The notes beneath the pieces are model-generated. The model made no database searches. It saw only the letters and a list, made by a program, of their open reading frames with translations, and was not told the DNA's origin. Both the position numbers and the translations under genes were made by a program. From assembly GCF_023806485.1 (NCBI RefSeq), contig NZ_JAMSLR010000003.1, forward strand, positions 252,965 to 316,964: a stretch of DNA of 64,000 nucleotides. Reading direction: 5' to 3'. Shown here piece by piece: positions 1 through 64,000 of this stretch; within the stretch, counting starts at the first letter, position 1; each line of letters opens with the position of its first letter. This DNA is from Thermalbibacter longus (GTDB lineage Bacteria; Chloroflexota; Chloroflexia; Thermomicrobiales; Thermomicrobiaceae).

Positions 1-338
1 TGCATGTCGTTACCCCGCCGGCAGGCCGGGCACACGCCGTCGGTGATCAGCGGGTGGACGATGACCGGATCGCCCCGCTGGAACCGGCGCACGCCGGGGC
101 CGACCTCCTCGACGAAGCCGGCGTTCTCGTGCCCCAGCGTGTAGGGTAGCTCGACCGAGACCTTGCCCCGCCAGATCCCCTCGATGATGTGGAGATCGGT
201 GCGGCAGAGCCCCGCGCCGTCGATGCGGACGATGACGTCGTCGGCTTCCTGGATAGCGGGGTCGGGGACCTCGTCGATGACGAGATAGTCCGGCCCGCGG
301 AATTCCGGATCGTACTGGTGGAGGCGGGCGGCACGCAT
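1..338 (-). CDS. Zinc-dependent alcohol dehydrogenase, MDR family (5' part only)
   Basis: The first 112 residues of a medium-chain dehydrogenase/reductase; the gene runs off the left edge. The ATG at 338 follows an AAGGAGGG ribosome site. The GroES-like domain is clear: GLCRTDLH carries the catalytic zinc ligand Cys45, GHENAG supplies His70 and Glu71, and GVCPACRRG (Cys103, Cys106) begins the structural zinc lobe. The family oxidises alcohols or reduces aldehydes/ketones with NAD(P)H in the cytoplasm. The NAD-binding half lies outside the window, so cofactor and substrate cannot be judged. It is divergent from pyruvate kinase. Confidence 0.88.
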   Translation of the reverse strand, partial: MRAARLHQYDPEFRGPDYLVIDEVPDPAIQEADDVIVRIDGAGLCRTDLHIIEGIWRGKVSVELPYTLGHENAGFVEEVGPGVRRFQRGDPVIVHPLITDGVCPACRRGNDM

Positions 339-402
339 CGTTCCCTCCTTCGTGTGGAGACCCGGGGACGTTGCCTGCGCCTTTCATGGTAGCACTGGCG
401 AG

Positions 403-432
403 TTGGCAGTGGTCAGGCGCGTCCGCTATGCT
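403..432 (+). promoter_or_regulatory. Candidate sigma-A promoter for pyruvate kinase
   Basis: TTGGCA at 403-408 and TATGCT at 427-432 are separated by 18 bases and lie 65 bases before the pyruvate kinase ATG, in the divergent gap after the alcohol dehydrogenase start. The match is seen in the sequence; activity is inferred. Confidence 0.5.
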
Positions 433-496
433 GAGACGTTCACCAGGTCGGGTGCTGCCGGAGTGTGCAACGGTCGTAGATGGAGATGAGCAGCGC

Positions 497-1924
497 ATGC
501 GCAAGCAGACCGTGCGCCGGGCCAAGATCGTGGCTACCATCGGCCCGGCATCGTGGGACGAGGACATGCTCGCCGAGCTGCTGCGGGCAGGGGTCAACGT
601 CGTTCGGGTCAACGCGGCCCACAACGCCCCCGAGGAGCGTCGGGAGATCATCGCACGTATCCGCCGGGTGGCCGGGCGGGACGGCCGTCACATCGGCATC
701 TTGCAGGATCTCGCCGGCTGGAAACCGCGCACCGGGCCGCTGGCGGGCGAGGACCCGGTTCGGCTGATCCGTGGGCAGCAGGTCGAGGTCGTGCCCGATG
801 GCCAGCCGCTGGAGCCGGGGCGGATCTCGATCGAGGACGAGGCGCTGACCGGGCAGCTCGAGCCGGGCGATCGCGTCCTGATCGCTGACGGGTTGCTCGA
901 GCTCGTCGTCGAGCGGCGAGCGGGCCGGCGGCTGCAGGCTCGGGTGGCCCGTGGTGGGCTACTTCTCGGCCGCCAGGGCGTCACGGTGCCGGGGCTCCGG
1001 GGCCGCCCGTTCACCCTGAGCGACCGCGACCGGGCCGATATCGCCTTCGCTGCGGAGCACGACCTCGAGTACCTCGGGGTGAGCTTCGTGACCAGCCCGG
1101 CCGATTTGGAGCTGGTGCGCGAGGAGCTACGGAGCTGCGGCGCGCGGGCGCACCTGGTCGCGAAGATCGAGCGCCCCGAGGCTCTGGAGCGGATCCACGA
1201 GATCGTCCGGGTGGCCGATGCGATCATGGTCGCCCGCGGCGACCTGGGAGTCCAGCTCCAGCCGGAGGATGTGCCGATCGCCCAGAAGCGGATCATCGAG
1301 GCGGCTCGCGCCTGTGGGCGTCCAGTCATCATTGCGACACAGATGCTGGAGTCGATGGTCAACCAGCCGATCCCGACCCGTGCCGAGGTGACCGACGTCG
1401 CCAACGCGGTCATCGAGGGGACCGATGCGCTGATGCTCAGCGCCGAGACGGCGACCGGTCAGTACCCGGTCGAAGCGGTGGAGATGATGGATCGGATCAT
1501 CAGCGCGACTGAGCGGCACTTCACGCCGGGGCGTCCAGCGGCCAGCGAGGCGCCGACGACGATCGCCTCGACGATCGCCCGGGCGGCCACCGACATCGCG
1601 CGGCGTTGGGAGGCCGTTCAGCTCATCGCGGCCATCACGCGCACCGGGTTCACCGCCCGCGAGGTCGCGCGCGAGCGCCCGGAGACACCGGTCGTCGCGC
1701 TGACGGTAGACGCGTACGTGGCGCGGCAGCTCTCGCTGGTCTGGGGGGTCTACCCGCTGGTGGCTCCCTTCGCTGAGTCGACCGAAGAGCTGATCGACGA
1801 GATGGCGCGGAAGATCGTCGAGGCCGGCTACGCGCAGCGCGGCGATCACGTCGTGTTCACCGGCAGCCTGCGCTACTTCCCGGAGCCGGGCCATACTGAT
1901 GCGCTGCACCTGCGGCAGCTCTAG
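497..1924 (+). CDS. pyk: Pyruvate kinase
   Basis: 475 residues, the usual length for bacterial pyruvate kinase without an extra C-terminal domain. It transfers phosphate from phosphoenolpyruvate to ADP at the end of glycolysis. The N-terminal KIVATIGPAS, the active-site lysine block HLVAKIERPEAL (Lys223) and the metal/substrate loop MVARGDLGVQ are present, followed by the ATQMLESM and NAVIEGTDALMLSAETA segments. The ATG at 497 is preferred over the longer open frame because GGAGATGAG lies just upstream and similarity begins here. The usual NFSHG motif reads NAAHN (residues 39-43), so the Ser that contributes to K+ binding in well-studied enzymes is Ala; this may affect monovalent-cation dependence. 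Confidence 0.96.
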   Translation: MRKQTVRRAKIVATIGPASWDEDMLAELLRAGVNVVRVNAAHNAPEERREIIARIRRVAGRDGRHIGILQDLAGWKPRTGPLAGEDPVRLIRGQQVEVVPDGQPLEPGRISIEDEALTGQLEPGDRVLIADGLLELVVERRAGRRLQARVARGGLLLGRQGVTVPGLRGRPFTLSDRDRADIAFAAEHDLEYLGVSFVTSPADLELVREELRSCGARAHLVAKIERPEALERIHEIVRVADAIMVARGDLGVQLQPEDVPIAQKRIIEAARACGRPVIIATQMLESMVNQPIPTRAEVTDVANAVIEGTDALMLSAETATGQYPVEAVEMMDRIISATERHFTPGRPAASEAPTTIASTIARAATDIARRWEAVQLIAAITRTGFTAREVARERPETPVVALTVDAYVARQLSLVWGVYPLVAPFAESTEELIDEMARKIVEAGYAQRGDHVVFTGSLRYFPEPGHTDALHLRQL

Positions 1925-1942
1925 GGCCGAGCCGCGCGGCGG

Positions 1943-3019
1943 TCAGCCCTCGCAGCCGAGACCGTCCTGGTCACGGTCGAATCCCTGGGGATCGGGCGGC
2001 AGGACGCGGAAACCCCGGTAGGGAACGTCGACGCAGCGCAGATCGGGCGGCGGGGAGGGGATGCAGGCATCCGGGTAGGCTGGGTCGCAGTGCCAGGCGG
2101 GATCGGGCGGGGGCTGGTAGCCAGCCGGAAGCGGTGCGGGCTCCTTGCTGAGGAGCTCGTAGCGCCAAGCGTAGTAGTGCCGGCCGACATTGCCAGCTTC
2201 CACCCTCCAGCCCTCGGGGTTATCGGGTGTGTAGGTCAAGACGCGCCGCTCGAAGACCTGCACCAGGACCCAGCGCTGGACGCCGCCGACGCGGATGCGC
2301 GTCCAGTAGGCTTCGGTGAGTGGGAAGCCGGTGGCGTAGAACGGGTTCTGGAAGAGGCGTTCCTCGACACGCTGGCCGTTCTCGTAGACCAGGCCGGTGC
2401 TGTTCATGAACTCCCAGAAGACTGACGCCACCGCGTGGTTGGTCTCCGGCACGAGATAGGCTGCGGTGACGCCATAGGCGGCCAGCTCGGGGTTCTCCGC
2501 GACGACGCCTGCGCGGTCGAGCGTATGGGTGATCAACTCGCCGACTGGCAGGGGGGCCGCGCCGAGCAGGGTGCTGAAACTCGCGTAGGTCAGCCCGTCC
2601 GGGTTGTCGGCATCGCCGGCCACGTTGACGGCAGCGGGCGAGTGGGACTCGAACGTGTCCTGGCCGAGCTGGAGCTGGCCGGTGACCAGTTCCTTGGCCA
2701 GCAGCCCGTTGGTGACGTACCAGGGCGAGCGCGGGTCGGCGGCCGGGTCGGTCAGCTCCATCCGCGTCTTGTCGAAGTACTGGACGAGCCTGATCCCACC
2801 GGGGGCCTCTCGATACGGCTCGCCCATCGCTCCCGTAAACGGGCCAGGCCCCCACATCCAGGTCCGGTGGGCGGTGCCCTCCAGCACTGGCTGGTCAGTC
2901 CGAGCCCAGGTACCGGCGAACGCGCCGGTGGCGATCGGGGCCGTCTGCGCGAGCGTGGCGGGCGAGACGAGGAGTGCCACGCTGACCACGGCTGCGACGA
3001 GTCGACGTGCCAACCGCAT
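1943..3019 (-). CDS. Secreted protein with C-terminal Excalibur calcium-binding motif
   Basis: 358 residues from an ATG with GGGAG upstream. Residues 1-25 form a signal peptide (RLARR, then a hydrophobic stretch to about TLAQT). The main body begins FAGTWARTDQPV and continues with TWMWGP, VQYFDKTRMEL and WYVTNGLLAKEL; this pattern resembles secreted proteins I recall from Chloroflexota genomes, function unknown. After a proline-rich, Cys-containing linker the C-terminus ends FDRDQDGLGCEG, the DxDxDGxxCE signature of Excalibur domains, which bind Ca2+ extracellularly. It is convergent with pyruvate kinase (18 bases between stops). It is likely extracytoplasmic; the role is not known. Confidence 0.75.
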   Translation of the reverse strand: MRLARRLVAAVVSVALLVSPATLAQTAPIATGAFAGTWARTDQPVLEGTAHRTWMWGPGPFTGAMGEPYREAPGGIRLVQYFDKTRMELTDPAADPRSPWYVTNGLLAKELVTGQLQLGQDTFESHSPAAVNVAGDADNPDGLTYASFSTLLGAAPLPVGELITHTLDRAGVVAENPELAAYGVTAAYLVPETNHAVASVFWEFMNSTGLVYENGQRVEERLFQNPFYATGFPLTEAYWTRIRVGGVQRWVLVQVFERRVLTYTPDNPEGWRVEAGNVGRHYYAWRYELLSKEPAPLPAGYQPPPDPAWHCDPAYPDACIPSPPPDLRCVDVPYRGFRVLPPDPQGFDRDQDGLGCEG

Positions 3020-3208
3020 GCATGCTACTCCCTCAGAGCTTACGGTATCCCAGCGGCGACGCCGCTTTCTCAACCTATCTTACCGGCGACCCTGTGCGTG
3101 TGGAGGAGCCGTGGGAATGTACAGGCGGGGACGCGCGTCTGCAGTGGGATACTGTACCGTGGCCGGTGGGCCGCCGGTCGAGGGGGATGAGCTGAAAGGG
3201 GGAACGGG

Positions 3209-3772
3209 GTGAGCTCGCGGCCCTTTCTGATCCTCGGGATACCCGGCAGTTTGCGACGCGGCTCCTACAACCGCGGGCTGCTGCGCGCTGCTCAGGAGGT
3301 GGCCCCGGAATGCGTCCAGATTGAGCTCTTCGAGCTACACGAGATCCCACCCTACAACGAGGACGTGCGGCAGCAGGGCGTTCCTGAGCCGGTCGCGCGG
3401 CTGAACGCGACCATCGTGGCCGCCGACGCCGTGCTGATCGCGACACCGGAATACAACTGGAGTATCCCGGGGGTTCTGAAGAACGCGATCGATTGGGTGT
3501 CGCGGCCGCCGGCGAGCACGCCGCTGCGCCGCAAGCCGGTCGCCGTCATCGGGGCCTCGGGCGGCTTGTCCGGCACGATCCGCGCGCAACTGGCCCTGCG
3601 GCAGGTGCTCTTCTCCCTCGAGAGCTACGTGCTCCCCAAGCCCGACCTCTGGGTCCGCAACGCCGGCCAGCTCTTCGATCAAGAGGGGCGGCTCATCGAC
3701 GAGGAGACCCGCCAGCGCCTCCACGAGGTGCTCGAGGCCCTGGTAGACTGGACGGAGCGTCTCCGCGACTGA
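3209..3772 (+). CDS. NADPH-dependent FMN reductase family protein
   Basis: 187 residues, flavodoxin-like fold. GSLRRGSYNRGLL (near residue 13) is the phosphate-binding loop for FMN, and TPEYNWSIPGVLKNAIDW is the second flavin-contact signature of the FMN_red/ChrR/YieF group. These enzymes reduce FMN, quinones or chromate with NAD(P)H in the cytoplasm. The start is a GTG with AAAGGGGG eight bases upstream. The VOC dioxygenase follows 46 bases downstream on the same strand and the two may be co-transcribed, which would fit aromatic or quinone metabolism. The substrate is not determined by the sequence. Confidence 0.9.
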   Translation: MSSRPFLILGIPGSLRRGSYNRGLLRAAQEVAPECVQIELFELHEIPPYNEDVRQQGVPEPVARLNATIVAADAVLIATPEYNWSIPGVLKNAIDWVSRPPASTPLRRKPVAVIGASGGLSGTIRAQLALRQVLFSLESYVLPKPDLWVRNAGQLFDQEGRLIDEETRQRLHEVLEALVDWTERLRD

Positions 3773-3818
3773 CGCTGCTCCAGCTCCGGCTCCGTCCCGT
3801 CGTGATGGGAGCAAAACG

Positions 3819-4709
3819 ATGCCCACCCAACCACGCCTGCCTGGTGATACCTCCCTCGGCTGGGTGAAGCTCCGCGTTGCCGACCGGGAGCGCTCGCTCC
3901 GCTTCTACCGCGATGTGCTCGGTTACCAGGTTGACCTGCCGGACGATCGAACCGCCCGGCTCCGGCCCGCACCTGACCGCCCAGCGCACTTCGTGCTCAG
4001 CGAGCTTCCCGGCGCTATCCCCCGGCCCCAGCGCTCGACTGGCCTGTACCACACGGCCATCTTACTGCCGCACCGCCGGGAACTCGCCCGGGTTATCCGA
4101 CGGCTAGTCGACGCCGGCTGGCCGATCGGCGGGGCTGCCGATCACGGGGTCAGCGAAGCGATCTACCTCGACGATGCCGAGGGCAACGGGATCGAGATCT
4201 ACGCCGACCGGCCGCGCAGTGCCTGGCCGGCTCAGGGGGAGCAGGTCGCCATGTATACCGACCCGCTCGATATCCCCGATCTCCTGCGCGAGCTCGCGGC
4301 CGACCCGCAACCGTGGTCGACGATGCCCCCGGATGCGCGCATCGGGCACGTGCACCTGCAGGTCAGCGACCTCGACCGCGCCGAGGAGTTCTACTGCGGC
4401 ATCCTCGGCTTCGAGGTGACCCAGCGCAGCTATCCCGGCGCGCTGTTCGTCTCTGCCGGCGGGTATCACCATCACCTCGGGCTGAACATCTGGAACAGCC
4501 GGCGGGCCGGGCCGCCGCCGCAGAATGCGACCGGGCTGCTCGCGTTCGCCATCGTCATCCCCGAAAGGCCAGCCTGGGAGGCCGCGGTCGAGCGCGTGCG
4601 GGCGGCCGGCTTGCCCGTCGAAGAGGCACTGCGCGACGAGTACGGCATTGGCGTCGCGACGCGCGATTTCGACCTGATCGGCGTCGAGCTCTGGACACCG
4701 GCCGCTTGA
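3819..4709 (+). CDS. Two-domain VOC protein, catechol-2,3-dioxygenase-like
   Basis: 296 residues with two vicinal-oxygen-chelate domains. Domain 1 (about 10-120) starts WVKLRVADRERSLRFYRDVLGY and has Lys where the first metal His is usual. Domain 2 (about 165-296) has GHVHLQVSDLDRAEEFYCGILGF, then YHHHLGLNIW and IGVELWTP, supplying the His/His/Glu metal triad. This arrangement, one structural and one catalytic domain, is that of extradiol ring-cleavage dioxygenases of the CatE/YfiE type. It follows the FMN reductase gene. The ring substrate cannot be read from sequence; a glyoxalase-like role is the alternative. Confidence 0.82.
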   Translation: MPTQPRLPGDTSLGWVKLRVADRERSLRFYRDVLGYQVDLPDDRTARLRPAPDRPAHFVLSELPGAIPRPQRSTGLYHTAILLPHRRELARVIRRLVDAGWPIGGAADHGVSEAIYLDDAEGNGIEIYADRPRSAWPAQGEQVAMYTDPLDIPDLLRELAADPQPWSTMPPDARIGHVHLQVSDLDRAEEFYCGILGFEVTQRSYPGALFVSAGGYHHHLGLNIWNSRRAGPPPQNATGLLAFAIVIPERPAWEAAVERVRAAGLPVEEALRDEYGIGVATRDFDLIGVELWTPAA

Positions 4710-4716
4710 GGCGGTC

Positions 4717-6123
4717 TCAGGCGGGCAGCGCCGAGGCCGGGGGATCAACCTCTGCCTCCGCGGTTCGCCGCGGCCGGAAGAGCTGATCGCCGAGCCAGGC
4801 GATCGTCACCAGCCAGACCGGGAGCGTCAGCAGCCAGATGAAGACCTGCTCGCCGAGGGGGGAGAGCGCCCCGGGCAGCCAGCCGCGCATCAGGCTCATC
4901 AGGTACGTGCCTTCGAGCAGCAGCACGGCCATACCGGTGTACCAGCGCAGCGGGCCGAGCTGGAACGCCACCAGCGCGAGCGGCACGAGCCAGCTCAGGT
5001 ACTGCACGCCGAAGCCGGCCGTGACGGTAAAGAGCAGCAGAATGACGGTCAGCATGCCGTCCAGGAGATCCCGCGAGCGTCCCAGAGTCAGGTAGAAGAG
5101 TCCCAGCGCCGCCAGCGTGGCGTACGTCCCGTACCGGCTGGCCAGCGCGAAGAGGGACTCCGGCTCCAGCGGTCGCAGCCAGGCGAGACTAGACTGCCCG
5201 GCGGCCGCCTTGAGCAGGTTCAGTACCGCGGTGTAGCCCCACCACCCCGTGACGGCGCGGTAGCCCAGCACGGTGCCCAGGATGTCCCGCAGCGAACCTG
5301 GCCAGAACGCCAGGTACACGATCAGGCCGGCTGCGACCGGGAGCGCTGTGCCGGCCGCCAGGCGCACTCTGGCAGCCAGGCCCGGTAGGTGCAGCAGGAA
5401 CAGTGGTAGGAAGACGGCCGGCCACGTCTTGTCGAGCACGCCGAGCCCGAGGAGCAGGCCCGCCGCGAGTTGCCCACTAGCCGCCGCGCCGTGGAACTGA
5501 AGCCAGTACCAGGCCAGCAGCGCACAGAGCAGCGGGAGCGCGTCGAACTGGCCGTGGTAGGCGGCGACGTAGAGCGCGATCGGGTGCAGTGCGTAGAGCG
5601 ATGCGACGAGGGTCGCTGGGTCGGCGCTGGCGAGACCCCACACGGATGAACGCGCCGGCAGCTCCTGCGCGCTCCAGAGCTTCCGGCTGGCCTGGTAGAG
5701 GAGCCCGGCGATGGCAGCGTCGGCCAGGATCGCCGGCAGCTTGACCAGCAGCGAGAAGGGCAGGTCGAAGGAGAGCGCCAACCAGCGCGCCAGCGCCATG
5801 CCGTACATCTGGAACGGGAGGTATGGGTGGCGGCCCTCGGCGTCGGGGTGCGTGTAGACGTCTTGGCCGGCCCGCACCAGGTCGGCCACGATGCGATACG
5901 ACTCCATGTCGAAGACCGCCCCCGAGGGTAGGACGACCGCCGGGAGCAGGCGCACGGCCAGCGCGAGCAGGACGATCGTCGCCGGCCGCAGGCGCCGGTC
6001 TGGCCGGCCGAGGTCGAGCGCGAAGTAGACCGAGGTGACCGCGACGATCCAGATGAAGCCAACGAGGGCCGGGCTCACGGCATTCCGATTCCAGGCTATG
6101 CGGCCGGCGGTCAGGGTGGTCAC
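4717..6123 (-). CDS. Multi-pass membrane glycosyltransferase (GT87/GT-C-like)
   Basis: 468 residues with about ten hydrophobic segments. The first extracytoplasmic loop has FDMESYRIVADLVRAGQDVY and HPYLPFQMY, the pattern of GT-C/GT87 (DUF2029-type) mannosyl/arabinosyltransferases that use polyprenyl-phosphate sugars outside the membrane; the DxE-like acidic pair would be the catalytic/metal site. GTG start at 6123; no strong ribosome site decides it. It is the last gene of a minus-strand operon after murJ (41 bases) and an rfaE2-like gene, suggesting work on a lipid-linked glycan. Sugar and acceptor are unknown. Confidence 0.75.
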   Translation of the reverse strand: MTTLTAGRIAWNRNAVSPALVGFIWIVAVTSVYFALDLGRPDRRLRPATIVLLALAVRLLPAVVLPSGAVFDMESYRIVADLVRAGQDVYTHPDAEGRHPYLPFQMYGMALARWLALSFDLPFSLLVKLPAILADAAIAGLLYQASRKLWSAQELPARSSVWGLASADPATLVASLYALHPIALYVAAYHGQFDALPLLCALLAWYWLQFHGAAASGQLAAGLLLGLGVLDKTWPAVFLPLFLLHLPGLAARVRLAAGTALPVAAGLIVYLAFWPGSLRDILGTVLGYRAVTGWWGYTAVLNLLKAAAGQSSLAWLRPLEPESLFALASRYGTYATLAALGLFYLTLGRSRDLLDGMLTVILLLFTVTAGFGVQYLSWLVPLALVAFQLGPLRWYTGMAVLLLEGTYLMSLMRGWLPGALSPLGEQVFIWLLTLPVWLVTIAWLGDQLFRPRRTAEAEVDPPASALPA

Positions 6124-6164
6124 CCACCGCTCCGCCGGGTATCAGGGGCTCGCCGGGACGGCCT

Positions 6165-7793
6165 TCACCGCGGCTGGCGCCCGGCAACCGCCAGGAGCAG
6201 CGCCGCGCGGGCCCGCGCGGCCTGCCAGAGCAGCCGGGCCTCCTCCACGCCGAGCAGCCGCAACCCGGCCCAGTAGACCGCGGCGCCGCCGGCCACCGGG
6301 ATCGCCACCTGGAGCAGCCGCCAGCTCAGGCCCGCCTCCTCGGGCGGCCGGATCCCGACCAGCCCCTGGGTGATCAGCAGCACGATCAGCGCCATCGCGC
6401 CGCCGGCCAGCAGCGCCGACCGGAGCGTCGGTCCGACGGTGCTGTCACCCACCCGGCCCAGCGCCCGGCGGAGCAGTAGCCACATCACCAGCGCGTGCAC
6501 GATGAACTGGGCCGAGTTCCCCAGCACCAGCCCTAGCATGCCGAGCGGACGCACGAGGCTGAGCGCAACGACGAAGTAGACGACCACCGAGAACACGCCG
6601 ACCAGCACCGGCGTCCGGGTGTTCTGGCGAGCGTAGTAGGCGAAGATCAGCACCTGGTCGAACGCGGCGAAGAAGGTGCCGGGCAGGTAGCCCAGCAGCG
6701 CGATCCAGATGGCCCGCGCGCCCTCCAGGTCGGTGGCCCCGTGGTAGAAGAGCAGGGCGACCGCCGGCCAGCCGATGGCGGCCAGCCCGAGCGTCGCCGG
6801 GACGACCATGACCGTCACCAGCTTGAGCCCGGTGGCGAGCGTGCGCTGGTAGGCGTTCTCGTTTCCGTCAGCGAAGTGGCGGGAGAGTGTCGGTAGCGCT
6901 GCCAGCGAGGTCGCGGCTGCCACCAGCCCCAGGATCATCTGGTTGAGCGCGGTCGCGTAGCGCATCGCTCCCAGCGCGTGCTCGTCGACGCCCCAGGCTA
7001 GGTTGCGGTCGATCACCAGCGCCACCGTATTGGCAAACAGGCCGAGAAAGATCGGCAGATAGAGGAGCAAGACGCGGCGGATCGCCGGGTGGCCGAAGCC
7101 GAAATTGAGGCGCGGCAGGACGTCGCGCAGCCCGCTGAGCTGGATCAGGGCCAGCAGGCCCGCCCCGGCCAGGATGCCGATCACCAGGCTGGCAATGCCG
7201 AGCGACCGCCCGAGCGCCAGGGCTGCCGCGACGATCGCCGCGTTGCGCACAGCCAGCGAGAGCGAGGGCTGGGTGAAGCGCTCGAGCGCGTAGAGAGTCG
7301 ACATTAGGATGGTGGAGAGTGCCAGCAGTAGGACTGCCGGCAGGATGAGTCGCACCAGCCGGATCGTCAGCTCGACCGTCTCAGGCCCGCGCGCCTGCTC
7401 ACCGCCTCCGAGCGCGGTCATGCCGGCGACAACCCAGGGGGCGAGCAACTCCATGACGAGGACGACGCCCCCGACCACGAGCAGGGCCAGCATCAGCAGC
7501 GCGCCGACGATTCGGCGCAGCTCCTCACGCTGCGCCGGCGCCGCGTAAGCGCTCAGGACGGGCACCAGCGCGGCCTGCATCATGCCGCTGATCACCAGGT
7601 CGAAGAGCATCGTGTGGACGTTGTCGGCAATGGTGAAGGCAGCCACCGCGTCGCCGGTGCCGAAGAGCAACGCGGTCACCTGTTCCCGAGCGAGCCCGAG
7701 CACCCGGCTCAAGATCACGCCAACCATGATGATCCCGGCTGCCCGGGCGATCTGCGCGCGCTCGGAGGGGGGAGCGAGGTCGGCTGCGCTCAC
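6165..7793 (-). CDS. murJ: MurJ/MviN-family lipid flippase
   Basis: 542 residues with about 14 transmembrane segments, the size of MurJ. The N-terminal segment GVILSRVLGLAREQVTALLFG and the following DNVHTMLFDLVISGMMQAALVPVLS match the MOP-superfamily lipid II flippases that turn undecaprenyl-linked peptidoglycan precursors across the membrane. The GTG at 7793 shares a GTGA overlap with the stop of the upstream rfaE2-like gene, so translation is probably coupled. A longer open frame exists upstream but crosses the rfaE2-like gene in another frame and is not real. Given the glycosyltransferase downstream, another lipid-linked glycan is a possible substrate. Confidence 0.88.
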   Translation of the reverse strand: MSAADLAPPSERAQIARAAGIIMVGVILSRVLGLAREQVTALLFGTGDAVAAFTIADNVHTMLFDLVISGMMQAALVPVLSAYAAPAQREELRRIVGALLMLALLVVGGVVLVMELLAPWVVAGMTALGGGEQARGPETVELTIRLVRLILPAVLLLALSTILMSTLYALERFTQPSLSLAVRNAAIVAAALALGRSLGIASLVIGILAGAGLLALIQLSGLRDVLPRLNFGFGHPAIRRVLLLYLPIFLGLFANTVALVIDRNLAWGVDEHALGAMRYATALNQMILGLVAAATSLAALPTLSRHFADGNENAYQRTLATGLKLVTVMVVPATLGLAAIGWPAVALLFYHGATDLEGARAIWIALLGYLPGTFFAAFDQVLIFAYYARQNTRTPVLVGVFSVVVYFVVALSLVRPLGMLGLVLGNSAQFIVHALVMWLLLRRALGRVGDSTVGPTLRSALLAGGAMALIVLLITQGLVGIRPPEEAGLSWRLLQVAIPVAGGAAVYWAGLRLLGVEEARLLWQAARARAALLLAVAGRQPR

Positions 7794-8311
7794 GGCTCTC
7801 CCGATCCCGGCGTGGCCATCGCCAGGATGCGCCGGACGATGTCGGAGGTCGAGCGGCCGGGCGTCAGGGGCACGGTCGTCACCTGGCCACCGTAGGCTCG
7901 CACGATGGCGGCTTCGGGCCAAGGCTGCTTGCCGGCTGTCAGCTCGGCCTCGTCCAGCGCGTAATCGCCTCCCTTGACGTAAATATCTGGCTGTAACCGG
8001 CGCACGGCGTCCTCGGCCGTGTTGCCCGGGAAGATCGTCGCGTAGTCGACACACGCCAGCGCCGCCAGCAGCTCGGCCCGCTCCTCGGCTGGCACGATCG
8101 GCCGTCCTGGGCCCTTTCGCCGGCGCGTCGACACGTCGTCGTTGACTCCCACCACCAGCACGTCGCCGAGCGCGCGGGCGGCCTGGAGGTAGCGCGCATG
8201 GCCGACGTGCAGCAGGTCGAAGTGGCCGTTCGTGAAGACGACGCGTTTGCCCTCGGCCCGCAGCCGGGAAGCCAGACTCTCGAGCTCGTCGAATGGGATC
8301 ACCTGGCCCAC
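7790..8311 (-). CDS. rfaE2: RfaE2/HldE-C-like sugar-phosphate nucleotidyltransferase
   Basis: 173 residues, a stand-alone cytidylyltransferase-fold domain. FTNGHFDLLHVGHARYL (about 26-42) carries the HxGH nucleotide-binding motif, VGVNDD and the basic RRRKGPGRP follow, and YVKGGDY and GRSTSDIVRRI close the domain. In rfaE2/HldE this domain transfers AMP to D-glycero-manno-heptose-1-phosphate. Length and motifs fit rfaE2 well. GTG start at 8311. It is first in the operon with murJ (GTGA overlap) and a GT-C enzyme. As Chloroflexota generally lack LPS, the nucleotide-sugar may feed a different glycan; other sugar-1-phosphates or glycerol-3-phosphate are alternatives. Confidence 0.82.
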   Translation of the reverse strand: MGQVIPFDELESLASRLRAEGKRVVFTNGHFDLLHVGHARYLQAARALGDVLVVGVNDDVSTRRRKGPGRPIVPAEERAELLAALACVDYATIFPGNTAEDAVRRLQPDIYVKGGDYALDEAELTAGKQPWPEAAIVRAYGGQVTTVPLTPGRSTSDIVRRILAMATPGSGEP

Positions 8312-8554
8312 TGGTCGTTACGCTCCAGAGCTCGTTGGCCCTCCTGCGGAGCTGGCGCTCGCCCAACAATCTCAGCCCGGTATCGTAGCACAGAAGCGTG
8401 GGTTAACCCGGCGGGGCAATGCGTCAGCCTCTCTGTACCTCTCTTAGTGTCTGGCCCTCATCAAATTCACCTTTCTGCAATCCGCAACGAACCTGCGTGG
8501 GATACGGTCTTTACCGGGCCGTGGATCTCGCTCGGCTCGATGGAGGTGGTTATC

Positions 8555-9475
8555 GTGGCCCGATATGTTCTCTCGAGATTGCTTCGAGCGCTTGCCACAC
8601 TGTGGTTCGCGGTCACGCTGGTATTCATCGGTCTTCGCCTCTCCGGCGATCCGGCTGCTGCACTTCTGGGGCCTGAGGCACGCCCGGAAGCGGTTGAAGC
8701 CCTTCGCCGCGCCTGGGGCTTGGATCGGTCGATCCCTGTCCAGTACGCCGTGTATCTGACCAATGTGCTGCAAGGTGACTTCGGCCAGTCGCTCCGCGAA
8801 CAACGGGCCGCCACTGTCGTGGTGCACGAGCGCCTTCCTGCGACCGCGCGACTGGCTCTCGTCTCCGTTGGGATGGCACTTGTGCTCGGAATTCCGGCGG
8901 GCGTGCTGGCAGCGCTGCGCCGCGGCACCACCCTCGATCGGTTGCTGATGAGCGTCGCGTTGATCGGTCAGGGCCTGCCGAACTTCGTTCTCGGACTCTT
9001 TCTGATTCTTCTCTTTGCCTTCCATCTGCGCTGGCTACCGAGTGGGGGTCAGCACGACTTACGTGGCCTGATTCTCCCTGCGTTCACTTTGAGTACCTAT
9101 GGGATCACGAGCCTTGCCCGCTTTTCGCGCTCGGCAGTTCTCGATGTGATCAACCAGGACTATATGCGTACCGCGCAGGCGAAAGGGTTACCTCCCAGCC
9201 GGATCTTGCTTGACCATCTGGGTCGTAATGCTGCGCTCACGCTGGTGACGGTACTGGGGCTCCAGCTCAGTGTCGCGATAGCCGGCGCCGTCGTAACTGA
9301 GACCGTCTTTGCCTGGCCGGGGATGGGCCGGCTACTGTCTCAAGCAACGGAGCAACGAGATTTCCCCGTGGTGCAATACGGCGTGTTTTTGGTCGCCCTC
9401 TCGGTGGTGACTGTGAACCTCGCCATCGACCTCCTCTATGGATTCATCGATCCTCGAATTCGGTTGGCCGATTAG
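8555..9475 (+). CDS. ABC transporter permease, DppB/OppB type
   Basis: 306 residues with six transmembrane segments, inner membrane. It begins ARYVLSRLLRALATLWFAVTLVF, and the EAA loop (QDYMRTAQAKGLPPSRILLDHLGRNA) contacts the ATPase. GAVVTETVFAWPGMGRLL and YGFIDPRIRL are typical of dipeptide/oligopeptide/nickel permeases. GTG 8555 is chosen because GGAGGT lies seven bases before it; an in-frame ATG at 8540 is possible. It is the first gene of a plus-strand cluster: second permease (19-base gap), binding lipoprotein, phosphodiesterase. No ATPase gene is in the cluster. Base composition is slightly less GC-rich than neighbouring operons. Confidence 0.9.
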   Translation: MARYVLSRLLRALATLWFAVTLVFIGLRLSGDPAAALLGPEARPEAVEALRRAWGLDRSIPVQYAVYLTNVLQGDFGQSLREQRAATVVVHERLPATARLALVSVGMALVLGIPAGVLAALRRGTTLDRLLMSVALIGQGLPNFVLGLFLILLFAFHLRWLPSGGQHDLRGLILPAFTLSTYGITSLARFSRSAVLDVINQDYMRTAQAKGLPPSRILLDHLGRNAALTLVTVLGLQLSVAIAGAVVTETVFAWPGMGRLLSQATEQRDFPVVQYGVFLVALSVVTVNLAIDLLYGFIDPRIRLAD

Positions 9476-9493
9476 AGGAAGTTGGAGAACGTG

Positions 9494-10408
9494 ATGGCTC
9501 AATCGCTCACCCGCAGGCGGCCGGTCGCTCGAGAACGTCCGGCGACGCCCCTTGTGGCGCAACGCCAGCGCACCCGTTGGAGTACGGCCCCCGTACTGCT
9601 GATCCTGGGCTGGGCTCTCCTCGCGGTGCTCGTCGCGCTCGGCGTCGCTCAGCCATGGCTCGGGCTCGCTGAGCCAGGCGCGCAGCACCTTACCGAGCGA
9701 CTGCAGCCACCAATCGGGTTCGGAGGGACATGGGAGCATCCATTCGGCACGGATCAGCTTGGCCGCGATCTACTAAGCAGGCTCCTCGCTGGAGCGCGGG
9801 TCTCGCTCGGCCTCGCGACGCTGGGAGTCACGATCAGCCTCGTGGTGGGATCGATGCTCGGACTGCTTGCGGGCTTCCGGCGTGGTGTCTTGGATCACGC
9901 AATAATGTTCATCGTCGATGTCCAGCTCTCGATCCCCTTCCTGGCTATTGCGCTGGTTGCACTGACGCTCTTTGGCACTGGCCTTCCAGTGCTGATTGTG
10001 CTGCTCGGGCTGAGCGGCTGGGAGCAGTATGCGCGACTCGCCCGCGCGCTGAGCCTGCGAACCAGCCAAGAGCTGTATGTCATTGCGGCACGCAGCCTGG
10101 GCGCATCAACTGCCCGAGTCCTCAGTCGTCATGTGCTCCCGAACATTGTCGCGCCGCTTCTCGTCCTGGCAACGCTCCAGTTTACGAGCTTGCTGCTCCT
10201 TGAATCGTCGCTCAGCTTTCTCGGTCTGGGCGTCCAGCCGCCGACTCCAAGCTGGGGAAATATGTTGGGCGACGCACGCAACTATCTTCAGCTCGCCTGG
10301 TGGACGACCGTTGCCCCAGGGCTTGCGCTGCTGCTCGTGACCCTAGTCGTGAACGCGACCGGAGACTGGCTACGCGACGTTACCGATCCAGTACTCCGCC
10401 GGAGATAG
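9494..10408 (+). CDS. ABC transporter permease, DppC/OppC type
   Basis: 304 residues, partner of the upstream DppB-like permease. A hydrophobic segment near 30-55 is followed by the periplasmic HPFGTDQLGRDLLSRLLAGARVSL, diagnostic for DppC/OppC; the EAA loop includes AARSLGASTARVLSRHVLPN, and the C-terminal SSLSFLGLGVQPPTPSWGNML is the usual signature. The ATG at 9494 has GGAG six bases upstream; GTG 9491 and TTG 9482 are weaker. The two permeases should form the membrane channel for the substrate delivered by the binding protein at 10,456. Confidence 0.92.
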   Translation: MAQSLTRRRPVARERPATPLVAQRQRTRWSTAPVLLILGWALLAVLVALGVAQPWLGLAEPGAQHLTERLQPPIGFGGTWEHPFGTDQLGRDLLSRLLAGARVSLGLATLGVTISLVVGSMLGLLAGFRRGVLDHAIMFIVDVQLSIPFLAIALVALTLFGTGLPVLIVLLGLSGWEQYARLARALSLRTSQELYVIAARSLGASTARVLSRHVLPNIVAPLLVLATLQFTSLLLLESSLSFLGLGVQPPTPSWGNMLGDARNYLQLAWWTTVAPGLALLLVTLVVNATGDWLRDVTDPVLRRR

Positions 10409-10455
10409 AGGATGCTCGTGAGCGTAGAGAAAGAAGGATCGATAAGGAGGACGTG

Positions 10456-12153
10456 ATGAAGGGAACCCTGCTCAACCGTCGGTATATGCTCAAGCTGGCT
10501 GCCCTCGGAGCCGGTAGCGTCTTGCTGTCGCCAGCGCTGCTCGCCTGTCGAACAACAGAGCCAGATGATGCGACCTCAGCCGGAGGAGGAGGTGAAACGA
10601 CCTCGAGTGCAAACGCTCCGTCAGCCAGTACGGCGACACCTGGCATGGCCAGCACGCCTGCCCCGTCAGGCTCCCCATCAACTACGACCGATCGGCCTGA
10701 ACTGCGCATCGGCGTACAGGGATTGCCGCCAGTCCTCGATCCCGACCAGGTACTCTCCAATGTCGGCACCCGTGTCACGTACTCGATGTTCGACTACCTG
10801 ATCGAGCGTGACTTTCGTTCCGGCACGACTGCGGGCACCGGATTCGAACTCATCCCGATGGTAGCCCGGGAGTGGCAGCGCATCGATGACCTGACCATCG
10901 AGTTCCGGCTGCGCGACGATGTTCGCTTCCATCACGGACAGCCACTGACTGCGCAGGACGTGGTGTTCACGTTTCAGCGGCTTCTCGATAACCCTCCGGA
11001 TGCGCTCCTGGAGGCGAAGTCGTACTTCAGTACAGTGCAGGGCGTCGAGGCCGTGGACGAGTACACCGTTCGGTTCACGACGCTCTATCCTGATCCGGTC
11101 TTCGAGAAGCGCATCTCTTCCTGGGGTGGTTGGCTGCTGCCCAAGGACTACTACGAGGAGGTCGGCCTCGACGGGTTCGCCCTGCGCCCGGTGGGAACCG
11201 GTCCCTACCGGCTGGTCGAATTCCAGCCTGATGATCATCTCACGCTGGAAGCCTTCGACGAGTACTTCGGTGGGCTCCCGACGGCACGGCGCATCATTTT
11301 TCGGGTGATCCCTGAAATCCAGGCCAGAGTCACTGCCCTGGCCAACGGCGAGGTCGACATCATCACGAATGTGCCGCCCGACCAAGTGCCGGTGCTCCAG
11401 CAGATCTCCGGAGTCGAAGTGCGCAGTGTACCACTCGCGAACTGCCACGTCCTTCGCTACAACTGCAACCGACCCGAGCTGCGCGACAAGCGTGTCCGTC
11501 AGGCTCTCAATCTGGCCATTGATCGAAAGCTCCTCGTCGATACCCTCTGGGGCGGTCAGGCGCTGCTTACCCGTGGTTTCCAGTTCGAGGACTGGGGACC
11601 GCTCTACAACCCCGATCGTCCCTACTTGCCCTACGATCCAGATCGCGCCCGCGCGCTTCTCGCAGAGGCCGGCTATGCCGGCCAGACTATCCGGTACAAC
11701 GTCAAGCCTGGCTACTATACGTTGGGAGTTGAAGCTGCTCAGGCTATCGTGGAGATGTGGAAGGCGGTCGGCATCAACGCCGAGGTGCAGCTCATCGACT
11801 GGGCAGATTTGCCGAAAGAGGAGCGGGTAGTCGGCTCGTGGTCCAATTCCAACTATCTGGCTGATCCAGAGGGAGCCTTCTGGAATCGCTGGGGAAAGGA
11901 ACAGGCCACCCAGCGCGACTGGTGGACGCCAGAGAATCCCCGCTTTAACGAGTTGGGTGACCAGCAGCGCCGAACGCTCGACCAGAACTTCCGCTACCGG
12001 GCCTTCCAGGAGATGCTCGACATCTGGGAGGATGAGGCTCCCGGTACTGTGCTCTACATCCCGATCGAGCACTACGGCGTGCGGATGGGGATCGAATGGA
12101 CACCATACTCCTTCTACTACATGGATCTGCGTCCCGATAACCTCAAGTTCTAA
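10456..12153 (+). CDS. Oligopeptide-type ABC substrate-binding lipoprotein (SBP family 5)
   Basis: 565 residues. The N-terminus NRRYMLKLAALGAG...SPALLAC31 combines a twin-arginine-like pair with a lipobox, then a Ser/Thr/Ala/Pro linker to about residue 80. The mature domain has the SBP_bac_5 pattern: EWQRIDDLTIEFRLRDDVRF, HHGQPLTAQDVVFTF, RPVGTGPYRLVEF and DKRVRQALNLAIDRKLLV. It is anchored outside the membrane and captures peptides or similar solutes for the permeases upstream. The ATG has AAGGAGG eight bases before it. The substrate is unknown; the phosphodiesterase 27 bases downstream suggests a phosphorus-containing compound is worth considering. Confidence 0.92.
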   Translation: MKGTLLNRRYMLKLAALGAGSVLLSPALLACRTTEPDDATSAGGGGETTSSANAPSASTATPGMASTPAPSGSPSTTTDRPELRIGVQGLPPVLDPDQVLSNVGTRVTYSMFDYLIERDFRSGTTAGTGFELIPMVAREWQRIDDLTIEFRLRDDVRFHHGQPLTAQDVVFTFQRLLDNPPDALLEAKSYFSTVQGVEAVDEYTVRFTTLYPDPVFEKRISSWGGWLLPKDYYEEVGLDGFALRPVGTGPYRLVEFQPDDHLTLEAFDEYFGGLPTARRIIFRVIPEIQARVTALANGEVDIITNVPPDQVPVLQQISGVEVRSVPLANCHVLRYNCNRPELRDKRVRQALNLAIDRKLLVDTLWGGQALLTRGFQFEDWGPLYNPDRPYLPYDPDRARALLAEAGYAGQTIRYNVKPGYYTLGVEAAQAIVEMWKAVGINAEVQLIDWADLPKEERVVGSWSNSNYLADPEGAFWNRWGKEQATQRDWWTPENPRFNELGDQQRRTLDQNFRYRAFQEMLDIWEDEAPGTVLYIPIEHYGVRMGIEWTPYSFYYMDLRPDNLKF

Positions 12154-12180
12154 CGGCGACTGAACGCTGAGGAGCCGCTC

Positions 12181-13653
12181 ATGCAAAGAGTCCAGCGTGT
12201 CCTGATCGTGACGCTCGACGGCTTGCGTCCGGACTTCGTTACCCCAGAGCAGATGCCCTTTCTCACGTCCTTGGTTGCGCACGGCACGCGCCTGCTCGAC
12301 TATCACGCCGCCTATCCACCCCACACTCGCGTTCAGGTGACCACGCTCGCGACTGGCGTCTACCCCGGCGTGCACGGAATCGTGGCCAACGTGATGCTGG
12401 TGCCGGGTGCCAGCTCCGATCACATCGTCGATACCTCGGACTACCAGCACCTCGCCTCGCTCGATGCGGCGACCGGAGGTCGGGCTGTGCTCGTGCCGAC
12501 CTTAAGCGAGCTCTTGGCGCTCGAGGATCGCCGGCTCGCGATCGCGGCCAGCTCGTCGCCCGGTTCGACGATTTTGTGGACGCGGACGCATCCATACCGG
12601 GTGGTGAACCCACGCACCACCTACGGCCTGCCAGACCTTGTTGCTCTCCGTGAAAAGCTCGGTGAGCCACCGGATCCCGCCGGACCGCAGATGGCGCTCG
12701 CAGAGTACGTGGTGCGCGCCGCGCTCGGCCTCTTTCTCGAAGATCCCGAGGTAGCGGTCACCGTCCTGTGGATCAACGAGCCCGATGCCAGCCTGCACCG
12801 CTACGGGCTCGGCGCGCCCGAAGTGATCGCCACGCTGCGCGAGCTGGATCTCCTCATCCGTCGTCTGATCGAATCGCTCGATGGGCGCGGGCTGCTCGAT
12901 GATACTATGGTCGTGCTGCTCTCCGATCACGGCCACTCCACGCCACGCACCGGCCGCTCTCTTGCCGAGGGGCTCCGGCAGGCTCCCCTCGCCGTGCAAC
13001 AGGTCGCAGCATCGCTGGTACCGAGCAGTGATTTCCTGTTCCTGCGGCCGGGGGCACGGCGCCCGCGAGCGAGCGAGCTGCGTCCGCTCGTCGAGTGGCT
13101 CTACCAGCAGCCATGGACAGGCGTAGTCTTCGCCCCGCCGGACGATGCCCAGGAGCTTCCGGGCGCTCTGCCGCTCGATGCTGTCTGGGGCGACCGCCTG
13201 TGCCGCGAGGTCGAGGAGCGCCTGCCTGTCCTCGCAGTCAGCCCGACCTGGAGCGACGAGCCGAACGCGCATGGGTTGCCTGGTACAGTGTTCGCGCTCA
13301 CCGAGCAGGTCGCGACCCGGTCGACCCACGGCGCGGCCTCTCCGTGGGATCTGCACGCGTTCGCGCTGTTCTTCGGCAAGGGAATCCAGTCTGGTGTCGA
13401 AAGCACGCTCCCGGCGGGGGCTGTCGACATCGTCCCGACGGTCTTGACCGCCTTGGGTCTCCCTGTGCCGGAAGATGTGCAAGGTCGGGTACTGCGGGAG
13501 ATCTTCGGCAAGCCGGTCGAGCTGCCGCCTAAGCACTGTCGTGAGCTGGTGCGCCCACGCGATCGGGGCAGCGAGCGGATTCCCGTGGTGGTGCGTGAGC
13601 GGCTCGGCACGACCACGTACCTCCACCTGGCTGCGCCGGACGACGCGGTGTGA
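12181..13653 (+). CDS. Alkaline phosphatase-superfamily phosphodiesterase/nucleotide pyrophosphatase
   Basis: 490 residues, type I phosphodiesterase fold. VTLDGLRPDF near the N-terminus gives the first metal Asp; YPPHTRVQVTTLATGVYPGVHGI holds the catalytic Thr; LWINEPDASLHRYG gives the DxxxH metal pair and VVLLSDHGHS the next metal Asp-His; a late His lies in STHGAASPW. No signal peptide is visible, so it is probably cytoplasmic. The start follows GAGGAG. It is last in the ABC-transporter operon, suggesting that the imported solute is a phosphodiester or phosphonate ester cleaved here; that link is inference. Confidence 0.85.
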   Translation: MQRVQRVLIVTLDGLRPDFVTPEQMPFLTSLVAHGTRLLDYHAAYPPHTRVQVTTLATGVYPGVHGIVANVMLVPGASSDHIVDTSDYQHLASLDAATGGRAVLVPTLSELLALEDRRLAIAASSSPGSTILWTRTHPYRVVNPRTTYGLPDLVALREKLGEPPDPAGPQMALAEYVVRAALGLFLEDPEVAVTVLWINEPDASLHRYGLGAPEVIATLRELDLLIRRLIESLDGRGLLDDTMVVLLSDHGHSTPRTGRSLAEGLRQAPLAVQQVAASLVPSSDFLFLRPGARRPRASELRPLVEWLYQQPWTGVVFAPPDDAQELPGALPLDAVWGDRLCREVEERLPVLAVSPTWSDEPNAHGLPGTVFALTEQVATRSTHGAASPWDLHAFALFFGKGIQSGVESTLPAGAVDIVPTVLTALGLPVPEDVQGRVLREIFGKPVELPPKHCRELVRPRDRGSERIPVVVRERLGTTTYLHLAAPDDAV

Positions 13654-13678
13654 CCTGTCACGCGAGGGATGCGTGGGG

Positions 13679-14446
13679 TCAAGCGAGCGGCACGCCCAGC
13701 CTGGCCAGGCGGTCGCGCAGGCGCTGGGCGTCGTCGACCGCGTGCGCCCAGGCATCGTTGTTGAAGTAGACGTGGCCCTCGCGCCCGCTGGCGGCGAGCT
13801 GCTCCAACCGCGCAGCCAACGCGGCGATCTCCTCGTCGGTCAGGCCGATTCCGAACGCGCCGTGGTGTACCCGCACGTAGCCGAAGGGCCCGGTGAACGG
13901 CAGCTCCTCAGGCTCCGGGCACCGGCCGCCCAGCGCGACGACGACCGTGCCGCCGGACGTGGAGACCAGATCCAGCACCGCCGGCTCGAACCAGCTCGGA
14001 TGGCGGAACTCGATCGCGAATCGGGGGCGCGCGGGCAACCGGGCGAGGAAGCCGCGTAGCCGCTCCACATCCCGCTCGAAGCCCGGTGGGAGTTGGAAGA
14101 GCACCACCTCCAACGCCGGCCCGAGCCCACCGGCTGCCTCCAGCAGGTGACCCAGCTCATCCTCTACGTCCGCCAGGCGCCGGACGTGTGTGATCAGGCG
14201 GCTGGCCTTGACCGCGAACCGGAAGCCAGGCCGCGAGGACGCAACCTGTGCCCAGCGAGCGAACTGTTGCCGCGAGGGCAGGCGGTAGAAGCTGGCGTTG
14301 ATCTCCACGGTCGGGAAGTGCTGGACGTAGTAGGCGAACCACTGGCTCGGCGCGAGATCAGGCGGGTAGAACCGCCCGAGCCAGTGCCGGTACGACCAGC
14401 CCGAGGTGCCGATCCACAGCATCTGCACCCGCCCCGGTGCGTCCAC
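13679..14446 (-). CDS. DUF72 (YecE-like) protein
   Basis: 255 residues, TIM-barrel DUF72 family. LWIGTSGWSYRHW and FYPPDLAPSQWFAYYVQHFPTVEINASFYRLP are the family hallmarks, with FRFAVKASRLITH and YFNNDAWAHAVDDAQRLRDRL later. The biochemical role of the family is unsettled. The GTG at 14,446 gives MDAPGRVQ before the conserved start; an ATG at 14,422 is at least as likely because the family usually begins with the TSGWSY strand. It is convergent with the phosphodiesterase gene. Confidence 0.88.
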   Translation of the reverse strand: MDAPGRVQMLWIGTSGWSYRHWLGRFYPPDLAPSQWFAYYVQHFPTVEINASFYRLPSRQQFARWAQVASSRPGFRFAVKASRLITHVRRLADVEDELGHLLEAAGGLGPALEVVLFQLPPGFERDVERLRGFLARLPARPRFAIEFRHPSWFEPAVLDLVSTSGGTVVVALGGRCPEPEELPFTGPFGYVRVHHGAFGIGLTDEEIAALAARLEQLAASGREGHVYFNNDAWAHAVDDAQRLRDRLARLGVPLA

Positions 14447-14484
14447 GCGCTTCCAGCCGGCGCTCGACTCGTGGCAGGCCGAGG

Positions 14485-15774
14485 TCAGCCGCTCGCTCGT
14501 GCCGGTTGTAGCACCTCGAGCAGGATCAGCGCCAGCACCTTCGTCCCGGTCACCAGCTCTTCCACGGTAATGTACTCGTCCGACTGGTGCGAGGTGTCGT
14601 TCGACGCCGGGCCATAGAGGATGCTGTTCGTAATCCCGGCCCCATGCACCACGAAACGCTGGTCGTGGCTGCCGGCCGAGATCATGACCCGCGGGGTCAT
14701 GCCCATCTCCCGGATTGCCCGAGCAGCGGCCTGAGCCAGCGGCTGCTGCTCGTCCACCAGCGTCGGCGGCGTGGCGTAGCGCTCCTCGTAGCTCCAGCGC
14801 AGTCGCGGCTCCTCAACGCGCAGAGCCTCCAGGAGGTCGAAGAGTTCCTGCCGGGCCTGATCGAGCGTCTCCGGCGGCACCAGCCGGCGGTTGAAGGTGA
14901 CGGTGCAGCGGTCGGGGATCACGTTGGTGGCAACTCCACCCTCGATCGTGTCGAACGAGAGCGTCGCCGTCTCAGTGCCTGGCGTCGCGAGCAGGAGGTC
15001 GGTGCGGCGCTGGCGGAGCTGCGGTTTCAGTTCCGACTCGGCCCGGCAGAGGAAGCGTGCCGCCAGTTCGACCGCGTTCACCCCCAGGTGCGGGGCGCTG
15101 CCGTGGGCCTGCCGGCCATAGAGCGTGAACGCGCCCCAGAGCGCGCCCTTGTGCCCCACGCCGATGCCGTCCAGCCCGAACGGCTCGGTGATGATCACGC
15201 CGTCGGTGTTCTCGCGGCTGATCACTCCCTGCTCGACCAGGAACCCGGTGCCGGCATTCCGGTTGCCCACCGTCTCCTCGTCCGGCACGAAGCTGTGGGT
15301 CACCTCACCAGCCCAGTCAACGCCGGCCCGGCGCAAGGCTTCGACCGCGTATATCTGGGCGACCAGCCCGCTCTTCATGTCGCACGCGCCGCGGCCATAG
15401 ATGCGCCCGTCGATGAGCTCGCCGCCGAACGGGTCGCGCGTCCAATCGTGCCCAGCGGGGACGACGTCGTAGTGGCCGTTGATGTGGAGACGGAAGCCGG
15501 GGCCAGCCGGGCCTGCGAGCCGGGCCAGCAAGTTCGGCCGCGGCAGTCCCTCGCCGAGCGGCGCGAGGGTCGGTAGCAGCTCGTCCGGCACTCGGACGAC
15601 CTCGGTGGCGTAGCCCAGTCCATCGAGTAGCCCCTTCGCCAGCGCCACGAAGTCCTCGTAGGCTTCACCTGGCGGGTTCACCGTGGGAACCCGGATGAAC
15701 GCTTGGAGGGTCTCGACCATCTCACTGGCTAGCGCATCTACCGCGGCGCAGACCGCTCGCTGGCGCTCGTCCAT
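14485..15774 (-). CDS. M20-family ArgE/DapE-like deacylase
   Basis: 429 residues, zinc metallopeptidase/deacylase of family M20. NGHYDVVP gives the first metal His and the catalytic Asp, YGRGACDMKSG the bridging Asp, and FVPDEETVG the catalytic Glu and metal ligand; a late His near SNDTSHQSDEY completes the site. A dimerisation lid domain sits between about 190 and 310. It hydrolyses N-acyl amino acids or succinyl-diaminopimelate-type amides in the cytoplasm. The ATG follows GGAGGTGC. The precise substrate (acetylornithine, succinyl-DAP, or other N-acyl compounds) is not resolved, and no arg or dap neighbours are present. Confidence 0.88.
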   Translation of the reverse strand: MDERQRAVCAAVDALASEMVETLQAFIRVPTVNPPGEAYEDFVALAKGLLDGLGYATEVVRVPDELLPTLAPLGEGLPRPNLLARLAGPAGPGFRLHINGHYDVVPAGHDWTRDPFGGELIDGRIYGRGACDMKSGLVAQIYAVEALRRAGVDWAGEVTHSFVPDEETVGNRNAGTGFLVEQGVISRENTDGVIITEPFGLDGIGVGHKGALWGAFTLYGRQAHGSAPHLGVNAVELAARFLCRAESELKPQLRQRRTDLLLATPGTETATLSFDTIEGGVATNVIPDRCTVTFNRRLVPPETLDQARQELFDLLEALRVEEPRLRWSYEERYATPPTLVDEQQPLAQAAARAIREMGMTPRVMISAGSHDQRFVVHGAGITNSILYGPASNDTSHQSDEYITVEELVTGTKVLALILLEVLQPARASG

Positions 15775-15801
15775 CGTGCACCTCCCCTTCCTGAATCCAG
15801 A

Positions 15802-17703
15802 CTACTCGGCCCAGGGCATGCGTAGGGTAGCGACCACTGGCCGGTGATCCGACGACCAGCGGTCGAGGACGCGCGTTTCCAGCACGGTGACCTCCGGCGA
15901 GACGAGCAGGTAGTCGATCCGCCGGCCGTCTTCCGAGGTCGTCGCCTCGGGGCTCAGGCTGGCGCCGCTATCGACCAGTCCTGCTTCCAGCAGCCGGGCG
16001 ATCACCGCGTCCTCCGGTTCGGCGTTCAGATCGCCAGCGATCACGACCGGGACGCGGCCTGCCCAGAAGTCGACCAGCTCTTCGACCTGCGCGAGCCGCA
16101 CTGCCCCAGCCCCCCTCGGGTCGTCCAGGTGCGTGCCGATGACCCAGAGCGAGCCGCCCCCGGCCTCGACGCGCACCGCGAGCGCCGAGCGCCGCAGGTT
16201 CTGTGTCTGCGAGAAGCGCCACAGCTCCTGGGCGGTGACCGGGCTCCGGGTCAGGATCGCGTTGCCCCAGAGCCCGTCGGCGGAAGCCGGCCCCCAGGTC
16301 GGCCACATGCCCAGCCGGTGACTGAGCCAGAGAAGGTTGTCGGCCCCGTTCGTTACCAGCCAGCCGCGGCTGACCTCTTGGAGCACGACGATGTCAGGCT
16401 GGGCCGACTCGATGGTGCGAGCGATCTCCTCCAGGCTCCAGCGGTTGTCGCGCGCGAAGCCTGACTGGATATTGTAGGTCATCACAGTGATCTGGCTTGA
16501 CAGCGGGGCAGCCGAGAGTGGCGCCGGCGAGCGTAGTTCCTGCCAGCCAGCGGCGAGCGCGACCAGCGCTCCAGCGGCCAGTGCAGCGGGGTAGACCGGG
16601 ACGCGCTCGCTTGCCGGCTCGCGGCTCGGCCACCACACGGTCGCCCCGAGGCTCGTCAGCAGCCAGGCCGCGCCGAGGTAGACCCCGCTGCCGGTCGCGG
16701 TGTAGTAGCCGAAGAGCAGGCCCACCTGGATCAGCAAGCCTACGGCGAACCCCAACGCGACCCGGCCGATGCTTCCCCGCTCGCGGTCGACCCGGCCGCT
16801 CAGGAGCACGCCCGCGAGCAGTGCGGCGCTCCCGGCCGCGCTGAGCAGGAGCCCGAGGGCCGCCCATCTCGACCCGTGCCACACGAGCCAGAGCCCGAGC
16901 CCGCTGGCCACCGTCCCCGGCACCCAGCCGACCCAGTGGCGGGCCACGAGCCGGCCGAGTGCCATGCCGCCGGCCAGGCCGAGCCCGAGTACGAGGGCTC
17001 CCGCCGGCAGGCGGAGCCCGGCCTGTACCTGAGCCAGCCCCAGGTTTCCGAGCGCCAGGTGGAACAAGGCCAGGAACGGCCCGACCAGGATCGCCCGGGT
17101 GCCCGGAAGCGCGACGATCTCGTCTTCTTCCCACCGTGCCGCCAGCAGTGACAGTGCCCCCGCGCCGATCAGGAGAGCAGTCGCGAGGTGCGCTGCCGGC
17201 CCCGGCGTCCACGGGAGGTCGATCGTTAACGCAGCCGTCCGCACTGCCAGGTCGAGCGCGCAGCCGGCCAGCAGTCCGAGCCCCGCCGAGCGTCGATCCA
17301 GGCTCAGCAGGCCGACGAGCAGCCAGCCCCAGCCGGCCAGCCCGATCGCGCCGAGGAGCACCCGCAGCGGTGGGTCCTCCGTCACTTGCAACGCCAGGCG
17401 GCTGAGCCAGAGCCCGAGGGCGCTGAGGAGCAGGAGTCGCCGGCTGCCGAGTGCCTGGGCCATGAGCCCGGCCAGCGCCGGAGTGAAGAAGACGCCGACG
17501 CTGTAGAGCGCGAGCGCGGTGCGCCGGCTCTGATCGACCACGAACACCAGGTCGGCGACGAAGACGCGCGTAGCCTGCAGCCCGAGCGTCATGGCGGTGG
17601 CGGCGAGGACGATCATCCACCAGGGCTCGATGGCCCCGAGCACGAGCCTGAGCCACCCCGCCCGACCGGTGCCACGGCCTGACGGCCTGAACGGGCTCGT
17701 CAT
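15802..17703 (-). CDS. Polytopic membrane protein fused to an endonuclease/exonuclease/phosphatase (EEP) domain
   Basis: 633 residues in two parts. Residues 25-400 are almost continuously hydrophobic, about 12 segments with MFS-like short basic loops. Residues 405-633 form a complete EEP domain: VMTYNIQSGF, VVLQEVSRGW, WVIGTHLDDP, PVVIAGDLNAEPED, RRIDYLLVSPE and WSSDHRPVVATL supply the Asn/Glu/Asp/His catalytic set of the DNase I/sphingomyelinase/inositol-phosphatase fold. Both parts are in one frame without interruption. The EEP domain after a Pro-rich spacer is probably extracytoplasmic, acting on lipids or extracellular phosphodiesters; topology decides and is not certain. Confidence 0.8.
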   Translation of the reverse strand: MTSPFRPSGRGTGRAGWLRLVLGAIEPWWMIVLAATAMTLGLQATRVFVADLVFVVDQSRRTALALYSVGVFFTPALAGLMAQALGSRRLLLLSALGLWLSRLALQVTEDPPLRVLLGAIGLAGWGWLLVGLLSLDRRSAGLGLLAGCALDLAVRTAALTIDLPWTPGPAAHLATALLIGAGALSLLAARWEEDEIVALPGTRAILVGPFLALFHLALGNLGLAQVQAGLRLPAGALVLGLGLAGGMALGRLVARHWVGWVPGTVASGLGLWLVWHGSRWAALGLLLSAAGSAALLAGVLLSGRVDRERGSIGRVALGFAVGLLIQVGLLFGYYTATGSGVYLGAAWLLTSLGATVWWPSREPASERVPVYPAALAAGALVALAAGWQELRSPAPLSAAPLSSQITVMTYNIQSGFARDNRWSLEEIARTIESAQPDIVVLQEVSRGWLVTNGADNLLWLSHRLGMWPTWGPASADGLWGNAILTRSPVTAQELWRFSQTQNLRRSALAVRVEAGGGSLWVIGTHLDDPRGAGAVRLAQVEELVDFWAGRVPVVIAGDLNAEPEDAVIARLLEAGLVDSGASLSPEATTSEDGRRIDYLLVSPEVTVLETRVLDRWSSDHRPVVATLRMPWAE

Positions 17704-17839
17704 CTTGCTGGTTCCCCATAGTGTCCGGCGTGTCGCGCGGATCTATCCCCCGGCAGGGGTCTGCGGAAGAGTACGGCAGTAGAGGGTATTCCGGCAATGC
17801 CCTGGCCGGAGGTGCTCTGGTCCGGTGCGCCGGAGCCGG

Positions 17840-18730
17840 CTAGTTCTCGATCTCACCGACCGGGCCGGCGAAATGCTCGTAGACGGCGAGCGAAGCCCTG
17901 GCCAGGAGCTGCGTTGCCGCATAGCCATTGCGGGCGCGCTTGGTAAACAGCGCCACGGCATAGACGATGTCGCCGGCGTAGACCAGCCCAGCATCGTTGC
18001 GGACGCCGCGAATCGAGCCGGTCTTGTGCGCGACCTGGACGCCGAACGGCAGTAGTGCCGGAATGCGCTCGCGGAATTTCTGGCGCTTGAGGATATCCAG
18101 GACGGCGTCGCGCGCGGCGGGGCTCAGCCCCTCGCCTCGCTCGATCGCCTCGTAGAGGCGCACCATGTCGCGCGGCGTGGTGACGTTGTTGTCCGGCGTC
18201 TCGCGCGCAGCCCGGCAGTCGAGCGGGGCTAGGCGCGAGGCGAGCCGTGCCTTGAGTGTCTCGTAGGTCAGCGACGGGTCGTCCGGGTCGAGATCGTGCA
18301 GCCCGGCGAGGATCTCCCAGGTGTCGAGCGGCAGCGAAGTGTGGCTCATGCCTAGCTCGCGCAGCGTCTCGGCCACCGCCGCTCGGCCGACCAGGTCGTA
18401 GATCAGGTCGGTGGCCATATTGTCGCTGACGGTGATCATCAGCGTGGCGATGTCCTTGAGCGTGAGCGTCGCGCCGGGCTCGAGGTCCTGGAGCACGCCC
18501 GAGCCAGGTACCCGCTGCTCCGCGCGGAGGGTGAGCCGCTGCGCCAGATCGATGTGCCCGGCGTCAGCCTGGCGGTAGAGGACGTACAGGAGGACAGTCT
18601 TGAACGCCGACGCGGTAGGAAAGACCTCGTCGGCGTTGAAGGCAAGCTCCTCGCCAGTATCCAGACGCCTGGCCGCGACGCCGAGCACGCCGTCGAACTC
18701 GCGGGCCAGCTCTGCAAATGCTACCGCCAT
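17840..18730 (-). CDS. Class A beta-lactamase-like serine hydrolase
   Basis: 296 residues from an ATG with GGAGGG upstream. It has the penicillin-recognising fold motifs in order: PTASAFKTVLL (SxxK), VSDNMATDLIYDL (SDN), NVTTPRDMVRLYEA and HKTGSIRGVRNDAG (KTG). The ExxLN omega-loop of true class A beta-lactamases is not recognisable, and there is no signal peptide or lipobox after the chosen start, nor a convincing one in the longer open frame. It is thus a serine hydrolase of the beta-lactamase2 (PF13354) type with uncertain location and substrate; antibiotic resistance should not be assumed. Confidence 0.8.
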   Translation of the reverse strand: MAVAFAELAREFDGVLGVAARRLDTGEELAFNADEVFPTASAFKTVLLYVLYRQADAGHIDLAQRLTLRAEQRVPGSGVLQDLEPGATLTLKDIATLMITVSDNMATDLIYDLVGRAAVAETLRELGMSHTSLPLDTWEILAGLHDLDPDDPSLTYETLKARLASRLAPLDCRAARETPDNNVTTPRDMVRLYEAIERGEGLSPAARDAVLDILKRQKFRERIPALLPFGVQVAHKTGSIRGVRNDAGLVYAGDIVYAVALFTKRARNGYAATQLLARASLAVYEHFAGPVGEIEN

Positions 18731-19049
18731 CGCCGCTTTCCCTCCCTCGCCGTTCTCGTCGACTGCCGGCCGGCAGGGTATCATCGAGTCAGAAGGCCGA
18801 CAAGCGTCTTGCCGGGAGGCGGTGTCGCTTCGATCGGCACTGAGACCGTCGTCTCATGGCCGAAGCGGAACCGGTCGACTCTGGCACTTGCCTGTCCGGC
18901 TGATCCATGTGAGACTTCGCTTCAGGGGTACAGTGAGTCCCGCTCTCCCGGCGCAGCGGTGCTGCACTGCACCTGTCGGAGTCCGAGCGGCGGCGATGCC
19001 CGGCACGGTCTCAACCTGGCGTCGTCGCGGTCGTTACGGGGGGTGCCCG
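18731..19049. other. Divergent intergenic region with palindromic element
   Basis: 319 bases between the divergent serine hydrolase and aminotransferase starts. It holds a perfect inverted repeat, TGAGAC-cgtc-GTCTCA at 18,841-18,856, and another TGAGAC half-site at 18,910-18,915. A weak promoter-like pair (TTGCCT 18,888 and GAGACT 18,911, 17-base spacing) overlaps the half-site. The G-rich ribosome site of the aminotransferase is at the right end. No open frame here looks like a gene. Confidence 0.4.
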
Positions 19050-20447
<1,398 letters not shown>

Positions 20448-20469
20448 TCCGCGGTCGAGTCTGTAGATA

Positions 20470-20505
20470 GAGCGGGTACCGGCGCCAGCAAGCCGGTACC
20501 CGCTC
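20470..20505. terminator. Bidirectional hairpin terminator
   Basis: A perfect 14-bp inverted repeat (GAGCGGGTACCGGC, 20,470-20,483, with its complement at 20,492-20,505) around an 8-base loop lies between the convergent aminotransferase and Sco1 stops. No long T-tract follows on either strand, so factor-independent termination strength is uncertain. Confidence 0.7.
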
Positions 20506-20510
20506 TTGCC

Positions 20511-21173
20511 TCACTCCTCGATCAGTTCGGCCAGGCGACGCGCCAGGTTCAGCGGGACGATCGCCTCGTCGTGCAGGAGCACGCGCTGGTATCCCTCCTT
20601 GTCGATCACGTAGGTGACCGTGGTGTGCCCGACGGTGTACGCCTTCGGGTTGCTCGCTAGGGGTTGCTTCATCACACCGATTCCGTAAGCCGACCAGACC
20701 TGCTCCAGCGTCGACCGGTCGCCGGTCAGGAACGCCAGCTTGCCGCTCAGGCCGTTGGCGTCCAGGTACTGTCGCAGCCGGGCTGGCGTGTCCTGCTCCG
20801 GGTCCACAGTCACAGCCAGGATGGCGACCTCGCGCTGCTGGCCGGGTTCCAACTGGTCGTACGCCGTTGCCAGCTTCTGGGCGGTGAGCGGGCAGATATC
20901 CGGGCAGCTCGTGTAGAGGAAGGTGAGGACGACTACCTTACCACGCAGCGCCGAGAGCTGGACCGGATGCTCGTCCTGGTCGACGAGCGTGAAGTCGGGT
21001 GCTGGCCGGGCATCGAGCTCGACGACACCTTCCTGGCGACTGTCCGTCCGTGTCTCCTCGAGCCACCAGAGCGCGGTCGCTAGCCCGAGCGAGGTGAGCG
21101 TGAGCACCGCGGCGCTGATCACGAGCAGCCACAAAGTTCGTCTCGTCAGGATCGGCACTGCCGTCCGGTTCAT
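20511..21173 (-). CDS. SCO1/SenC copper chaperone, cytochrome c oxidase assembly
   Basis: 220 residues. Residues 10-38 are one membrane anchor (RRTLWLLVISAAVLT), followed by a thioredoxin-fold domain outside. The copper site is complete: FLYTSCPDICPLT gives Cys90 and Cys94, and VGHTTVTYVID gives His183. The DEHPVQLSALRGKVVVLTF strand is typical. SCO proteins deliver copper to CuA of haem-copper oxidases or act as thiol-disulfide reductants. The ATG is embedded in an ATGA overlap with the stop of the upstream YtkA/FixH-like gene, so the two are translationally coupled. Confidence 0.93.
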   Translation of the reverse strand: MNRTAVPILTRRTLWLLVISAAVLTLTSLGLATALWWLEETRTDSRQEGVVELDARPAPDFTLVDQDEHPVQLSALRGKVVVLTFLYTSCPDICPLTAQKLATAYDQLEPGQQREVAILAVTVDPEQDTPARLRQYLDANGLSGKLAFLTGDRSTLEQVWSAYGIGVMKQPLASNPKAYTVGHTTVTYVIDKEGYQRVLLHDEAIVPLNLARRLAELIEE

Positions 21174-21808
21174 CGGCCCTCTCCAACTCCCTCCGGTCCC
21201 TGACTGCGGCTCGCTGAGGCCGTCCACCGTCCTCGCCGTGGGGCGCTCCGCTCGCTGAAGAGCCACCAAATGAGGGGCAACTGGAGCAGTGCCAGCATGC
21301 CCCAGAGCCACCACGAGCGCCACCAGGCTGAGCCAGCGGCCGGCTCCACGGTCGCTTCAAAGCCTACCGTACCGTCGCCTTCCGGGCCGTCGATCTCGAC
21401 AGTGATCCGGTAGAGCCCAGGCTGCTCGAGCGGGAATTTGGCCGCGTAGTAGAGCTTGTTCGTGGCCTGCTCATGAGTCGCCGGAAAGCGCCCCACCGTC
21501 TCTCCTCCAGCCGTTGTGACGACGACCTCGATCCGGGCACCCTCGACGATCTGCGGTGAGTCAGGCCGCTGGAGAAGGACGCTGACATCGAGCTCGCCGG
21601 CTCGGAGCGGTTCCGGGCTGGTGAACACGGTCACCTCGTACGGCCCGACGGGCTCGGCCGCGATGCGCACCTGCCCGCCGTTCGCTCGCGTTCCGGCGGC
21701 GAACGCGAGCGAGATGACGAGCAGCGCAGCCAGCAGCACTGGCTGGCGAGTCCCAGCACCGTGCTGGAGGCGGCTCTCGGCATGGGGTGAAAGCGCAGTT
21801 CCAGGCAC
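21170..21808 (-). CDS. Membrane-anchored YtkA/FixH-like extracytoplasmic protein
   Basis: About 212 residues from a GTG with GGGAG upstream; the exact start is uncertain because the frame is open further left. A hydrophobic signal (LLAALLVISLAFA) is near residues 24-36, then a beta-sandwich-like domain with GPYEVTVFTSPEPLRAGELDVSVLLQ, AGGETVGRFPATHE and YYAAKFPLEQPGLYRITVEIDG, ending in a C-terminal membrane segment (WWLWGMLALLQLPLIWWLF). This resembles YtkA/FixH domains found beside copper and oxidase-assembly genes. Its coupling to sco1 supports a role in copper or respiratory-oxidase assembly; the mechanism is unknown. Confidence 0.65.
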   Translation of the reverse strand: MPGTALSPHAESRLQHGAGTRQPVLLAALLVISLAFAAGTRANGGQVRIAAEPVGPYEVTVFTSPEPLRAGELDVSVLLQRPDSPQIVEGARIEVVVTTAGGETVGRFPATHEQATNKLYYAAKFPLEQPGLYRITVEIDGPEGDGTVGFEATVEPAAGSAWWRSWWLWGMLALLQLPLIWWLFSERSAPRRGRWTASASRSQGPEGVGEGR

Positions 21809-21882
21809 GCGCGCTCCCGTCCGGATCTCCAGCGTACTGAATCCAGGGCTGCTCGAGTGCCGGGGAAAGCTTGACCGTGGCG

Positions 21883-22356
21883 TCAGAGGAGCACGTCGCG
21901 GAGGCGCTGGTAAGCTTCCTGGTCGTATTCGGCCAGCCGCGCGATCAGCTCGGCCAAAGTGATCTGACCGAACTCCGGATGCCGGGCGGTCCGCTGCCAT
22001 TGCTCCTCGCTGAGCTGGCTCAGCCGGTGCACCAGCTCCTGCCGCAGCTCGCGGAACGCTGCCAATGCCTCGAACGGCTCCTCGCGCGCATAGCCGCGCT
22101 CGATGGCGACCAGATCGGGGTCGAACTCGCTGATCTCAGGCTCGTCTTCGGTCAAGATTCGCTCCAGGCGCTGCAAGGTCTCGGCGTCGAAGTCGCGCAA
22201 GTAGGCGAGGATCTCGACGGCGCCCCACTGCCCGCCACACCCAGCTTTGCGCAGGGTCTCGACCGAGAGGTCCTCGACCAGGTTCGCGACCCGGTCCGGG
22301 AAGCGGCGAAGACGCTCCAGAAGCTCAGCTCGGTCGGCGTCTCGGTCACTCTGCAT
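21883..22356 (-). CDS. DinB-like four-helix protein lacking the metal histidines
   Basis: 157 residues, mostly helical. The helix pattern is that of DinB_2/YfiT-type proteins: LLERLRRFPDRVANLVEDL, then CGGQWGAVEILAYLRDFDAETLQRL and FGQITLAELIARLAEYDQEAYQRL. In metal-binding members the ends of these helices carry His (as in AHLxDxE and HDxxH); here they are Tyr and Ala, so no metal site is expected. It starts 11 bases inside the end of the racemase gene, implying coupling. The role is unknown. Confidence 0.72.
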   Translation of the reverse strand: MQSDRDADRAELLERLRRFPDRVANLVEDLSVETLRKAGCGGQWGAVEILAYLRDFDAETLQRLERILTEDEPEISEFDPDLVAIERGYAREEPFEALAAFRELRQELVHRLSQLSEEQWQRTARHPEFGQITLAELIARLAEYDQEAYQRLRDVLL

Positions 22357-23098
22357 GTCGATAGGCCAGCCCTTTCGACGGCGTCGCCGGCAGCGGGCGC
22401 TGCCCCAGGGCGACGGCCACAGCGGCTTCGGCCAGTACCCGGGTAGGATCGACCAGCGGTACCGGCAGGTCGCCAGTGCGCAGGATGAGCGGCAGCTCGG
22501 TACACGCGGCTACCACTGCCTGCGCGCCGCTCCGCACCAGACCGAGCGCGGGCCCGAGGACAAGCTCACTGGTCGCCCTTTCGACCTGTCCGGCCTTGAC
22601 AGCCGCGATCGCCGCCGAGACTAGCGTTTGCTCGTCGCCAGGCGGGGCAATAGCTCGCAGGCCGCGCTCGGCGAGGGCCCGATAGTAGAGCCCAGAAGCC
22701 ACGGTGCCGGCAGTCGCCAGGATCCCGATCGTGGACCCGGCTGGCAGCATCTCTGCTAGCCGATCAGCAGTCTCATCGATCATGTTCAGGAACGGCACCT
22801 CCACCGCAGCCTGCACCTGGGGCAGGAAGGCGTGCGCCGTGTTGCATGGCACGACGATGAAGGACGCCCCGGCGCCGGCCAAGCGGCGCGCACCGGCGAT
22901 CAGCCAGGGAGTAGGGTCTGGCCCCCCGTACAGGAGTGCCTCCGTCCGATCCGGCACCGACGGATCGGCGTCGATGATCACGTGCAAGTGCTCCTGATCC
23001 CGGGCCGCCGGTGTGGTCTCGATGATCTTGCGGTAGAGGTCGACCGTCGCTAGCGGCCCCATGCCGCCGAGCACGCCGATCACCAGGCGTTCGGCCAT
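22346..23098 (-). CDS. Aspartate/glutamate racemase family protein
   Basis: 250 residues. GVLGGMGPLATVDLYRKII begins the Asp/Glu/hydantoin racemase fold. Both catalytic cysteines are present: VVPCNTAHAFLP (Cys85) and VVAACTELPLIL (Cys199), as in cofactor-independent aspartate racemases (YgeA type). It interconverts L- and D-amino acids, possibly for cell wall or catabolism. The ATG at 23,098 follows a short GAGG; the longer open frame upstream does not look like part of the family. The DinB-like gene overlaps its 3' end. Confidence 0.88.
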   Translation of the reverse strand: MAERLVIGVLGGMGPLATVDLYRKIIETTPAARDQEHLHVIIDADPSVPDRTEALLYGGPDPTPWLIAGARRLAGAGASFIVVPCNTAHAFLPQVQAAVEVPFLNMIDETADRLAEMLPAGSTIGILATAGTVASGLYYRALAERGLRAIAPPGDEQTLVSAAIAAVKAGQVERATSELVLGPALGLVRSGAQAVVAACTELPLILRTGDLPVPLVDPTRVLAEAAVAVALGQRPLPATPSKGLAYRHAE

Positions 23099-23417
23099 CT
23101 GCCTCTGTCCCCAACTCCCTCGCTCAGTGCCTGCCCTGCGCCGTTCGCGAGGCAGGCTGTAGGCGCGCACCGTTCCCGATATCGTATTCCCCTCGTGGTC
23201 GGGCATCCAGAGTGCCACCCGCGCGTGCTCGAGACCGGGAAAGGGAGGGGGCGGCCCAAACCAGCGGAGGGGTCATCGGTGGCATTATAGCACCAGCGGT
23301 CAACAGGCCGGCCCGATCCGTAGACTTGTGGGTCGGGCACAGCGATTGCGCAGTCGTGGCGCCGGAGGAAGCCGGCAGCGAGGCGGTCGGCCGCAAGGCA
23401 GTGAGCGGGGAGCGGGC

Positions 23418-23711
23418 ATGTTCGTCGATCTGAGCTTCTTCGAGGTGGAAGAAGGGATGCAACACGTCTTCGAGCGCGCCTTCCGTGTCCTGGTCGAGGA
23501 GGCGAGGCAGTCCGACGGTTGCCTCTCCTCGGAGCTGGTGCGCCTCGATGAGGATAGGCGCTACGTGTGGGTCGAACGCTGGTCTTCTCGGGAGGCGCAT
23601 AACCGCTTCAACCAGCTCCTGTTCGGCCACTTGCTGCCGCGCTTGCCCGACCTCGAACGCTATGCCCAGCGCCTGACCGACCGCGATGCCGAGGGCTACG
23701 TGGTGCTCTGA
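23418..23711 (+). CDS. Antibiotic biosynthesis monooxygenase (ABM) domain protein
   Basis: 97 residues, a ferredoxin-like dimeric alpha/beta barrel fold. FVDLSFFEVEEGMQHVFERAFRVLVEEARQ, CLSSELVRL, YVWVERWSSREAHNRF and a C-terminal helix are the usual elements. Members are small oxygenases, haem-degrading enzymes or stress proteins; nothing here fixes the reaction. ATG with GGGGAG upstream. Its last 16 bases overlap the 3' end of the convergent phosphofructokinase gene. Confidence 0.75.
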   Translation: MFVDLSFFEVEEGMQHVFERAFRVLVEEARQSDGCLSSELVRLDEDRRYVWVERWSSREAHNRFNQLLFGHLLPRLPDLERYAQRLTDRDAEGYVVL

Positions 23712-24913
23712 GGCCGGAAGGGCAGATCCTGCAGCCTCGCGTACGGCGGGAACGGATCCCCGACCAGCGGCAGAGCGTAGCGGCGGAATGCCGCGCTTAC
23801 CGACCGCCCGTCCGGGCCGATGAACTCGTCTGGCAGCGCGCGCTCCCGGTTCGCGACCGCCGCCAGCGGCACCGCGCCGAAGCGCACCTCGTACGGCTCG
23901 TCGGAGACACGCTCCAGCGACACCATCACGTCCGAAGCGCCCTCGCACAGGAGCGCGACCGCCTTCGTGCCGGCCTCGTACGCCTCTTGCCAGTCCACCG
24001 GCGAGGTGCAGGACATGAACATGCGGGCGATCGTGCCTGGCTTATCGTAGCGCGCGCGGAGTCGCAGCCGGCGCTCGATCGCCTGGGCCAGAACCGGAGC
24101 TGGCCCGGGGTAATAGGGGTGGCCGAACGGGTCGACCCACTGTGCCTGCTCGCCGCCTAGCGGCCGCCCCTGGGCGTCCCGCAGCGTCTCCGGCACGACC
24201 GCGACCACGTGTCCGAACCGATCGTAGGCGGACGCGATCTCCTCGAGGAAGGCGTCTAGGCTGGCCGGCGGCCGCTCGGGGAAGAAGATCAGGTGGGGTG
24301 CGTCTTCGGAGGCGACCTGGGCGAGCGCGGTAGAGGCGGCGACCCACCCGGCGTTGCGGCCCATAACCTCGATGAGCTTGACCGGGTAGAGCCCGGCCGT
24401 GGCCTCGGTGTCGAGCCCGGCGTCGCGGGTCGCCAGGGCTAGAAATCGGGCGATCGAGCCGTAGCCAGGGCAATGGTCGGTCGCGGTCAGGTCGTTGTCG
24501 ATCGTCTTCGGCACGACGACGACCTGGAGCGGTTGGCCCGCGCGCCGGGCGGCCGACGCGAGGCGCAGCGCTGTCTCCGCCGAGTCGTTGCCGCCGATGT
24601 AGACGAAGGCACCGACCTCGTACCGAGCGAGGATCTCGAGGGCGAGCTGAGTCGTCTCGCTGGAGAGGCGCAGGCGAGTGACGCCCAGCGCGGCTGAGGG
24701 GGTACGCGCCACCCGCTGCAGCAGCTCGCGCGGCTGGGCGCCGAGATCGACGAAGTCCTGCCGCAGCACGCCTTCGATACCGCGCCGGGCGCCGATGATC
24801 GCCTGGAAGCGGCCACTCTCGCGCGCTGCCTCGACGACGCCGACCAGGCTGCTGTTGATGACCGCTGTCGCGCCGCCGGCCTGGGCGACGAGCAAGTTCT
24901 GCCGGCTTCCCAC
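23696..24913 (-). CDS. 6-phosphofructokinase, PPi-dependent type
   Basis: 405 residues from GTG 24,913, which has GGGAGG upstream (GTG 24,934 is possible). The N-terminal phosphate loop is AQAGGATAVINSSLVG. The diphosphate hallmarks are both present: GGND at 107-110 (Asp in place of the Gly of ATP-PFK GGDGS) and PKTIDND at 135-141 (Lys in place of Gly). MGRNAGW is at 184-190. Together these predict reversible phosphorylation of fructose-6-phosphate by PPi. The length matches the roughly 400-residue PPi-PFK group. The SDR gene lies immediately upstream. Confidence 0.88.
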   Translation of the reverse strand: MGSRQNLLVAQAGGATAVINSSLVGVVEAARESGRFQAIIGARRGIEGVLRQDFVDLGAQPRELLQRVARTPSAALGVTRLRLSSETTQLALEILARYEVGAFVYIGGNDSAETALRLASAARRAGQPLQVVVVPKTIDNDLTATDHCPGYGSIARFLALATRDAGLDTEATAGLYPVKLIEVMGRNAGWVAASTALAQVASEDAPHLIFFPERPPASLDAFLEEIASAYDRFGHVVAVVPETLRDAQGRPLGGEQAQWVDPFGHPYYPGPAPVLAQAIERRLRLRARYDKPGTIARMFMSCTSPVDWQEAYEAGTKAVALLCEGASDVMVSLERVSDEPYEVRFGAVPLAAVANRERALPDEFIGPDGRSVSAAFRRYALPLVGDPFPPYARLQDLPFRPQSTT

Positions 24914-24935
24914 GCTCCCTCCCGGTTCAGGCACC

Positions 24936-25706
24936 TCAGCGCGCCGTCCAGCCCCCGTCGACCACCAGCGCGGCGCCGGTCATGAACGACGAGTCGTCAC
25001 TGGCCAGAAACAGGGCCGCCCGCGCGATCTCCTCCGGCTGGCCGATCCGGCCCAGCGGCATCCGGCTGATGATCTCCGCCCGGTACTCGTCGACGCTGCG
25101 ACCGAGCCGCTCGGCTGATCTCCAGAGCAGCGGGGTGTCCACCGCGCCAGGGCAGAGACAGTTGACCCGGATGCCCTGCTTGCCGTGGTCGAGCGCGAGC
25201 GCGCGAGTCATCCCGAGGAGCGCCGCCTTCGACGCGCAGTAGGCGGCCGCACCCGGTGACCCTACGAGGGCCAGCTCGGAGGCGGTGAAGATCACCGAGC
25301 CGCCACCAGAGATCGCGATCTGCGGGATGGCGTAGCGGGCGCAGAGGAACGCGCCGCGCAGGTTTACCTCCAGAATGCGGTCGAACTCTTCGAGCGGCAT
25401 CTCCGGCACCAGCCCGCGACCGCTGATCCCGGCGTTCGCGAAGAGGACATGGAGGTGCCCGAACTTCGCGACGGTCGCATCGACCGCCGCGGCGACCTCG
25501 GTCGGTCTGGCGACGTCCGCCTGCGAGCTGATCACCTGGGCGCCGCTACGCTCGAGGTTCTCGACGAGGGAGGCGAGCGCCTGGTGGTTCGTATCGACCA
25601 GCATGAGGCGGGCGCCCTCGGCCGCGAACAGCCGGGCGCTGGCAGCTCCGATGCCCGACGCCGCGCCGGTGATGATCGCGACCTTCCCCTCGAGTCTCCC
25701 AGCCAC
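24936..25706 (-). CDS. Short-chain dehydrogenase/reductase (SDR)
   Basis: 256 residues, classical SDR. TGAASGIG at 13-20 binds NAD(P); VDTN after the second strand, with Asp39, favours NAD(H). NAG is at 91-93, and the catalytic Ser143, Tyr156 and Lys160 sit in FTASELALVGSPGAAAYCASK. The C-terminus SFMTGAALVVDGGWTAR is typical. GTG start with GGAGGAG seven bases upstream. Located 22 bases before the PPi-PFK start on the same strand, hence probably co-transcribed. The substrate is unknown. Confidence 0.92.
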   Translation of the reverse strand: MAGRLEGKVAIITGAASGIGAASARLFAAEGARLMLVDTNHQALASLVENLERSGAQVISSQADVARPTEVAAAVDATVAKFGHLHVLFANAGISGRGLVPEMPLEEFDRILEVNLRGAFLCARYAIPQIAISGGGSVIFTASELALVGSPGAAAYCASKAALLGMTRALALDHGKQGIRVNCLCPGAVDTPLLWRSAERLGRSVDEYRAEIISRMPLGRIGQPEEIARAALFLASDDSSFMTGAALVVDGGWTAR

Positions 25707-25942
25707 GTCGTTGCTCCTCCATCGGATCGAGGGCGTGGAGCCCCCGCTTCGGGCACAGTAGCGGTTACGGCCTAATCCCGTCAAGCGATGACCTGTGGTC
25801 GCTCACCAGTGCGCACCCCGGCTCGCTGGCGCGGACTGGGCCGATCGCTGGCTCACGCTCGACGCGCATCGCCGCGAGCCCTCCGCGCCGACGGGATGGT
25901 ACTGACGCAGTCGAGCGCGCTGCGACGGTGGCCGGCGACGTG

Positions 25943-26869
25943 TCAGCGCTGCCCGGTCTCGTGGTGTACGCCACTGGAAGCCAGGGCGTCGAGGAAGCGG
26001 AACAGCTCGTCGAGGTCGTCGGCGACCCAGGCGCCCGCCTGGCGCAGCGCCGCCAGCTTGGCGCTCGGCCGGCCGGAGCCGCCCCGGATGATAGCCGCCG
26101 CGTGGCCGAAGGCAGTGCCCTCTGGCAGCGACTCGGCGAACCGCCCGGCGACCAGCGCGAGGAGCGGCTTGCTGAAGCGGCCGTCGGCCAGTGCCTCGGC
26201 GACGTCCTCCTCGAAGCGTGTTCCCGGCTCGCCGAAGAGCACGACCGCGTCTGTCTCCGGGTCGGCCTGGAAGAGCGGCAAGAGGTCGGCCGGGGGCGTG
26301 CCGATCAACGCGTCGCCCCCGACGCTCACTGCCGTGCTCACCCCGAAGCCGTGCCGGCGCAGCATCAACCCCAGTTCGGCCGTCATGCCGCCACTGCGCG
26401 AGATGACGCCGATCCGGCCCGGGACGAAAGCCCGCTCTGGCCGGTCGCCGCCGATCGCTCCCAGCTTGACGCGCTGGCCCGGGTTGATCAGCCCGACCGA
26501 GTTCGGGCCGATTACGTGCACGCCTGCTGTCCTCGCCGCGTACAACAGTCGCAGCGCGTCGTGCTTCGGCACGCGCTCGGTCGCGATCAGGAGCAGCCGC
26601 AGGCCGGCGTCGATCGCCTCCAGGGCCGCGTCGAGCACGGCGGCCGGCGGCACCGAGACGAGCGCGGCAGCCGGCCGGTGAGCCGCGACTGCCTCGGCCA
26701 CGGTGTCGTAGACCGGCACGCCAGCGACCTGCTCGCCGCCTCGACCGGGTGTCACCCCGCAGACGACGGCGGTGCCGTACGCCAGCATGTGCGCGGTGAC
26801 CATGCGCGCCTCGCGGCCGGTGATGCCCTGAACGAGGACGCGGGTGTCACGGTCGAGCAGAATCGCCAT
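25943..26869 (-). CDS. Succinyl-CoA-synthetase-like alpha subunit (CoA-binding)
   Basis: 308 residues, full SucD length. The CoA-binding Rossmann domain reads VLVQGITGREARMVTAHMLAYGT and GGEQVAGVPVYDTVAEA; the ligase domain has IGVISRSGGMTAELG and, near residue 250, FGHAAAIIRGGSG with the phosphohistidine equivalent. GPNCPG of SucD reads GPNSVG here. It starts 23 bases inside the beta-subunit gene. The enzyme should form an acyl-CoA from a carboxylate, CoA and NTP; succinate is the default, but malate- or other dicarboxylate-CoA ligases are alternatives. Confidence 0.85.
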   Translation of the reverse strand: MAILLDRDTRVLVQGITGREARMVTAHMLAYGTAVVCGVTPGRGGEQVAGVPVYDTVAEAVAAHRPAAALVSVPPAAVLDAALEAIDAGLRLLLIATERVPKHDALRLLYAARTAGVHVIGPNSVGLINPGQRVKLGAIGGDRPERAFVPGRIGVISRSGGMTAELGLMLRRHGFGVSTAVSVGGDALIGTPPADLLPLFQADPETDAVVLFGEPGTRFEEDVAEALADGRFSKPLLALVAGRFAESLPEGTAFGHAAAIIRGGSGRPSAKLAALRQAGAWVADDLDELFRFLDALASSGVHHETGQR

Positions 26870-28076
26870 CGCCCTCCCCGTACCGCTCGCGCATCGCCTG
26901 CACCATGACGCGGGCCGCCTCGCTCAGCGTCACCTCTTCGCCGAGCCAGCGCACGCCCGCTGCCTCGAAGATCGCCCGGCCCTCGGCCTCGTTGACGCCG
27001 GTCTCGCGCGCGACTACCGGGAAGTCCGGAGGCAGGCGGCCGGCCTCGCGCAGCGCCTGGACGACTCCCCGCGCGAGCACGTCGACCTGGGTGTTGTTGG
27101 TCAGGTTGTGGGCGACGAACAGGCCACGTACCCCTGGCTTGGACAGCACCACGCGAGCCAGCGCGGCCACCTTCGTCTCGGTCGGGTTGCCGCCGATCTC
27201 GGCGTAGTTCGCCGGCCGCCCACCGGCGCGGAGCAGGGCATCGAAGAGCAGCAGGCTGGCCCCACCACCGCCGCAGAGGAAGCCGATATCGCCGCCTTCC
27301 AGCTCCAGGTACCGGGCCGAGCCCCGGTACGGCTCGGCGGCGTTGATCGCGTCGACCTGCTGCTCCAGCGCCGTCGGTGGACGCCAGGCCGGGCCGATCA
27401 GCACACGCCCGGCCAGCTCGGGGTGGCGGAACAGCGCCGCTTCGTCGAGCGCGACGACCGCGTCCAGGGCGACGAGCTCACCACTGGCTGTCTCGGCCAG
27501 CGGGTTGATTTCCAGCAGCTCGGCGTCCAGCTCGACGAAGGCCCGGTAGAGCGCGGCCGTAAGCTGGGCCAGGCGGGGAAGCGCCGGGCCGCGCACGCCC
27601 GCCGACTGCCAGAGCGCGCGGGCGCGAAACGGCATCATCTCCTCGCCCGGCACCAGCTCCAGCCAGGCGATCGCTCCTTCACCCCGCGCCAGCTCCTCGA
27701 CATCGACCCCGCCTTCCCGGCCGACCAGCACCCGCACCGTCCGGTCATCGGCGTCGAGCGTGATGGCCAGATAGCGCTCCTGTGCGACTGGCACCGCCTC
27801 TTCGACCAGCACGCGATCGACCGGGAAGCCGCCGACCTCGCGCCCGAGCAGCGCCGCGGCAGCGTCGCCAGCGGCCTCCGGGTCGGCGGCCAGCCTGACG
27901 GCGCCGGATTTCCCTCGCTTCCCCACCGGGACGAGCGCCTTGACGACGACCGGCCCTCCGAGCGCAGACGCGACCTGCCGTGCTGCCTCGGCAGCGGGGA
28001 CGGCCTGTCCCCGCGGCACCGGAATCCCCCGGGCCGCCAGAATCTCCTTGGCATCGTGCTCGAGTAACCGCGCCAC
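26847..28076 (-). CDS. Succinyl-CoA-synthetase-like beta subunit (ATP-grasp)
   Basis: 409 residues from GTG 28,076, which places ARLLEHDAKEILAARGIPVP at the N-terminus as in SucC; starts at 28,088 or 28,130 (TTG) are possible. ATP-grasp elements include VVVKALVPVGKRGKSGAVRLA, LLEINPLAET (metal ligands) and FLCGGGGASLLLFDALL, then NYAEIGGNPTETKV. It pairs with the overlapping alpha gene to form an alpha/beta ligase in or near the TCA cycle. A downstream-extended C-terminus and sequence divergence make the carboxylate uncertain. Confidence 0.84.
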   Translation of the reverse strand: MARLLEHDAKEILAARGIPVPRGQAVPAAEAARQVASALGGPVVVKALVPVGKRGKSGAVRLAADPEAAGDAAAALLGREVGGFPVDRVLVEEAVPVAQERYLAITLDADDRTVRVLVGREGGVDVEELARGEGAIAWLELVPGEEMMPFRARALWQSAGVRGPALPRLAQLTAALYRAFVELDAELLEINPLAETASGELVALDAVVALDEAALFRHPELAGRVLIGPAWRPPTALEQQVDAINAAEPYRGSARYLELEGGDIGFLCGGGGASLLLFDALLRAGGRPANYAEIGGNPTETKVAALARVVLSKPGVRGLFVAHNLTNNTQVDVLARGVVQALREAGRLPPDFPVVARETGVNEAEGRAIFEAAGVRWLGEEVTLSEAARVMVQAMRERYGEGDGDSARP

Positions 28077-28148
28077 CGCTGCCCGCACCTCCTCGGGCCG
28101 TACGATGGCCTCTGCGGGGCTGCTGGTCAAGACCTCGCGCCGCTGGGC

Positions 28149-29321
28149 CTATCCGACCTGGTTTCTGGCCGATCTCCCCTCGGCGCAGACGTCGCGGCGG
28201 TTCCCGGCGAAGACGTTGCCCGTCACCGTCGAGTCGGTGGTGTGGAGCAGGTAGACCCCGCACCGACCGTTGTTGCGGATCGTATTGCCGGTCACCAGGT
28301 GGCGCTCCGAGGTCACGCGGTCGGGGAGATCGTGGTTGGCCGGGTCGAGCGTGAAGGCGACGCCGTGACGGCCGTTCCGGGTGATCAGATTATCGCGGAT
28401 GACGCCGCCCTGGCCGTGCTCCCAGTTGACCCCGTCGGTGCGGTTATAGGCGATCACGTTGCCCTCGAGGATCGTCTCGCGGGAGAAGCCGAGCCAGAAG
28501 CCGTAGTTGCTGTGAGTGGCGATGTTGTTGCGGAAGACGTTCCCGGTCGAGAACGTCGCCTCGAAGGCGTTGTTCGGGGAGTAGGAGCCGTCGTTGCCTT
28601 CGATCAGGTTCTTGTCGCTGGGTGGGCTGAACTGATTGCCGAGGAAGAACCCGTCTCCGGAGTAGCGGAGGTCGTTGCCGATGACGTTATTGCGGTGCGA
28701 CCCGCTGGTCACGAGGATTCCGGCCGCGTCGCAGCCGGTGCCGCCGCAGCGGTTCACATGGTGAGCCTGGTTACGCTCGATCCGGTTCTCGCAAGAGGCG
28801 AAGAGCCGGATGCCCCAGGCGGTGTTGTGCGAGACATCGTTGTCCTGAATCAGGTTGCGGTGGCTAGCGTAGAGGTTGATCCCTACGTCCTGGCGGCTCG
28901 CGACATTGCGGCGCACCGCGCTGCCGGTAACGCGGTGGAACAGGATGCCCCCGCCGCACGCGGCCGACAGCGGCTGGTTGAGGTCGAGAAACGTCCCGTC
29001 GCTGCCGGCGTTCTCTGAGAGGTCATTGTCCTCGATCACCAGGTCGGTGCAGTCCTCGGCGAAGATGGCGTAGAAGAAGTTGCGGATGACGAAGTTGCGG
29101 ATGACGACACCTGTCCGGCCACGCAGCACGATACCGAAGCCGGCCTTCTGCATACCGTCGAGGATGAGCCCGTTCCCGTCGAGCACGACGCCATCGGCGG
29201 CGACGACGATGACTCCACCCCCGTCGGGGTCAGCGAGGCGGTAGTGACCCGGCCTGAACGACGTGCCCGTGGTCACCAGTGTTCGCCCCGAGAGCTCGGC
29301 CCTTCTGGAGTCCGGTTGCAC
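28149..29321 (-). CDS. Right-handed beta-helix protein (NosD/pectate-lyase-like repeats)
   Basis: 390 residues composed almost entirely of about 22-residue beta-helix coils, with recurrent 'N-x-I/V-x-x-N' turns such as NLIQDNDVSHN, NRIERNQAHH, NNVIGNDLRYSG, NLIEGNDGSYS, NVFRNNIATHSN and HLVTGNTIRNNG. This is the NosD/Beta_helix (PF13229) pattern; such proteins bind or cleave polysaccharide. GTG start; no signal peptide is visible after it. It is upstream of the succinyl-CoA-synthetase-like genes and divergent from the small secreted protein at 29,465. No catalytic motif is recognised. Confidence 0.8.
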   Translation of the reverse strand: MQPDSRRAELSGRTLVTTGTSFRPGHYRLADPDGGGVIVVAADGVVLDGNGLILDGMQKAGFGIVLRGRTGVVIRNFVIRNFFYAIFAEDCTDLVIEDNDLSENAGSDGTFLDLNQPLSAACGGGILFHRVTGSAVRRNVASRQDVGINLYASHRNLIQDNDVSHNTAWGIRLFASCENRIERNQAHHVNRCGGTGCDAAGILVTSGSHRNNVIGNDLRYSGDGFFLGNQFSPPSDKNLIEGNDGSYSPNNAFEATFSTGNVFRNNIATHSNYGFWLGFSRETILEGNVIAYNRTDGVNWEHGQGGVIRDNLITRNGRHGVAFTLDPANHDLPDRVTSERHLVTGNTIRNNGRCGVYLLHTTDSTVTGNVFAGNRRDVCAEGRSARNQVG

Positions 29322-29363
29322 GGCCCTCGCAGCTCCTTCCAGCGTGTCTTCCCTCGCTCGATG

Positions 29364-29379
29364 GTAACAGTGCTGTTAC
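29364..29379. promoter_or_regulatory. Palindromic operator candidate
   Basis: GTAACA-gtgc-TGTTAC, a perfect 6-bp inverted repeat with 4-base spacer, in the 143-base gap between the divergent beta-helix and secreted-protein starts. Its symmetry and relative A/T content suit a dimeric repressor; no candidate regulator gene is adjacent. Confidence 0.4.
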
Positions 29380-29464
29380 ACACGTCGCCTACGCTCCCTC
29401 TCAGGAATCGGGCAATGGTGGGCGCGAGCGGGTCGGCCCACCGGAGCGAGAAAGGAGAGGGATC

Positions 29465-30013
29465 ATGAGCCGGTTCCTTTCGTGGTTCGCGCGCCTCGGC
29501 CCCTGGCGCTGGGCGATGGCCGTCGCAGCAGTGGCGGGGCTGGGCGGTGGGCTCCTGCTAGCGCACGAGGCTGCGGTCGCGGTCGTCCTGCACGAGCACG
29601 CGGGCGCGCACGCCCAGGAGAGCGAGGCGACGTCGCCGAGTGGCAGGCCCGGTAGACTGCCGCCGGAGGTGAAATACGGCTGGACGGCGACCTCGCCGGC
29701 CACGCACGCCGGTGATCAGTACCAGCTCGTCGTCACCAACGGCGAGACTCCGCAGACAGTCTACGTGCGCGTCATGATTATGGATCACCGGAACCACAAC
29801 AACATCGTGGTGCTGCAGCAGCGGCTCGAGCTCGAGGCCGGGGAACAGCGCGTGCTCACGGCGGTGAACGACTACGGTACCGCCAACCACTTCCAGACCG
29901 CCATCGGCAGCGAGACCACTGACCTGACGCTCGAGGTGAGCCTGACCGCCTCCGACGGGGAGCGCACCGCCTGGTTCAACCAACGCGCGTTCATGCTCCG
30001 CGAGCGTGACTGA
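29465..30013 (+). CDS. Small secreted/membrane-anchored protein of unknown function
   Basis: 182 residues. ATG with AAAGGAGAGG upstream, which is clearly the real start within a longer open frame. Residues 17-42 are hydrophobic (WAMAVAAVAGLGGGLLLAHEAAVAVVL) and His-rich just after (LHEHAGAHAQ). The rest is a beta-rich domain: YGWTATSPATHAGDQYQLVVTNGE, TVYVRVMIMDHRNHNNIVVLQQRLEL, AVNDYGTANHFQT and LTLEVSLTASDGERT. I do not recognise the family. The His-containing stretches might bind metal; that is speculation. It is followed by a strong terminator. Confidence 0.68.
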   Translation: MSRFLSWFARLGPWRWAMAVAAVAGLGGGLLLAHEAAVAVVLHEHAGAHAQESEATSPSGRPGRLPPEVKYGWTATSPATHAGDQYQLVVTNGETPQTVYVRVMIMDHRNHNNIVVLQQRLELEAGEQRVLTAVNDYGTANHFQTAIGSETTDLTLEVSLTASDGERTAWFNQRAFMLRERD

Positions 30014-30034
30014 GCCGCGCGATCGTGCCAATCC

Positions 30035-30068
30035 CTGGTAGGGGCGACCAGCCGGTCGCCCCTACCAG
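30035..30068. terminator. Strong bidirectional hairpin terminator
   Basis: A perfect 15-bp stem (CTGGTAGGGGCGACC at 30,035-30,049 and its complement at 30,054-30,068) with a 4-base AGCC loop between the convergent stops of the secreted protein and smc. No clear T-run follows. Confidence 0.75.
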
Positions 30069-30085
30069 CTCCGGCTTGCCTTGCT

Positions 30086-33000
30086 TCACGGCAGGCTCAG
30101 GGAGAGGACGCGTGAAACGCCGTCCTCTCCCATCGTGATGCCGTAGAGGACGGCAGCTCCCTCGATAGTAGCGCGGTTATGCGTGATGACGACGAACTGG
30201 GTGCGCTCCGAGAGGGCGTGCAGCATATCGCGGAAGCGGACCACATTGGCATCGTCCAGGGCGGCGTCCACTTCGTCGAGGACGCAGAAGGGCGCCGGCC
30301 GGACGCTGAGGATGGCGAAGAGCAGGGCCACGGCGGTAAGCGCCCGCTCGCCACCGGAGAGCAGGTGCAGGCTCTGCAAGCGCTTCCCCGGAGGCTGGGC
30401 CACGATCTCGATCCCGCCCTCGGGGCCGGCGCCGTTCGAGCCGAGCAGCCGGCCGCGGCCGCCGCCGAAGAGTTCGCTGAATGTCCGCCGGAAGGCCTGA
30501 TCCACCGCATGGACCGTGCGGCTGAAGGAGGCTTGCATCTCGCGCTCGAGCTGGCCCATCGTCTCGCGGAGCCGCTGTGCGGCAGCGCGCACGTCAGCGA
30601 GCTCTCGGTTCAGCCGCTCGTAGCGCTCGCGTTCTGCCCGGTACTGGTCGATCGACTCCTCGCCGTAGCGGCCCAGCCGCTGCCAGCGCTCGCGTAGCCT
30701 GGCGCTCTGCGCCTCGATCTCTTCCAGCGGAACGCTCGGATCGAGTTCGACCTCGGCGAGCTGCGCCGGCAAGCTCGCGGGATCGTCGACGGAGAGATCC
30801 CAAGCCGCTCGCTCCAGCACCATCGCCAGCTCGTCCCCAGCACGCTGGCGCTCGACCTGGCAACGATCCAGCTCCCGCTCGGCTTCTCGCAGCTCCTGCG
30901 CCAACCCGGTCACGATCTCACGCTGGGCCCGCTCCTGCTCCAGGAATTCCCTGAGCCGATCGACGGTAGCGGCGTGCTCCTCCTCGGCGTCCGACAGTTC
31001 CTTGCGCTGTCGCTGCGTGTCGGCCTGGAGCACGCGTCGCTCCTCGGCCAGCCGGGCGAGCTCCTGCTCGATCTCGACGCGCTGGCGGGCGAGTAGCTCT
31101 CGCCCTTCGGCCAACCGCTGTGCCCGGCGTTCCAGCCTGGCGAGTTGCTGTTCCACCCCCTCGAGCTGTCGTTGCACCGCCGATCGATCGCCACGGGCCA
31201 CCTGCACGCGCCCAGACTCGAGCTGCTGGGCCAGCGTCTCCAGCTCGCGCTGCTGCGCGGCGCGAAGGGTCACCAGTCGCTCGCGCTCGGCCTGCACCCG
31301 GTTGAGATCGGTCGCGATCGCCTCGAGCGCCTGCTCGATGGCCTGAAGCTGGCCAGCGATCTGCGCTCGCCGCTCCCGGTCGCGTTCGGTCTCCGTCTCG
31401 AGCGCGGTGAGGCTCTGGCGCAGCAACTCGCGCTCGAGCCGTTGCTCGCGATCCTCGGCTTCCAGCCTGGCCAGCTCGGCTGCCTGCTCCTGGCGCCGGG
31501 CCAGCCGCTCCGCACGGGCCGCTTCCAGCCGCTGAACCCTTTCCCGCGCCTGCTCACCCTCGGCGATCAGCCGCGCGCGGCGTCGCCGGAGTTCCCGCAG
31601 CTCGCGCTCCCGCGCTAGCAGCCCGCGCTCGCGACCGCGAGAGCCACCGGTGACTGCCCCGGAGGGCCGGGTAATCTCCCCGTCCCTAGTGACGATCGTC
31701 CAGCCGGGAGGCAGGCGGTTCAGCATGGCCCGCGCGGTCGGCAGATCGCGCACGACCAGGACGCGGCTGAGCAGGCTGCGCACGACCGGCTCGACGCGTG
31801 GCTCGCAGCGTACCAGCTCGGTCGCGACGCCGATGACGTTCACCTCCTGTCCGGCCAGCGCGAGCTGCTGCGGGCGGCCGGCGCGCACGGTGTCGAGCGG
31901 CTGGAAGGTCGCGCGGCCGGACCGGGTGCGCTTCAGGTAGGCGATGGCCGCCTCAGCATCGGCCCAGCGCTCGACGACCACGTCCTGCACATGGCCGCCG
32001 AGGGCAACCTCGATCGCGACCTCCAGCTCGGCGGGGACTTCGATCAGGCTCCCGAGCGTGCCGATCACGCCGGCCAGTTTGCCCTCCCGGGCTGCCGCCA
32101 GCACGGCGCGCACGGCGCCGGCCACCATGCCGGATTCCGCCAGCCGCTCGAGCGCGTCCAGCCGGGCTGAGGTAGCAGCCAGCTCCCGCTCCAACTCAGA
32201 CAGTGCCACCCTCGCCCGGGCCAAGTCGGCCTGAATCGCCGCTTCCTCCCGCTCCAGTTCGGCCAGAGCCTGGCGCGCCTCGTAGAGCTGTACCCTAAGC
32301 GCTGCCTCTGCCCGTTCGAGGTCCTCAGCGCGGGCCGCCAGCTTGCTCCGCCGGGCTTCGCGTTCGGCCTCCGCAGCCGCCAGCCGCTCGCGCTCAGCGA
32401 GCAGCCCCGCGAGAGCCTGCTCCTGCTTTCCTCGCTCGGCTTCCAGCCGGGCCAGTTCCTGCTGGAGGTGCCGTTCCTTCTCGTCGGTGGCCCGCAGCGA
32501 GGCGCGCAGCTCATCCCGCCGGGCCTCCATTGCCCGCGTCTCGGCCTCGATCTCCGCCAGTTCGCGGTCGAGATTCTGCAGGCGCTCGCTGAGCGCTCGC
32601 CGCTCACACTCGAAGGCCTCCCGTTCGTGGGCGAGCGCTGCCGCCTCGGCGTCCAGCTCGGCCGCGCGCCGCTCCAGGTCGGCCAGGCGCTCCTGGGACA
32701 CCTGTTCCTTCGCCGCGGCTAACTCGCTCCGGTGGAGGGTGGCCTGGAGCGCGCTCTGACGGTGCTCCAGCGCCCGTTCCAGCTCATCCACGCGCTGGCG
32801 CAGCGACACAGTCGCCGACTCCACAGATGCCAGCGCTTGCCTGGCCTGCTCCAGCGCGGCACGCGCACGGACTACCGTGACCGCCGCAGTGGATTCCGCG
32901 TCGGCCGCTGCCTGGATCCGTTCCTGGATCGCCTGCCAGCGCCGCGCGTAGAGCTGAAGCAGGGACGCTCGCAACTCCTCCCGGACGCGGATGGCCGCTT

Positions 33001-33634
33001 CGGCCTGGCGCGCGGCGCGCTCCAGCGCGTGCAGGCGGGGTTCCAGCTCGCGCAGCAGGTCTTCTAGCCGGACGGCATTGGCCTCAGCCTGGGCTAGGTG
33101 GGCCGAAGCTTCATCCTGGCGCAGACGCAACCCGGCGATGCCTGCCGCATGCTCGAACAGCCCGCGGCGATCAGCCGGCCGCTGGCTGAGAACGGCGTCG
33201 ACCAGCCCCTGGCCGATAACGGTGTAGTCAGGCCCCAGAGAGGCGGTGAGCTGGAGCACGTCGCGGAGCCGTACCCGCTTCCCGTTGATCAGGTAGTGGC
33301 TCTCGCCGTCTCGGAAGACCCGGCGGGTAACCGTGATCTCGGTGAAGGGGAGTCCCAGGCTCTCCCCCTCCTGCTCCAGGGTCAGGCTCACCTCAGCCAT
33401 TCCCAGCGGTGCCCGGCCTGGCCCGCCAGCGAAGATGACGTCCGACGCTTGCCGGCCGCGCAGGCTTCCGTAGCTCTGCTCCCCGAGCGCCCACCGGATC
33501 GCGTCGGCAATGTTGGATTTGCCCGAGCCGTTCGGGCCGACGACGGCGGTGATGCCGCGGTCGAAGCACAGCTCGACCGGCGTCGCGAAGCTCTTGAAGC
33601 CGTGCAGGTAGAGGCGTTTCAACCGGACGCTCAT
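30086..33634 (-). CDS. smc: Chromosome segregation protein SMC
   Basis: 1,182 residues, full SMC length. The N-terminal ATPase half has [23 protein letters not shown] (Walker A, about 26-48); two long Glu/Arg/Leu-rich coiled coils (about 160-500 and 670-1,020) flank the hinge ([27 protein letters not shown], about 515-660); the C-terminal half has [16 protein letters not shown] (ABC signature) and [13 protein letters not shown] (Walker B). It condenses and aligns the chromosome with ScpAB, whose genes are not in this window. It is last in an operon after galE (12-base gap), pyrophosphatase and rhodanese-like genes. The ATG at 33,634 is unambiguous. Confidence 0.97.
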
Positions 33635-33646
33635 CGGAGTTCCGGC

Positions 33647-34642
33647 TCACTCCGGGTAGCCGTGCGGGAAGCGCTGGTGCCAGAGTACCGCGCTCCTGAT
33701 GATCTCCTCGAGACCGTAGCGTGGTCGCCATCCCAGCACTCGCTCGGCCTTGGCGTAGGAGGCGTACTTGACCGGCGGCTCCCCTGGCCTGGGTTCTCCA
33801 GGCTCGATGGGAAACTCGACGCCGGTGATCTCCTGGACGAGCTCGATCACCTGCCGGGTCGAGTAGCCGACCCCGCTTCCCAGGTTGATTACGTCCGTCG
33901 GGTGGCCTCGGCGTAGCGCTTGGAGTGCCAGCAGGTGCGCTTCAGCCAGGTCGAGAACGTGCACGTAGTCGCGGATCGTGGTTCCGTCAGGCGTATCGAC
34001 CCGGGGCGAGGTGAGCCGGAATGCCTGCAGCCCCAGCGCGCCCCTGATCGCGTTCGGGATCAGGTGTTCCTCAGGCCGGTGGTCTTCGCCCAGCGAGCCG
34101 TCGAGCGCGGCGCCGGCGGCGTTGAAGTAGCGCAGGCTGATCGAGCGTAGCCCATAGGCCTGGTCGTACCAGCGCAGGAACTCCTCGACTGCAAGCTTGG
34201 ACGCGCCGTAGGGGTTGGCCGGCTCCGTCGGATGGTTCTCGTCGAGCGGGAGATAGCGGGCCTCGCCGTAGACTTCGGAGGTGGAGGAGTACACGACCCA
34301 GGGCACCTCGTAGGCCAGACAGGCGTCGAGCAGGTTGATCGCTCCGCCGATGTTGTGCCGCACGTACTTCGCTGGATCCTCGACCGACTCTCGAACCGAG
34401 GTGTAGGCAGCCAGGTGGAAGACCGCGTCGAACCGTCCATCGGCGATGGCGGAAAAGACCACATCGCGGTCAGCCAGCTCGCCGACGATGAGTGGGCAGT
34501 CCACGGCTGCCCGGTGGCCGTAACGGAGATTGTCGAACACGACGACCTCATGTCCGGCCTCCTGCAAGGCGCGGACGGTGAAGGAACCGATATAGCCGGC
34601 TCCCCCGGTGACCAGCACGCGCAGCGGCTCGCGCTCGCTCAT
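33647..34642 (-). CDS. galE: UDP-glucose 4-epimerase (extended SDR)
   Basis: 331 residues. VLVTGGAGYIGSFTVRAL is the NAD-binding loop; FDNLRYGHRAAV, HLAAYTSVRESVEDP, YSSTSEVYG and NPYGASKLAVEEF (Tyr-x3-Lys) follow the GalE pattern, and RYFNAAGA, TIRDYVHVLDLAEAH and GSGVGYSTRQV are GalE-type. It interconverts UDP-glucose and UDP-galactose, supplying glycans. The ATG at 34,642 overlaps the pyrophosphatase stop by 4 bases (ATGA), so the operon order rhodanese-ppa-galE-smc is translationally coupled. Other NDP-sugar epimerase specificities are possible. Confidence 0.9.
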   Translation of the reverse strand: MSEREPLRVLVTGGAGYIGSFTVRALQEAGHEVVVFDNLRYGHRAAVDCPLIVGELADRDVVFSAIADGRFDAVFHLAAYTSVRESVEDPAKYVRHNIGGAINLLDACLAYEVPWVVYSSTSEVYGEARYLPLDENHPTEPANPYGASKLAVEEFLRWYDQAYGLRSISLRYFNAAGAALDGSLGEDHRPEEHLIPNAIRGALGLQAFRLTSPRVDTPDGTTIRDYVHVLDLAEAHLLALQALRRGHPTDVINLGSGVGYSTRQVIELVQEITGVEFPIEPGEPRPGEPPVKYASYAKAERVLGWRPRYGLEEIIRSAVLWHQRFPHGYPE

Positions 34643-35121
34643 AGCGGCTCGTCTCTCGCTCCGGTCGCGGAGCGGATCAATTGCCAGGCCACCTCCGCGC
34701 TCTCCCATCCCAGCACGATATCCCAGTCGGCGAACCACTCCTCGATCGCCCGCAGGTCTTCAGCCGGCGCCTGGAGGAGATCGACCACGCCACCGTACCG
34801 CGGATCGTTGCAGCGGACAGCCAGGACTTTGTGATCACCGTCGGGGCGCACGAACACCCCGATCGGTCTCACGCGGACTCGTTGGCCCGTCCTCAACGGC
34901 ATGCTGCTCAGGACGATGACGTCGAGCGCGTCGTCATCGATCGGATTGTACGTGCCCGGCAGGTGCCCGTAGGCGGCTGGCCAGGGGCGACGCGCGTGCG
35001 GATGCCGGTAGGTCGTCCAGGTGCCGGTCGCCTGGTCGCGCGCATGCCGGACAGTGCTGCCGGCCGGGTCCTCGATGACTGCCTCCAGGCAGTCCCCAGC
35101 GTCGAGTCGGTGCTCGCTCAC
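34639..35121 (-). CDS. Family I inorganic pyrophosphatase-like protein, diverged active site
   Basis: 160 residues. The fold signature is present: AAYGHLPGTY, then DDDALDVIVLSSMPL (residues 62-76), matching the DGDPxD metal loop with all three Asp kept but Pro changed to Ala, and RVRVRPIGVFVRPDGDHKVLAV (Asp96, Lys98). The substrate-phosphate residues of the E. coli enzyme equivalent to Lys29, Tyr141 and Lys142 read Arg, Trp133 and Asp134. Hydrolysis of PPi is thus plausible but altered. GTG start shares GTGA with the rhodanese-like stop, and its own stop overlaps galE. Confidence 0.8.
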   Translation of the reverse strand: MSEHRLDAGDCLEAVIEDPAGSTVRHARDQATGTWTTYRHPHARRPWPAAYGHLPGTYNPIDDDALDVIVLSSMPLRTGQRVRVRPIGVFVRPDGDHKVLAVRCNDPRYGGVVDLLQAPAEDLRAIEEWFADWDIVLGWESAEVAWQLIRSATGARDEPL

Positions 35122-36047
35122 GACAGCGGCTCCAAGGGCAGATCGGCTCGGGCGCCCCACTCGGCCCACGAGCCGTCATAGACGCGGACCGAAGGATAGC
35201 CGAGCAGCTTGAGCGCGACGTAGGTCTGGGCAGCGCTCGGGCCGTGGAGCCCGTAGACGATGACGGTCTTGTCCGGCGTCACGCCCTGGCTTGCGAACAG
35301 CTCGCGGAGCGCCCCTGGGTCACGATAGGCGGGCACGGAGCCAGGCTCGGTCAGCGCCGTCCAGGGAACCATCACGGCTCCGGGGATCTTGCCCAGCCGC
35401 AAGCGGCCGTTCCAGCTCTCGCGCAGCTCCTCTGGCGTGCGGTTGTCGACGATCGCGACAGCCGGATCGCCGAGCGAAGCCAGCACGTCGTCGACGCCGA
35501 TCAAGACGGTATAGTCGAGCTGCTGCACCAGCGAGCCGGGAGGCGGAGACGACGGGAGCCGGCGGGTGAGCGGCAGGCCAGCGGCTTCCCAAGCCTGCCG
35601 TCCGCCCTGGAGCACCTGCACCTGGCGAAAACCGAGCGCGTGCAGCGTCCAGACGATCCGGGCCGCGTAGCGGTTGCCGGCGCCGTCGTAGACAACGACC
35701 CGTGTGTCCGGTGTGATCCCGGCCCGGTGGATCAACTCGGCGCGGCCAGGCTCGCCGACGAGCATCCCGTAGGTGTCGTTGTGCACCTCGATCGTGTCCT
35801 GCCACCAGACATGGATGGCCCCGGGGATGTGTCCCGCCTGATACTCGTGGAGTGGGCTGGCGTCGAGCAGGCGCAGGGCCGGGTCATCGAGGTGCTGCGA
35901 TAGCCACTCCGCCAAGACGAGTAGCTCGCCGCCTGGATAGACCTCAGGAGAGGCCAGGCTGCCGGCCGCCGGGGCGGGTGTCCCGCAGCCAGCCAGGACC
36001 AGCGCCAGGGCAAGCAGAGCGATTCGCCAGCGTGCAGACCGAGCCAC
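35118..36047 (-). CDS. Tandem rhodanese-domain lipoprotein lacking the catalytic cysteine
   Basis: 309 residues. Lipobox LVLAGC21 after a short signal peptide, so it is anchored outside the membrane. Two rhodanese domains (about 40-165 and 175-309) follow the SseA/thiosulfate sulfurtransferase layout. The first domain loop reads VVVYDGAGNRYAAR (Asp121), as in many inactive N-terminal domains. In the second, where active enzymes have YCRxGxRSS, the loop is VIVYGLHGPSAAQT with Gly266 in place of Cys. Sulfur transfer by the usual persulfide route is therefore not expected; binding or sensing is more likely. First gene of the ppa-galE-smc operon. Confidence 0.82.
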   Translation of the reverse strand: MARSARWRIALLALALVLAGCGTPAPAAGSLASPEVYPGGELLVLAEWLSQHLDDPALRLLDASPLHEYQAGHIPGAIHVWWQDTIEVHNDTYGMLVGEPGRAELIHRAGITPDTRVVVYDGAGNRYAARIVWTLHALGFRQVQVLQGGRQAWEAAGLPLTRRLPSSPPPGSLVQQLDYTVLIGVDDVLASLGDPAVAIVDNRTPEELRESWNGRLRLGKIPGAVMVPWTALTEPGSVPAYRDPGALRELFASQGVTPDKTVIVYGLHGPSAAQTYVALKLLGYPSVRVYDGSWAEWGARADLPLEPLS

Positions 36048-36141
36048 GGTGCCGACCGACCTCCTCTTGGGGCAAGCTTACGCTGTGCCGGCCGCTGGCG
36101 CAGCAGCGATGCGGCGAGATCTCTGACAGGGTGGGGCAGCG

Positions 36142-37350
36142 ATGAAGCGCGGATACAGTCTCTGGGTAGTCGTGCTGGTGGCGCTGCTGGCGCTGAGCTT
36201 CGGGACGGTTGCTGGCGGGGTCGCCGGAACGGTAGCCGCCTTGCTGGTCGTACCGCGGTCTTCGCCGGTCTCGATGCCCCAGCCGACGGAGGTTGTCACG
36301 GTGGCGACCAGCACCGCCTCGCCGTCGCCGACGGTGGTCGCGCTCCCGTCTCCGACCGCCACGCTTGCGCCGCCCGCGGCCAGTGCGGATGAGGGGGTGT
36401 CGGTCGCTGACATCGTGGAACGTGTCAGCCCGGCCGTCGTCACGGTCGTGAATCGCCAGGCTCTCGGGCTCGGCGGGTTGTTCGGCGACGAGAACGAGCC
36501 CGCGGGCACTGGCACGGGCTTCATTATCGACGAGCAGGGGCACGTCATCACCAACAACCACGTCGTGGAGGGGGCACAGGAGATCGAAGTGCTCTTCTCT
36601 GATGGCTCCAAGGCGTCCGCGCAGCTTGTCGGTGCCGACCGGTTCAGCGACCTGGCCGTGATCAAAGTTGACCCCCCAGTTCCCGGCACGCTCCCGCTGG
36701 GCGACTCCGACCAGCTGAGGCCCGGCGACCGGGTGATCGCCATCGGGAGCACGCTCGGCGACTTCACGAATACGGTGACCGAAGGCGTCGTCAGCGGGCT
36801 CGGGCGGCAGCTCGAGACCCCGGACGGCTTCAACCTGGAAAACATGATCCAGCACGATGCCTCGATCAACCCGGGCAACTCTGGGGGCCCGTTGCTCAAC
36901 CTCCGTGGCGAGGTGGTGGGCGTGAACACCGCGGTCGTCCGGCAGGCGGGCTTCCTTCCCATCGAGGGCTTGGGATTCGCTATCCCCAGTAACACGGTGA
37001 AGATCATCGCCGATCAGCTCATCCAGAACGGGCGCGTCATCCGCCCGTACCTCGGCATCACCTATGAGCCGATTACTCCACGCCAGGCGCTGGCTGGAGA
37101 TCTCCCGGTCGACCACGGCGTGCTGGTGACCGCGGTGGAGCCTGGCTCACCCGCCGACCAGGCTGGAGCCCGCGATGGCGACATCATCACTGCGTTGAAC
37201 GGGCAGGCTATCGACGGTGATCACCCGCTGGTCAACGAGCTGTTCCGCTACCGGCCGGGGGATACGGTGACGATGGAGGTCTTCCGTCCCTCGACCGGCG
37301 AGACGTTGACCTTGCGCGTGCAGCTCGGCGAGCGCCCGGCCGACCTGTGA
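36142..37350 (+). CDS. HtrA/DegP-type serine protease with PDZ domain
   Basis: 402 residues. N-terminal membrane anchor at 6-36, a low-complexity Thr/Ser/Pro/Ala linker (40-82), trypsin-like domain (about 87-290) with the triad His140 (TNNHVV), Asp170 (FSDLAVIKV) and Ser247 (NPGNSGGPL), then one PDZ domain (about 300-400; YLGITYEP, GVLVTAVEPGSPADQAGARDGDII). It degrades or refolds damaged extracytoplasmic proteins. It is divergent from the rhodanese operon and convergent with the SIMPL genes of the ECF-sigma cluster, an envelope-stress setting. Confidence 0.95.
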   Translation: MKRGYSLWVVVLVALLALSFGTVAGGVAGTVAALLVVPRSSPVSMPQPTEVVTVATSTASPSPTVVALPSPTATLAPPAASADEGVSVADIVERVSPAVVTVVNRQALGLGGLFGDENEPAGTGTGFIIDEQGHVITNNHVVEGAQEIEVLFSDGSKASAQLVGADRFSDLAVIKVDPPVPGTLPLGDSDQLRPGDRVIAIGSTLGDFTNTVTEGVVSGLGRQLETPDGFNLENMIQHDASINPGNSGGPLLNLRGEVVGVNTAVVRQAGFLPIEGLGFAIPSNTVKIIADQLIQNGRVIRPYLGITYEPITPRQALAGDLPVDHGVLVTAVEPGSPADQAGARDGDIITALNGQAIDGDHPLVNELFRYRPGDTVTMEVFRPSTGETLTLRVQLGERPADL

Positions 37351-37357
37351 GCAGCTC

Positions 37358-38014
37358 TCAGTCTTCGAGCGTGAACGTCACCGAGACAGTAATGGAGAAC
37401 TCGACGGGCTCGGGTCTCACCTCGGTCGGCTGGTGCTCGGGGACTAGACTCATGGGAGTGTACAGACTGTAGTCTCGCGCTCGGCGACGACGAGGCCAGG
37501 AGTCATCGACTGTGATCTGCACCGCCTTGCCCAGGCGCCGGCCGGCCAGCTCGGCGAGGTGGGCGGCCTTGGTGTGCGCGTCGGCCATCGCGCGGATACG
37601 AGCGTCTCGTTCTGGAGCCGACGGGTCGGCCACGTCGAAACAGTAGAGTTCGACGCTGGTCGCGCCGGACGCCGTCGCCGCGTCGATGACCTCTCCGACA
37701 CGTTCGATCGGTTCAACCGTCACTCGTACCCGATGGCTCACTGAGTATCCGAGGACTGGCCACCGCGCCAGCCTGTAGTCTCGCTGCGGCGTCACGTCGT
37801 ACCACGCGGTGCGGCTGCGCTCGTCCGCGATGCTCTGCGCGCGGAGCGCCGCCAGCACCGCGGCCATCCGGCGGTTGGCTTCGCTCTGCGCGCGTGCCAG
37901 CGTCCGGTCGGATACTTCGACCGTGATGACGACCACCGCTCGATCGGGGACGGCTTCGACCTGCCCCTTGCCCGTGACGCTGATGGAGTCGAACGCGCGA
38001 TGGTGCTCGTCCAT
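37358..38014 (-). CDS. SIMPL-domain (DUF541) protein, no signal peptide
   Basis: 218 residues. ISVTGKGQVEAVPDRAVVVITVEVSDRTLARAQSEANRRM begins the DUF541/YggE-BP26 domain; GYSVSHRVRVTVEPIERVGEVIDAATASGATSVE and AMADAHTKAAHLAELAGRRLGKAVQI continue it. Unlike most members, no signal peptide is present, suggesting a cytoplasmic location. Paralogue of the secreted SIMPL protein 181 bases upstream. Members often act in stress tolerance or form ring oligomers; the mechanism is unknown. Its 3' end is 7 bases from the htrA stop. Confidence 0.88.
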   Translation of the reverse strand: MDEHHRAFDSISVTGKGQVEAVPDRAVVVITVEVSDRTLARAQSEANRRMAAVLAALRAQSIADERSRTAWYDVTPQRDYRLARWPVLGYSVSHRVRVTVEPIERVGEVIDAATASGATSVELYCFDVADPSAPERDARIRAMADAHTKAAHLAELAGRRLGKAVQITVDDSWPRRRRARDYSLYTPMSLVPEHQPTEVRPEPVEFSITVSVTFTLED

Positions 38015-38092
38015 AGCGAACCTCCTCTCGATACCGTGGGCGGCGATGCGCGCTAGCTGGGCCTGAATCGCCGCATCTCCACAGCATAGCGA

Positions 38093-38124
38093 CCGGCCGG
38101 GAACCCAGTGGTTCCCGCCGGCCG
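38093..38124 (-). terminator. Hairpin between the two SIMPL genes
   Basis: GGGAACC (38,099-38,105) pairs with GGTTCCC (38,110-38,116) around CAGT; CGGCC at 38,094-38,098 can extend the stem with GGCCG at 38,120-38,124 across a 3-base bulge. It may end or attenuate transcription of the sigma/anti-sigma/SIMPL operon before the second SIMPL gene. Confidence 0.45.
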
Positions 38125-38195
38125 CGCTACCGCGAGGTTGGGCTCAGGCTCGCTGGCTGGTCAGGCCCAGGCCCGGATCGAGCGTCGTTCCTCCC

Positions 38196-38936
38196 CTACT
38201 GGATCGCGAAATCGACTGTGACCACGACGCTGACCACGGTCTGCCCCGGCGGCAGGGCGTCCGCGGCGCCCGCAGCGGCTCGCGCCTCGACCGGTACTGG
38301 CGGTGGGAAGGCTCCGCCTTCGACGATGCGGATGGGCGATCCCAGGCTGACCCCGGCGAGCTGCGCGAGGTGGCTAGCCCGGTCCCGCGCGTCACGCATC
38401 GCCAGCTCGCGAGCCTGGCGCATGACGGTACTCGGGTCGGCGACCGTGAAGGACACGCCCGAGACCGAGTTGGCGCCTGCGCCCACCGCTGCCTGGATGA
38501 TCTCTCCCGCCCGATCCACCGGCTGAACCTGGACCTCGACCAGATGGACGATCCGGTAGCCGGTGATCGGTTGATCCGGCTGTTCGTAGTTGCGCTCCAC
38601 CCAGATGCTGTAGCTTACCGTCTTGATCTTCTCCTCTGGGATCCCGCGCGCCTGCAACTCTGCCAGCACAGCATCCATGCGCTGGCTCGCCTCCTGCTGG
38701 GCCGTGGCTAGATCTGGGTTGCTAAGCTCGACGCCGAGCGTGACGATGGCCAGATCCGGCCGGATGAAGACGCGTCCCTCGCCGCTGACGCTGATCACGC
38801 GCTCGCTTGGGGTCTGCGCTGCGGCTGGAGACGGTCCGGACACCCCGGCGCCAGTGAACAGCGCGATCAGCGCGCCACCCACCGCCAGGGCGGCGATGGT
38901 CAACGACGCGATGCCGAGACGCTGAAGACCGCTCAT
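38196..38936 (-). CDS. Secreted SIMPL-domain (DUF541) protein
   Basis: 246 residues. ATG at 38,936 with GGAG upstream. Signal peptide at about 1-40 (GLQRLGIASLTIAALAVGGALIALF, with AAAQ near 39). The domain begins ISVSGEGRVFIRPDLAIVTLGVELSN and continues with EEKIKTVSYSIWVERNYEQPD, GYRIVHLVEVQVQPVDRAGEIIQAAVGAGANSVSGVSF and LAMRDARDRASHLAQLAGVSLG, ending in a beta strand SVVVTVDFAI. Extracytoplasmic. It follows the anti-sigma gene by 39 bases, so it is probably part of the same regulon. Confidence 0.92.
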   Translation of the reverse strand: MSGLQRLGIASLTIAALAVGGALIALFTGAGVSGPSPAAAQTPSERVISVSGEGRVFIRPDLAIVTLGVELSNPDLATAQQEASQRMDAVLAELQARGIPEEKIKTVSYSIWVERNYEQPDQPITGYRIVHLVEVQVQPVDRAGEIIQAAVGAGANSVSGVSFTVADPSTVMRQARELAMRDARDRASHLAQLAGVSLGSPIRIVEGGAFPPPVPVEARAAAGAADALPPGQTVVSVVVTVDFAIQ

Positions 38937-38975
38937 CTCGTGTTCTCCTCTCTGCACAATTCTCGTTCGATACAT

Positions 38976-39725
38976 CTACCGCGAGAGACGGTGACGGCGC
39001 GCGGCCAGGCGCGGCAACAAGAAGCCGAGCGCGAGCGCGACCGCGAGCACAATGCCCGCCGCAGCGGTCGCCAGGCGCAAGAGTGAGATCCCGGTCTCGG
39101 CAGGACTGGACTCATCCTCACCGGCGGCTTTCGGCACCGAGCCGGCCGGCGTCGGCTGTGGAGTCGACGGCGCGGCCATAACCGCTACCGGAGCCTCAGG
39201 AGTCGATTCCGTGGCCGGTACCGGGGTACCGGCCGGGGCAATCTCCTGGGCACTCCCGGTTTCGCCGGGTGTCGGCTCGGCCGGTGCGCTGAGCGCGGCG
39301 ACCGGGGTCGCTTCGACCGCCTCCGATGCAGCCTGCCGGTCTGCCGCCGGTTGGGGAGGCGACGCTGGCGTGCCTGCTGGCGCTGGTCCGCCGGCCAGCA
39401 GATCGACGCTCAGCAGCGCTACCAGCAGCAGTGCAGCGATGGCCGAAGACCAGCGAAACAGCGGCTGGTAGCGCAGGTACCACGGCCGGGGACGCAGGCG
39501 CTCTAACTCCTCGCCCGTCAGCGTGAACGAGCGCGGCAGAGCCGGCGCGGGCAGCTCGGCCAGCAGCGCGGTTATGACCTGCAACTCCGCGATCTGCTCC
39601 TGGCAGGCCGTGCAGGTGGCGAGGTGCGCCGACACCGCTGCCGCGACCGCCGGGTCGTCGATCGCCTCGGCGAGGTAGGCCGAGAGGAGCTCATCGTTCG
39701 GATGTCCGTCTGCCGTAAACCGCAT
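38976..39725 (-). CDS. Anti-sigma factor with zinc-finger domain and two membrane segments
   Basis: 249 residues from ATG 39,725. The N-terminal anti-sigma domain has NDELLSAYLAEAI and SAHLATCTACQEQ, the HxxxCxxC zinc motif of ZAS/zf-HC2 anti-sigma factors. A membrane segment follows at about 88-112 (WSSAIAALLLVALLSVDLLAGG), then a long Pro/Ala/Thr/Glu linker, presumably outside, and a second membrane segment at 218-240. Gene order and overlap of function pair it with the ECF sigma immediately upstream. The second C-terminal membrane segment is unusual and would tether both ends of the outer loop. An upstream ATG at 39,803 is an alternative start. Confidence 0.85.
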   Translation of the reverse strand: MRFTADGHPNDELLSAYLAEAIDDPAVAAAVSAHLATCTACQEQIAELQVITALLAELPAPALPRSFTLTGEELERLRPRPWYLRYQPLFRWSSAIAALLLVALLSVDLLAGGPAPAGTPASPPQPAADRQAASEAVEATPVAALSAPAEPTPGETGSAQEIAPAGTPVPATESTPEAPVAVMAAPSTPQPTPAGSVPKAAGEDESSPAETGISLLRLATAAAGIVLAVALALGFLLPRLAARRHRLSR

Positions 39726-39765
39726 GATGCTCGTTGCCTGTTGCTCCTTGTTCGTCGCGTCGCCG

Positions 39766-40413
39766 TTACTCGGATCCCGATGAGCGCTCACTGGGCCCGT
39801 CATTAGCTTGACGCAGGAATCCTTCCAGAAGTTCCCGCGAAGACTCATCGGCAGCCAGAAGTGCCCGCAAGCGAGCGCGCCCGCGGCTCAACCGAGACTT
39901 GACAGTACCCAGCGAGACTCCGGTGATCGCGGCGATCTCCTCGTAGGAGAACCCCTCGACATCGGACAGAATGACGGTGATGCGCTGATCTTCCGGGAGC
40001 ATCGCCAGACCTGCCTCGAGCCGTCGCCGTAGCTCGTCTCGCGTGGCGTGCTCCACCGGGCTTACCGGAGCCGGCTCGACCGACCAGCGAACCCCCAAGT
40101 CCGATCCAGTAAGGTCGAGAGAGGTTGCTGGCCGTCGCTGCATCGAACGAAGCACGTCCAGCGCGCGGTTGTGGGCGATGCGCAGAAGCCAGGCGCGGAA
40201 GCTGCCTCCCCGGTAGTCGTCGAGCGACGTATAGGCGCGGAGAAAGGTCTCCTGTGTGATATCCTCAGCGAGGTAGCGATCGTGGAGCAGGCGGAGCGCC
40301 ACCGCATACACACTACGCTGGTAGCGCTCGACTAGCAGGTTGAAAGCGGCGAGCTCGCCCGAGCGGACCGCCTGGATCAATGCATCGTCTGACGGGTCGA
40401 GATGTACATTCAC
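39766..40413 (-). CDS. ECF-type RNA polymerase sigma factor
   Basis: 215 residues. Region 2 reads FNLLVERYQRSVYAVALRLLHDRYLAEDITQETFLRAY with the typical D-x-x-Q-E-T-F, followed by RAWLLRIAHNRALDVLR (region 2.4). Region 4 has LPEDQRITVILSDVEGFSYEEIAAITGVSLGTVKSRLSRGRARLR, a helix-turn-helix for the -35 element. GTG start. It would direct transcription of an envelope-stress set when released from the membrane anti-sigma factor downstream. No clear autoregulatory ECF promoter was identified by eye. Confidence 0.95.
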   Translation of the reverse strand: MNVHLDPSDDALIQAVRSGELAAFNLLVERYQRSVYAVALRLLHDRYLAEDITQETFLRAYTSLDDYRGGSFRAWLLRIAHNRALDVLRSMQRRPATSLDLTGSDLGVRWSVEPAPVSPVEHATRDELRRRLEAGLAMLPEDQRITVILSDVEGFSYEEIAAITGVSLGTVKSRLSRGRARLRALLAADESSRELLEGFLRQANDGPSERSSGSE

Positions 40414-40483
40414 CGAGCGCGCGCTCCCGCATGGATGATACGAGCAGAGACGGGCTAGTGGATATCGAGCAGGACTATCTGGC

Positions 40484-40489
40484 TATAAT
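40484..40489 (+). promoter_or_regulatory. Candidate -10 element TATAAT
   Basis: An exact TATAAT in the 221-base divergent gap between the ECF sigma and the NarL-type regulator, on the regulator's strand and 146 bases before its ATG. No good -35 lies 16-18 bases upstream, so it would need an activator; the two palindromes at 40,531 and 40,565 lie just downstream. Confidence 0.4.
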
Positions 40490-40530
40490 CCCTCAGCCCG
40501 CAACGACCGTAAACCGATATGAGCGAGTCG

Positions 40531-40548
40531 TGCAACCGGCAGGTTGCA
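40531..40548. promoter_or_regulatory. Perfect inverted repeat TGCAACC-ggca-GGTTGCA
   Basis: A 7-bp perfect palindrome with 4-base spacer between the sigma factor and the response regulator, about 85 bases before the regulator ATG. Size and symmetry fit a dimeric DNA-binding protein; autoregulation by the NarL-type regulator is possible. Confidence 0.45.
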
Positions 40549-40564
40549 TTTCCCGTTAAGTTGT

Positions 40565-40583
40565 GCGGAACGCATGTTTCCGC
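40565..40583. promoter_or_regulatory. Perfect inverted repeat GCGGAA-n7-TTCCGC
   Basis: A second 6-bp palindrome with 7-base spacer, 17 bases downstream of the first and 52 bases before the regulator ATG. It could be an operator or a 5' UTR hairpin. Confidence 0.35.
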
Positions 40584-40634
40584 TATTGTTTGCAGAGCCA
40601 GCGCGAGCAGCGACACCTCGAGGGGGACACAGCC

Positions 40635-41420
40635 ATGATCCACTCGCGCCCTTTTGTGAGCCAGTCTAACGCAGCACGCCGGGAGCGCAACGGCTCTTCA
40701 GGTATCACGCTCGTTCTCGCCGATCAACACCTGCTCTTCCGGCAAGCTCTTCGGCACTATCTGGAAACCGAGCAAGGGATGCGCGTAGTCGGCGAGACCG
40801 GAGATGGCTTCAACCTCGCGTCGCTGGTCGAACTGCGCCGGCCTGATGTCGTCCTGGTCGACTCGGCCTTGCCGGGCCTCGACATCGCCGGCACGATCCG
40901 GCGGATCAAGATGAAGTGTCCCGGCGTGCGTATCGTTGTGTTGTCGCTGGTGGGTGACCGGGATACCTTCCTCAGCGCGGTGCGGGCCGGCGCCGAGGGG
41001 TTCCTGATCAAGGATACCCCGGCTGAAGAAGTGGTATCGGCAATTCGCCAGGTGGCTGAGGGAGGCTCGGTGATCAGCCCGGCGCTCACCGGCGTTCTCC
41101 TGCGAGAATTCCGGCGACTCAGCTCGCTCCAGGAAGGCGTGCCGCCGGTCGGGTTGACGCTACGGGAAATCCAGCTCCTGCGACTCGTGGCTGCCGGATT
41201 GAGCAACAAAGAGATCGCGGAGGCGCTCTGTCTCGCTGAGAGCACGGTCAAGAACCGTCTCTCGCTCCTGTTCGAGAAGCTGAGCGTCAAGGATCGGACA
41301 CAGGCCGCTATCTACGCGCTGATGCATGGGCTCCTTCCGGAGTCGGAGCCGGACTACCCTCCGGCGCTCGCCGAGGGGAGCCTCTCGACTGATCAAAGCA
41401 CGCTACACAGCGTCGGTTGA
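40635..41420 (+). CDS. NarL/FixJ-type response regulator
   Basis: 261 residues from ATG 40,635 with GAGGGGG upstream. Receiver domain at about 25-140: LVLADQHLLFRQALRHYLE, phospho-acceptor in VVLVDSALPGLD, and Lys in FLIKDTPAEEVV; the usual Asp-Asp acidic pair reads Asp-Gln. The C-terminal LuxR helix-turn-helix is LTLREIQLLRLVAAGLSNKEIAEALCLAESTVKNRLSLLFEKLSV. No sensor kinase is adjacent, so it is an orphan regulator here. Two palindromes precede the gene. Confidence 0.9.
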   Translation: MIHSRPFVSQSNAARRERNGSSGITLVLADQHLLFRQALRHYLETEQGMRVVGETGDGFNLASLVELRRPDVVLVDSALPGLDIAGTIRRIKMKCPGVRIVVLSLVGDRDTFLSAVRAGAEGFLIKDTPAEEVVSAIRQVAEGGSVISPALTGVLLREFRRLSSLQEGVPPVGLTLREIQLLRLVAAGLSNKEIAEALCLAESTVKNRLSLLFEKLSVKDRTQAAIYALMHGLLPESEPDYPPALAEGSLSTDQSTLHSVG

Positions 41421-41470
41421 GCCGGTTTTACCCGTCGCACGGGCCGTTGAACAGCCCGGACGGGTCTCGC

Positions 41471-41881
41471 TCAGGGCTGCGGCAGCCGTAAGACATCGAG
41501 CCATTCTCGCCAGTTCGGCTTCGACTCGGGCCGCTGCCTAGATGGCGTTGCCTCGGGCGTCGGCGTGGGGGCAGCGTGCCAGCGTACGATGCCGACCGTC
41601 TCGCCGGGGTAGGCGAGATTGAGCTCGCGCCGGGCGGTCTGCTCGATGTAGGTCCGGTAGTTTCCGGTAGCGTAGCGCTCGAGCTCGGCAGCAAGCTGGT
41701 CATGCTCGCGTTGCAGCGCGGCCAGCGCCTCGCGTCGCACTGCTACCTGCGCTTCGAGCTGGCGGGCCTTCCAGGCTTGCTGGCCGAACGCGACCACGAA
41801 ATAGAGCGTAATCCCGAAGGCCAGCAGCACCAGGAGCTGGCCGCGGAGATTGCCGGCCACCCGGGAACGCTCGCTGGCCAT
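41471..41881 (-). CDS. FtsB/DivIC-like septum formation initiator
   Basis: 136 residues: short cytoplasmic N-terminus, one membrane segment (LLVLLAFGITLYFVVAFG, about 17-35), a coiled coil (ARQLEAQVAVRREALAALQREHDQLAAELER), then GNYRTYIEQTARRELNLAYPGETV, the DivIC/FtsB tail motif, and a Pro/Thr-rich end. It would join the divisome core with FtsL and FtsQ. It begins one base after the gatA stop, in a gatC-gatA-ftsB operon. Confidence 0.85.
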   Translation of the reverse strand: MASERSRVAGNLRGQLLVLLAFGITLYFVVAFGQQAWKARQLEAQVAVRREALAALQREHDQLAAELERYATGNYRTYIEQTARRELNLAYPGETVGIVRWHAAPTPTPEATPSRQRPESKPNWREWLDVLRLPQP

Positions 41882-41882
41882 C

Positions 41883-43382
41883 TCACTCCGTCCCGCCTGA
41901 AGGCGCGCGCCTCGTCACCGCCTCGATCAGCGGCGGCACTGCCCGGTGCCAGGGCGTCGCCTGCTCGTAGGCGTGGGCGACCCGAAGCAGCGTGCCCTCG
42001 TCGAAAGGCCGCCCCATGAACTGCATGCTCACCGGCAGGCCATGAGCGAAGCCGCAGGGGACGGCGATGCCCGGCAGCCCCGCCATGTTGGCCGGAATGG
42101 TGAAGACATCCGAGAGGTACATCTGGATCGGATCGGCCGTGCGCTCGCCGAGCCGGAAGGCGACGGTGGGCGAGGTCGGCGCCAGGATCACGTCGACCTT
42201 CTCGAAGGCCTCGTCGAAATCGCGCTTGATCAGCGTGCGCACCTTCTGGGCTTTGACGTAATACGCATCGTAGTACCCGGCGCTGAGCGCGTAGGTTCCG
42301 AGCATGATACGGCGTTTGACTTCTGGCCCGAAGCCGCGGCCGCGGGTCTGGAGATAACTCTCGAGCAGCGTCTCCCCCTGAAGGCTGAGGCCGTACTTGA
42401 CGCCGTCGTAGCGGGCGAGATTGGCGCTGGCCTCCGATGGGGCGATGATGTAGTAGGTGGCGAGCGCGTACTTCGTGTGCGGGAGCGAGACGGGGACGAT
42501 CTCCGCGCCGAGCCGCTGGAGCTCGGCCACGGCCTCGTCGACGACGCGCTCCACTTCCGGATCCATCCCCGGCACCTGGTACTCCGCGGCGATCCCGATA
42601 CGGATGCCCCGGATGTCGCCGGTCAGCGATGTCTGGTAGTCGGGAACCGGAACGTCGACCGACGTCGAATCGCAGGGGTCGTGGCCGCTGATCGCCTGGA
42701 GCACGATCGCGACGTCCTCGACCGTCCGGCCGAAGGGCCCGATCTGGTCGAGGCTGCTGGCGAAGGCGACCAGGCCATAGCGCGAGACCCGGCCGTACGT
42801 GGGCTTGAGCCCGACCACCCCGCAGAAGCCGGCAGGCTGCCGGATAGAGCCACCGGTGTCGGATCCGAGCGAGACCATCGCCTCGCCCGCTGCGACCGCT
42901 GCGGCCGAGCCGCCGCTCGATCCGCCGGGCACCCGCTCGAGGTCCCAGGGATTGCGCGTCGGGCCGTAGGCCGAGTTCTCGGTCGAGGAGCCCATCGCGA
43001 ACTCGTCGGTATTGGCCTTCCCGACGAAGACCGCGCCCTGCTCGCGCAGCTTGCGGACGACCGTGGCGTCGTACGGCGAGCGGAAGCCCTCCAGGATGCG
43101 CGAGCCGGCGGTGGTCGGCGCATCGACCGTGCAGAGCACGTCCTTGAGCGCGATGGGGATGCCGGTCAACGGGGCGACGTCGCCGCGGGCGATGCGGCGG
43201 TCGGCCTCCTGTGCCTGTGCCAGGGCCACCTCTTCGGTCAGCGTGATGAAAGCATGAATCTGCGGCTCGACCTGACGGATGCGCTCCAGATGTGCCTGCA
43301 GCAGCTCGACGGCGCTGATCTCCCGCCGAGCCAGGCGCGCGCTCGCCTCGGTCACCGTCAGCCGGGTCAGGTCTTCGCTCAC
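41883..43382 (-). CDS. gatA: Glutamyl-tRNA(Gln)/aspartyl-tRNA(Asn) amidotransferase subunit A
   Basis: 499 residues, amidase-signature family. The catalytic set is present: Lys in [12 protein letters not shown], the Gly/Ser-rich [33 protein letters not shown] with the cis-Ser and nucleophile Ser, and the GatA-specific [26 protein letters not shown]. It releases ammonia from glutamine to amidate mischarged Glu-tRNA(Gln) or Asp-tRNA(Asn) with GatB and GatC. GTG 43,382 is chosen because AGGAG lies eight bases upstream; GTG 43,400 is possible. gatC is directly upstream; gatB is not in the window. Confidence 0.96.
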
Positions 43383-43396
43383 CGGTGACACTCCTG

Positions 43397-43690
43397 TCAC
43401 GACTGCTCGAGCACGGCGTTGACCTTGAACATGTTGTCCTCGGCGTCGGGCGCGTTCTTGAGCGCGTCCTCGACCGGGAGCGAGGGGCGAACCTCGTCCT
43501 CGCGCCAGACATTCTGCAGTGTGATCACTTGCGCGGTCGGTGGGATCGCCTCGGTGTCGAGTTCCTGGATCAGATTGACGTGCTCGAGGATGGAGGAGAG
43601 CTGCTCGCGCATCCGCTCACGCTCCTCCTCGGTCAGCCCGAGCCGGGCCAGCATCGCCACGTGGTCGACAACTTCTCGGCTGAGCCGCAT
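43397..43690 (-). CDS. gatC: Glu-tRNA(Gln)/Asp-tRNA(Asn) amidotransferase subunit C
   Basis: 97 residues. The N-terminal [42 protein letters not shown] and C-terminal [30 protein letters not shown] are the GatC pattern; it stabilises GatA on GatB. First in the operon with gatA and the ftsB-like gene. Confidence 0.95.
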
Positions 43691-43737
43691 CGGCTACCTC
43701 CCTGGTCCGCATCCCTCCGAGCGGCGGACTGGTACGG

Positions 43738-43746
43738 AGTGTAGCA
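43738..43746 (-). promoter_or_regulatory. Candidate extended -10 element for gatC
   Basis: On the minus strand TGCTACACT forms an extended -10 (TGn plus TACACT) about 50 bases before the gatC ATG. No good -35 is seen. The rest of the 245-base gap to the beta-glucosidase 3' end shows nothing convincing. Confidence 0.35.
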
Positions 43747-43935
43747 CGCGTACGCTCCCTACCGCCGCCCCTGCGCCATGCGGCCCCGAAGGCGAATTAG
43801 CTGTGCAGTGGCTGACGAGAGCACTGAGCCGACTCTAGGGTGGGGGTGACTGGCCGCTCGTGATCAGCCGGCGCCGTTGAGGCATCCCCCGTGCCCGACC
43901 TGGCTGGAACCGCATCATCGGGCGTTCGGGCGAGC

Positions 43936-45303
43936 CTACTGCCCGAGTTGGACGAGCCCGTTGGCCCGGATGACCTCGGAGTACCAGGCGTAGCTCTCCT
44001 TCGGGATCCGCTCGAGTGTCTCGTAGTCGATGTAGATCAGGCCGAAGCGCTTGCTGTAGCCGTGTGCCCACTCGAAGTTGTCCATCAGCGACCAGACGAA
44101 GTACCCGCGGAGCGGCACGCCGTCTTGCAGCGCGCGGTGGGCGGCCGCGAAATGGTCGTGTAGGAAGGCGATCCGCTTCGGATCACGCACTGCCCCGTCC
44201 TCGAGCTGGTCGGCGAAGGCGGCTCCGTTCTCGGTAATGTAGATCGTCGACGGCGCAAAGTCGCGTTGCAGGCGGATCAGGAGCTCGTAGAGCCCGTCGG
44301 GCACGATAGCCCAACCCATCTCGGTGAGCTCGTAGCCGGCTGCCTGGAGTTCTTCAGGTGGGACCAGGATTGCCTTCAGCGGGTTCAACACGGAAGCATC
44401 GTACCGGACGAATGCGGGCGTATAGTAGTTCACCCCCAGGAAGTCGATCGGCACGGCGATCGCGTCCAGGTCTCCCGTCTGGGCCGTGGGAGCCAGCTCG
44501 CCGTACGTCGCCAGCATGTCCTGGGGGTAGCCGCGACCGAAGAGGGGGTCGAGGAACCAGCGATTCAGGAAGCCGTCGTAGCGCTGGGCTGCCAGCCGAT
44601 CCTCCTCGGCTTCGGTAGCTGGCCGCACCGGCGAGAGGTTGAGCGTGATGCCGACCTGCGCGTCAGGCGAAGCGGCTCGGATGGCCGGCACCGCGTGCCC
44701 GTGCGAGAGCAGAAGGTGGTGGCTCACCTGGATCGCGATGCGGGCATCCTGGATGCCCGGAGCGTGGACGCCGAGGAAGTGGCCAACAAAAGCCACAACC
44801 CAGGGCTCGTTGTGCGTGATCCAGTGCTTGACGCGATCGCCCAGTCGCCGCGCCACGACGTCGGCGTAGGCGGCGAAGGCCTCGGCCGTCTCCCGCGCGG
44901 CCCAGCCACCGCGGTCTTGCAGCGCCTGGGGAAGGTCCCAGTGGTAGAGCGTGACGAAGGGCGTGATCTCGGCCTGGAGCAGCGCATCGACTAGCCGATC
45001 GTAGAAGTCCAGGCCGCGCTGGTTGACCTGCCCGGTACCCTGGGGAAGGATGCGCGGCCAGGCGATGGAGAAGCGATAGGCCGGCGCGCCCAACTGTTGC
45101 ATCAGGTGGACGTCCTCCGGCCAGCGGTGGTAGTGGTCACAGGCCACGTCACCGGTGTGGCCCTCGAACGTCTTGCCCGGCGTGTGGCTGAAGGTGTCCC
45201 AGATCGAGGGGCCGCGCCCGTCCTCGTCGACGGCGCCCTCGATCTGATAGGCGGCTGTCGCCGTGCCCCAGAGGAACCCGTCGGGGAAGCGCCGCTCGAC
45301 CAT
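43936..45303 (-). CDS. Beta-glucosidase, glycoside hydrolase family 1
   Basis: 455 residues, the usual GH1 size. FLWGTATAAYQIEG at the N-terminus, acid/base Glu166 in WITHNEPWVV, nucleophile Glu358 in IYITENGAAF, and the C-terminal YFVWSLMDNFEWAHGYSKRFGLIYIDY are all present. It cleaves terminal beta-glucosides or galactosides in the cytoplasm (no signal peptide). It stands alone on the minus strand; no sugar transporter is adjacent. Confidence 0.96.
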   Translation of the reverse strand: MVERRFPDGFLWGTATAAYQIEGAVDEDGRGPSIWDTFSHTPGKTFEGHTGDVACDHYHRWPEDVHLMQQLGAPAYRFSIAWPRILPQGTGQVNQRGLDFYDRLVDALLQAEITPFVTLYHWDLPQALQDRGGWAARETAEAFAAYADVVARRLGDRVKHWITHNEPWVVAFVGHFLGVHAPGIQDARIAIQVSHHLLLSHGHAVPAIRAASPDAQVGITLNLSPVRPATEAEEDRLAAQRYDGFLNRWFLDPLFGRGYPQDMLATYGELAPTAQTGDLDAIAVPIDFLGVNYYTPAFVRYDASVLNPLKAILVPPEELQAAGYELTEMGWAIVPDGLYELLIRLQRDFAPSTIYITENGAAFADQLEDGAVRDPKRIAFLHDHFAAAHRALQDGVPLRGYFVWSLMDNFEWAHGYSKRFGLIYIDYETLERIPKESYAWYSEVIRANGLVQLGQ

Positions 45304-45445
45304 CCCACGCCCTCCCTTCTATCGCGAGGCTGGTGCCGAACCGCGAGCGAGATGGCACCTTCGGTCTCGGCGAACCACCCCTGGATTATAGAGGCTAGGC
45401 GATGGTCGAGGATCGCCTCAGTGGTGACCCTGGTGCCCCAGCTCG

Positions 45446-46033
45446 TCAGGGAGCGCGGAAGCTCTCGATCACGAGCTCGATTTCCGGGAGCGCTGTGGCG
45501 TCACATCGGTCGGGCGCGTCGGTCTCGATCCGTACCACGAAGCCGGTTCTGCTTGCGAGATAGCCGGCGGCTACAGCGCGGCGCTGCTCGCAGTGCCTGC
45601 CGGCGCCGGGGTCGAAGCTCACCATCGCCGCCGGCAGGCGGCCGCCATCGACGGCGAACTCGCGGGGCATCGACCTGCCCGGCACATCTTGCAAGACCTG
45701 CTGGAGCAACGCCTCTGGCGTGGCCGCGTCGACCTCGGGCACGACCTCCACGACCATCCGAAAGCTTCCACCCCAGACCGGTGACTCGCTGTCGTCGATG
45801 AGGACGCGCCGGGCATCGTCGGAGACGCTGACGGTCGCGCTCTTCGGGATCGAGAGGCGGAAAGCCCAGTTCGGGTCGAGGTAGCTCTCGAACTCGTACA
45901 CCTCCCCGCGGACGACCTCAGCCGGGGGAGGCGTTGCGGTAGGCACAGAGGGAAACCACGTCGCGAGACAACCAGCACCGCTCACCAGTGCGAAGGTCCC
46001 GACAGTCAGCAACAGCACACGTGTTCGATGCAT
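45446..46033 (-). CDS. Hypothetical lipoprotein
   Basis: 195 residues. Signal peptide and lipobox VSGAGC22, then a Thr/Pro linker. The domain (about 42-195) reads VYEFESYLDPNWAFRLSIPKSATVSVSDD, VLIDDSESPVWGGSFRMVVEVVPE and ALLQQVLQDVPG, a mixed alpha/beta pattern loosely like PsbP folds; two Cys (in RHCEQRR and DRCDATA) could form a disulfide. I do not recognise the family. It sits just outside the low-GC island and has normal host GC. Confidence 0.65.
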   Translation of the reverse strand: MHRTRVLLLTVGTFALVSGAGCLATWFPSVPTATPPPAEVVRGEVYEFESYLDPNWAFRLSIPKSATVSVSDDARRVLIDDSESPVWGGSFRMVVEVVPEVDAATPEALLQQVLQDVPGRSMPREFAVDGGRLPAAMVSFDPGAGRHCEQRRAVAAGYLASRTGFVVRIETDAPDRCDATALPEIELVIESFRAP

Positions 46034-46089
46034 CCCGCACCTCCCTGGGATTCCAGGCTAACTTCATCGTTATACGAGCCACACTCGCC

Positions 46090-47838
46090 CTAGGATTCGT
46101 TACCAACCCGGCGCCACTCCTCGACGTTCCACATGCATGACATCTGCCCAGCTAGAAGCGAGAATCCCTCAATTCGTGAGCTTACTAGAGCCACTCGCTG
46201 ATACTCGAATAGTGGTAGGACAGGAAGGGACGACGCAAAGAGCTCCTGCTGTCTATGATATATCGTAAACCGCTCTGTAAGGGTATGGGCAGCAGCACTC
46301 TTCTCAAGAAGCGAATCATTGGCAGGATGAGTCCAGCCAGAGAAGTTATCGCCGTGCCAGTTATTAGAGATACTAGGAATGCTTGCTGAGTGCCAAAGAT
46401 TAATAGCATCTGACTCTATAGTGTCCATTTCCCACGAGAAGAGTGCGAGATCAAATGTGTGTGAGGCTAACAATCCACGTGGTCCTAAGAGGGCTTCGGC
46501 AGCAATCGGTCTGACGGTAACTGAGATCCCAATGTTCCTAAGATCATCACGGATAAGGTTCGCGACGCGCCATCGAACGTCGTTGCCCGTCGCCACATAG
46601 AGCGTAAGCATGAGATGCTGACCGTTGCGCGAGGCGAAGCCGTCCTTGTCAGATACGTAGCCTGCTTCGCTCAAGAGGCGTGAGGCATAGCCGGGATCAT
46701 ATGTATATTCCTGGAGCACAGGAGTATGAGCCCAGTGACTGCTTGGCAGCCAACTGCTCATCACGGAACCGAACGCACCCAGAGCCTCATTCACCAGACG
46801 CTCACGATTGATAGCATGTGCGATGGCCTTTCTGACCCGAGAATCCCCAAGGGCTGGATGCTGAAGGTTAAAGTCCAGCCGTTCCCATTTGAAGCCCGGT
46901 GCAGTAGCAACAAGACCGTCGATCTGGATTCGATCTATTTCTTCCAATGATACTAACAGAGAATCGTCAGAAACTATATCTATTGTCCCCGAGATAAACT
47001 CTTCGATTAGTCGCCGCTCGTCAGGAATTACGCTAACAATAATGCGCTCAGAAGCTGGTCTTCTCCCAGCGAAAAAGGGGTTGGCCTCCAGAGTGATAAC
47101 CTGAATTGCTGGCCAGAGGTCATTTGGTGAAACAGCTTTTACTCCCGATCTGTCATATTCTGAAGTCTCTCCAACATAACGCCATTCTGTGACCACATAA
47201 GGACCGAGGCCAACTGGGCGAAGAGGGAAGATGCTAGTGTCCAGATCTTCCTTGGTCATTCCGCGCAATACGTGCTCCGGCAGGACTACGCCGCTTAGTA
47301 ACCTGTCGAGATCGACTAGCGGACGGCCAGGTCGTGTGGTGACGACGACTGTTCGGTCATCAGGAGTATCGATGCGTTCCACTGCTGAGTGTTGACTACC
47401 AGCTGTGTTGGCTACTCGTTCCATGAAGTTGAAGGTGAACTTGACATCCGAGGACGTGACGGCCCTCCCATCTGACCACCGTAGACCGTTGCGAAGGTGA
47501 TATGTGATGGTGACTCGTGTCCCCTCATACCGAACCCCACCATTGTCCAAGGTTGGAATAGACTCAACAAGTAAGGGGCGACCGTCGCCATCGGTTGAAT
47601 GTAAGCCGCGGTGTACCGCTGCACTAATCGTTCGAGTTGATGGCCACGGGTAGTCAATCGGAAGGGTTGTTTCTATAGGCTTTGTTAGACCTACTCGAAT
47701 TGCTGCTTGCGATGTATCATGGGAGTCAGCCCGTTGGGTAGCAGTTAACCATAATGGATAGATGGCAAATAGGAATATGCCAAGAAGAAGCAGAAGTTGT
47801 GAATTGGTTAGATACTTTTTCGCCCGCAGAGTAATCAT
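46090..47838 (-). CDS. Orphan SBP-family-5 binding protein with N-terminal membrane anchor
   Basis: 582 residues. One hydrophobic segment (about 14-34, LLLLLGIFLFAIYPLWL) with no lipobox Cys, so anchored or secreted by signal peptide. The SBP_bac_5 domain is clear: AAVHRGLHSTDGDGRPLLVESIP, TYHLRNGLRWSDGRAVTSSDVKFTFNF, FPLRPVGLGPYVVTEW and DSRVRKAIAHAINRERLVNEAL. The ATG has GGAGG five bases upstream. Base composition is far below the neighbours (about 45-50% GC by eye), with codons such as TTA, AGA and ATA, suggesting transfer. No permease or ATPase genes are adjacent; the only neighbour in the island is the secreted protein at 47,955. Confidence 0.88.
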   Translation of the reverse strand: MITLRAKKYLTNSQLLLLLGIFLFAIYPLWLTATQRADSHDTSQAAIRVGLTKPIETTLPIDYPWPSTRTISAAVHRGLHSTDGDGRPLLVESIPTLDNGGVRYEGTRVTITYHLRNGLRWSDGRAVTSSDVKFTFNFMERVANTAGSQHSAVERIDTPDDRTVVVTTRPGRPLVDLDRLLSGVVLPEHVLRGMTKEDLDTSIFPLRPVGLGPYVVTEWRYVGETSEYDRSGVKAVSPNDLWPAIQVITLEANPFFAGRRPASERIIVSVIPDERRLIEEFISGTIDIVSDDSLLVSLEEIDRIQIDGLVATAPGFKWERLDFNLQHPALGDSRVRKAIAHAINRERLVNEALGAFGSVMSSWLPSSHWAHTPVLQEYTYDPGYASRLLSEAGYVSDKDGFASRNGQHLMLTLYVATGNDVRWRVANLIRDDLRNIGISVTVRPIAAEALLGPRGLLASHTFDLALFSWEMDTIESDAINLWHSASIPSISNNWHGDNFSGWTHPANDSLLEKSAAAHTLTERFTIYHRQQELFASSLPVLPLFEYQRVALVSSRIEGFSLLAGQMSCMWNVEEWRRVGNES

Positions 47839-47846
47839 GAAGCCTC

Positions 47847-47871
47847 CAGGACTTAAAATGTGCAGGACTTA
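47847..47871. repeat. Two 9-base direct repeats upstream of the binding-protein gene
   Basis: CAGGACTTA occurs at 47,847-47,855 and 47,863-47,871, a 16-base period, just before the start of the minus-strand binding protein (TAAGTCCTG on the coding strand). They could be a direct-repeat regulator site or chance. Confidence 0.35.
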
Positions 47872-47887
47872 GCAGCTGTGCGCGTGA

Positions 47888-47913
47888 GGGGGAGGGGGGG
47901 TGCTCCCTCCCCC
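47888..47913. other. G-rich hairpin between the two island genes
   Basis: GGGGGAGGG (47,888-47,896) pairs with CCCTCCCCC (47,905-47,913) over an 8-base loop. There is no T-tract, so it may attenuate rather than end transcription from the secreted-protein gene into the binding-protein gene. Confidence 0.4.
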
Positions 47914-47954
47914 TGATTTACCCGGCTGGCCACTGTCTTCCGGTGGGATATGCA

Positions 47955-48683
47955 CTACCTGTTTGAGCAGTTTCCCCATTGGAAAAGTCCCCGGCCACAA
48001 TTGGCCATTTCCATACCCCAGGGCTCTCCATTGGCCCAGCGGGTGACATAGCGGTTCGCAACGGTATTATAGGGTGTCTTTCTCCCTCGCCATTCCAGGC
48101 TGTAGTGGGTACTCCAAGGAAATGGATTGTAAGTGTCGGAACTTGCGGGGAAAGTCGTGGAGATGCCAGTTCCTGCATAGGTGAGTGAAAAAGTGATGGT
48201 TTGTCCATCTGAGGCACGGACTTGACCGGCTGGGTCCCAATCAACTAACCGAGCTGGACTCGTATTAGAGCGGATCCAGGGCTCAAATCGAGTCAGCTCC
48301 CAGTACTGGTGACTGTACGCTGACCCAACGGCCTCGACATAGAACAAATCGCTGCGCCCGTTTATCTTGAAGAAGTTCCAACTTGTGTAATCGGTAAGTC
48401 GGCTATCACCTGATGACCAGGTGACGCTAAACCAATACTGGGTGTTCCCCCATGTGCTTGCAAGCGGTGTCACTTGCTCCCCAGTTCGCCGCACACGTGA
48501 CGACTGCTCTACCATTGATGGTGTTACCAAAGCGGGAGGTGGGGTCTGACTGCCGCCTGCATGGTTCGCGGAATCTGAGAAACCGGGTTGTAAATCTCGC
48601 GTCGGCTCGGCTGCTGCGGCAGAGTACGTGGTGAATATTGCGAGGAAGATGATCGCAGGAAGCGAGCGAAGAACACGCATCAT
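47955..48683 (-). CDS. Secreted protein of unknown family (low-GC island)
   Basis: 242 residues. Signal peptide at about 1-25 (RVLRSLPAIIFLAIFTTYSAAAA), a Pro/Gln/Thr linker to about 60, and a Trp/Tyr/Ser/Thr-rich domain: WGNTQYWFSVTWSSGDSRL, YTSWNFFKINGRSDLFYVEAVGSAY, HQYWELTRFEPWIRSN, GQTITFSLTYAGTGIS and HYSLEWRGRKTPYN. The only cysteines are at the C-terminus (NCGRGLFQWGNCSNR), which could close a small disulfide loop. The aromatic beta-rich pattern suggests an extracellular binding or structural protein; I do not recognise it. Composition is low GC like the downstream binding protein. Confidence 0.7.
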   Translation of the reverse strand: MMRVLRSLPAIIFLAIFTTYSAAAAEPTRDLQPGFSDSANHAGGSQTPPPALVTPSMVEQSSRVRRTGEQVTPLASTWGNTQYWFSVTWSSGDSRLTDYTSWNFFKINGRSDLFYVEAVGSAYSHQYWELTRFEPWIRSNTSPARLVDWDPAGQVRASDGQTITFSLTYAGTGISTTFPASSDTYNPFPWSTHYSLEWRGRKTPYNTVANRYVTRWANGEPWGMEMANCGRGLFQWGNCSNR

Positions 48684-49095
48684 GTTAATATCCCTTTCAC
48701 CATGTGAGTCTGGACTCAGTAGTTATTGATCGCTGCTAGGCTTCACGGGCTAGCCGACGCTCATCTGCCTTGCCTCCTTCCTTGCGCCGCATGCTACCTA
48801 TGGGCGAGGAGTAGGTGGATACAGAGAAGACCTGTGGAGGGCATGCAGTGGTTGCCTTAGCTAGCATAAGGGAGAGCAAGCGAAATGCCAAGAGTTTCGA
48901 TGCTGAATTGGCGGATGGCTGAGCTCGGCGATTTGTTCAGGCCGCCATCGTGCTAGCCCCGGTTGCGTAACCCAGGATTAATGCCGATCTGCGCTGGCGA
49001 CGTGGAGAGAAGACCAGCCGCAGTGCGATGCGGACACCGCAGTAGCGGTCATGCACGTCGCAGCGGGGAGCTGAGGCTGTAGAGGCAAGGCTGGG
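48684..49095. other. Intergenic stretch without recognisable genes
   Basis: 412 bases between the secreted-protein start and the end of the dnaX remnant. GC is intermediate. No open frame here has codon bias or similarity that convinces, and no tRNA, repeat or clear promoter was seen; the left end must hold the secreted protein's promoter (its AAAGGG ribosome site is visible). Confidence 0.5.
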
Positions 49096-49821
49096 TCAGC
49101 TGATCTCGCGGGCGTCGAAGATCGACCTCGCGGCTTCGAGCCTGTGCTGGTCGCCCGGGGGGAGCGGTGCTTTTCCACACGGCTCCGCTGGGGCACCACC
49201 CTCTCAGGCCCGCCGGCCGGTTGCCCTGACTCTGAGGGAGTGCCCTGAGTGTTGAGGAATGGAAGCTCTTCGGGGGTGAGACAGGCAACCCGACAGTGCT
49301 GGCCCAGCGCGCGAAAGTACCTGCTCGATAGCTTTGCGGAATCCGGGCTGCTCAACGATGTGCCTGCGGTGGGATTCGTACGATGCGATGAGGACGACCT
49401 CTTCGCCGCGCACGATCCGTGGCTCGGTATCGACGAGTAGAGCACCATTGGCGTTGATCGCGCGAACCTCGCGCCGGATCGCGCTCGAGCGCGTAACGAG
49501 CTGTTCGAGCGCTGTCGCGTCGCTTACCGACGCGGCGCTCTCGGGTAGGTCACTCGGCTATCTAGTCGTCTCGCAGGACTGCCGCGCGGTCTGCGCGAGC
49601 GAGGAAACGGCTGCAGGATGCGGCGCGGCGGGAGTCAGACTGGAAGCGGCGGGTGCTGGGCCGGATGAGGCAGAGGCCGAGCTCCGTTGGATGGGACGCC
49701 GACCGCGCTGGCGGATCTCTCCGTCGGGGACAGCAACTGCCGCTGTTGGAGCCGTAGTGGTCGCCCTCGGGTCGCCGCCAGGGAGCAGAGTATCGATATT
49801 CTCGCAGGCACGCTTACTCAT
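49096..49821 (-). pseudogene. Decayed copy of the dnaX 3' end (C-terminal tail of DNA polymerase III gamma/tau)
   Basis: On the minus strand, 15 bases after the intact dnaX stop, a Pro/Ala/Ser-rich linker runs into LEQLVTRSSAIRREVRA and RGEEVVLIASYESHRRHIVE, colinear with LEKLIASWAQIRREVKA and AGDDVYLVSPYEFHRSKLNE of the DnaX tail at 49,837. The remnant then shifts frame (SRYFRALGQHCRVACLTPEELPFL, matching SRYLGRAYRVHCVAPEEVPAI) and returns to the first frame for HRLEAARSIFDAREIS-stop, matching RLRAAKSIFDAEEIG. An in-frame TAG is at 49,560-49,558. The AAA+ domain is absent. The divergence implies an old duplication or an incoming homologue rather than a recent repeat. Confidence 0.85.
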
Positions 49822-49836
49822 ACGTAAAGCCTGGCT

Positions 49837-51681
49837 TCACCCGATCTCTTCGGCGTCGAAGATGCTCTTGGCCGCCCGCAGCCGCGCCTCGTCCGCCGGG
49901 CTCCTGGCTGAGTGGGTCGCCTGGCTCTCCGCTGCGGGATCCGGCATCGACGCCGTGCCGGCTGGCTCGGGGTTCGGGCCGGCTTGAGCCGGCGCGATCG
50001 CCGGGACCTCCTCGGGCGCGACGCAGTGGACCCGGTACGCGCGCCCGAGGTAACGGCTGATCACGGACTCGACCAGCTGCCGGTGTACCTCCTCGTTGAG
50101 CTTCGAGCGGTGGAACTCGTAGGGGGAGACCAGGTACACGTCGTCCCCGGCGACGAGCGCCGGATCGACCGAGGTGAGCAGCGCCGCCGTCTGGGACCGG
50201 GATGCCTTGACCTCGCGCCGGATCTGAGCCCAGCTCGCAATCAGCTTTTCCAGCACCGCGGCCTCGCTCGCGGAGTCGGAGCCAGCGCTGGCCCGGGTGG
50301 TTGCCATCTCTCGGGGAACCGCCCCGTTACCCGCGCTGTGCGCCACGGCTTGCGGCATCGGCGGGGCGTCTTCGCGCGCGGTGAAGTCGGGATCCGGCTC
50401 CCGCGGAGACACTGCTGGCCCGCTGGCCGGCCCAGCGGTCGCCGGAGCCGGCTCGGGGGCGCGCGGCGTGCGGCTGGCCGTTGCCGGCTGTGTTGGGGGC
50501 TGAGCCTCGCTCGTAGCGTCTCGCCAGTGGGTGGTCACCCCCGGCTCGCCGCCGAGCCGGAGCACGGCTTCGACCGTCGCCAGCTCGAGCGGGAGCTGCG
50601 GGTCGAGGCCAGAGCGCGGCAGGACCAGCTCCAGGCCGCTGTAGATGCGCAGCAGCGTGGCCAGCTCAGCCAGGCTGAACCGCTCCGCCTGCTCGCGGGC
50701 TGCCGGATCGGCGAGATCGTCACGACCACCGGCCCGCAGATGGAGCAGCGTCCGCAGATAGCCAGTAATCTGACGCCCGAACTGCTGCAGATCCTCACCG
50801 TTCTCCGCCGCTTCGGCGATGATCCGCAGCCCGGCACCGGCGTCGCGCCTGATCAGCGCGTCGACCAGGCCGGCCAGTCGCTCATCCCGGCTCAACCCCA
50901 GGGCCTGGCGCACCGCCTCGGCGGTGATCCGCGTCCTGCCCTCAGCCCCTTCGGCGAACAGGGCCATTCGCTCGAGCAAGCCGAGGGCGTCGCGCAGGCT
51001 GCCGGTCGCCTGCTGGGCGATGAGCGCCAGGGCATCGTCGTCGATCTCGATTTCCTCCTGCTGGCAGACCCAGCGGAGCCGGGCGAGCATGCTGCTGAGC
51101 GGGATACGGTGGAAGTCGAAGCGCTGGCAACGAGACGCGACCGTATCGGGCAGCTTATCTGGCTCGGTGGTGGCCAGGACGAAGGCGACGTGAGGGGGTG
51201 GCTCTTCCAGCGTCTTGAGGAAGGCGTTGAAGGCGTCGCGGGTGAGCTGGTGCGCCTCGTCGATGATGTAGAACTTGACCCGGAGCTGGCTCGGCGCGTA
51301 CTTCACCTTCTCGCGCAGGTCACGCACGTCGTCGACCCCTCGGTTGGAGGCAGCGTCGATCTCGACGATGTCGACGGCTGAGCCGGCGTTGATCGCCTCG
51401 CAGGCGGCGCAGGCGTTGCACGGCCGAGCCCAGGGATCCGGATCGAGACAGTTGACGGCCTTGGCCAGCAGGCGCGCGGTGCTGGTCTTGCCCGTGCCGC
51501 GTGGCCCGCAGAAAAGATAGGCATGGGCGATCCGGCCCAACCCGATCGCGTTGCGAAGCGTGCGGGCGATGTGCTCCTGGCCGACGAGCTCGGCCGGGTC
51601 GAACGAGCGGGGCCGGTACTTCCGGTACAATGACGAGGACTGCGCGCGCTGGTTCCGGCCGCTCTCCTGGGAATCGGTCAT
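49837..51681 (-). CDS. dnaX: DNA polymerase III subunit gamma/tau
   Basis: 614 residues. AAA+ clamp-loader domain: Walker A at 59-67 (GPRGTGKTS), zinc Cys78, 88, 91 and 94, Walker B with DEAH at 141-144, sensor 1 in FVLATTEPDKLP and SRC (arginine finger) in TVASRCQRF. Domain III follows to about 375, then a Pro/Ala/Thr linker (about 385-490) and a C-terminal tail (LEKLIASWAQIRREVKA to SIFDAEEIG). It loads the sliding clamp and organises the replisome. The ATG at 51,681 is where similarity begins. No slippery heptamer for a shorter gamma form was seen. It is divergent from rsmI. Confidence 0.96.
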   Translation of the reverse strand: MTDSQESGRNQRAQSSSLYRKYRPRSFDPAELVGQEHIARTLRNAIGLGRIAHAYLFCGPRGTGKTSTARLLAKAVNCLDPDPWARPCNACAACEAINAGSAVDIVEIDAASNRGVDDVRDLREKVKYAPSQLRVKFYIIDEAHQLTRDAFNAFLKTLEEPPPHVAFVLATTEPDKLPDTVASRCQRFDFHRIPLSSMLARLRWVCQQEEIEIDDDALALIAQQATGSLRDALGLLERMALFAEGAEGRTRITAEAVRQALGLSRDERLAGLVDALIRRDAGAGLRIIAEAAENGEDLQQFGRQITGYLRTLLHLRAGGRDDLADPAAREQAERFSLAELATLLRIYSGLELVLPRSGLDPQLPLELATVEAVLRLGGEPGVTTHWRDATSEAQPPTQPATASRTPRAPEPAPATAGPASGPAVSPREPDPDFTAREDAPPMPQAVAHSAGNGAVPREMATTRASAGSDSASEAAVLEKLIASWAQIRREVKASRSQTAALLTSVDPALVAGDDVYLVSPYEFHRSKLNEEVHRQLVESVISRYLGRAYRVHCVAPEEVPAIAPAQAGPNPEPAGTASMPDPAAESQATHSARSPADEARLRAAKSIFDAEEIG

Positions 51682-51772
51682 CCTCGAGGCTCCCTGTCTC
51701 GGGAAGACGGCGGTTGTCCGTACATGATGTGAAGTATAGCCGGCATTGCCTGACCGGCAACGGCGGGAATCG

Positions 51773-52645
51773 ATGGGAACGCTGTACCTAGTCGCCACGC
51801 CGATCGGCAACCTGGAGGATATCACCCTGCGCGCGCTGCGCACGCTGCGTGAGGTGCCGCTGATCGCCGCCGAGGACACCCGGCACGCGCGCAAGCTCCT
51901 CGGCCACTACGGCATCCAGACGAAGCTGGTGAGCTTCCACGAGCACAGCCCGCCTGGCCGGGTCGCCGAACTGATGAAGGCCCTCGAGCGGCACGATGTC
52001 GCGGTGATCTCGGACGCCGGGATGCCTGGCATCAGCGACCCCGGGCTGGTGCTGGTACGCGAGGCGGCGGCGCGCGGCTTCGACGTCGTGCCGGTGCCTG
52101 GCCCGTCGGCGGTCACCGCGGCGGTAGCGGTCTCCGGGCTAGTCGAGGACGGATTCCTGTTCCTGGGTTTCCTACCCCGCCGGGCGAGCGAGCGGCGCCG
52201 GCAATTGGAGTCGCTAGCTGGGCTGCCGTTCCCGCTGGTCCTCTACGAGGCGCCGCATCGGCTCCGCGAGACGCTGCGCGACCTCGAGGCGACGCTCGGG
52301 GATCGACCGCTGGCGATCTGCCGCGAGCTGACCAAGCTGCACGAGGAGGTGTCGCGCCTGACGATCGGCGAGGCGCTGCGTCGCTACGAGGCCGAGGCGC
52401 CGCGCGGGGAGTTCGTGCTGGTGATCGGTTCCCCGCAGGAGACGACGCATCCGCCAGGCGAGGCCGAACTGCTGGCGCTCCTGGAGGAGCAGATCGCAGC
52501 CGGGCGGACGGCGAGCGCGGCGGCGCGGGAAGTAGCGAGGGCGACGGGTGCCAGCCGGCAGGCGGTCTACCGCCTTGCGCTGAACCTCCGCGGGCGGCAT
52601 GCAACCGGGCTGTCCGGCATCTCAGCGGGTGACGCTCGGCCATAG
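51773..52645 (+). CDS. rsmI: 16S rRNA (cytidine-1402 2'-O)-methyltransferase
   Basis: 290 residues, tetrapyrrole-methylase fold. GTLYLVATPIGNLEDITLRALRTL, IAAEDTRHARKLL, VSFHEHSP, VISDAGMPGISDPG and VPGPSAVTAAVAVSG are the RsmI signatures, with FLGFLPRR and LYEAPHRLRETL later. It methylates the ribose of C1402 in the decoding centre using SAM. ATG 51,773 is chosen over the upstream ATG because the family starts at GTLYLVATP. It is divergent from dnaX. Confidence 0.95.
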   Translation: MGTLYLVATPIGNLEDITLRALRTLREVPLIAAEDTRHARKLLGHYGIQTKLVSFHEHSPPGRVAELMKALERHDVAVISDAGMPGISDPGLVLVREAAARGFDVVPVPGPSAVTAAVAVSGLVEDGFLFLGFLPRRASERRRQLESLAGLPFPLVLYEAPHRLRETLRDLEATLGDRPLAICRELTKLHEEVSRLTIGEALRRYEAEAPRGEFVLVIGSPQETTHPPGEAELLALLEEQIAAGRTASAAAREVARATGASRQAVYRLALNLRGRHATGLSGISAGDARP

Positions 52646-52709
52646 GGACGGACCTGCGACGCTCGGCGGGTTGTCACCACCCGCGCCCGCAGATTGCTGG
52701 CCGTGCCGA

Positions 52710-52738
52710 TTGACAGGCTCTGTGCCTCCCACTAGAAT
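52710..52738 (+). promoter_or_regulatory. Near-consensus sigma-A promoter for the second ABC operon
   Basis: TTGACA at 52,710-52,715, exactly 17 bases, TAGAAT at 52,733-52,738, lying 86 bases before the binding-protein ATG. This is the best promoter match in the window. Confidence 0.75.
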
Positions 52739-52824
52739 GCGCTCGAACTCTCCAACAAGCAGCGCGCGGCTGGGATGCCGAGCAGCGTGCTGGTTCAGCG
52801 GGTTTTATCGGTGAGGAGGGGGCC

Positions 52825-54543
52825 ATGCCGGTGAATCCCAATGACCTCTACGACGAGAACTTCGCGCGCTGGCAGTACTTCTACCGAAAGGGGTTAATCA
52901 GCCGCCGCACCTTGATCCAGGCGGCGCTGGTCTGGGCGGGGGCTGCTTCTCTCGGCTCGGTCCTGGCGGCCTGCCGCCAGGAACCGGCGGCGACACAGGC
53001 CCCGACGCAACCCGTTGGCGCCGCGTCACCGACTGCGGCCACGGGTGCGGCGCCGGCTCCGACCGCAGCGCCGTCACCGGCTACTCAGGAAGGTGGCCTG
53101 ATCCGGCTCGCGTTCGACTCGGATCTGCCGACCATGGATCCGCACATGCACCTCTTGCGGACGGGGATCATCACCTTCTACCACACGCACGACAACCTCG
53201 GCGTGCGTGACTTGCAGTCGCTGCGCATCGTCCCCTGGCTGGCCGAGAGCTGGGAGATCATCGAGCCGACCAAGTGGGAGCTCAAGCTACGCCAGGACGT
53301 GAAGTTCCACAACGGGGAGCCCTTCACGGCCGAGACGGTCAAGTGGAACTGGGAGCGGGTCATCAACCCCGAGCAGAAGAGCCCGCAGATCGGGAATCAT
53401 GCGGCGATCGCGGGAGTCGAGGTGATCGACGAGTACACGGTGCATGTGATCACCAAAGCGCCGTACCCGATCTTCACCGAGCGGCTGCAGAACTTCCAGA
53501 TGATCCCGCACAAGCTCGCCCAGGAGAAGGGCGACGCGTACCTGGCGGAGAACGCGATCGGCAGCGGGCCGTACCGCTTCGTCGAGTGGAAGCGGGGTCA
53601 GGAGATCGTCCTGACGCGGAACGACGACTACTGGAACCCCGACGTCAAGCCGGCGTTCAAGGACTTCATCATCCGCATCATCCCAGGGGTACCGACCCAG
53701 CTCGCCGAGCTGCTCGCGGGTAACGTCGAGATCATCCGCGTGGTGCCCTTCGACCAAATGAAGACGGTCGATGCGTCGGGCGTGGCCACGACGAAGACGC
53801 AGCGCATCCTGCGCACGAGCTTCATCGGTCTGGACTGCAAGGGCCGGACGGGCCCCAACCCCTACCAGGACGTGCGGGTGCGACACGCGGCCAACCACGC
53901 GGTGGACATCGAGGGCTACATCAAGACGCTCCAGCCCGGCGGCGACCGCGCGCCGGCGGCGCTCAACCCGATGCACTTCGGCTTCGATCCCGCGATCGAG
54001 CCGCACGCGTACGATCCGGATAAGGCCCGCGCCCTGCTCAAAGAGGCCGGGTTCGAGTCCGGCTTCGAGGCACGCTGGCTACGCGGCCCCTCGTCGATGC
54101 CCAATCAGGATCAGGTGGACCAGGCGATCCAGCGCGACCTGGAGGCGGTGGGCATTCGCGCCAAGTTCGAGACGGTGAGCGACACGAACGTCCACGTCTC
54201 GATGGTGACGGAGGGCAAAGCCGGCCCGATGTGGAACTGGAACTGGGGCTCGTACTCGGTCTTCGACGCCGACGGGCTCTACTGGGACATGTTCCATCCC
54301 AGCACCATCTACAACTACTGGGAGAACCAGGAGTTCGCCAAGCTGATCGAGGAAGCTCGCGGCACGCTGGACCAGGACCTGCGCAAGGAGCTGTACTCCA
54401 AGGCCCAGCGCATCGTCCGGGACGAGGCGCCGGTGATCTTCCAGTGGGGCTTCCACGCGGTCTGGGGAGTGAGCAACAAGGTCGACTGGACGCCGGCGGT
54501 CGACGAGATCGACCGCATCTTCCTGGCGAAGCCGAAGGCATGA
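52825..54543 (+). CDS. Oligopeptide-type ABC substrate-binding lipoprotein (SBP family 5)
   Basis: 572 residues. The long N-terminus has a twin-arginine-like SRRTLIQAALVWAG and lipobox SVLAAC50, then an Ala/Pro/Thr linker. Mature SBP_bac_5 features: WEIIEPTKWELKLRQDVKFHNGEPFTAETVKWNW, IGSGPYRFVEWKRG, DVRVRHAANHAVDIEGYI and PDKARALLKEAGFESGFEARW. ATG with GAGGAGGGGG upstream. Folded export by Tat and surface anchoring are inferred. The permeases follow; no ATPase gene is present. Solute unknown. Confidence 0.93.
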   Translation: MPVNPNDLYDENFARWQYFYRKGLISRRTLIQAALVWAGAASLGSVLAACRQEPAATQAPTQPVGAASPTAATGAAPAPTAAPSPATQEGGLIRLAFDSDLPTMDPHMHLLRTGIITFYHTHDNLGVRDLQSLRIVPWLAESWEIIEPTKWELKLRQDVKFHNGEPFTAETVKWNWERVINPEQKSPQIGNHAAIAGVEVIDEYTVHVITKAPYPIFTERLQNFQMIPHKLAQEKGDAYLAENAIGSGPYRFVEWKRGQEIVLTRNDDYWNPDVKPAFKDFIIRIIPGVPTQLAELLAGNVEIIRVVPFDQMKTVDASGVATTKTQRILRTSFIGLDCKGRTGPNPYQDVRVRHAANHAVDIEGYIKTLQPGGDRAPAALNPMHFGFDPAIEPHAYDPDKARALLKEAGFESGFEARWLRGPSSMPNQDQVDQAIQRDLEAVGIRAKFETVSDTNVHVSMVTEGKAGPMWNWNWGSYSVFDADGLYWDMFHPSTIYNYWENQEFAKLIEEARGTLDQDLRKELYSKAQRIVRDEAPVIFQWGFHAVWGVSNKVDWTPAVDEIDRIFLAKPKA

Positions 54544-54679
54544 GGGTGGTTTGCTAGGACACCAGATCGGCGGCAAGCGGGGTAGCTTCGGGGTCGCCCG
54601 AACGAAGGGCAGAGCTTGCTGGCCTGGAGCGTCGCGCGGTGCCTGACCTAGCGCTGCCCCACACGGATCGAGGAGGACT

Positions 54680-55609
54680 ATGGCGCGCTACCTGGCGCAC
54701 CAGCTCACGCAGATGGTCATCGCGATCTTCGGGATCTCGGTCATCGTCTTCGTGATCACCCACGTCATCGGCGATCCCACCAGCGTCCTGCTGCCGCTGG
54801 ATACCCCACTGGAACAGCGCGAAGAGTTCCGGAGACAGATGGGCTTCGACCGGCCGATTCTCGTGCAGTACGCCGATTTCCTCGGTCAGGCTATCCGTGG
54901 TGACTTCGGCAACTCGTTCCGCGTCGAGAAGTCGGCACTCTCGCTCGTCCTCGAGCGTATCCCGGCGACGCTGTTGCTGACGGCGAGCGCGACGGTCCTG
55001 GCGATCCTGATCGCTATCCCGATGGGGATCCTGTCGGCCTACAAGCGGCACAGCATCATCGACAACATCGCGACAGTCTTCGTCGTGGCCGGCCAGGCGA
55101 TGCCGATCTACTGGCTGGGGCTGATGTTGATCATCCTGTTCGGCGTCCAGCTCAAATGGTTGCCGCCATCCGGATACGGCGAGTTCGGGATCGACCGGCT
55201 GAAACACTTGATCCTGCCGACGCTGGTGCTGGGCGTCTTTCTCGCGCCGGTCACCGAGCGGCTCGTGCGCTCGGGGATGCTCGATGCGCTGACGCAGGAC
55301 TATGTGCGTACTGCCCGGGCCAAAGGGTTGCGCGAGCGCGTGGTACTGACCCGGCACGCGCTCCGTAACGCGATCATCCCGGTGATCACCGTCCTCGGTC
55401 TCCAGTTCGGCCAACTGCTCGGTGGGGCGGTGATTACCGAGACTGTCTTCGCCTGGCCGGGCATCGGCCAGCTCACGGTCGACTCCATACGAAACGCGGA
55501 CTTCCCGGTGACGCAGGCGGCGGTGATCACGATCGCCGTCATGATCAGTGTCGTGAACACGGCCATCGACGTGATCGTCGGCATTATCGATCCGCGGATA
55601 CGGTTCTAG
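54680..55609 (+). CDS. ABC transporter permease, DppB/OppB type
   Basis: 309 residues, six membrane segments. ARYLAHQLTQMVIAIFGISVIVFVITHVIGDP is the N-terminal pattern, LTQDYVRTARAKGLRERVVLTRHALRNA the EAA loop, and GGAVITETVFAWPGIGQLTVDSI and GIIDPRIRF the C-terminal signatures. ATG with GAGGAGG upstream. Paralogous to the permease at 8,555 and partner of the binding protein at 52,825. Confidence 0.94.
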   Translation: MARYLAHQLTQMVIAIFGISVIVFVITHVIGDPTSVLLPLDTPLEQREEFRRQMGFDRPILVQYADFLGQAIRGDFGNSFRVEKSALSLVLERIPATLLLTASATVLAILIAIPMGILSAYKRHSIIDNIATVFVVAGQAMPIYWLGLMLIILFGVQLKWLPPSGYGEFGIDRLKHLILPTLVLGVFLAPVTERLVRSGMLDALTQDYVRTARAKGLRERVVLTRHALRNAIIPVITVLGLQFGQLLGGAVITETVFAWPGIGQLTVDSIRNADFPVTQAAVITIAVMISVVNTAIDVIVGIIDPRIRF

Positions 55610-55628
55610 CGCGAGTACCGGAGGAGCC

Positions 55629-56570
55629 ATGGCGACGGCGGAGCCCCGGGGACAAGCACTCACGCGGGCTACTCTGGCGGAGATGCCGGTTCGGTTGGCC
55701 CGGCGCCGGACGCTACGAGACTGGCTCCGGGCAGCCTGGAAGTTACGGCTCTCGGTGCTCGGGGGACTCGTCTTGCTCCTCCTCCTGCTCATTGCGATCG
55801 CCGCGCCGGTGCTCACCCCCTACACGCCGTCCGAGGGGCGGATCGTCGAGCGGTTGCAGCCACCAGTCTTCCTCGGCGGCTCCTGGGAGCACCCGCTCGG
55901 CACCGATGGCGTCGGGCGCGACTACGCCACACGCCTGATGTACGGCGCGCGCGTGGCGCTTGCTGTAGGTGTGCTCTCGACGCTGGTCGCCACCGCAATC
56001 GGCGTCTGCCTCGGCATCCTGGCCGGCTACTACAGCGGGAAGGTCGACTGGGTGATCTCCACGCTGGTCAACATCATGATGACGTTCCCGTTCATCCTGC
56101 TGGCACTGGCGGTCATTGCCGTGCTGGGGCCGAGCTTTCTCAACGTGGTGCTGGTGCTCGGGATCGGCTCCTGGCCGATCTACGCCCGGGTCGTGCGCGT
56201 GGAGGTGAGCCGGATCAAGGCGCTCGAGTTCGTCGCTGCCGCTCGGGTCATCGGGTTGACTGACCTGCGCATCATCGGGCGGCATATCGTCCCGAACCTG
56301 GTGAACGCGATCATCGTCATCGGTACCGTGCAGATCGCGCGGCTGATCATCACCGAGGCGTTCCTGAGCTACCTGGGCCTGGGCGTGCAGCCGCCGACGC
56401 CGTCCTGGGGCTACATGCTCTTCGAATCGCAGGCGTTCATGTTCAATCCCGCTGAGTGGTGGCTGCCGATGCTGCCGGGACTGGCCATCTTCATCACCAC
56501 GCTGGCGATCAATCTCGTCGGTGACGGCTTGCGCGACGTGCTCGATCCTTACCAGCGATCCTCGCTCTGA
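55629..56570 (+). CDS. ABC transporter permease, DppC/OppC type
   Basis: 313 residues. It has an N-terminal extension of about 35 residues, then a membrane segment (VLGGLVLLLLLLIAIAAPVLTPY), EHPLGTDGVGRDYATRLMYGARVALAVG in the periplasm, the EAA loop (AARVIGLTDLRIIGRHIVPNLVNA) and AFLSYLGLGVQPPTPSWGYML. ATG with GGAGGAG upstream. It completes the transporter's membrane channel; the operon ends here without ATPase genes. Confidence 0.94.
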   Translation: MATAEPRGQALTRATLAEMPVRLARRRTLRDWLRAAWKLRLSVLGGLVLLLLLLIAIAAPVLTPYTPSEGRIVERLQPPVFLGGSWEHPLGTDGVGRDYATRLMYGARVALAVGVLSTLVATAIGVCLGILAGYYSGKVDWVISTLVNIMMTFPFILLALAVIAVLGPSFLNVVLVLGIGSWPIYARVVRVEVSRIKALEFVAAARVIGLTDLRIIGRHIVPNLVNAIIVIGTVQIARLIITEAFLSYLGLGVQPPTPSWGYMLFESQAFMFNPAEWWLPMLPGLAIFITTLAINLVGDGLRDVLDPYQRSSL

Positions 56571-56664
56571 AGCCGTGCCAGGCGCGAACGGCTCTGCTGC
56601 TCGGATCGACCGACACGCCTGAGTCACCAGCGGGATGCCTGGCTGGGGCGGGAGGCGACTATGG

Positions 56665-57441
56665 CTACGGCTTGCCGCCGCCCTTGCCGTTGCCCTTTCC
56701 GCCACCGCCGTCACTGCCGCCCTGCTGCTGGAAGAAGGCGACCAGCCCGTCGCGTACCGCCTGCGCGATCTGCGTTTCCCGGCCCTGGGTGCTGTCGGCG
56801 AGATAGCTGGCCTCCTGGGTATTCGACATGAAGACGGCCTCGACGATGATCGCCGGCATGTTCGACTTCAAGAGCACGCCGGACGCGAACTGCGCCACGC
56901 GGCCGGAGTCGATGGGCGAGTCCTCCCCATCAGGGAATGTGGCCAGGCCACTCACCAGCTTCGTCAGCACCGCCTGGGCGAGGGCAAGATCCTTACTGCG
57001 TTTGCCCCACATCGTCATCGTGTAGTCCACGTCCGCATTCGAGACGCTGTTGAGGTGGATCGAGACCAGCGCGTCGCCGCCCTCCGCGTTGGCGAAGGTG
57101 TAGCGGTCGGCGTTCGAGAGGGTCTCGTCGGCCGTTCGCGTCAGGCAGACCCTCGCCCCGTCGGCCACCAGGAGATCCTTGAGGATCGTAGATATCTCGA
57201 GGTTCAGCGTCTTCTCCACAAGATCAGGATCGGTGGCGGTGTTGACAGCCCCTGGATCGCTCCCTCCGTGCCCTGGGTCGACGATGATGGTTCGGCCGCT
57301 GAGGAGCCCACTCGTAGACGAGTCTGAGAAACATGTCCCAGACTGCGTCGCCGCGTGCACCCCGGGCGATACCGGCATCGCGATGAGGAGCAGCACAGCC
57401 GTCACGAGTGCCCACCGCGGGCCAATCGCGCCTGCCTTCAT
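56665..57441 (-). CDS. N-acetylmuramoyl-L-alanine amidase (Amidase_3), secreted
   Basis: 258 residues. Signal peptide at about 1-30 (WALVTAVLLLIAMPVSPGVHA). Zinc site: TIIVDPGHGGSDPGAV (first His), EKTLNLEISTILKDLL (Glu), LVSIHLNSVSN (second His); the catalytic Glu is in IIVEAVFMSNTQEASYL. It cleaves the amide bond between MurNAc and the stem peptide during growth or separation. A short Gly/Lys-rich tail (GGGGKGNGKGGGK) ends the protein. Convergent with the upstream permease. Confidence 0.93.
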   Translation of the reverse strand: MKAGAIGPRWALVTAVLLLIAMPVSPGVHAATQSGTCFSDSSTSGLLSGRTIIVDPGHGGSDPGAVNTATDPDLVEKTLNLEISTILKDLLVADGARVCLTRTADETLSNADRYTFANAEGGDALVSIHLNSVSNADVDYTMTMWGKRSKDLALAQAVLTKLVSGLATFPDGEDSPIDSGRVAQFASGVLLKSNMPAIIVEAVFMSNTQEASYLADSTQGRETQIAQAVRDGLVAFFQQQGGSDGGGGKGNGKGGGKP

Positions 57442-57710
57442 CTTTACCCCTCTCTGGCCGCTCCTAACCGCCTGATAGCGTCACCGGCGCGCACTGAATA
57501 ACGACTGGAATCCCGTGGCTCCATTACGCTGTCGATCTGGCGGCACTGTATCACAGGTAAAGTAACCTCACACCATCGCAGGCGTCGAAGCTTGTGGTGG
57601 CGACGTCCCAGCGCGAGCCTTGCAGGCGCTGCCCGACCGCAGGCAGCGGCTGGTATGATGGCCGCGCATGCGTGGCTGGCGATCCTGTGCAGTGGAGGAG
57701 GAGACGCCGG

Positions 57711-58952
57711 ATGGAGGACGCTCGCGCCGTGCCGCTACCGCTGGAAGGCTACCGCGTGCTCGAGTTCGGCCAGGCGGTCTCCAGCCCGCTCTGCGCCATG
57801 CTCTTGGGCGACCTCGGGGCGGACGTGATCAAGGTCGAGCCGCCGGGTGGTGACCCGGCCCGCGGCTATGGCCCGCCCTTCGTCGCTGGGGAGAGCCCCT
57901 ACTTCCTCTCGGTCAACCGCAACAAGCGGAGCACGGTGATCGACCTCAAGACGCCGGAGGGCGCCAGGATCGCGCTCCGGCTGGCTGAGCGCGCCGACAT
58001 CATCGTGACCAACTTCCGACCAGGCGTGATGGAGCGGCTCGGGCTGGGCGAGGCGTCGCTGCGCCAGGCGAACCCGGGACTCATCTTCTGCCAGGTGACC
58101 GGCTACGGCCCGACAGGGCCATTTGCCGGCCTGCCGGCCTACGACCAGGTAGCGCAGGGGATGTCGGGGCTGATGAGCGTCACTGGCACCCGGGAGAGCG
58201 GCCCGCTGCGCGTCGGCGTCGCCATCGGCGATATCCTGGCAGCGCTGTTCGCCACCTACGGCGTCCTGGCCGCGGTGGTCGAGCGGCAGCGCACTGGCCT
58301 CGGCCAGCGCGTCGACACCTCTCTCCTGGGGGCGATTATCGGCATCTTGACCTACCAGACCGGTCGCTATCTGGCTGGTGGCGGCGACCCGCAGCCGGAG
58401 GGAAACGACCACCCCGTCGCTGCGCCCTACGGCGCCTTTAAGGCGCGGGACGGCATGCTCAACATCGCCATCGCCAGCGAGCAGATGTGGCGGCGACTGG
58501 CTGAAGTCGTCGGCCATCCGGAGTGGGTGGCCGATCCCCGCTTCGCCACCAACGCTGACCGGGTCGCGAACCGGCCGATCCTCCACTCGATGCTGAACGA
58601 GGCGCTGTCGACCGGGACAGTGGCCGAGTGGGTGGAGCGTCTCAGCGCCGCGGGAGTAGCTTGCGGGCCGATCTGGACGATCGGGCAGGCGCTGGAGAGC
58701 GAGCAGGTGAAGCACCTCGGCATCGTGCGGACTGTCCACCACGACCACGCCGGCGATATCCCCCTGATCGGCCCCGCGGTCGATCTCTCGCTCACGCCGC
58801 CGGTGATCCGCCGGCCGCCGCCGCTACTTGCGCAGCACACAGCGGAAGTGCTGCGGGAGCTGGGCTATCAGGACGACCAGATCGAGCAGCTCGCCGAGCA
58901 GGGAGCCGTGACCCTGGGGCCGGTTGCTCGGGAGATGCCCCTCGGGGGCTAA
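57711..58952 (+). CDS. CaiB/BaiF family (type III) CoA transferase
   Basis: 413 residues. ATG 57,711 is chosen because GGAGGAGGAG precedes it; the longer open frame upstream is not conserved. GYRVLEFGQAVSSPLCAMLLGDLGADVIKVEPPGGDPAR, SVNRNKRSTVIDLK, NFRPGVMERLGLG, GYGPTGPFAGLPAYDQVAQG (catalytic Asp) and NDHPVAAPYGAFKARDGML follow the family pattern. It moves CoA between carboxylic acids through an enzyme-Asp thioester. It sits 95 bases before glcD and may take part in glycolate or dicarboxylate metabolism; the acids are unknown. Confidence 0.92.
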   Translation: MEDARAVPLPLEGYRVLEFGQAVSSPLCAMLLGDLGADVIKVEPPGGDPARGYGPPFVAGESPYFLSVNRNKRSTVIDLKTPEGARIALRLAERADIIVTNFRPGVMERLGLGEASLRQANPGLIFCQVTGYGPTGPFAGLPAYDQVAQGMSGLMSVTGTRESGPLRVGVAIGDILAALFATYGVLAAVVERQRTGLGQRVDTSLLGAIIGILTYQTGRYLAGGGDPQPEGNDHPVAAPYGAFKARDGMLNIAIASEQMWRRLAEVVGHPEWVADPRFATNADRVANRPILHSMLNEALSTGTVAEWVERLSAAGVACGPIWTIGQALESEQVKHLGIVRTVHHDHAGDIPLIGPAVDLSLTPPVIRRPPPLLAQHTAEVLRELGYQDDQIEQLAEQGAVTLGPVAREMPLGG

Positions 58953-58983
58953 CCGATCGGACCTTCAGGCATGTAGGTGCCGA

Positions 58984-59012
58984 TTGCCGTCGTCTGGCGG
59001 CTGGCGCATACT
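58984..59012 (+). promoter_or_regulatory. Candidate promoter for glcDEF
   Basis: TTGCCG at 58,984-58,989 and CATACT at 59,007-59,012 with 17-base spacing, 35 bases before the glcD ATG. Partial match to the -35/-10 consensus. Confidence 0.45.
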
Positions 59013-59047
59013 TTGGGTAAGCGCCACCGCTCTGACGGGAGTACGCT

Positions 59048-60508
59048 ATGGACCGCCAGGCTCTCCAAGAACGACTGCTCCGGATCGTTGGCCCGGACGG
59101 CATCATCGACGATCCGGACGAGCTGCTGGTGTACGAGTACGACGCCTCGGACGAGGTCTTCGCAGGGCACCATCGCCCGGATATCACCGTCCTGCCGCGC
59201 ACTGCCGACCAGGTGCAGGAGATCGTCAAGCTGGCGAACGAGTTCGGCGTGCCGGTCACTCCGCGCGGGGCCGGCACGGGGCTGGCCGGTGCCGCGCTGG
59301 CCGTTCGGGGCGGCATCCTAGTCGTGATGACCCGGATGAACCGCGTGCTCGAGATCAACGAGCGGGACGGGTATGCCATCGTCGAGCCGGGCGTGATCAA
59401 CCTCGAGCTGAGCCAGTTGACCCAGCCGCGCGGCTACTTCTTCGCTCCCGACCCGTCCTCGCAGCGCGCCTGCACCATCGGCGGCAACGTCGCCAACAAC
59501 TCCGGCGGGCCTCACTGTCTCAAGTACGGTGTCACCTCGAATCACATCCTCGGTCTGGAGGTGGTGCTTCCGAACGGCGAACGGATCTGGACTGGCGGCC
59601 CGGCCCCGGAGAGCCCAGGGATCGACCTTACTGGCGTCCTGGTCGGCTCCGAGGGCACGCTCGGGATCGTCACCAAGGTGATGGTGCGGCTAACCCGGCT
59701 GCCGGAGGCGGTCAACGTGCTCCTGGCCGCGTTCGCCGACCTCGAGTCGGCATCCCAGGCTACGTCGGCCATCATCGCGTCCGGGATTCTGCCGGCTGCG
59801 CTGGAGATGATGGACCATCTCACGATCAAGGCCGTCGAGGCGGCGTTCCATGCCGGATATCCGGAAGATGCCGGCGCGGTGCTGCTGATCGAGCTCGACG
59901 GTCTGGCCGAGATCGTGGCCGAGAGCGCCGACCGCGTCGTCGAGCTGTGCCGCGGGTGCGGCGCCACCGAGGTGCGGGTGGCCAGGACGCCGCGCGAGCG
60001 CGAGCTGCTCTGGCTCGGGCGCAAGTCGGCGTTCGGCGCCATGGGCCGGCTGGCCCCCAACTACTACCTGGTTGACACGACGGTGCCGCGCACCAAGCTC
60101 CCGCCAACGATGCGCACGGTCGAGGAGCTGAGCCGCGAGTACCGGTTGCGCATCGCCAACGTCTTCCATGCTGGCGACGGCAACCTGCACCCGCTGGTGC
60201 TCTTCGACCGCTTCGTGCCCGGGGAGATCGAGCGGGTGCTGCGCTGCACTACGGACATCTTGCAGTACTGCGTCGACGTGGGTGGCACGCTGTCCGGGGA
60301 GCACGGCATCGGGCTCGAGAAGCGCGACTACATGACGCTGATCTTCACCACCGAGGATCTGTGCGCGATGGCCGGGCTTAAGCGGAGCTTCGACCCGCGC
60401 GAGCTCTTCAACCCGGACAAGGTCTTCCCGTCCGGCTTCTCCTGTGGCGAGGTCAACGCCATCCGCCAGCAGGCGATGGCGAAACGGTTAGGGATCGAGT
60501 TTGTCTGA
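59048..60508 (+). CDS. glcD: Glycolate oxidase FAD-binding subunit GlcD
   Basis: 486 residues, FAD-linked oxidase (PF01565/PF02913). VLPRTADQVQEIVKLANEFGVPVTPRGAGTGLAGAAL binds FAD, followed by PDPSSQRACTIGGNVANNSGGPHCLKYGVT, LTGVLVGSEGTLGIVTKV and the C-terminal NVFHAGDGNLHPLVLFD and GTLSGEHGIGLEKRDYM. It oxidises glycolate or D-lactate to the keto acid, passing electrons to GlcE and GlcF. It overlaps glcE by eight bases. D-lactate dehydrogenase is the main alternative assignment. Confidence 0.94.
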   Translation: MDRQALQERLLRIVGPDGIIDDPDELLVYEYDASDEVFAGHHRPDITVLPRTADQVQEIVKLANEFGVPVTPRGAGTGLAGAALAVRGGILVVMTRMNRVLEINERDGYAIVEPGVINLELSQLTQPRGYFFAPDPSSQRACTIGGNVANNSGGPHCLKYGVTSNHILGLEVVLPNGERIWTGGPAPESPGIDLTGVLVGSEGTLGIVTKVMVRLTRLPEAVNVLLAAFADLESASQATSAIIASGILPAALEMMDHLTIKAVEAAFHAGYPEDAGAVLLIELDGLAEIVAESADRVVELCRGCGATEVRVARTPRERELLWLGRKSAFGAMGRLAPNYYLVDTTVPRTKLPPTMRTVEELSREYRLRIANVFHAGDGNLHPLVLFDRFVPGEIERVLRCTTDILQYCVDVGGTLSGEHGIGLEKRDYMTLIFTTEDLCAMAGLKRSFDPRELFNPDKVFPSGFSCGEVNAIRQQAMAKRLGIEFV

Positions 60509-61802
60509 TCGCGCAGTCTTGCAGCAGGCATTGGATCGGATCGCGACACTAGGCGCGCGGCAGGAGCCGGCCGCCTACGAGGTCGACGGCTTGACGCCGC
60601 AGCTCGTCGTAGCCCCGGACTCCCCCGCGGCGCTGCAGGAGATCCTGTCGCTGGCCAACGAGGCAGGGCTGGCCACGGTACCGTGGGGTGGCGGCACGCA
60701 GATGGGCCTGGGGAACCTGCCCCGAGCCTTCGACCTCGCGATCGACCTGCGGAAGCTCAACGCGATCGTCCAGTACGAGCCGGACGACCTGACGGTCGCG
60801 GTTCAGGCTGGCTGCACGCTCGGCGAGCTGGGCGCGAAGCTAGGCGCGCACGGCCAGATGTTGCCCGTCGACTTTCCCACCGCCGACCGGACGACAATCG
60901 GTGGCCTGGTGGCGACCGGCCTGAGCGGTCCGCGCCGCTACGGCTACGGCGCGCTGCGCGATCTCCTAATCGGGATCACGTTCGCCCTGCCGAGCGGGCA
61001 GCTCTCCCGCGGCGGGGGGATGGTCGTCAAGAACGTCTCCGGCTACGACATGATGCGCCTGCACTACGGGGCGCTGGGGTCGCTCGGCGTGATCGTGCAG
61101 CTCAACTTCAAGGTCATTCCCAAGCCCCGGGCGGAGCGCACCGTCGTCGCTGCCTATCGCCGGCTGTCCGATGCGGCTGAGGCGGCGCTGCAGGTGCGCT
61201 TCTCGCAGCTTGCCCCGACAGCGATCGTCCTGCTCGATGCCCTGTCGGCCCAAGGCGTGGGCTTGGAGATGCCGGGCTGGGTGGTGTCGCTGCGCTGCGA
61301 GGGGCCGGCCACCGCTGTCCAGCGCCAGGCGGACCGGATCAGCGAGGTCGTCCGGCCGGCGGCCGATCGGGTGGAGGTGCTGGAGGGGCACGAGAGCGAG
61401 CGGCTCTGGACTGAGGTCGGCGGGTCGATCGGGGCGGGCCGGCTGGGTCGCGCAATTCGTGTCCGCATCGGCCAGACGCCGTCAGAGTTGCCGCGGCTCG
61501 CCGAGGAGATCGATCGAGCGCGCACCGGCCTGGTCGTCGAGCTGTCCCGCTTGCTGGACATCGGCTCCGGGCTCTGCTACGCGACGCTGGCCGCCGAGCG
61601 CGACGAGGATTTGCAGCTCGCGTGGCAGCGGCTCTCCGGGCTGGGGCTTCACGCGACGCTCCTGACCGCCCCGCCGGGCGTCAAGGTCGACACCGACGTC
61701 TTCGGCCGGCAGCCGGCCGGGCTCGCGGTCATGCGGGCGTTAAAGGAGACGTTCGACCCCAACAGGATCCTGAACCCGGGCCGGTTCATCGGGCGGCTGT
61801 AG
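60501..61802 (+). CDS. glcE: Glycolate oxidase subunit GlcE (FAD-binding)
   Basis: 433 residues from a TTG that overlaps the glcD stop by eight bases, with AGGGA upstream. VPWGGGTQMGLGNLPRAFDLAIDLRKLNAIVQYEPDDLTVAVQAGCTLGEL is the FAD-binding half; TIGGLVATGLSGPRRYGYGALRDLLIGITFALPSG and GGGMVVKNVSGYDMMRLHYGALGSLGVI follow. The C-terminal lid lacks the GlcD catalytic motifs, as usual for GlcE. It forms the three-part oxidase with GlcD and GlcF. Confidence 0.93.
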   Translation: MSDRAVLQQALDRIATLGARQEPAAYEVDGLTPQLVVAPDSPAALQEILSLANEAGLATVPWGGGTQMGLGNLPRAFDLAIDLRKLNAIVQYEPDDLTVAVQAGCTLGELGAKLGAHGQMLPVDFPTADRTTIGGLVATGLSGPRRYGYGALRDLLIGITFALPSGQLSRGGGMVVKNVSGYDMMRLHYGALGSLGVIVQLNFKVIPKPRAERTVVAAYRRLSDAAEAALQVRFSQLAPTAIVLLDALSAQGVGLEMPGWVVSLRCEGPATAVQRQADRISEVVRPAADRVEVLEGHESERLWTEVGGSIGAGRLGRAIRVRIGQTPSELPRLAEEIDRARTGLVVELSRLLDIGSGLCYATLAAERDEDLQLAWQRLSGLGLHATLLTAPPGVKVDTDVFGRQPAGLAVMRALKETFDPNRILNPGRFIGRL

Positions 61803-61835
61803 GCAGCATTCGAGCTGGATCGAGGAGCGAGCACG

Positions 61836-63182
61836 ATGGTCGTCGCAGAGGAACGCGCTGTCCTCCACGGTTTCAAGGGGCACGATGTCCCCGAGTTCGA
61901 CGTCATTCGCTCCTGCGTCCACTGCGGGTTCTGCCTGCCGGTCTGCCCGACCTATCGGGTGACCGGGCGAGAGCGCTCGTCGCCGCGCGGTCGCATCTGG
62001 CTGATGAAGTCGATCGCCGAGGGGCGGCTGGATCTCCTCGATCCGCTCTTCGAAGACGAGATGACGCTCTGCCTCAACTGCCGGGCCTGCGAGGCGGTCT
62101 GCCCGTCCGGAGTGCGCTACGGCGAGATCCTGGAGGCATCGCGGGCCCAACTCGTCCAGCACCGGCCGCAGACGGCCAAGGAGCGCCTCTTCCGCTTCCT
62201 GGGATTCCAGGTGCTGCTGGGCGACATGCGACGCTTCCGGGCCGCGAACCGGCTGCTCCGGCTCTACCAGCGGAGCGGTCTGCGGGCGCTGGCCCGCCGG
62301 AGCGGCATCTTGCGCCTCCTGGGGATGGAGCACGCCGACCGGTTGATGCCGGAGATCAGCGACCGGTTCGTGGTCGCCGATGGGAGCTTCTACCCGGCTC
62401 TCGGAGAGCGACGCGGCCGGGTGGCGCTGTTCGTCGGCTGCGTAATGGGCACCTCCTATGCACACGTCCACGAAGCGACTGTCCGGGTGTTGACGCGCAA
62501 CGGGTTCGATGTCGCCTTGATTCCTGGGCAGGGGTGCTGCGGCGCGCTCCATGTCCACGGTGGCGACCCCGAGAGCGGGCGCCGGCAGGCCCGCCGCAAC
62601 ATCGACGCGCTCGGCAGCCCCTATATCGACGCGGTCATCGTCAACGCCGCCGGCTGCGGGGCCATGCTCAAGGAGTACCCGCACCTGCTGCGCGATGACC
62701 ACGACTACGCCGAGCGGGCACGGGCCTTCTCAGCCAAGGTTCGGGACGCCATCGAGTTTCTCGCCGAGCGCGGCCTCTCGGCTCAACCCGGCCCGCTTCC
62801 GATGACGGTGACGTACCAGGAACCCTGCCACCTTGCTCATGCCCAGCGCATCACTAGGCAGCCACGCGCGCTCCTGGAAGCGATCCCCGAGCTGAAGCTC
62901 GTGGAGATGGCCGAGTCGGCGCTCTGCTGCGGCAGCGCGGGGATCTACAACCTGCTGCGGCCAGAGATGGCTTCCACGCTGCTCGACCGCAAGCTGAACA
63001 ACGCGCTGGCGACCGGCGCCGAGGCGATCGTCTCGGCCAACCCTGGCTGCATGCTACAGCTCCAGGCCGGGCTACGGGCCCGCGGGGAACGAATCCCGGT
63101 GCTGCACCTGATCGAGGTGCTCGACCGCGCCTACGCCGCCGCGCCGGCGACTCGTCCGGCCGAAGCCCTCGCCGCGGGCTGA
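61836..63182 (+). CDS. glcF: Glycolate oxidase iron-sulfur subunit GlcF
   Basis: 448 residues. Two 4Fe-4S motifs: CVHCGFCLPVCP (Cys27, 30, 33, 37) and CLNCRACEAVCP (Cys79, 82, 85, 89). Two CCG domains follow, with GQGCCGALHVHGG and SALCCGSAGIYN near the ends. It takes electrons from GlcD/GlcE and hands them to the membrane quinone pool or another acceptor. It lies 33 bases after glcE in the same operon. Confidence 0.95.
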   Translation: MVVAEERAVLHGFKGHDVPEFDVIRSCVHCGFCLPVCPTYRVTGRERSSPRGRIWLMKSIAEGRLDLLDPLFEDEMTLCLNCRACEAVCPSGVRYGEILEASRAQLVQHRPQTAKERLFRFLGFQVLLGDMRRFRAANRLLRLYQRSGLRALARRSGILRLLGMEHADRLMPEISDRFVVADGSFYPALGERRGRVALFVGCVMGTSYAHVHEATVRVLTRNGFDVALIPGQGCCGALHVHGGDPESGRRQARRNIDALGSPYIDAVIVNAAGCGAMLKEYPHLLRDDHDYAERARAFSAKVRDAIEFLAERGLSAQPGPLPMTVTYQEPCHLAHAQRITRQPRALLEAIPELKLVEMAESALCCGSAGIYNLLRPEMASTLLDRKLNNALATGAEAIVSANPGCMLQLQAGLRARGERIPVLHLIEVLDRAYAAAPATRPAEALAAG

Positions 63183-63381
63183 GCGGAGGCGCGCGCAGGC
63201 GACACGTCAGCGCTCGCGCTCGGCTCCGGCCTCGCTGCTGGGGCCTGGCGTTCAGTCGCCGCGACTAGGACAGCGCCGAGCAGGCTACGGCTTAACGCCA
63301 TGCCGCCGAGGGCCAACCTCCGGAATCGGGCAGCCCCTTGATCGGTCACGATCCCGACTTCCCCGGATCGGCTCGTTGTCC

Positions 63382-63387
63382 TACTAT
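63382..63387 (+). promoter_or_regulatory. Weak promoter candidate for the DUF1028 gene
   Basis: TACTAT at 63,382-63,387 with TTCCCC 17 bases upstream (63,359-63,364), 35 bases before the ATG. Nothing else of note in the 240-base gap after glcF. Confidence 0.35.
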
Positions 63388-63422
63388 GTCCTGAGCACTG
63401 CCCGCATCCGAAGGAGGTCTCC

Positions 63423-64000
63423 ATGACGTTCACCGTGATCGGCCGGTGTTCCCGTACCGGAATGCTCGGGATCGCCACCGCGACCCACTCCTACGCCGTC
63501 GGCGTGCGCGTGCCGTTCGTGCGCGCGCGGCTGGGAGCCGTCGCCATCATGGCCGTCGCCGACCAGCGGCTCGGTCACACGGCGCTGAAACTGCTCGAGC
63601 TCGGCTACAAGGCGCCCGCGGTCATCGAGGAGCTGGTGCGGGCCGACCCGTACCACGAGTATCGCCAGCTCGGGGTGGTCGACGACGACGGCTTCGCTGC
63701 GGCACGCACCGGCGCGATGAACCGCCACTGGTGCGGCCACCGCGTCGGTGATGGATACGTGGTTTTGGGCAACGCGATCGCCAGCGAACAGGTCGTCGAC
63801 GCGATGGAGCGGGCCTACCTGGCCGATCCCTCTCTCGACCTCGAGGAGCGACTGCTCCGAAGTATCGAAGCGGGGCGCGATGCGGGCGGGCAGCCGGAAG
63901 GGCAGCGCTCGGCGGCGCTGGTCGTCTACGACCGGAAGGATTTCGCGCGAGTCGACTTGCGTGTCGACCTGCACGAGGAGCCGGTCGGCGAGCTGCGCCG
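63423..64000 (+). CDS. DUF1028 (Ntn-hydrolase-like) family protein, 3' end outside window
   Basis: The first 192 residues; the frame is open to the right edge. ATG with AAGGAGGT upstream. TFTVIGRCSRTGMLGIATATHSYAVGVRVPFVRA, AVADQRLGHTALKLLELGYKA, YRQLGVVDDDGFAAARTGAMNRHWCGHRVGDGYVVLGN and AGRDAGGQPEGQRSAALVVYD match the DUF1028 family, thought to have an Ntn-hydrolase fold and often found next to peptide or amino-acid catabolic genes. The function is not established. Confidence 0.85.
   Translation, partial: MTFTVIGRCSRTGMLGIATATHSYAVGVRVPFVRARLGAVAIMAVADQRLGHTALKLLELGYKAPAVIEELVRADPYHEYRQLGVVDDDGFAAARTGAMNRHWCGHRVGDGYVVLGNAIASEQVVDAMERAYLADPSLDLEERLLRSIEAGRDAGGQPEGQRSAALVVYDRKDFARVDLRVDLHEEPVGELR

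Follow-up and report, generated by a model that had tools for sequence, protein, structure and literature searches.

Our analysis of the window, the whole 64 kb stretch of DNA that was examined, shows that a decayed dnaX 3' end lies directly behind the intact dnaX gene and that this remnant is a xenolog, not a duplicate of the adjacent dnaX. Its gene tree conflicts with the species tree, whereas the resident copy agrees with it. We consider it probable that the remnant derives from the 3' part of a foreign dnaX, is non-functional, was horizontally acquired and joined behind the resident dnaX by illegitimate recombination, and has since decayed.

Comparisons were made with 158 genomes of the class, using the conceptual 125-aa remnant as the query. 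The genus codes g1 to g6 are labels of the search tool, and g4 includes Sphaerobacter records. The features of the locus that enter into the argument are the following.

43936-45303, minus strand: GH1 beta-glucosidase gene (bgl; TIGR03356), the native right-hand flank, with 85-87% amino-acid identity to the sister species
45304-49836: the whole lineage-specific insertion, from the dnaX stop to the beta-glucosidase start; dnaX and bgl are adjacent in both sister species, g5 and g6
45446-46033, minus strand: high-GC ORFan of 195 aa with a lipoprotein-like signal and no homologue in the 158 class genomes
46090-47838, minus strand: low-GC family-5 extracellular solute-binding protein, 582 aa, GC3 0.49, intact (PF00496, E 2e-59; best match in G076, 42%)
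47955-48683, minus strand: low-GC secreted protein of no known family, 242 aa, GC3 0.56; its only good-scoring relative in the class is in G076, 48%
49096-49155, minus strand: remnant block 3 (GDQHRLEAARSIFDAREIS, then its own stop), frame 0, the natural DnaX end
49221-49325, minus strand: remnant block 2 (beginning SRYFRALGQHCRVACLTPEELPFLN), frame 1, shifted by one frame relative to block 1 (tblastn)
49309-49530, minus strand: remnant block 1 (ALEQLVTRSSAIRREVRAINANGALLVDTEPRIVRGEEVVLIASYESHRRHIVEQPGFRKAIEQVLSR), frame 0 (tblastn)
49531-49836: left part of the insertion, a Pro/Ala-rich reading frame with a TAG at 49560-49558 and no significant similarity to any DnaX linker
49837-51681, minus strand: intact native dnaX (tau), 614 aa from ATG, with AAA+ ATPase and DnaX_C domains (Pfam/NCBIfam)

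When the full DnaX ORF is searched against the window by tblastn, the sole significant non-self match is 49530-49096(-), which aligns with residues 541-686 of the long dnaX ORF at 33% identity (E 1.8e-13, 65.5 bits). An earlier note, made from the letters alone, had described three minus-strand blocks in two frames that are colinear with the DnaX tail, and this search bears it out at the same place. The remnant scores 66 bits against the adjacent DnaX tail and 95.5 bits against a g5 tail, far above the maxima from 1000 dinucleotide shuffles (25.0 and 22.7 bits, respectively).

The colinear stretches of the three blocks run over 49518-49309 (frame 0), 49316-49221 (frame 1) and 49155-49096 (frame 0), so the remnant contains two compensating frameshifts, one at about 49325-49309 and the other between 49221 and 49155, and the note was right about both. 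It had also described the blocks as split by a TAG, but that codon sits upstream of block 1; blocks 1 and 3 share a frame that contains a TGA at 49206-49204. Block 3 closes with RLEAARSIFDAREIS and a stop, the natural DnaX end, for which the corresponding termini are RLEAAKAIFDAVELS in g5 and RLRAAKSIFDAEEIG in the adjacent dnaX, each followed by a stop. With significant colinear similarity to DnaX, no AAA+ part and a disrupted reading frame, the remnant is a dnaX pseudogene fragment. It has no relative in plasmids.

The interval that the note had assigned to the remnant, 49096-49821, is thus too wide: 49096-49530 is dnaX-derived, but the left part of about 40% (49531-49821) is only Pro/Ala-rich and shows no significant similarity to any DnaX linker by the shuffle control. 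Position 49531 to 49836 is possibly a decayed DnaX linker. It has no DNA match in the 158 class genomes apart from short matches judged to be chance.

The intact gene provides the reference against which the remnant can be read. It is 84-88% identical to its counterparts in the sister species over the full length. The rpoB gene assigns the genome to g1, with G002 and G003 as its sisters, and the tree of the N-terminal DnaX ATPase domain agrees; these observations show that the intact dnaX is the vertically inherited copy, and it follows that the remnant is the foreign one. The long dnaX ORF, which starts from TTG, runs into 51682-51894, antisense to the start of the divergent rsmI gene. Its residues 1-46 match family-wide, probably as a result of this overlap with rsmI, and the true dnaX start is likely the ATG at 51681.

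Among the 158 class genomes, the best scores of the remnant are to the four g5 dnaX tails (89-95 bits, 50-53% identity), followed by g4 at 58-59 bits and then by the adjacent dnaX at 57 bits and 41% identity. For block 1 on its own, amino-acid identity is 59% with the g5 genome G017 and 41% with the adjacent dnaX. A maximum-likelihood (ML) tree built from the tails joins the remnant to g5 (support 96/90), although the branch of the remnant is long, at 1.2 changes per column, and its exact place is uncertain. The AU test rejects a grouping of the remnant with the adjacent dnaX (p 1.6e-5) and with all g1 tails (p 0.0019). A one-residue insertion in the remnant is common to g5 and g6 only, and g1, g3 and g4 lack it. 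The closest relative of the remnant is therefore outside its own genus, and because the intact dnaX is vertical, we regard the remnant as a xenolog. The earlier description of a decayed second dnaX copy holds as far as a decayed dnaX 3' end is concerned, and this end is old, as the note had said, and not a fresh repeat; it is not a copy of the neighbour (53% to g5 versus 41%, and the AU test).

The highest identity to g5 is just 53%, so that the donor is not among the sampled genomes and no high-identity source was found. First- and second-position changes between the remnant and g5 reach 0.27 and 0.26, compared with at most 0.13 and 0.06 among the g5 genomes, an excess that fits a loss of constraint. 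Third-codon-position distances were considered as a clock and dropped, being near saturation and not discriminating. HerA fusions apart, no second dnaX tail like the remnant was seen elsewhere among the 158 class genomes; G120 has two weak matches, on different contigs.

Comparison with the sister species locates the insertion. In G002 and G003, dnaX is followed by the GH1 beta-glucosidase gene after 15-17 bp, and genera g5 and g6 have the same gene order. Here, 4.5 kb separates the two genes and holds the remnant, a spacer, the low-GC gene pair and the high-GC ORFan. The remnant adjoins dnaX, the cargo sits beyond the remnant, and the beta-glucosidase is g1-like from about its third codon on. 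In the comparison that the earlier note had proposed, the remnant and the low-GC genes vanish together, both being absent from the two sister species. Across rsmI, dnaX and bgl, the DNA is mostly 75-95% identical to that of the sister species, with no mosaic step. Neither insertion junction shows clear homology or microhomology, and a search of 40-56 kb with Rfam returned nothing.

A GC break and codon-position composition set the cargo apart. Relatives of both low-GC genes, adjacent and in the same order, are found in G076 (L095:8735-11612(+)), where no dnaX is present among the large ORFs in 20 kb around the pair. As a pair, 46090-48683(-) is present in just two of the 158 class genomes and looks like a sporadically transferred unit. 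The secreted protein has no relative in collections of plasmids and viral contigs, and the ORFan has no match in Pfam, NCBIfam or PHROGs.

Three further matches were set aside. A 42-bp match to G001, a genus mate with an incomplete genome, is chance and lies opposite a GntR-type gene. Within the remnant, an inverted stretch matches the start of bgl at 74% over 35 nt, which was informally judged to be at chance level. Behind the dnaX stop, ATGAGTAAGCG resembles the sister bgl start (9/11 bases, with spacing as in G002), but the spacer is unlike and the match was not used.

From the position of the remnant, we infer how it may have been joined. The donor would be a lineage next to genus g5, in the same family, and its DNA would have arrived by horizontal transfer, most simply after the split from the two sister species. 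The insertion site, as the comparison with the sister species shows, is the short dnaX-bgl spacer (15-17 bp there), immediately downstream of the resident dnaX, and the event would fall within or before the insertion that bears the two low-GC genes and the ORFan. The dnaX-bgl synteny of donor and recipient may have guided the incoming DNA, with at least one illegitimate junction just past the dnaX stop, as in homology-facilitated illegitimate recombination (HFIR), and frameshifts and amino-acid changes would have followed. The low-GC pair would be of a different source and may have entered in another step. Most likely the fragment does nothing, tau being supplied by the intact dnaX.

Transformable bacteria provide documented cases of HFIR, which also occurs in E. 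coli, though at low frequency (PMC3240628). The present locus resembles pseudogene fragments placed by HFIR in that foreign, partly homologous DNA stands beside a resident homologue; in such products one or both junctions lack homology. However, the event here is old and read from anatomy, with no junction homology left to inspect. We retain HFIR-type joining because insertion by an integrase and single-crossover integration both give the wrong order of parts. Single-crossover (Campbell) integration of a circular donor, in particular, leaves the cargo between the 3' ends or the foreign tail on the first copy, and neither is seen.

A point that counts against this explanation is the coincidence that it demands, since a random illegitimate insertion would have to land in register behind dnaX, and we therefore considered a route in which the position of the remnant follows from its history. 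Here, a g5-type dnaX would for a time have replaced the essential tau gene in an ancestor of this species and would then itself have been displaced by a g1-type dnaX. A g1-type rsmI-dnaX fragment would have recombined homologously at rsmI/dnaX and illegitimately at its right end, and the previous 3' end would thereby have come to lie behind the new gene. Such a displacement needs just one illegitimate junction to explain where the remnant lies, which way it points and why the order is dnaX-remnant-cargo, and it accounts for this order better than our favored explanation does. Displacement of orphaned 3' regions has also been suggested for Rhs loci and for the T6SS modules of V. cholerae (PMC5361080). 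However, it needs two transfers in one species, and the uniformly g1-like rsmI, dnaX and bgl genes, with the identity range given above and no mosaic step, speak against it. We consider it rather unlikely, but if true the locus would record how a core replisome subunit was replaced across genera more than once.

Rhs and T6SS effector loci with orphaned 3' regions are nonetheless a useful comparison, since there too an intact gene is followed in series by a second 3' end that is divergent and non-functional. In contrast to those loci, the gene concerned here is a conserved replisome gene, selection for diversity is not evident, and it is the intact copy that was inherited vertically.

An old tandem duplication of the native dnaX tail followed by decay, which the earlier note had kept as a simpler possibility, would account for the adjacency, the same orientation and the colinearity of the remnant, and unconstrained sequences do evolve fast, so that long branches can be misplaced. 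The AU result (p 1.6e-5) and the residue inserted in common with g5 and g6 nevertheless make this origin very improbable. All four g5 tails outscore every g1 tail, the copy is absent in the sister species, and the tree together with the AU test rejects a common origin after the genera split.

Even harder to sustain is the footprint that the note had suggested, an attachment-site scar left by an integrative element using the dnaX 3' end. The locus is like such elements in that an insertion with foreign low-GC genes aboard lies exactly behind a housekeeping gene, but it is unlike them in having no integrase (the cargo ORFs confirm what the note had said on this point), no tRNA, no flanking direct repeat that could be an attachment site, and the wrong order of parts. 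Insertion by an integrase would leave the cargo between two 3' ends, and here it lies beyond the remnant. Moreover, such a scar would be divergent and longer than 400 bp, the secreted protein of the cargo lacks the plasmid and viral relatives mentioned above, and use of the site is not repeated, the remnant occurring in this genome alone among the 158 (the two weak G120 matches on different contigs aside). An assembly error or a contaminating piece from a g5 organism is scarcely credible: the genome (3.63 Mb) is in 80 contigs with 2% estimated contamination, but the locus is embedded in a 405 kb contig and flanked on either side by native genes, and a remnant just 53-59% identical to g5 and frameshifted is unlike a real contaminant gene.

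Taken together, these observations describe a decayed acquired gene fragment that is ordinary in kind. Its general importance is modest, but it is a locatable trace of between-genera recombination at a replisome gene, and it illustrates that what looks like a "duplicated gene end" downstream of a gene can in fact be a xenolog. Had no gene tree been built, such a remnant would have been filed as a duplication or an attachment-site scar.

A separate observation concerns the DnaX tail in the sister species, in which a HerA-family translocase carries a C-terminal DnaX_C domain (G002 L049:8398-10662(+) and G003 L048:8138-10471(-)). The last ~150 residues of the fusion contain the domain (PF20964, E 3e-9 and 7e-8, respectively), and the gene lies directly behind NurA and DruA genes in both species; the NurA and DruA domain assignments were made on G002, and those for G003 rest on near-identical ORFs. 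HerA orthologues from g5 and from another family, 593 and 615 aa long respectively, stop short of the domain and give no DnaX_C match, and the gene is absent from the genome studied here. A literature search on HerA and NurA together with DnaX, the clamp loader or DruA found no paper whose title or abstract describes such a fusion. The fused tail groups with g1 dnaX in the ML tree of tails, with modest support (83/73), so that in genus g1 a DnaX tail has been copied onto a HerA protein and, as a separate event, a foreign tail was placed behind dnaX. The polymerase alpha subunit is a binding partner of the tau C-terminus, and HerA-NurA might thus be held at the replisome by way of the fusion, as a candidate defence or repair system.
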